The notes under the pieces: model-generated
Databases searched by the model: none
What the model was told of the DNA's origin: nothing
The model's input: only the letters and a program-made list of their open reading frames with translations
Made by a program: the position numbers and the translations under genes
Assembly: GCA_905236835.1 (NCBI GenBank)
Contig: CAJOQY010000068.1
Location: 1-12,793, forward strand
Reading direction: 5' to 3'
Source: an uncultured Oscillibacter sp.
GTDB taxonomy: Bacteria; Bacillota; Clostridia; Oscillospirales; Oscillospiraceae
Length of the DNA stretch: 12,793 bases
In this document: piece after piece, positions 1 through 12,793 of the stretch
Layout: the number at the start of each line of letters is the position of its first letter
Numbering within the stretch: position 1 is the first letter of the stretch

Positions 1-149
1 AAGCCAGCGGCGGCACTCTCGGAACAACGGAAAAGGCGATTTTAGTTGTATTCCAGAAAGACGCGGGCGGGAAATATGTCCTGTCACAGATTGCTTTCAG
101 ACCGAAATCTTACACAGGCACGGAAATCGGCGTATCCACAAAAACTTAA
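1..149 (+). CDS. C-terminal end of an unrecognised protein (5' end outside window)
   Basis: An open frame enters from the left edge (first full codon at base 3) and ends at TAA 147-149, giving the last 48 residues. The segment is rich in Gly, Thr and Lys, with alternating hydrophobic residues (AILVVFQKD, KYVLSQIAF) that suggest beta strands and a soluble or exported domain. No motif was recognised and no function is offered. Codon use resembles the rest of the window, which supports real coding. It is followed by hairpins that may end its transcript. Confidence 0.55.
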   Translation, partial: ASGGTLGTTEKAILVVFQKDAGGKYVLSQIAFRPKSYTGTEIGVSTKT

Positions 150-231
150 TGTTGGCGTTCCCGGGCGGGATTGGGAAACTCGTCCGTGACGCGCCGGATT
201 GAGCGCGCGTAATATCCGGCTGATAGATAAA

Positions 232-301
232 CAGGAACGCGGACCCCGTTGGAGTTTTCTCCTTTCGATGTTGCGGGGGCCGCGTTCCTGCGCGTTTGTT
301 T
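232..301 (+). terminator. Long hairpin, possible terminator of the left-edge gene
   Basis: Bases 232-248 pair with 274-290 over 16 of 17 positions, with one A·G mismatch (243/279). The 25-base loop contains its own small stem (GGAG 251-254 with CTCC 259-262). The downstream T tract is weak (TTTGTTT, 295-301) and sits inside a small CGCG/CGCG stem. The position, about 80 bases after a stop codon, fits a transcript end. The length and loop are unusual for a simple intrinsic terminator, so a repeat element or structured RNA is also possible. Confidence 0.45.
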
Positions 302-409
302 CGCGCGATGTTCACAGTTTCGTCAAAATGTTTAAAATTTGATTATATATTTAGTCAATATCACGGTTTTGATTTGTCCGGTTCCGGTGAAAATATGTGT
401 TTTTGATGA

Positions 410-438
410 TTGACAAATCACGGTTCCATCCATAAAAT
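410..438 (+). promoter_or_regulatory. Sigma-70/SigA promoter for the Mrr-type reader gene
   Basis: TTGACA (410-415) and TAAAAT (433-438) are separated by 17 bases, a near-consensus housekeeping promoter. It lies about 58 bases upstream of the chosen ATG at 496 and faces the gene. Confidence 0.7.
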
Positions 439-495
439 AACGCGTCAAGACAGGATAAATATCAAAATTTGAAACTGGAAAGGCGTGATATTGAC

Positions 496-1233
496 ATGAG
501 TAATATGCAAGCGAATGACGCGTTAAAAAATATAAACAAACCCCTGTGGGCGGTTCACGCGCCGGACGACGCGCCGTTTTTGGATAAAAACATCATCTCT
601 CTCGATTTGGCGGGGCTGGGCGATCTGTCCGGTCTCCCGGCTGATAAGGAAATCTTTAAAGCGCGTTATGATGAAAGCTATCCGGAGCGGAATCCGGTGG
701 AGCGGGCGTCGGGCGCGAATTTGATATACCGTCTGGCGCATGAGTTGAATATTGGCGATTATGTGATATTCCAGCGCGGGCCTGTGATCAATCTCGGCGT
801 AATCGCGGGCGGATATGAGTTTGACGCCGCGTCCGGCTGTCATCAGCGGCGCGTGGAATGGAAAAACGGACTGCCGTCCAACGGCTTTTCAAGAGCCGCC
901 CTGCGGGAAGCCAACGCGTCGCCGTTGGCGTTGTCCCCGGTCAGGCGTTATACCGGCGAATTTTTCGCGGCGTGGAACGTGCCGTATCTGGAAACGCCGG
1001 AAACGTCCGGACAGACGGTCAAACGCGCTCCGGAAATATCTGAACGCGCGGATTTCACGCGCAATCCGGAAATCTTGATTCCCGTGTGGAAGCCCGATAA
1101 TCATACGCGTCCCTGTACGCTGGACGAATTGAATCAGGCGTTTGAGAACGCGCGTGATTTTCCGGAATTTCTGGCGAATATATTGCAAACAATGGGGTAT
1201 CAGGTATCCGCCGCCGCGTGCGCGCCGCGATAA
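496..1233 (+). CDS. Mrr/COG4127-type N-terminal reader domain protein lacking its nuclease domain
   Basis: The 245-residue product resembles the N-terminal part of COG4127 (Mrr-cat superfamily) restriction proteins. It has a W..HAPDD start, a GDLSGLP segment (42-48), a Y.E.YPERNP segment (58-67), helix ANLIYRLAHEL (74-84), the core GDYVIFQRGPVINLGVIAGGYEFD (87-110) and RRVEW (118-122). This is a PUA/EVE-like fold thought to read modified DNA. A linker follows, then DFPEFLANILQTMGYQVS (221-238), which looks like the first helix of an Mrr catalytic domain. The protein ends seven residues later, so the D...ExK core is absent. ATG 496 has GGAAAGG (477-483) upstream; TTG 469, in the same frame, is an alternative start giving 254 residues. 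Its own promoter precedes it. It may be a truncated remnant or a stand-alone reader. The family call is from recalled sequence patterns. Confidence 0.6.
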   Translation: MSNMQANDALKNINKPLWAVHAPDDAPFLDKNIISLDLAGLGDLSGLPADKEIFKARYDESYPERNPVERASGANLIYRLAHELNIGDYVIFQRGPVINLGVIAGGYEFDAASGCHQRRVEWKNGLPSNGFSRAALREANASPLALSPVRRYTGEFFAAWNVPYLETPETSGQTVKRAPEISERADFTRNPEILIPVWKPDNHTRPCTLDELNQAFENARDFPEFLANILQTMGYQVSAAACAPR

Positions 1234-1292
1234 TCGCGCGGATTCGGAAATCAGGGCTGGATTTGAGATAAAAATTAGATTTCACGCCGCGC

Positions 1293-1321
1293 TTGCCAAA
1301 ATGATGATTATATTATAAAAT
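1293..1321 (+). promoter_or_regulatory. Promoter of the nnr operon
   Basis: TTGCCA (1293-1298) and TAAAAT (1316-1321) are spaced by 17 bases, 40 bases before the nnr start. The surrounding DNA is an AT-only tract (about 1307-1340). Confidence 0.6.
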
Positions 1322-1360
1322 ATAAAAAATAATATTATCATCAGGCGGGAGGCGGGAGAT

Positions 1361-2917
1361 ATGAAACTGACGACGGCGGCGCAAATGCGGGAACTGGACC
1401 GTCAGGCGATTGCCCTGCGGGGCATTCCGTCAATAGAATTAATGGAACACGCGGCCCGGCACGTCGCGGAGGCGGCATTGGATACGCTTTCCGCGTGGCC
1501 GGGGCGCGTGGCTGTGTTTTGCGGGAGCGGCAACAACGGCGGAGACGGTATCGGCGCGGCGCGGCGTTTCATCCGGCACGGCGTCCGGGTGCGGGTGTTT
1601 CTCGTAGGCGATATGTCGAAACAGACGCCCGACACGCGGGAAGAATTACGGCGGCTTGCGCGGCATAATGTCACGCCGGAAGTATTCGACGGCAAAAACG
1701 CGGATCAGGCGGCTTTTATAAAATCCGCGCATATTGTCATAGACGCGCTGTTTGGCGTGGGCTTATCGCGCGAAATCGCGCCGGATTCCCCCTACGCCGC
1801 CGCGATTGACTGTATCAATCAATCGCCGGGGAAAGTTATATCCGTTGATATACCCAGCGGCATTGAGGCCGATACGGGGCGGATATTAGGCCGCGCGGTC
1901 CGCGCGGACAGGACCGTGACATTTACAGCCGCGAAAATCGGTCATGCCGTGGGCAAGGGCGCGATTTATTCCGGCGATGTATCTATACATGACATTGGGA
2001 TTCCGGATGATTTAAAAAAATCCATGATCTGTTCGGTTCAGACGGCGGGCGCGTCTTTCGCGCGGGAGGCGATACCCAAACGCAAGACGGACGGACACAA
2101 AGGCGATTTCGGAAAAATTTTGATCATAGGCGGCTCTGTGGGATACACGGGCGCGCCGTATCTGGCGGCGTCCGCCGCGATTCATTCCGGGTGCGGGCTG
2201 GTATTCTTGGGCGTCCCGGAATCAATCTGGCCGACAGAAGCGGCGAAATGCGTCTCGGCCATGCCGTTTCCGCTGCCGGAGGATGTTTATTCCGGGAAAT
2301 TAAATCATAAAGCGCTTGGATTGATTTTAAAGCGTTTGGGAAACTGTGACGCGCTGGCGCTTGGCCCGGGGCTGGGCAAATCGCCGGAAATCACGCGTCT
2401 TGTATGTGAGATATTAAAAATCACGGAAAAGCCGGTTATTTTGGACGCGGACGGCATAAACGCGTTATCCGGGCATATAGATATATTAAACGCCCGCCGG
2501 GACCGCGTGACGATTCTGACGCCGCATGACGGGGAATTCGCCCGAATCACGCGGTTCACGGACGGCGACCGGGTGGGCGCGGCGCGGGATTTCGCCATGA
2601 GACACGGCTGTATATTAGTCTTAAAAGGCCATCGGACGCTGACGGCGTCCCCCAGCGGGACGGTATTGGTCAACACAACGGGCAATTCCGGGCTTGCCAA
2701 GGGCGGGAGCGGCGACGTTCTGACGGGTATTATATCCTCGCTTCTGGCGCAGGGCGCGACGCCGGTACAGGCGGCGGCGGGCGGGGTCTGGCTTCACGGA
2801 CGCGCCGGGGATCTGGCCGCCGATACCATGACGCCTTACGCCATGACCCCGGAGGATATTATTTACCATCTGCCGCGCGTTTTCATGGAAATCCATGATA
2901 TAAATTATATAATATAA
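1361..2917 (+). CDS. nnr: Bifunctional NAD(P)HX epimerase / ADP-dependent NAD(P)HX dehydratase
   Basis: Cytosolic repair enzyme of 518 residues. The N-terminal YjeF_N domain epimerises R- to S-NAD(P)HX, and the C-terminal ribokinase-like domain dehydrates S-NAD(P)HX back to NAD(P)H using ADP. Epimerase marks are GSGNNGGDG (55-63), D128 in IDALFGVG, and VDIPSG (162-167). Dehydratase marks are GHKGDFGK (245-252), GPGLG (335-339), LDADG (361-365), TPHDGE (387-392), LKGHRT (421-426) and GSGDVLTG (449-456) with likely catalytic D452. Both halves appear complete. The ATG has GGGAGG (1347-1352) 8 bases upstream. It heads a probable three-gene operon. In Bacillota, nnr often sits between acpS and a LolA-like lipoprotein gene with alr; here the lipoprotein is present, but acpS and alr are not next to it. 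The last residues (INYII) are encoded by the start of an AT-only tract. Confidence 0.96.
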   Translation: MKLTTAAQMRELDRQAIALRGIPSIELMEHAARHVAEAALDTLSAWPGRVAVFCGSGNNGGDGIGAARRFIRHGVRVRVFLVGDMSKQTPDTREELRRLARHNVTPEVFDGKNADQAAFIKSAHIVIDALFGVGLSREIAPDSPYAAAIDCINQSPGKVISVDIPSGIEADTGRILGRAVRADRTVTFTAAKIGHAVGKGAIYSGDVSIHDIGIPDDLKKSMICSVQTAGASFAREAIPKRKTDGHKGDFGKILIIGGSVGYTGAPYLAASAAIHSGCGLVFLGVPESIWPTEAAKCVSAMPFPLPEDVYSGKLNHKALGLILKRLGNCDALALGPGLGKSPEITRLVCEILKITEKPVILDADGINALSGHIDILNARRDRVTILTPHDGEFARITRFTDGDRVGAARDFAMRHGCILVLKGHRTLTASPSGTVLVNTTGNSGLAKGGSGDVLTGIISSLLAQGATPVQAAAGGVWLHGRAGDLAADTMTPYAMTPEDIIYHLPRVFMEIHDINYII

Positions 2918-2946
2918 ATTATAATAAATTATAATTTATTATAATT
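2917..2946. repeat. Perfect 30-bp AT-only palindrome after nnr
   Basis: Bases 2917-2928 (AATTATAATAAA) are the exact reverse complement of 2935-2946, around a self-complementary TTATAA centre, giving a perfect 30-bp palindrome made only of A and T. It starts at the last base of the nnr stop codon and ends 4 bases before the AGGGGG ribosome site of the next gene. It could form a cruciform or an mRNA hairpin between the two genes. Confidence 0.85.
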
Positions 2947-2964
2947 GTCAAGGGGGCCGGACAG

Positions 2965-3564
2965 TTGCGAAAATCGGGAATCGCGCTAATGATATGTATA
3001 ATAATATTATTCGCGGGCTGCGCGAAATCCGCCGGACCGGGTACGCCGGATGACGCGCGCGAGAATTATCTGAATATGTCCGGCTGTGCGATGAAAGCCG
3101 TTGTGTCATGCGAACAGGACGGAATATTATGGGAATCCGAGTTAAAATGCGAATATATCCCGGACGGCGTATGTAAAATCGAGATTTTATCGCCGGAGAG
3201 CATCGCGGGCATACGGGCCGAATTAGATTCCGGGACGTGGGTTTTGCGTTACGAAGGGGCCGTTTTGAACGCCGGGACGTTAAGCCGGGAAGAAATCAGT
3301 CCGGCGGCGGCGCTGCCGTATCTGATGGACGCGATCCGGAACGGATGGCTGATCGCGGAAAGCGCGGAAAATTTGGACGATATTCCCTGTACGCGCCTGA
3401 CATTCGATCAGGACGGTACGCGGACGGATAAAATTTATTCCACGCTCTGGCTCCGGCGGGACAGCGGAATCCCAATCAGAGGCGAAATCATGGTTGATAA
3501 TATGACTATTTTAACCGTTGATTTTACGGATTTCGCTTTTGACACGCCGGATAATATAATATAA
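2965..3564 (+). CDS. LolA-like (GerS/YdcC-type) lipoprotein
   Basis: A 199-residue predicted lipoprotein. A short basic start (MRK), a hydrophobic stretch and the lipobox LFAGC place the lipidated Cys at residue 19, so the mature protein should be anchored on the outer face of the membrane. The start is TTG, chosen because AGGGGG (2951-2956) lies 8 bases upstream and because it supplies the basic n-region. The mature part alternates polar and hydrophobic residues (KAVVSCEQ, KIEILSPESIAGI, TWVLRYEG, CTRLTFDQ, GEIMVDNMTILTVDF), as expected for the LolA-type half-barrel. Such lipoproteins next to nnr/alr are known as YdcC in Bacillus and GerS in Clostridioides, with roles in sporulation or germination. 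That role here is inference from position and fold, without confirmed homology. The C-terminal DNII is encoded within an AT repeat. Confidence 0.75.
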   Translation: MRKSGIALMICIIILFAGCAKSAGPGTPDDARENYLNMSGCAMKAVVSCEQDGILWESELKCEYIPDGVCKIEILSPESIAGIRAELDSGTWVLRYEGAVLNAGTLSREEISPAAALPYLMDAIRNGWLIAESAENLDDIPCTRLTFDQDGTRTDKIYSTLWLRRDSGIPIRGEIMVDNMTILTVDFTDFAFDTPDNII

Positions 3565-3576
3565 TATAAATATAAT
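3551..3576. repeat. ATAAT tandem tract overlapping the lipoprotein stop codon
   Basis: This 26-base AT-only tract is built from consecutive ATAAT units (three exact copies at 3551-3565, then degenerate). The lipoprotein's final residues and TAA stop fall inside it, and it ends 16 bases before the ribosome binding site of the dCMP deaminase gene. Confidence 0.7.
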
Positions 3577-3608
3577 CGCTTTGATACGCACGAGGAAAGG
3601 ATACAGCC

Positions 3609-4094
3609 ATGGAACGGATCAGCAAAGAAAATTATTATCTGGATATTGCGGAGACGGTTCTGGAACGGGCGACCTGTCTGCGCCGCGTCTATGGCGCGAT
3701 TATCGTGAAAAATGACGAGATTATCTCCACGGGCTATAACGGCGCGCCGCGCGGACGCGCCAACTGTTCAACATTGGGTTACTGTTCCCGCGAAATGTTG
3801 AAAATCCCGCGCGGGGAAAGATATGAATTATGCCGGAGCGTACACGCCGAGGCCAACGCGATTATTTCCGCCAGCCGCCGCGATATGGTCGGCGGCGTGT
3901 TGTATCTGGTTGGCCGCGACGCCCGAACCGGGGAGTTATTGTCCGACGCGACATCATGTTCAATGTGCCGCCGTTTGATTATTAACGCGGGCTTGAATCG
4001 CGTGATTATCCGTAAGACGCCGGATGAATTCACGTCCGTTCCGGTGCGGGCATGGATTGACGAGGATGATTTTTCGATTCCGGAGAAAATATAA
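3609..4094 (+). CDS. dCMP deaminase (cytidine/deoxycytidylate deaminase family)
   Basis: A 161-residue zinc-dependent deaminase predicted to convert dCMP to dUMP, feeding dTMP synthesis in the cytosol. The zinc/catalytic motif HAEANAII gives zinc ligand H79 and proton-shuttle E81; SCSMC supplies ligands C117 and C120. The usual Pro before the first Cys is Ser116 here. GYNGAPRG (42-49) and the segment YCSREMLKIPRGERYELCRSVHAE fit dCMP deaminases of the ComEB type rather than tRNA or free-base deaminases. The ATG follows GAGGAAAGG (3592-3600) by 8 bases. It is third in the nnr operon, 44 bases after the lipoprotein gene, and ends only 6 bases from the convergent VTC gene. No clear terminator separates the two. 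Confidence 0.9.
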   Translation: MERISKENYYLDIAETVLERATCLRRVYGAIIVKNDEIISTGYNGAPRGRANCSTLGYCSREMLKIPRGERYELCRSVHAEANAIISASRRDMVGGVLYLVGRDARTGELLSDATSCSMCRRLIINAGLNRVIIRKTPDEFTSVPVRAWIDEDDFSIPEKI

Positions 4095-4100
4095 AATCTA

Positions 4101-4877
4101 TTACGCGATTAACGCGAAATCACGGCGCGCGGCGGAATTGATATGATGGATATTAATATCATGACGGATCGTTTGTCCGGATTGTTTTAAAATAATATTT
4201 TGATACCACGCGCCGTATTTGGAAAACGAACTGGAAAACGCGCCTGTTTCGCTTAACAATCGGGCGAGCCACAGGGGAGCCGCGCCGGGGATTTTTAATT
4301 CCATTAAGATTTGTTTTTGTTCCGGCGGCAAAATGGGCAGGCCGTGATCCCCGGCGCACAGGTCAAGATGATCATCACGCCAGCGAAGATTCGTATCAAA
4401 TGTAACGCGCAAATCGGGATTATCCAGCCCCTGCCACGCCTCCCGGTCATAGGCGATCATGACTTTCGCCGACGGCTGATAACTGGACATGAAATAATCA
4501 ATCTCGCGGCCAATCTGTCCCAGATTTTCCGGGCGTTCGCCGTGATGAATATACCGCGCCGCCGTGTCGGCGTCTAAAATAATCCGGCGTTTGTATACCA
4601 CGCCTTCATATTTTTTCTTTAATTCGATAAATACTTGATCCTGATCTCCGGGCGTGCCATAAGCGCGCATCCGGAGTTTTTCTTTATATACCGGCTTTTC
4701 CAGCGACGTGCGGATTAAATCATAATCATCCGTGTCGTAATATAAATTGCTGATCGTATAATTACTATATCGGTCGGCCTTGACATAATTTTTCATGCCG
4801 GCTTTGATTTGTTCATATTGTTCCGGCGTGAGCGGATATTTTTTTTCGATGCGTTCAAAACAGCATTGCGCGCCCAT
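4101..4877 (-). CDS. VTC-domain polyphosphate polymerase
   Basis: A 258-residue VTC-domain protein of the triphosphate tunnel metalloenzyme fold, predicted to polymerise polyphosphate from ATP. Marks are FERIEKKYPLT (7-17), LYYDTDDYDLIR (45-56), KEKLRMRAYG (65-74), FIELKKKYEGVVYKRR (83-98), RVTFDTNLRWR (157-167), LMELKIPG (191-198) and FSKYG (218-222). The Lys/Arg residues of these strands would line the tunnel, and the acidic residues (E85, E193) would bind metal. The start at 4877 is chosen because GGAGGAGG (4893-4886 on this strand) lies 8 bases upstream; an ATG 11 codons earlier (4910) has no ribosome site. In many Firmicutes this gene is beside DUF4956 and CotH genes; neither is seen here. 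A Pho-box-like array lies upstream (5055-5091). Confidence 0.88.
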   Translation of the reverse strand: MGAQCCFERIEKKYPLTPEQYEQIKAGMKNYVKADRYSNYTISNLYYDTDDYDLIRTSLEKPVYKEKLRMRAYGTPGDQDQVFIELKKKYEGVVYKRRIILDADTAARYIHHGERPENLGQIGREIDYFMSSYQPSAKVMIAYDREAWQGLDNPDLRVTFDTNLRWRDDHLDLCAGDHGLPILPPEQKQILMELKIPGAAPLWLARLLSETGAFSSSFSKYGAWYQNIILKQSGQTIRHDINIHHINSAARRDFALIA

Positions 4878-4885
4878 CCTGATTT

Positions 4886-4893
4886 CCTCCTCC
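4886..4893 (-). promoter_or_regulatory. Ribosome binding site that fixes the VTC gene start
   Basis: On the minus strand, GGAGGAGG is followed by 8 bases and then the ATG at 4877. It lies inside the open frame that begins at 4910, whose own ATG is preceded only by A/T-rich sequence. The shorter start is therefore preferred. Confidence 0.8.
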
Positions 4894-5033
4894 GCGGCGT
4901 TTTCCGCCATGATTTGATTTTTTATTTTTTTATTTTGCTTTTCTATTCATAAAATTCGAGCCGCGCGGGAAAATTTTTGGGGTCATGGGCAGTGAAATTT
5001 TCTTTCCGGGAATATTTTATAATATTTATCACA

Positions 5034-5047
5034 TTCCGGATCCGGAA
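5034..5047. repeat. 14-bp perfect palindrome TTCCGGATCCGGAA
   Basis: The palindrome stands alone in AT-rich DNA between the divergent VTC and ATPase genes, 8 bases from the TGTCA array. On the minus strand it would lie between a weak TTGTTT and an AT-rich -10-like stretch, so it could be an operator. No family was matched. Confidence 0.5.
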
Positions 5048-5054
5048 ACAAATT

Positions 5055-5091
5055 TTTACAAATACTGACAAAAATATGACAAAATTTGACA
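5055..5091 (-). promoter_or_regulatory. Pho-box-like tandem direct repeats upstream of the polyphosphate polymerase
   Basis: Read on the plus strand, four hexamers TTTACA (5055-5060), CTGACA (5065-5070), ATGACA (5076-5081) and TTGACA (5086-5091) repeat every 10, 11 and 10 bases. On the minus strand, facing the VTC gene, this becomes a run of TGTCA units including TTGTCATATTTTTGTCAG. That closely resembles the direct-repeat Pho box (CTGTCAT repeats in Escherichia, TTAACA-type repeats in Bacillus). Regulation of a polyphosphate gene by a PhoB/PhoP protein would make sense but is inference; AT-rich DNA can give such repeats by chance. Confidence 0.45.
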
Positions 5092-5229
5092 GATTGGAAA
5101 TTCCTCTGTGCAAGTTTAAAGAAAGGCGCTATAATATTTTTATATCACAAATCCGGGCTTTCCGGTACAGAGAAAAAGAGATAAAAAATAAAATATAAAT
5201 AAAGCGACGGGAAACAAGGAGGGGTCTTT

Positions 5230-6381
5230 TTGCTGATTCACCGTATGACCGCTTCTTTCGGGAAACTCAGGGATCACACTCTGGAATTGAAAGACGGTCT
5301 GAATATTATCGAGGCGCCGAATGAATCCGGGAAATCCACATGGTGCGCGTTTTTCATGGCGATGCTGTACGGGGTCAACAGCCGGGAGCGAGACAAAGCG
5401 GGATATATCGCGGCGAAGAATCGTTACGCCCCATGGTCCGGCGTCCCCATGGCCGGACGGCTTGACTGCGGCGCGATGGGACGGGAGATTTCCATTTTTC
5501 GCGGCACGACGCACAGGGATCGGCCTATGTCGGATTTCAGCGCCGTATTTACCGGAAGCCGGGACCCGGTGCCGGATTTGAACAGCCGCAACTGCGGAGA
5601 GATATTACTGGGCGTCACGCGCGAAGTATATGAAAGAAGCGCGTTTATCAAACAATCCGGTTTGCCGATTGGACAGAGCGCGGAACTGGAACGCCGTATC
5701 GCGTCTTTGATCGCGTCCGGCGAGGAGGACACGTCATATGCGGAGGCGTCCGAACGCCTAAAAAAACAGTTAAACCGCCGGAAACTGAACCGCTCCGGGC
5801 AGATTCCGAGATTACAGGATGAATTAAAAACCGCGCGCCGACAGATCAGTCAGGCCGACACGCTGGAAGCGCGTCTGGCCGGGGCGAAAGCGCGTCTGGA
5901 TTCTCTGGAACGCCGGGAAGAGGCTTTAAACGAGGAATTGCGGTCCATGGATCGTTGGGAAGCGGCGAAAAAACGGGAGAATTTCGCCAGCGCGCGGGAT
6001 ACCGCCACGGAAGCGGAGGCATACGCCGCGGGATTGCGCCGTGAAATGGAAAATATTCCAAGTCTGGACGCTATCGCGCGGCTGAGAGGCGCGATTGTCA
6101 ATCTGCGCAACGCGCGCGGACAGGTCGAGCGCGCGGAATCTGACGAGGAAACCGCGCGGCAAAAACTGCATGAGGCTGAGGCCGCCCTGAAAAAATCCGC
6201 TTTTGAGGGGCGTACCCCGTTGGAGGCCGAACGCCTGCCGCTGGATCTGCCGCCTAAGCCGGAAATGCCGCTGATTTTAAAATTCTATCTGGGTCTGTGT
6301 CTGGCCGCGCCGGTCTGGTTTACCATCCGGAGGCCCGACGGCGTGATTTTCACGCTTTATATTATTTTAACGCTTCTGTGA
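5230..6381 (+). CDS. N-terminal half of a YhaN/SbcC-like membrane-anchored ATPase, ending at an in-frame TGA
   Basis: This 383-residue segment begins an SMC/Rad50-like ABC ATPase. Walker A is APNESGKST (29-37), the Q-loop region is FIKQSG (139-144, Q142), long charged helices likely forming a coiled coil run from about 170 to 330, and hydrophobic stretches from about 347 (LILKFYLGLCLAAPVWF and VIFTLYIILTLL) form a membrane hairpin typical of clostridial YhaN-like proteins. Translation stops at TGA 6379-6381 inside the second membrane segment. The same frame continues at once into the missing C-terminal half (6397-7434). The TTG start is supported by AGGAGGGG (5217-5224). No SbcD/YhaO-like nuclease gene lies next to it in the window. 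Walker B is missing from this half, so alone it should not hydrolyse ATP. Confidence 0.8.
   Translation: MLIHRMTASFGKLRDHTLELKDGLNIIEAPNESGKSTWCAFFMAMLYGVNSRERDKAGYIAAKNRYAPWSGVPMAGRLDCGAMGREISIFRGTTHRDRPMSDFSAVFTGSRDPVPDLNSRNCGEILLGVTREVYERSAFIKQSGLPIGQSAELERRIASLIASGEEDTSYAEASERLKKQLNRRKLNRSGQIPRLQDELKTARRQISQADTLEARLAGAKARLDSLERREEALNEELRSMDRWEAAKKRENFASARDTATEAEAYAAGLRREMENIPSLDAIARLRGAIVNLRNARGQVERAESDEETARQKLHEAEAALKKSAFEGRTPLEAERLPLDLPPKPEMPLILKFYLGLCLAAPVWFTIRRPDGVIFTLYIILTLL
6379..6381 (+). other. In-frame TGA splitting the ATPase gene
   Basis: The reading is LTLL-TGA-LGSIW, within a predicted membrane helix. The following base is C, the leakiest context for TGA in bacteria. No selenocysteine insertion hairpin was recognised just downstream. 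Confidence 0.75.
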
Positions 6382-6396
6382 CTTGGTTCCATCTGG

Positions 6397-7434
6397 ATGA
6401 TTCGTCAGCGTGAAGAAAGCTGGAATCATCTGCATGACCGCCGGGAGGAACGCCGGGCGGCGGATCTGCGGCAATACGCGATTTTATATCATTCCATGGA
6501 AGAGGCCCGGACGGAACTGACTGTCCGCGCGTCCAAATCCGAAGCCCTGCGCGCGGCGTATCTGTCCAATGAAAAATCCGTCATGCGGGAAGTCCACGCG
6601 TTCGCCCCGGATGCGCACAGTCTGGAAAAGGCCGATTCGATTTTGCGTGATTACGCGCTGCGCTGGAAAGAACTGTCCGCCGCCGAAACTTCCGCCAGAG
6701 AATCCGGACTGCGGCGCGATTTCCTGAAAGAACAGCATACAAAAGAAATACAGGACGGTCCGCCCGATCAAATTCAGCCGCCGGAACGGGACCGGGAAGA
6801 GACGGTCAAGGCGTTGGCGGCGATCCGCGCGGATGTTTCGTCCGTGCGTTCGGAAGTGGACAGATTAACCGGACAGTTGCGATTTATCGGGGACGCGGTT
6901 GTATTGCGTTCCGCCGCCGCCCATTCTCAGGACGAATTGGATATATTAGAGCAGGAATACGCCGCGATTCAGCTTGCCATGAACAGTCTGAACCGCGCCA
7001 ACGCCGCCCTGCACAGCCGGTTTTCCCCCGCGCTCGGAAACCGCGCCGCCGAAATTTTCCGGATTCTGACCAACGGGCGTTATCAGGATGTCACGCTTGA
7101 CCGCGCTTTACGCATTTGCGCCGACGCCGAGGGGGCGTATCGCGATATAGGCTTTTTATCAGAAGGCGCGGCGGATCAGCTTTATCTTGCCGTCCGGCTT
7201 GCGATTTGCGATCTCGTCCTGCCATCGTCGCTGACCGCGCCGGTGATTCTTGACGACGCCCTTGCCAGTTTCGACGACGAACGCTGCGCGGACGCGCTGA
7301 AATTTTTAAAAAGCGCCGCGAAAGACCGTCAGATTTTGCTTTTTACCTGCCACAGCCGGGAAGCGGCGTTTTTCGCCCGCGATCCGGAAATTCATATCCG
7401 GCGTTTGACGCCGGACGGAAACGAAATCAGATAA
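6397..7434 (+). CDS. C-terminal half of the YhaN/SbcC-like ATPase
   Basis: This 345-residue segment (from the first in-frame ATG after the TGA) carries the second nucleotide-binding half: a helical coiled-coil region (about 1-210), RFSPALGNRAAEIFRILTNG (208-227), an ABC signature variant LSEGAADQLYLAVRLAI (254-270), Walker B ILDDALASFDD (284-294) and switch His in FTCHS (316-320). No ribosome binding site precedes ATG 6397, so it is unlikely to be made on its own. It is better seen as the continuation of the gene beginning at 5230. A strong terminator follows 12 bases after its TAA. Confidence 0.75.
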   Translation: MIRQREESWNHLHDRREERRAADLRQYAILYHSMEEARTELTVRASKSEALRAAYLSNEKSVMREVHAFAPDAHSLEKADSILRDYALRWKELSAAETSARESGLRRDFLKEQHTKEIQDGPPDQIQPPERDREETVKALAAIRADVSSVRSEVDRLTGQLRFIGDAVVLRSAAAHSQDELDILEQEYAAIQLAMNSLNRANAALHSRFSPALGNRAAEIFRILTNGRYQDVTLDRALRICADAEGAYRDIGFLSEGAADQLYLAVRLAICDLVLPSSLTAPVILDDALASFDDERCADALKFLKSAAKDRQILLFTCHSREAAFFARDPEIHIRRLTPDGNEIR

Positions 7435-7445
7435 AAGCGCGCGAG

Positions 7446-7473
7446 CCGTTCCCGCTCCGGGAACGGTTTTTTT
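7446..7473 (+). terminator. Rho-independent terminator of the ATPase gene
   Basis: CCGTTCCCG (7446-7454) pairs perfectly with CGGGAACGG (7458-7466) around a CTC loop and is followed by seven T (7467-7473). This is the clearest terminator in the window. Confidence 0.95.
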
Positions 7474-7492
7474 ATATTTTTTCCCGTCGATC

Positions 7493-7521
7493 TTGTAATA
7501 AAAATCCGGATATGCTATAAT
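7493..7521 (+). promoter_or_regulatory. Strong extended -10 promoter of the flavoprotein pair
   Basis: TTGTAA (7493-7498), 17 bases, then TATAAT (7516-7521) preceded by TG at -14/-15 (TGCTATAAT) form a near-ideal SigA promoter. The leader of about 70 bases is AT-only in part and contains the palindrome AATTATATAATT (7554-7565). Confidence 0.85.
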
Positions 7522-7599
7522 AAAATTATTACACGACACCGGATATATATAATAATTATATAATTTATATAAAAATATTATATACGGGGGGGAACGCGT

Positions 7600-8454
7600 A
7601 TGAATTCGGCGCGGTTTTTCGCGGATGATAAAAAATGTATCGGTTGCGGCAGATGCGTGGCGGTCTGTCCCGGCGGCGTATTATATCTGAATGAAAACCG
7701 GAATCCCGCGATACGGGATTTTGACGAATTCGGCTGGGACGGATGCTGGAAATGTGAACATTGTCTGGCGGTCTGTCCGAAAGGCGCGATCTCCGTTTTG
7801 GGCGACAAGCCGGAGGACAGTTTCGCGCCTGTAAATTCCGAAACCGCCGCGCCGGTTCTGGACGCGTTGATTACAAACCGGCGCTCCTGCCGGAGATATT
7901 TAAAGCGCGACGTGGAGCCGGAAGTGATAAAATCCATGTTAAATCTGCTGGCGAACGCGCCGAACGGCGGCAACAAACAACAGGTCGAGTTTACGCTGAT
8001 TGATCATCTGGATCAAATGGACAAATTCCGGAAAATCGCGTATGCGGAAATGGAACGTCTGGCGGCGCGGGAGATTTTTCCGGCGGGATATGACCGAAAA
8101 TCATATGAACAGTTGAAAAACTGGGAAAAGACGGTCCGGCCTGATATGCTGTTCTGCGGCGCGCCGCATATTTTAATCCCGCACGCGCCGCTCGGACGCG
8201 GGGAACCGCGTCCGGATACGCTGATTGCTTGTAGTTATTTTGAGATCATCTGCGCGTCACGGGGCCTTGGCAGTATCATGATGACGTTTCCATTGGATGT
8301 ATTAAATCTCATGCCGGAAGTCAAATCCATGCTGGAAATCCCGCAAGAGCATTTTATTGGCGTAATCATCGGATTTGGGTATCCGCAAATTTCATACGCG
8401 CGCGGGACGCAAAGAAAAATTTCCCCGGAACGGATTCACCGCCCGGAGATATAA
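7600..8454 (+). CDS. Ferredoxin-nitroreductase fusion protein
   Basis: A 284-residue cytosolic redox enzyme. Residues 1-65 are a 2[4Fe-4S] ferredoxin with clusters CIGCGRCVAVCP (13-24) and CWKCEHCLAVCP (49-60). Residues about 85-270 are a nitroreductase-fold FMN domain, with RRSCRRYLKRDV (94-105) and NAPNGGNKQQVEF (119-131) matching the FMN-binding start of the family and ASRGLGS (219-225) in its core. Such fusions take electrons from ferredoxin-linked metabolism to reduce an unidentified quinone, nitro or other electrophilic substrate; the substrate cannot be read from sequence. The ATG is preceded by a GGGGGGGAA run (7586-7594). The gene shares a promoter with the next one (55-base gap) and both end near an HxlR regulator gene. 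Confidence 0.9.
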   Translation: MNSARFFADDKKCIGCGRCVAVCPGGVLYLNENRNPAIRDFDEFGWDGCWKCEHCLAVCPKGAISVLGDKPEDSFAPVNSETAAPVLDALITNRRSCRRYLKRDVEPEVIKSMLNLLANAPNGGNKQQVEFTLIDHLDQMDKFRKIAYAEMERLAAREIFPAGYDRKSYEQLKNWEKTVRPDMLFCGAPHILIPHAPLGRGEPRPDTLIACSYFEIICASRGLGSIMMTFPLDVLNLMPEVKSMLEIPQEHFIGVIIGFGYPQISYARGTQRKISPERIHRPEI

Positions 8455-8509
8455 TCAAATATTATATCAAAAAATTCGCGTACAGGGGAATCAAAAGGAG
8501 ATAAAATTT

Positions 8510-9124
8510 ATGGACGCGCGGGATTGTTTAAAAATGCTTCGTGAAATACGGGACGTGGTATTCTCGACGGCGGATCAAAACGGAATGCCCCACGCCCGGA
8601 TTATTGATGTCATGCTTGTGGAAGATGAGAAATTATATTTCTGCACGGCGCGGGGAAAAGATTTTTATCAGGAATTGATTCAAAACGGAAATCTTGCCGT
8701 GACGGGACTCAATCGCGAATGGCAGACAGTCCGGCTGACGGGGAAAGCGGTTCGCTTGGATGATCAAAAACACTGGATTGACCGGATTTTTGCCGAAAAT
8801 CCGTCGATGAATGACGTTTATCCGGGAGAGAGCCGATATATTCTGGACCCGTTTTGCATCGCGTCCGGGAAACTTGAGTTTTTTGATCTTGGCAAATCCC
8901 CGATTACGCGTTATTATTTCGCGTTCGGCGGCGAAAATATATCCGAACATGGATTTTACATCACGGACGGCTGTATCGGCTGCGGGACCTGCGCGGAAAA
9001 CTGTCCGCAACAGTGTATTGAGAGCGGGGAGCCGTATATGATTCAACAGGATCATTGTCTGCATTGCGGACTGTGCGCGGAAAACTGCCCGACGGAAAGT
9101 ATTGTCCGCCGGGGAAACGCGTAA
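8510..9124 (+). CDS. Pyridoxamine 5'-phosphate oxidase-like flavoprotein fused to ferredoxin
   Basis: A 204-residue protein. Residues 1-140 form a split-barrel FMN-binding (PPOX-class) domain, with TADQNGMPHARIIDVMLVED (20-39), KLYFCTARGKDFYQEL (41-56) and WQTVRLTGKAVRL (71-83). The C-terminus is a 2[4Fe-4S] ferredoxin with CIGCGTCAENCP (155-166) and CLHCGLCAENCP (183-194). This is likely a cytosolic flavin reductase or oxidoreductase of unknown substrate rather than a PLP-forming oxidase. ATG 8510 is chosen over in-frame upstream positions because AAGGAG (8495-8500) lies 9 bases before it. It follows the ferredoxin-nitroreductase as the second gene of an operon, and it converges on the HxlR gene with a 38-base gap. 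Confidence 0.88.
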   Translation: MDARDCLKMLREIRDVVFSTADQNGMPHARIIDVMLVEDEKLYFCTARGKDFYQELIQNGNLAVTGLNREWQTVRLTGKAVRLDDQKHWIDRIFAENPSMNDVYPGESRYILDPFCIASGKLEFFDLGKSPITRYYFAFGGENISEHGFYITDGCIGCGTCAENCPQQCIESGEPYMIQQDHCLHCGLCAENCPTESIVRRGNA

Positions 9125-9162
9125 AAGATATGATATATCTATCAAAATCGCCGTTGATCGCG

Positions 9163-9555
9163 TCATTTGGATGATAAAATATCTTTTTCGTGTTTGAAGC
9201 CCCAAAGCATCATGGCATAAAACACCGGAAGCAAATCCCGGCCCATTTCGGAGAAGGAATATTCCACATGAGGCGGAATTTCGTTGAACTGCTCGCGCGT
9301 TACCAGCCCATCCCGCACCAGTTCCCGCAGGGCATTGGTCAGCGTGGTATTGGTAATGCCGGGCAGTTGTTTTTTTAATTCGCCGAAGCGGATTTTATCA
9401 TGAATACAGAATTGATATAAAATCCGCGATTTCCATTTACCCTGTATCATGAGCAGCAACAGCGTCACGGGACAATTGCCGTTTTCGGTCAGAATTCCGT
9501 TTTTGACTTCTTGAAGATATTCCTCGTAAGATAAATCATCCCGTTTTCCCCGCAT
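9163..9555 (-). CDS. HxlR-family winged-helix transcriptional regulator
   Basis: A 130-residue DNA-binding regulator. Family marks are NCPV with the conserved N-terminal Cys (C28), GKWKSRIL (39-46), RFGELKKQLPGITNTTLTNALRELVRDGLVTR (56-87) as helix-turn-helix and wing, and PPHVEYSFSEMGRDLLPV (94-111). HxlR, YodB and HypR of Bacillus sense aldehydes, quinones or disulfide stress through that Cys. The start at 9555 has AAAGGAAG on this strand 7 bases upstream; the ATG at 9573 has none. The gene ends at TGA. It is divergent from the osmoprotectant transporter operon and convergent to the ferredoxin flavoproteins, so either set could be its target; dyads in the divergent gap favour the transporter and its own promoter. 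Confidence 0.9.
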   Translation of the reverse strand: MRGKRDDLSYEEYLQEVKNGILTENGNCPVTLLLLMIQGKWKSRILYQFCIHDKIRFGELKKQLPGITNTTLTNALRELVRDGLVTREQFNEIPPHVEYSFSEMGRDLLPVFYAMMLWGFKHEKDILSSK

Positions 9556-9629
9556 GACATGACTTCCTTTCATAAATAATATAATATATAATATTATAAT
9601 AATATAATATTATTTTAGTATAAATTTTT

Positions 9630-9647
9630 AGTACGTTTTTTGATACT
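9630..9647. promoter_or_regulatory. Imperfect dyad, possible second HxlR-type operator
   Basis: AGTAC at 9630-9634 and ATACT at 9643-9647 form an imperfect dyad of AGTA...TACT type. The core half-site AGTAT/ATACT recurs in the perfect dyad at 9687-9707 and at 9617-9621. It lies nearer the HxlR gene, so autoregulation is possible. This is a similarity by eye only. Confidence 0.3.
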
Positions 9648-9668
9648 ATGTTAAAAATTTTTGCGTAC

Positions 9669-9696
9669 TTGATTTTATCAACGGATACAGTATAAT
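9669..9696 (+). promoter_or_regulatory. Promoter of the osmoprotectant transporter operon
   Basis: TTGATT (9669-9674) and TATAAT (9691-9696) are separated by 16 bases. The start codon at 9775 is about 78 bases downstream. The -10 box lies inside a perfect dyad. Confidence 0.65.
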
Positions 9697-9707
9697 CTAT
9701 ATACTGT
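9687..9707. promoter_or_regulatory. Perfect dyad ACAGTATA-N5-TATACTGT over the -10, likely operator
   Basis: Bases 9687-9694 are the exact reverse complement of 9700-9707. The dyad overlaps the transporter -10 box, so a bound protein would block transcription. The adjacent divergent HxlR regulator is the natural candidate; this link is inferred from position. Confidence 0.6.
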
Positions 9708-9774
9708 TAAAAAGTCAATCAATACGCGAGCGGATTCAAGCGTATCAAATCATCAAGATAGGGATTTGAATATC

Positions 9775-10410
9775 ATGATTCATGAAATATTAAATCTATT
9801 TCAAACCCGGCACGAGTTTTTTATAAAACTATTATCCGAGCATTTGCGGATTTCCGTGATCGCGATTGTACTCGCGATGATCATCGGCTTGTCGATTGGG
9901 ATTGCCATCAGCGAGTGTCCGCCGACAGCGAAACCCGTTATGACGATTGTAAATTTTATTTATACAATTCCGTCAATTTCGCTTTTGGGATTTTTAATCC
10001 CGCTTTCCGGAATCGGAAATATCACGGCGATTATCGCTTTGACGGTTTACGCCTTATTGCCCATGGTACGAAACACGCATACGGGATTGACGAATATCAA
10101 TCCGCTTTTGATCGAAGCCGCTGTCGGGATGGGCTGTACGAAAAGACAGGTATTGATGAAAATTAAACTTCCGCTTGCCATGCCGGTAATGATCGCCGGA
10201 ATTCGCAATATGGCCGTTATGACGATTTCACTGGCGGGAATCGCGTCTTTTATTGGCGCGGGCGGTTTGGGCGTGGCGATTTATCGCGGGATTACGACGA
10301 ATAATAAAGCTATGACGCTGGCGGGAAGTCTGTTAATCGCGCTGTTGGCGATTATCGCGGATCTTTTGATTGGCGTAATAGAAAAGCGAACGCGAAAGCA
10401 TCAGGCGTAA
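9775..10410 (+). CDS. Osmoprotectant (OpuC/ProW-type) ABC transporter permease
   Basis: A 211-residue integral membrane protein with about five to six hydrophobic helices (for example ISVIAIVLAMIIGLSIGIAI, 26-45). The cytoplasmic loop EAAVGMGCTKRQVLMKIKLP (114-133) is the EAA motif that docks the ATPase. Sequence features (YTIPSISLLGFLIPLSGIG, IGAGGLG near 160) fit the betaine/carnitine/choline permease family (OpuCB/OpuCD, YehW). ATG 9775 is preferred because AGGGA (9760-9764) is 10 bases upstream; TTG 9766 is an alternative. It is first of three genes. Classical OpuC has two permeases; only this one is present, so it would act as a homodimer. Confidence 0.9.
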   Translation: MIHEILNLFQTRHEFFIKLLSEHLRISVIAIVLAMIIGLSIGIAISECPPTAKPVMTIVNFIYTIPSISLLGFLIPLSGIGNITAIIALTVYALLPMVRNTHTGLTNINPLLIEAAVGMGCTKRQVLMKIKLPLAMPVMIAGIRNMAVMTISLAGIASFIGAGGLGVAIYRGITTNNKAMTLAGSLLIALLAIIADLLIGVIEKRTRKHQA

Positions 10411-10438
10411 GCGGGAACATGATCGGGGGTATATGAAT

Positions 10439-11353
10439 ATGAAAAGCGCGTGGAATCGGGTGGAATTATTATCGCTGGCGGCGGTTGCGATTATATTAAT
10501 TACGCTGTCCGGGTGCGGCGGAAATCATCATCAGAAATCGCCTGTAATTCATATGGCGACAAAGCCCATGACGGAACAGCATATTATGGGCTATATGATG
10601 AAAGATTTGATTGAACAGGAGACGGATTTGTCCGTTGAGATTACGCAGGGCGTTGGCGGAGGCGTGGCGAATATTCAGCCCGCGATGGAAAAGGGCGATT
10701 TTGATTTCTACCCGGAATATACCGGCACCGGCTGGAACGCGGTATTAAAAGAAGAAAGTTTATATGATGAAAGTATGTTTGATCAATTGCAATCCGGCTA
10801 CGCGGAATTTGACATGACATGGGCCGGAATGCTGGGATTTAATAATACATTCGGAATCGCCGTGACAAAAGCGGCGGCGGAAAAGTATCATTTAAAAACT
10901 TTTTCGGATTTGGCCGCCGTATCCGGGGATTTGAAATTCGGCGCGGAATATGATTTTTTCGAGCGCGAGGACGGCTATGAGGCTTTAAAAAATACTTATG
11001 GAATGGATTTCGCCGACACGATGGATCTGGATATTGGTTTAAAATACGACGCGATCAATCAGGGCAAAATCGACGCGATGAATATATTTACCACCGACGG
11101 ACAGCTTGCCATATCGGATATTGTCGTATTAGAAGATGATAAAGGCCTGTATCCGTCGTATATGTGCGGATTTGTGGTCCGGAATGAGATATTAGAACAA
11201 TATCCGGAATTGGATAATATATTTAATATAATAACCGGATTGATTGATGACAGCGAAATGGCGGAAATGAATTATCAGGTTGAGGCGGAAGGCGTGGAGC
11301 CGGAAGAAGCCGCGCGGGATTTCTTGCGCGCGAAAGGTTTATGGCATGCCTGA
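10439..11353 (+). CDS. Osmoprotectant ABC transporter substrate-binding lipoprotein (OpuCC/OsmF-type)
   Basis: A 304-residue lipoprotein. The signal (LLSLAAVAIILITLSGC) ends in lipobox LSGC with Cys26. The mature part shows the OpuAC/OsmF fold: a first strand VIHMATKPMTEQHIM, GVGGGVANIQPAMEKGDFDF (71-90), YPEYTGTGW (91-99), LKYDAINQGKIDAMNIFTTD (201-220) and YPSYMCGFVVRNEIL (238-252). It should capture a quaternary-amine solute such as betaine, choline or carnitine outside the membrane and hand it to the permease. ATG 10439 has GGGGG (10425-10429) 9 bases upstream; ATG 10433, two codons earlier, is too close to it. Its TGA stop overlaps the start of the ATPase gene by 8 bases. Ligand identity cannot be set. 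Confidence 0.9.
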   Translation: MKSAWNRVELLSLAAVAIILITLSGCGGNHHQKSPVIHMATKPMTEQHIMGYMMKDLIEQETDLSVEITQGVGGGVANIQPAMEKGDFDFYPEYTGTGWNAVLKEESLYDESMFDQLQSGYAEFDMTWAGMLGFNNTFGIAVTKAAAEKYHLKTFSDLAAVSGDLKFGAEYDFFEREDGYEALKNTYGMDFADTMDLDIGLKYDAINQGKIDAMNIFTTDGQLAISDIVVLEDDKGLYPSYMCGFVVRNEILEQYPELDNIFNIITGLIDDSEMAEMNYQVEAEGVEPEEAARDFLRAKGLWHA

Positions 11354-12107
11354 AAAGAAAACGCGGCCTGATAATCTCGCGAACGCGATAGAATACCGGC
11401 ATATCCGGATGGATTACGACGGAAAAAATATCATCCCGGATTTGAATCTTGAGATCAAAAAAGGCGAATTTGTGACCGTGATCGGTTCGTCTGGGTGCGG
11501 CAAAACGACGATTTTAAAAATGGTCAACGCGTTAATATCGCCGACAGCCGGTGAAATTTTCGTGGATGGAAAAAATATCCGGGAATATGATTTAATCGCG
11601 TTACGGCGCAATATCGGCTACGCGATTCAGGGGAGCGTATTGTTCCCGCATATGACAGTGGAAAAAAATATCGCGTTCGTGCCGGATTTGTTAAACCAAA
11701 ACGACCGGAAACGGACAAGAGAAGCGGTCAGAAAATGGGTGAAAATCGTCGGACTGGATGAGGATATGTTGTCGCGCTATCCGAATCAATTATCGGGCGG
11801 ACAGCAACAGCGCGTCGGAATCGCGCGGGCGCTGGCGGCGTCGCCGGATTTGCTTTTAATGGATGAACCGTTCGGGGCCGTGGATGAAATCACGCGCGCG
11901 AGTTTACAGGATGAGATTTTACGGATTTATCACGAGACGGGCATTACGATTTTATTCGTCACGCATGATATAAACGAGGCGTTGAAGCTGGGGACGAAAA
12001 TACTTGTCATGGATCACGGGGAAGTCACGCAATACGCGCCGCCGGATGAAATACGCGCCAATCCCGCGAATGATTTTGTAAAAATCCTGCTTGCCCGGGC
12101 GATGTAA
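11346..12107 (+). CDS. Osmoprotectant ABC transporter ATPase without CBS domains
   Basis: A 253-residue ATPase that powers the transporter. Marks: Walker A GSSGCGKT (47-54), Q-loop Q95, signature LSGGQ (149-153), Walker B LLLMDEP (169-175), D-loop GAVD and switch His207 (FVTHD). The sequence is closest in style to OpuCA/ProV (LFPHMTVEKNIAFVP, TKILVMDHGEVTQYAPPDEI). OpuCA-type subunits usually carry two CBS domains after the core that sense ionic strength; this one ends right after the core (LLARAM), so that control is missing. ATG 11346 has AAAGG (11333-11337) 8 bases upstream and overlaps the previous gene's stop, which indicates coupled translation. No clear terminator follows. Confidence 0.92.
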   Translation: MPEKKTRPDNLANAIEYRHIRMDYDGKNIIPDLNLEIKKGEFVTVIGSSGCGKTTILKMVNALISPTAGEIFVDGKNIREYDLIALRRNIGYAIQGSVLFPHMTVEKNIAFVPDLLNQNDRKRTREAVRKWVKIVGLDEDMLSRYPNQLSGGQQQRVGIARALAASPDLLLMDEPFGAVDEITRASLQDEILRIYHETGITILFVTHDINEALKLGTKILVMDHGEVTQYAPPDEIRANPANDFVKILLARAM

Positions 12108-12230
12108 ATGATCATCATATACGCGGGATATAAAATTTTAAATCGCCGACAGGGAGAAGATTATGTTTATGTCGCCTCTCATATGAGGGGCGTGGATTGA
12201 AATTGGAAAAATTTGAAAAATCAGAAAGAC
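12108..12230. other. Leader of the sirtuin gene with CRISPR-like repeat and possible 7-codon ORF
   Basis: Between the ATPase stop and the sirtuin start lies a TATAAA (12129-12134) without a good -35, AGGGAGAAG (12151-12159) placed as a ribosome binding site before ATG 12163, the 7-codon frame MFMSPLI (12163-12186), and the CRISPR-like repeat (12171-12203) whose hairpin overlaps that frame. Transcription may come from the transporter operon or from a promoter not visible here. Confidence 0.4.
12171..12203 (+). CRISPR. Solitary type I-C-like CRISPR repeat
   Basis: This 33-base unit begins GTCGC and ends GCGTGGATTGAAAT, the hallmark ends of type I-C (Cas5d-processed) repeats. Between them CGCCTCTCAT pairs with ATGAGGGGCG, with one T·G wobble. 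No second copy is present one spacer length away on either side, and no cas gene is in the window, so this is a single repeat and not an array. It lies 28 bases before the chosen sirtuin start, on the same strand. The identification rests on recalled repeat consensus. Confidence 0.75.
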
Positions 12231-12793
12231 ATGAAAGAGCAAGATCACATGATAGAATTATTAGCGCGGGCGATTCGTGATTTTCAGGTGATTATCATCG
12301 GCGCGGGCGCGGGATTGTCCACATCCGCCGGATTTGTCTATTCCGGAGAGAGATTTGACAAATATTTTCACGATTTCGGCGAGAAATACGGATTTCAAGA
12401 TATGTATTCCGGGGGCTTTTATCCGTATCCGACGGAAGAGGAAAAATGGGCGTATTGGAGCCGTAATATTTTTGTGAATCGCTATTTAGACCCGCCAAAG
12501 CCGGTTTATCAGAATTTGCTGGATTTAATCCGGGAAAAGGATTATTTTGTATTAACAACAAATGTCGATCATTGCTTTCAAAAAGCCGGATTTGACAAGA
12601 AAAGATTATTTTACACGCAGGGGGATTATGGCTTGTTCCAATGTTCGGAGCCGTGCCGTCAGGAGACGTGGGATAATGAAAAGATTGTTCGTGAAATGAT
12701 GGAAAGGCAAAACAATACGCGTATTCCGTCGGATCTGATTCCGCGCTGTCCCAATTGCGGGAAGCCTGTCAGCATGAATCTGCGCGCGGATGA
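12231..12793 (+). CDS. Class M sirtuin (SirTM), N-terminal part, runs off window
   Basis: The visible 187 residues match SirTM, the microbial sirtuins that ADP-ribosylate a lipoyl-carrier protein (GcvH-L) as part of a redox-stress switch with a macrodomain hydrolase. Marks: IIGAGAGLSTSAGF (22-35), YSGERFDKYF, DMYSGGFYPYPTEEEKWAYWSR, TTNVDHCFQKAGFDKKRLFYTQGDYGLFQCSEPC (109-142) and PRCPNCGKPVSMNLRAD. Canonical sirtuins have a catalytic His where this has Q130 in YTQGDYG; N111 and Q130 appear to match N118 and Q137 of the known SirTM (by memory). Cys138/142/173/176 could bind zinc. The start is uncertain: ATG 12231, ATG 12249 and TTG 12213 share the frame and none has a strong ribosome site. 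The partner macrodomain and GcvH-L genes are not in this window and may lie to the right. Confidence 0.85.
   Translation, partial: MKEQDHMIELLARAIRDFQVIIIGAGAGLSTSAGFVYSGERFDKYFHDFGEKYGFQDMYSGGFYPYPTEEEKWAYWSRNIFVNRYLDPPKPVYQNLLDLIREKDYFVLTTNVDHCFQKAGFDKKRLFYTQGDYGLFQCSEPCRQETWDNEKIVREMMERQNNTRIPSDLIPRCPNCGKPVSMNLRAD

Follow-up and report, generated by a model that had tools for sequence, protein, structure and literature searches.

A single type I-C CRISPR repeat interrupts the beginning of a SirTM-type sirtuin gene in an uncultured Oscillibacter sp., and comparison with an uninterrupted relative indicates that it very probably arrived as a 35-base piece inserted into the first codons of that gene. 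On balance, we favour a stray insertion of a single repeat, with side effects on expression, over a selected control element. The window, by which we mean the whole stretch of 12,793 nucleotides that was analysed, is an entire contig (C68) of a draft genome (G000; 1.74 Mb, 363 contigs, 71% complete) and ends within the sirtuin. The initial annotation had reported a lone repeat ahead of this gene; its sequence, coordinates and strand are all correct (Table 1), and it is the sole copy in the window and the sole one found in the draft genome.

Table 1. Features at the interrupted sirtuin start, in window coordinates
Feature	Position	Strand	Basis or remark
ATPase of an ABC transporter (glycine-betaine-type operon), next gene upstream	11280..12107	+	Found at the same place in G124; the actual start probably lies within the ORF
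AGGGAG, the Shine-Dalgarno site that served the ancestral start of the sirtuin	12151..12156	+	Duplex -8.0 kcal/mol before ATG 12163; G124 counterpart -7.4
Original ATG, now opening a 7-codon ORF (MFMSPLI) with stop TGA 12184-12186 within the repeat	12163..12186	+	Homologous G124 start, ATG L036:397
35-base insertion relative to G124	12169..12203	+	Alternatives 12168-12202, 12171-12205, 12172-12206
Lone type I-C CRISPR repeat, 33 bases	12171..12203	+	Fixed ends common to arrays of 8/118 relatives
Repeat hairpin, 8 pairs and 4-base loop, followed by a handle-like tail	12173-12192	+	RNA folding
Stranded 5' coding remnant W-K-N-L-K-N-Q-K-D in the sirtuin frame	12204..12230	+	Matches L-K-N-L-K-N-N-K-N of G124
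SirTM-type sirtuin, truncated where the contig ends	12231..12793	+	Match to Pfam SIR2 at E 3.8e-4, which falls short of the curated cut-off

The repeat has 19 fixed bases, starting with GTCGC and ending with GCGTGGATTGAAAT, around 14 free ones. With up to three mismatches allowed, it occurs once in the window and in none of 200 shuffles, and a search of the draft genome for the fixed ends at the same tolerance gave four places, the only exact one being that in the window. A chance origin of the match is excluded because the expectation for 19 fixed bases in 2 x 1.74 Mb is about 1e-5 (hand calculation) and the pattern read backwards, used as a control, has no match in 394 genomes. The folding energy of the hairpin is -13.8 kcal/mol (z -3.2), a stability reached by 1 of 200 shuffles; the stem of ten pairs described initially would leave no loop, and the fold gives the shorter stem listed in Table 1. 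Against Rfam, the repeat matched only CRISPR-DR9 at E 0.47, with 17.1 bits against a cut-off of 45. The unit, with Y permitted at two places, had no exact match among the genome contigs searched or in IMG/VR, and these searches did not find a donor array.

The tail of the repeat (GCGTGGATTGAAAB, up to one mismatch) occurs at eight places in the draft genome. Among the six whose surroundings were inspected, a set that leaves out those on C5 and C185, a repeat-sized unit was seen only in the window. The other five were rejected as arrays: the places on C72 and C140 share a longer common sequence that is not CRISPR-like, and those on C13, C108 and C293 look like coding sequence. At one of the rejected places (L070, 100-150, on C140), a transporter-like gene is preceded by TGTGGATTGAAAT, or a close variant of it, repeated three times in tandem. 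The first copy sits in the sequence common to C140 and C72, and the copies are probably coding debris rather than CRISPR.

The assignment to type I-C made in the initial annotation is right. The unit has the conserved ends, a length within the range of such repeats (about 32-34 bases) and a hairpin followed by an unpaired tail, and its genome encodes type I-C Cas proteins. In its ends (GTCGC and GCGTGGATTGAAAT), its 33 bases and its G+C-rich hairpin it is like the Cas5d-processed repeats of type I-C systems; unlike them, it stands as one unit with neither spacer nor leader, within the start of a protein gene and on a contig without recognised cas genes. Several repeats with spacers behind a leader, as in an array, are not present at this locus, and, in line with the annotation, neither a second repeat nor a cas gene was recognised anywhere on the contig.

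The same fixed ends with different stems were found in 8 of 118 other relative genomes, and when the gap between the ends was allowed to vary, 7 of the 85 other genomes in the genus matched. Across the order, 41 of the 394 genomes surveyed have a match, G000 being one of them. Several of these matches accompany type I-C genes. In G037, Cas3c, Cas5c, Cas8c, Cas4c and Cas1c precede an array with the same ends, a two-repeat array in G052 has a Cas1c gene nearby, and a Cas5d match was obtained in each of G014, G032 and G051, which share the ends. Two ORFs near one array of G041 had no cas match.

The strongest evidence for insertion comes from G124, which has the best sirtuin match in the genus (protein 86-88% identical) and an ATPase neighbour that is 93% identical over the piece compared. 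Among 110 sirtuin loci, the ATPase lies directly upstream of the sirtuin only in the window and in G124; one further locus (L150) has a 39% ATPase match elsewhere. Global alignment of the window with G124 places one 35-base gap at the repeat site, containing the entire repeat, and both flanks are collinear to within 2 bases of the repeat, with no leader, spacer or trailer. Elsewhere the two loci differ by gaps of 2, 8, 1 and 8 bases between the genes and, in frame, by 9 and 6 bases in the variable N-terminus. In G124, the gene is uninterrupted and starts ATG-TTT-TTG-AAG-AAT-TTA (MFLKNL) behind a good Shine-Dalgarno site. The insertion starts right behind the second codon of the old frame, and removing 35 bases at 12168/12169 or 12171/12172 opens a frame from ATG 12163 that reads MFWKNL or MFMKNL. 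Because the frame can stay open after deletion of 32 or 38 bases as well, it is the G124 alignment, and not the frame alone, that sets the length. The empty site is represented by one genome, the sole relative with the same gene order, together with the stranded codons.

Coding sequence appears to have once run through the repeat site, because in-frame codons homologous to those of G124 stand at the junction without a start codon of their own. An insertion in the lineage of the window is a simpler account, as we see it, than a loss in G124. In the 76% draft of G124, neither the repeat nor a match to Cas5d was found, the Cas5d search being a lower bound (it missed the Cas5c of G037). The gap between repeat and gene, annotated as 28 bases, is 27 bases to ATG 12231; a repeat ahead of the gene describes the present reading frame, and judged by G124 the unit lies inside the ancestral 5' coding end. 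The inserted piece has the length of a spacer (33-35 bases in the array of G007). No target duplication is visible around the insertion in the G124 alignment, which makes off-target integration by Cas1-Cas2 an unlikely mover, and no mobile element carrying the repeat was recognised among the window ORFs, eight proteins of which were compared with Pfam and one with PADLOC.

As we reconstruct it, a type I-C repeat would have been copied into the first SirTM codons in the lineage of G000, leaving the ribosome-binding site and the original ATG in place to read the 7-codon ORF that stops within the repeat. Near the point where the repeat ends, a further in-frame TGA (12198-12200) separates the stranded codons from the old start. 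The candidate sirtuin starts that remain all have weak sites, with duplexes of -3.9 kcal/mol for TTG 12213, -0.9 for ATG 12231 and -2.1 for ATG 12249. Judging from these sites, translation of the sirtuin was probably weakened by the insertion. The protein would then be made at a lower level from the internal ATG 12249 or 12231, or by re-initiation, and its N-terminus would be slightly shortened in a poorly conserved part. Between 11900 and 12320 we found no terminator-like site, and a consensus scan for sigma-70-like sites gave no promoter-like site on the plus strand from 11900 to the repeat, so it is likely that the sirtuin is transcribed from the transporter operon. The sole plus-strand promoter-like site in 11900-12320 lies behind the repeat, at 12231-12258.

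A second sirtuin sequence bears on this point. P0001, a protein of 277 residues from another contig of 6607 bases, is 98% identical to the window sirtuin, with three differences, and its predicted start, as chosen by the gene caller, corresponds exactly to M12249. Among the best 120 of 7997 relatives, P0001 alone is without an N-terminal extension, the other 119 having 6-19 more residues; the length of the N-terminus varies among other relatives too. P0001 aligns with the solved SIR2-family protein 5a3a, which we take to be a SirTM, at E 6.7e-68 from its residue 3 onwards. The short form can thus keep the matched part, and the conserved part probably begins at about ATG 12249. The simplest reading, at which these data hint, is that the strain of P0001 carries the same interruption. 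SirTM sirtuins form a class of protein ADP-ribosylating sirtuins (PMC4518038).

The initial annotation had offered two origins for the repeat, of which the first was the last remnant of a deleted array. In this plain form the proposal fails, as the flanks are collinear with G124 to within 2 bases and no leader, spacer or trailer is left. A modified version, in which a mini-array without a leader lost all its spacers through recombination between repeats and kept one repeat, fares better and is still unlikely. Recombination between CRISPR repeats is established, and it would supply the mechanism. In four stretches of G143, from the same order, the intergenic DNA contains small type I-C arrays in decay. 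Besides G000, three genomes of the order have exactly one repeat match. Two were rejected as lone repeats: the match in G420 belongs to a normal array, the remaining repeats of which are shorter by one base, and G134 has four repeats, three of them with GTGGGTTGAAAT. The third, in G283 (L156, 2530-2562, minus strand), is about 300 bases from a contig end and outside any gene start, with no second repeat in the 2859 bases read. It sits behind an A/T-rich, leader-like stretch, which indicates that arrays can shrink to one repeat, and it looks like a parallel to a shrunken array rather than to the window insertion. In contrast to G283, the window has no such A/T-rich stretch between flank and repeat. 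Against the mini-array stand the match of the flanks to the empty site within 2 bases, with neither leader nor terminal spacer remaining, and the need for two steps where one insertion is enough.

The small type I-C arrays of the four G143 stretches and of one stretch from G242 (L157-L161) have repeats that differ and are partly decayed, and they may be informative on the spread and loss of arrays. Among the genomes with the nearest Cas5d, the array of G007 has repeats of the form GTCCC...GGGTGGATTGAAAT, and the stretches read from G070 and G006 contain no direct repeats; the donor therefore cannot be named from the repeat that accompanies the closest Cas5d.

The second proposal was that a Cas5d-type nuclease, if encoded in the genome, might cut the hairpin in the sirtuin mRNA, making the repeat a CRISPR-derived control element. 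Type I-C cas genes, named as a check in the initial annotation, are indeed present on another contig, C155 (3559 bases), with cas3 (incomplete in the stretch read), cas5 and cas8c (cut by the contig end) in a row, called Cas3c, Cas5c and Cas8c by the PADLOC models. The Cas5 matches the solved 4f3m (BH0337) at E 6.6e-83 over 228 residues and keeps the tyrosine, lysine and histidine at the places of 4f3m that we presume to be catalytic. The genome thus encodes the nuclease that the proposal called for. A full array with the same repeat, also named as a check, was not found; no CRISPR array of any kind and no match to the Cas1 or Cas7 families were recovered from the 71% draft. The Cas5d matches in G070, G007, G006 and G032 run through one TGA, which may be alignment past the gene end.

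When present, Cas5d could cleave the transcript on the 3' side of the hairpin base, at about 12192/12193; cutting of type I-C repeats leaves an 11-base tail. Such a cut would free the sirtuin message from the transporter message, with a new start at 12193. Whether this happens to the sirtuin transcript in the cell we regard as doubtful, even with stray insertion as the preferred origin. That the cut sets sirtuin output by the amount of free Cas5d, as a control element would, is a good deal less probable. In its favour are the presence of Cas5d with its presumed catalytic residues, a stable hairpin on the coding strand with an unchanged repeat tail, and the hint from P0001 that the state is common to a second strain. 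It is opposed by the disruptive look of the insertion, which orphans a start codon and its Shine-Dalgarno site, by the absence of Cas1 and Cas7 from this draft, and by the lack of conservation in relatives described below. The fuller scenario, in which a lone repeat moved as a spacer-sized piece of 35 bases into an ordinary gene and cutting by Cas5d now separates the sirtuin from both the transporter operon and the decoy start, so that sirtuin output follows CRISPR activity, strikes us as very unlikely.

An alignment of sirtuin leaders in relatives had been suggested to reveal conservation of the unit, and none was seen. A sirtuin at E 1e-20 or better is present in 36 of 86 genomes of the genus, G000 included (39 matches), and the repeat tail is absent from the upstream DNA of the 29 other genus loci read, one of which has 27 bases upstream. 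The 110 loci mentioned above comprise 30 from the genus and 80 of 592 from a wider search (the sets may overlap in genomes), and 107 of them have at least 150 bases upstream. With up to two mismatches, the tail occurs at two of the 110, the window and L096, from a Lachnospiraceae genome, where a hairpin followed by CATGGATTAAAAT lies at about 2840-2882, some 110 bases before the sirtuin. We rejected L096 as a decayed I-C repeat: it has two mismatches, and by hand estimate chance alone should give about 2-3 such matches in a set of 107 leaders. None of the 109 other loci thus has a convincing repeat upstream of its sirtuin. At least seven other genomes of the genus have a match to the Cas5d of G000, in a search that missed the diverged Cas5c of G037; in the two of these Cas5d-bearing genomes whose sirtuin locus was read (G006 and G051), the repeat is absent. 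Control through Cas5d is mechanically possible, as the initial annotation supposed, with the enzyme present, and no conservation of the unit speaks for it.

A collapsed assembly, in which an entire array was reduced to one repeat or a repeat was wrongly joined, seems highly improbable to us. The draft is fragmented into 363 contigs and yielded no array, as such an error might leave it. Both flanks, however, belong together in G124, which makes a chimeric joining of two loci unlikely; next to the first repeat of a real array one would expect a leader, and there is none; and P0001, which comes from another contig, is also without the native start.

Solitary repeats of viral genomes can act as RNA anti-CRISPRs, and RacrIC1, of type I-C, is reported to help a phage against I-C targeting (PMC10651486). 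The window repeat resembles RacrIF1 and RacrIC1 in being a single repeat without an array and of the CRISPR type of its host. Those repeats are carried by viruses, and many of them follow a promoter and have acr genes close by, unlike the window repeat in a bacterial gene. Despite the phage advantage reported there for a type I-C solitary repeat under I-C targeting, the window repeat is almost certainly not a decoy RNA tying up Cas proteins, as the ORFs around it resemble genes for housekeeping functions and transporters, with none recognised as a phage gene, and the scan for sigma-70-like sites gave no plus-strand promoter-like site between 11900 and the repeat.

CreTA, tracr-L and similar RNAs are standalone repeats sited in cas loci, with a guide that matches a promoter. 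They share with the window repeat a position outside an array and a possible regulatory role; unlike them, the window repeat is followed by sirtuin coding sequence. A search of the draft genome for the first 12 bases behind the repeat (seed only) next to TTC, the PAM used for the guide search, gave no exact place and three with one mismatch, and from these matches a guide role of the sequence behind the repeat is not indicated. The locus can also be compared with SirTM/macrodomain operons: in G124, the sirtuin is followed by a second gene, which we read as a putative macrodomain protein. It differs from them in the repeat itself, of which no convincing example was found in the other sirtuin leaders examined.

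Reviews place solitary repeat units in viruses (PMC8616872, PMC11656645), and in the open-licence literature searched we found no report of a lone repeat in the leader of a chromosomal gene. Solitary CRISPR repeats are described in viruses, and the window case concerns a chromosomal gene. If the insertion is real, a lone repeat in a genome with a matching nuclease would mean that repeats can spread singly and alter host genes, and it would allow one to ask, in a natural setting, whether the enzymes that process crRNA act on host mRNAs too. Even as a stray insertion, it would be an example, open to checking, of repeats that move without spacers.

Elsewhere in the window, an ORF of 254 residues on the plus strand (469-1233), which has no Pfam family, matches PADLOC PDC-S02, a candidate anti-phage defence model, at E 4.6e-29 over most of its length.
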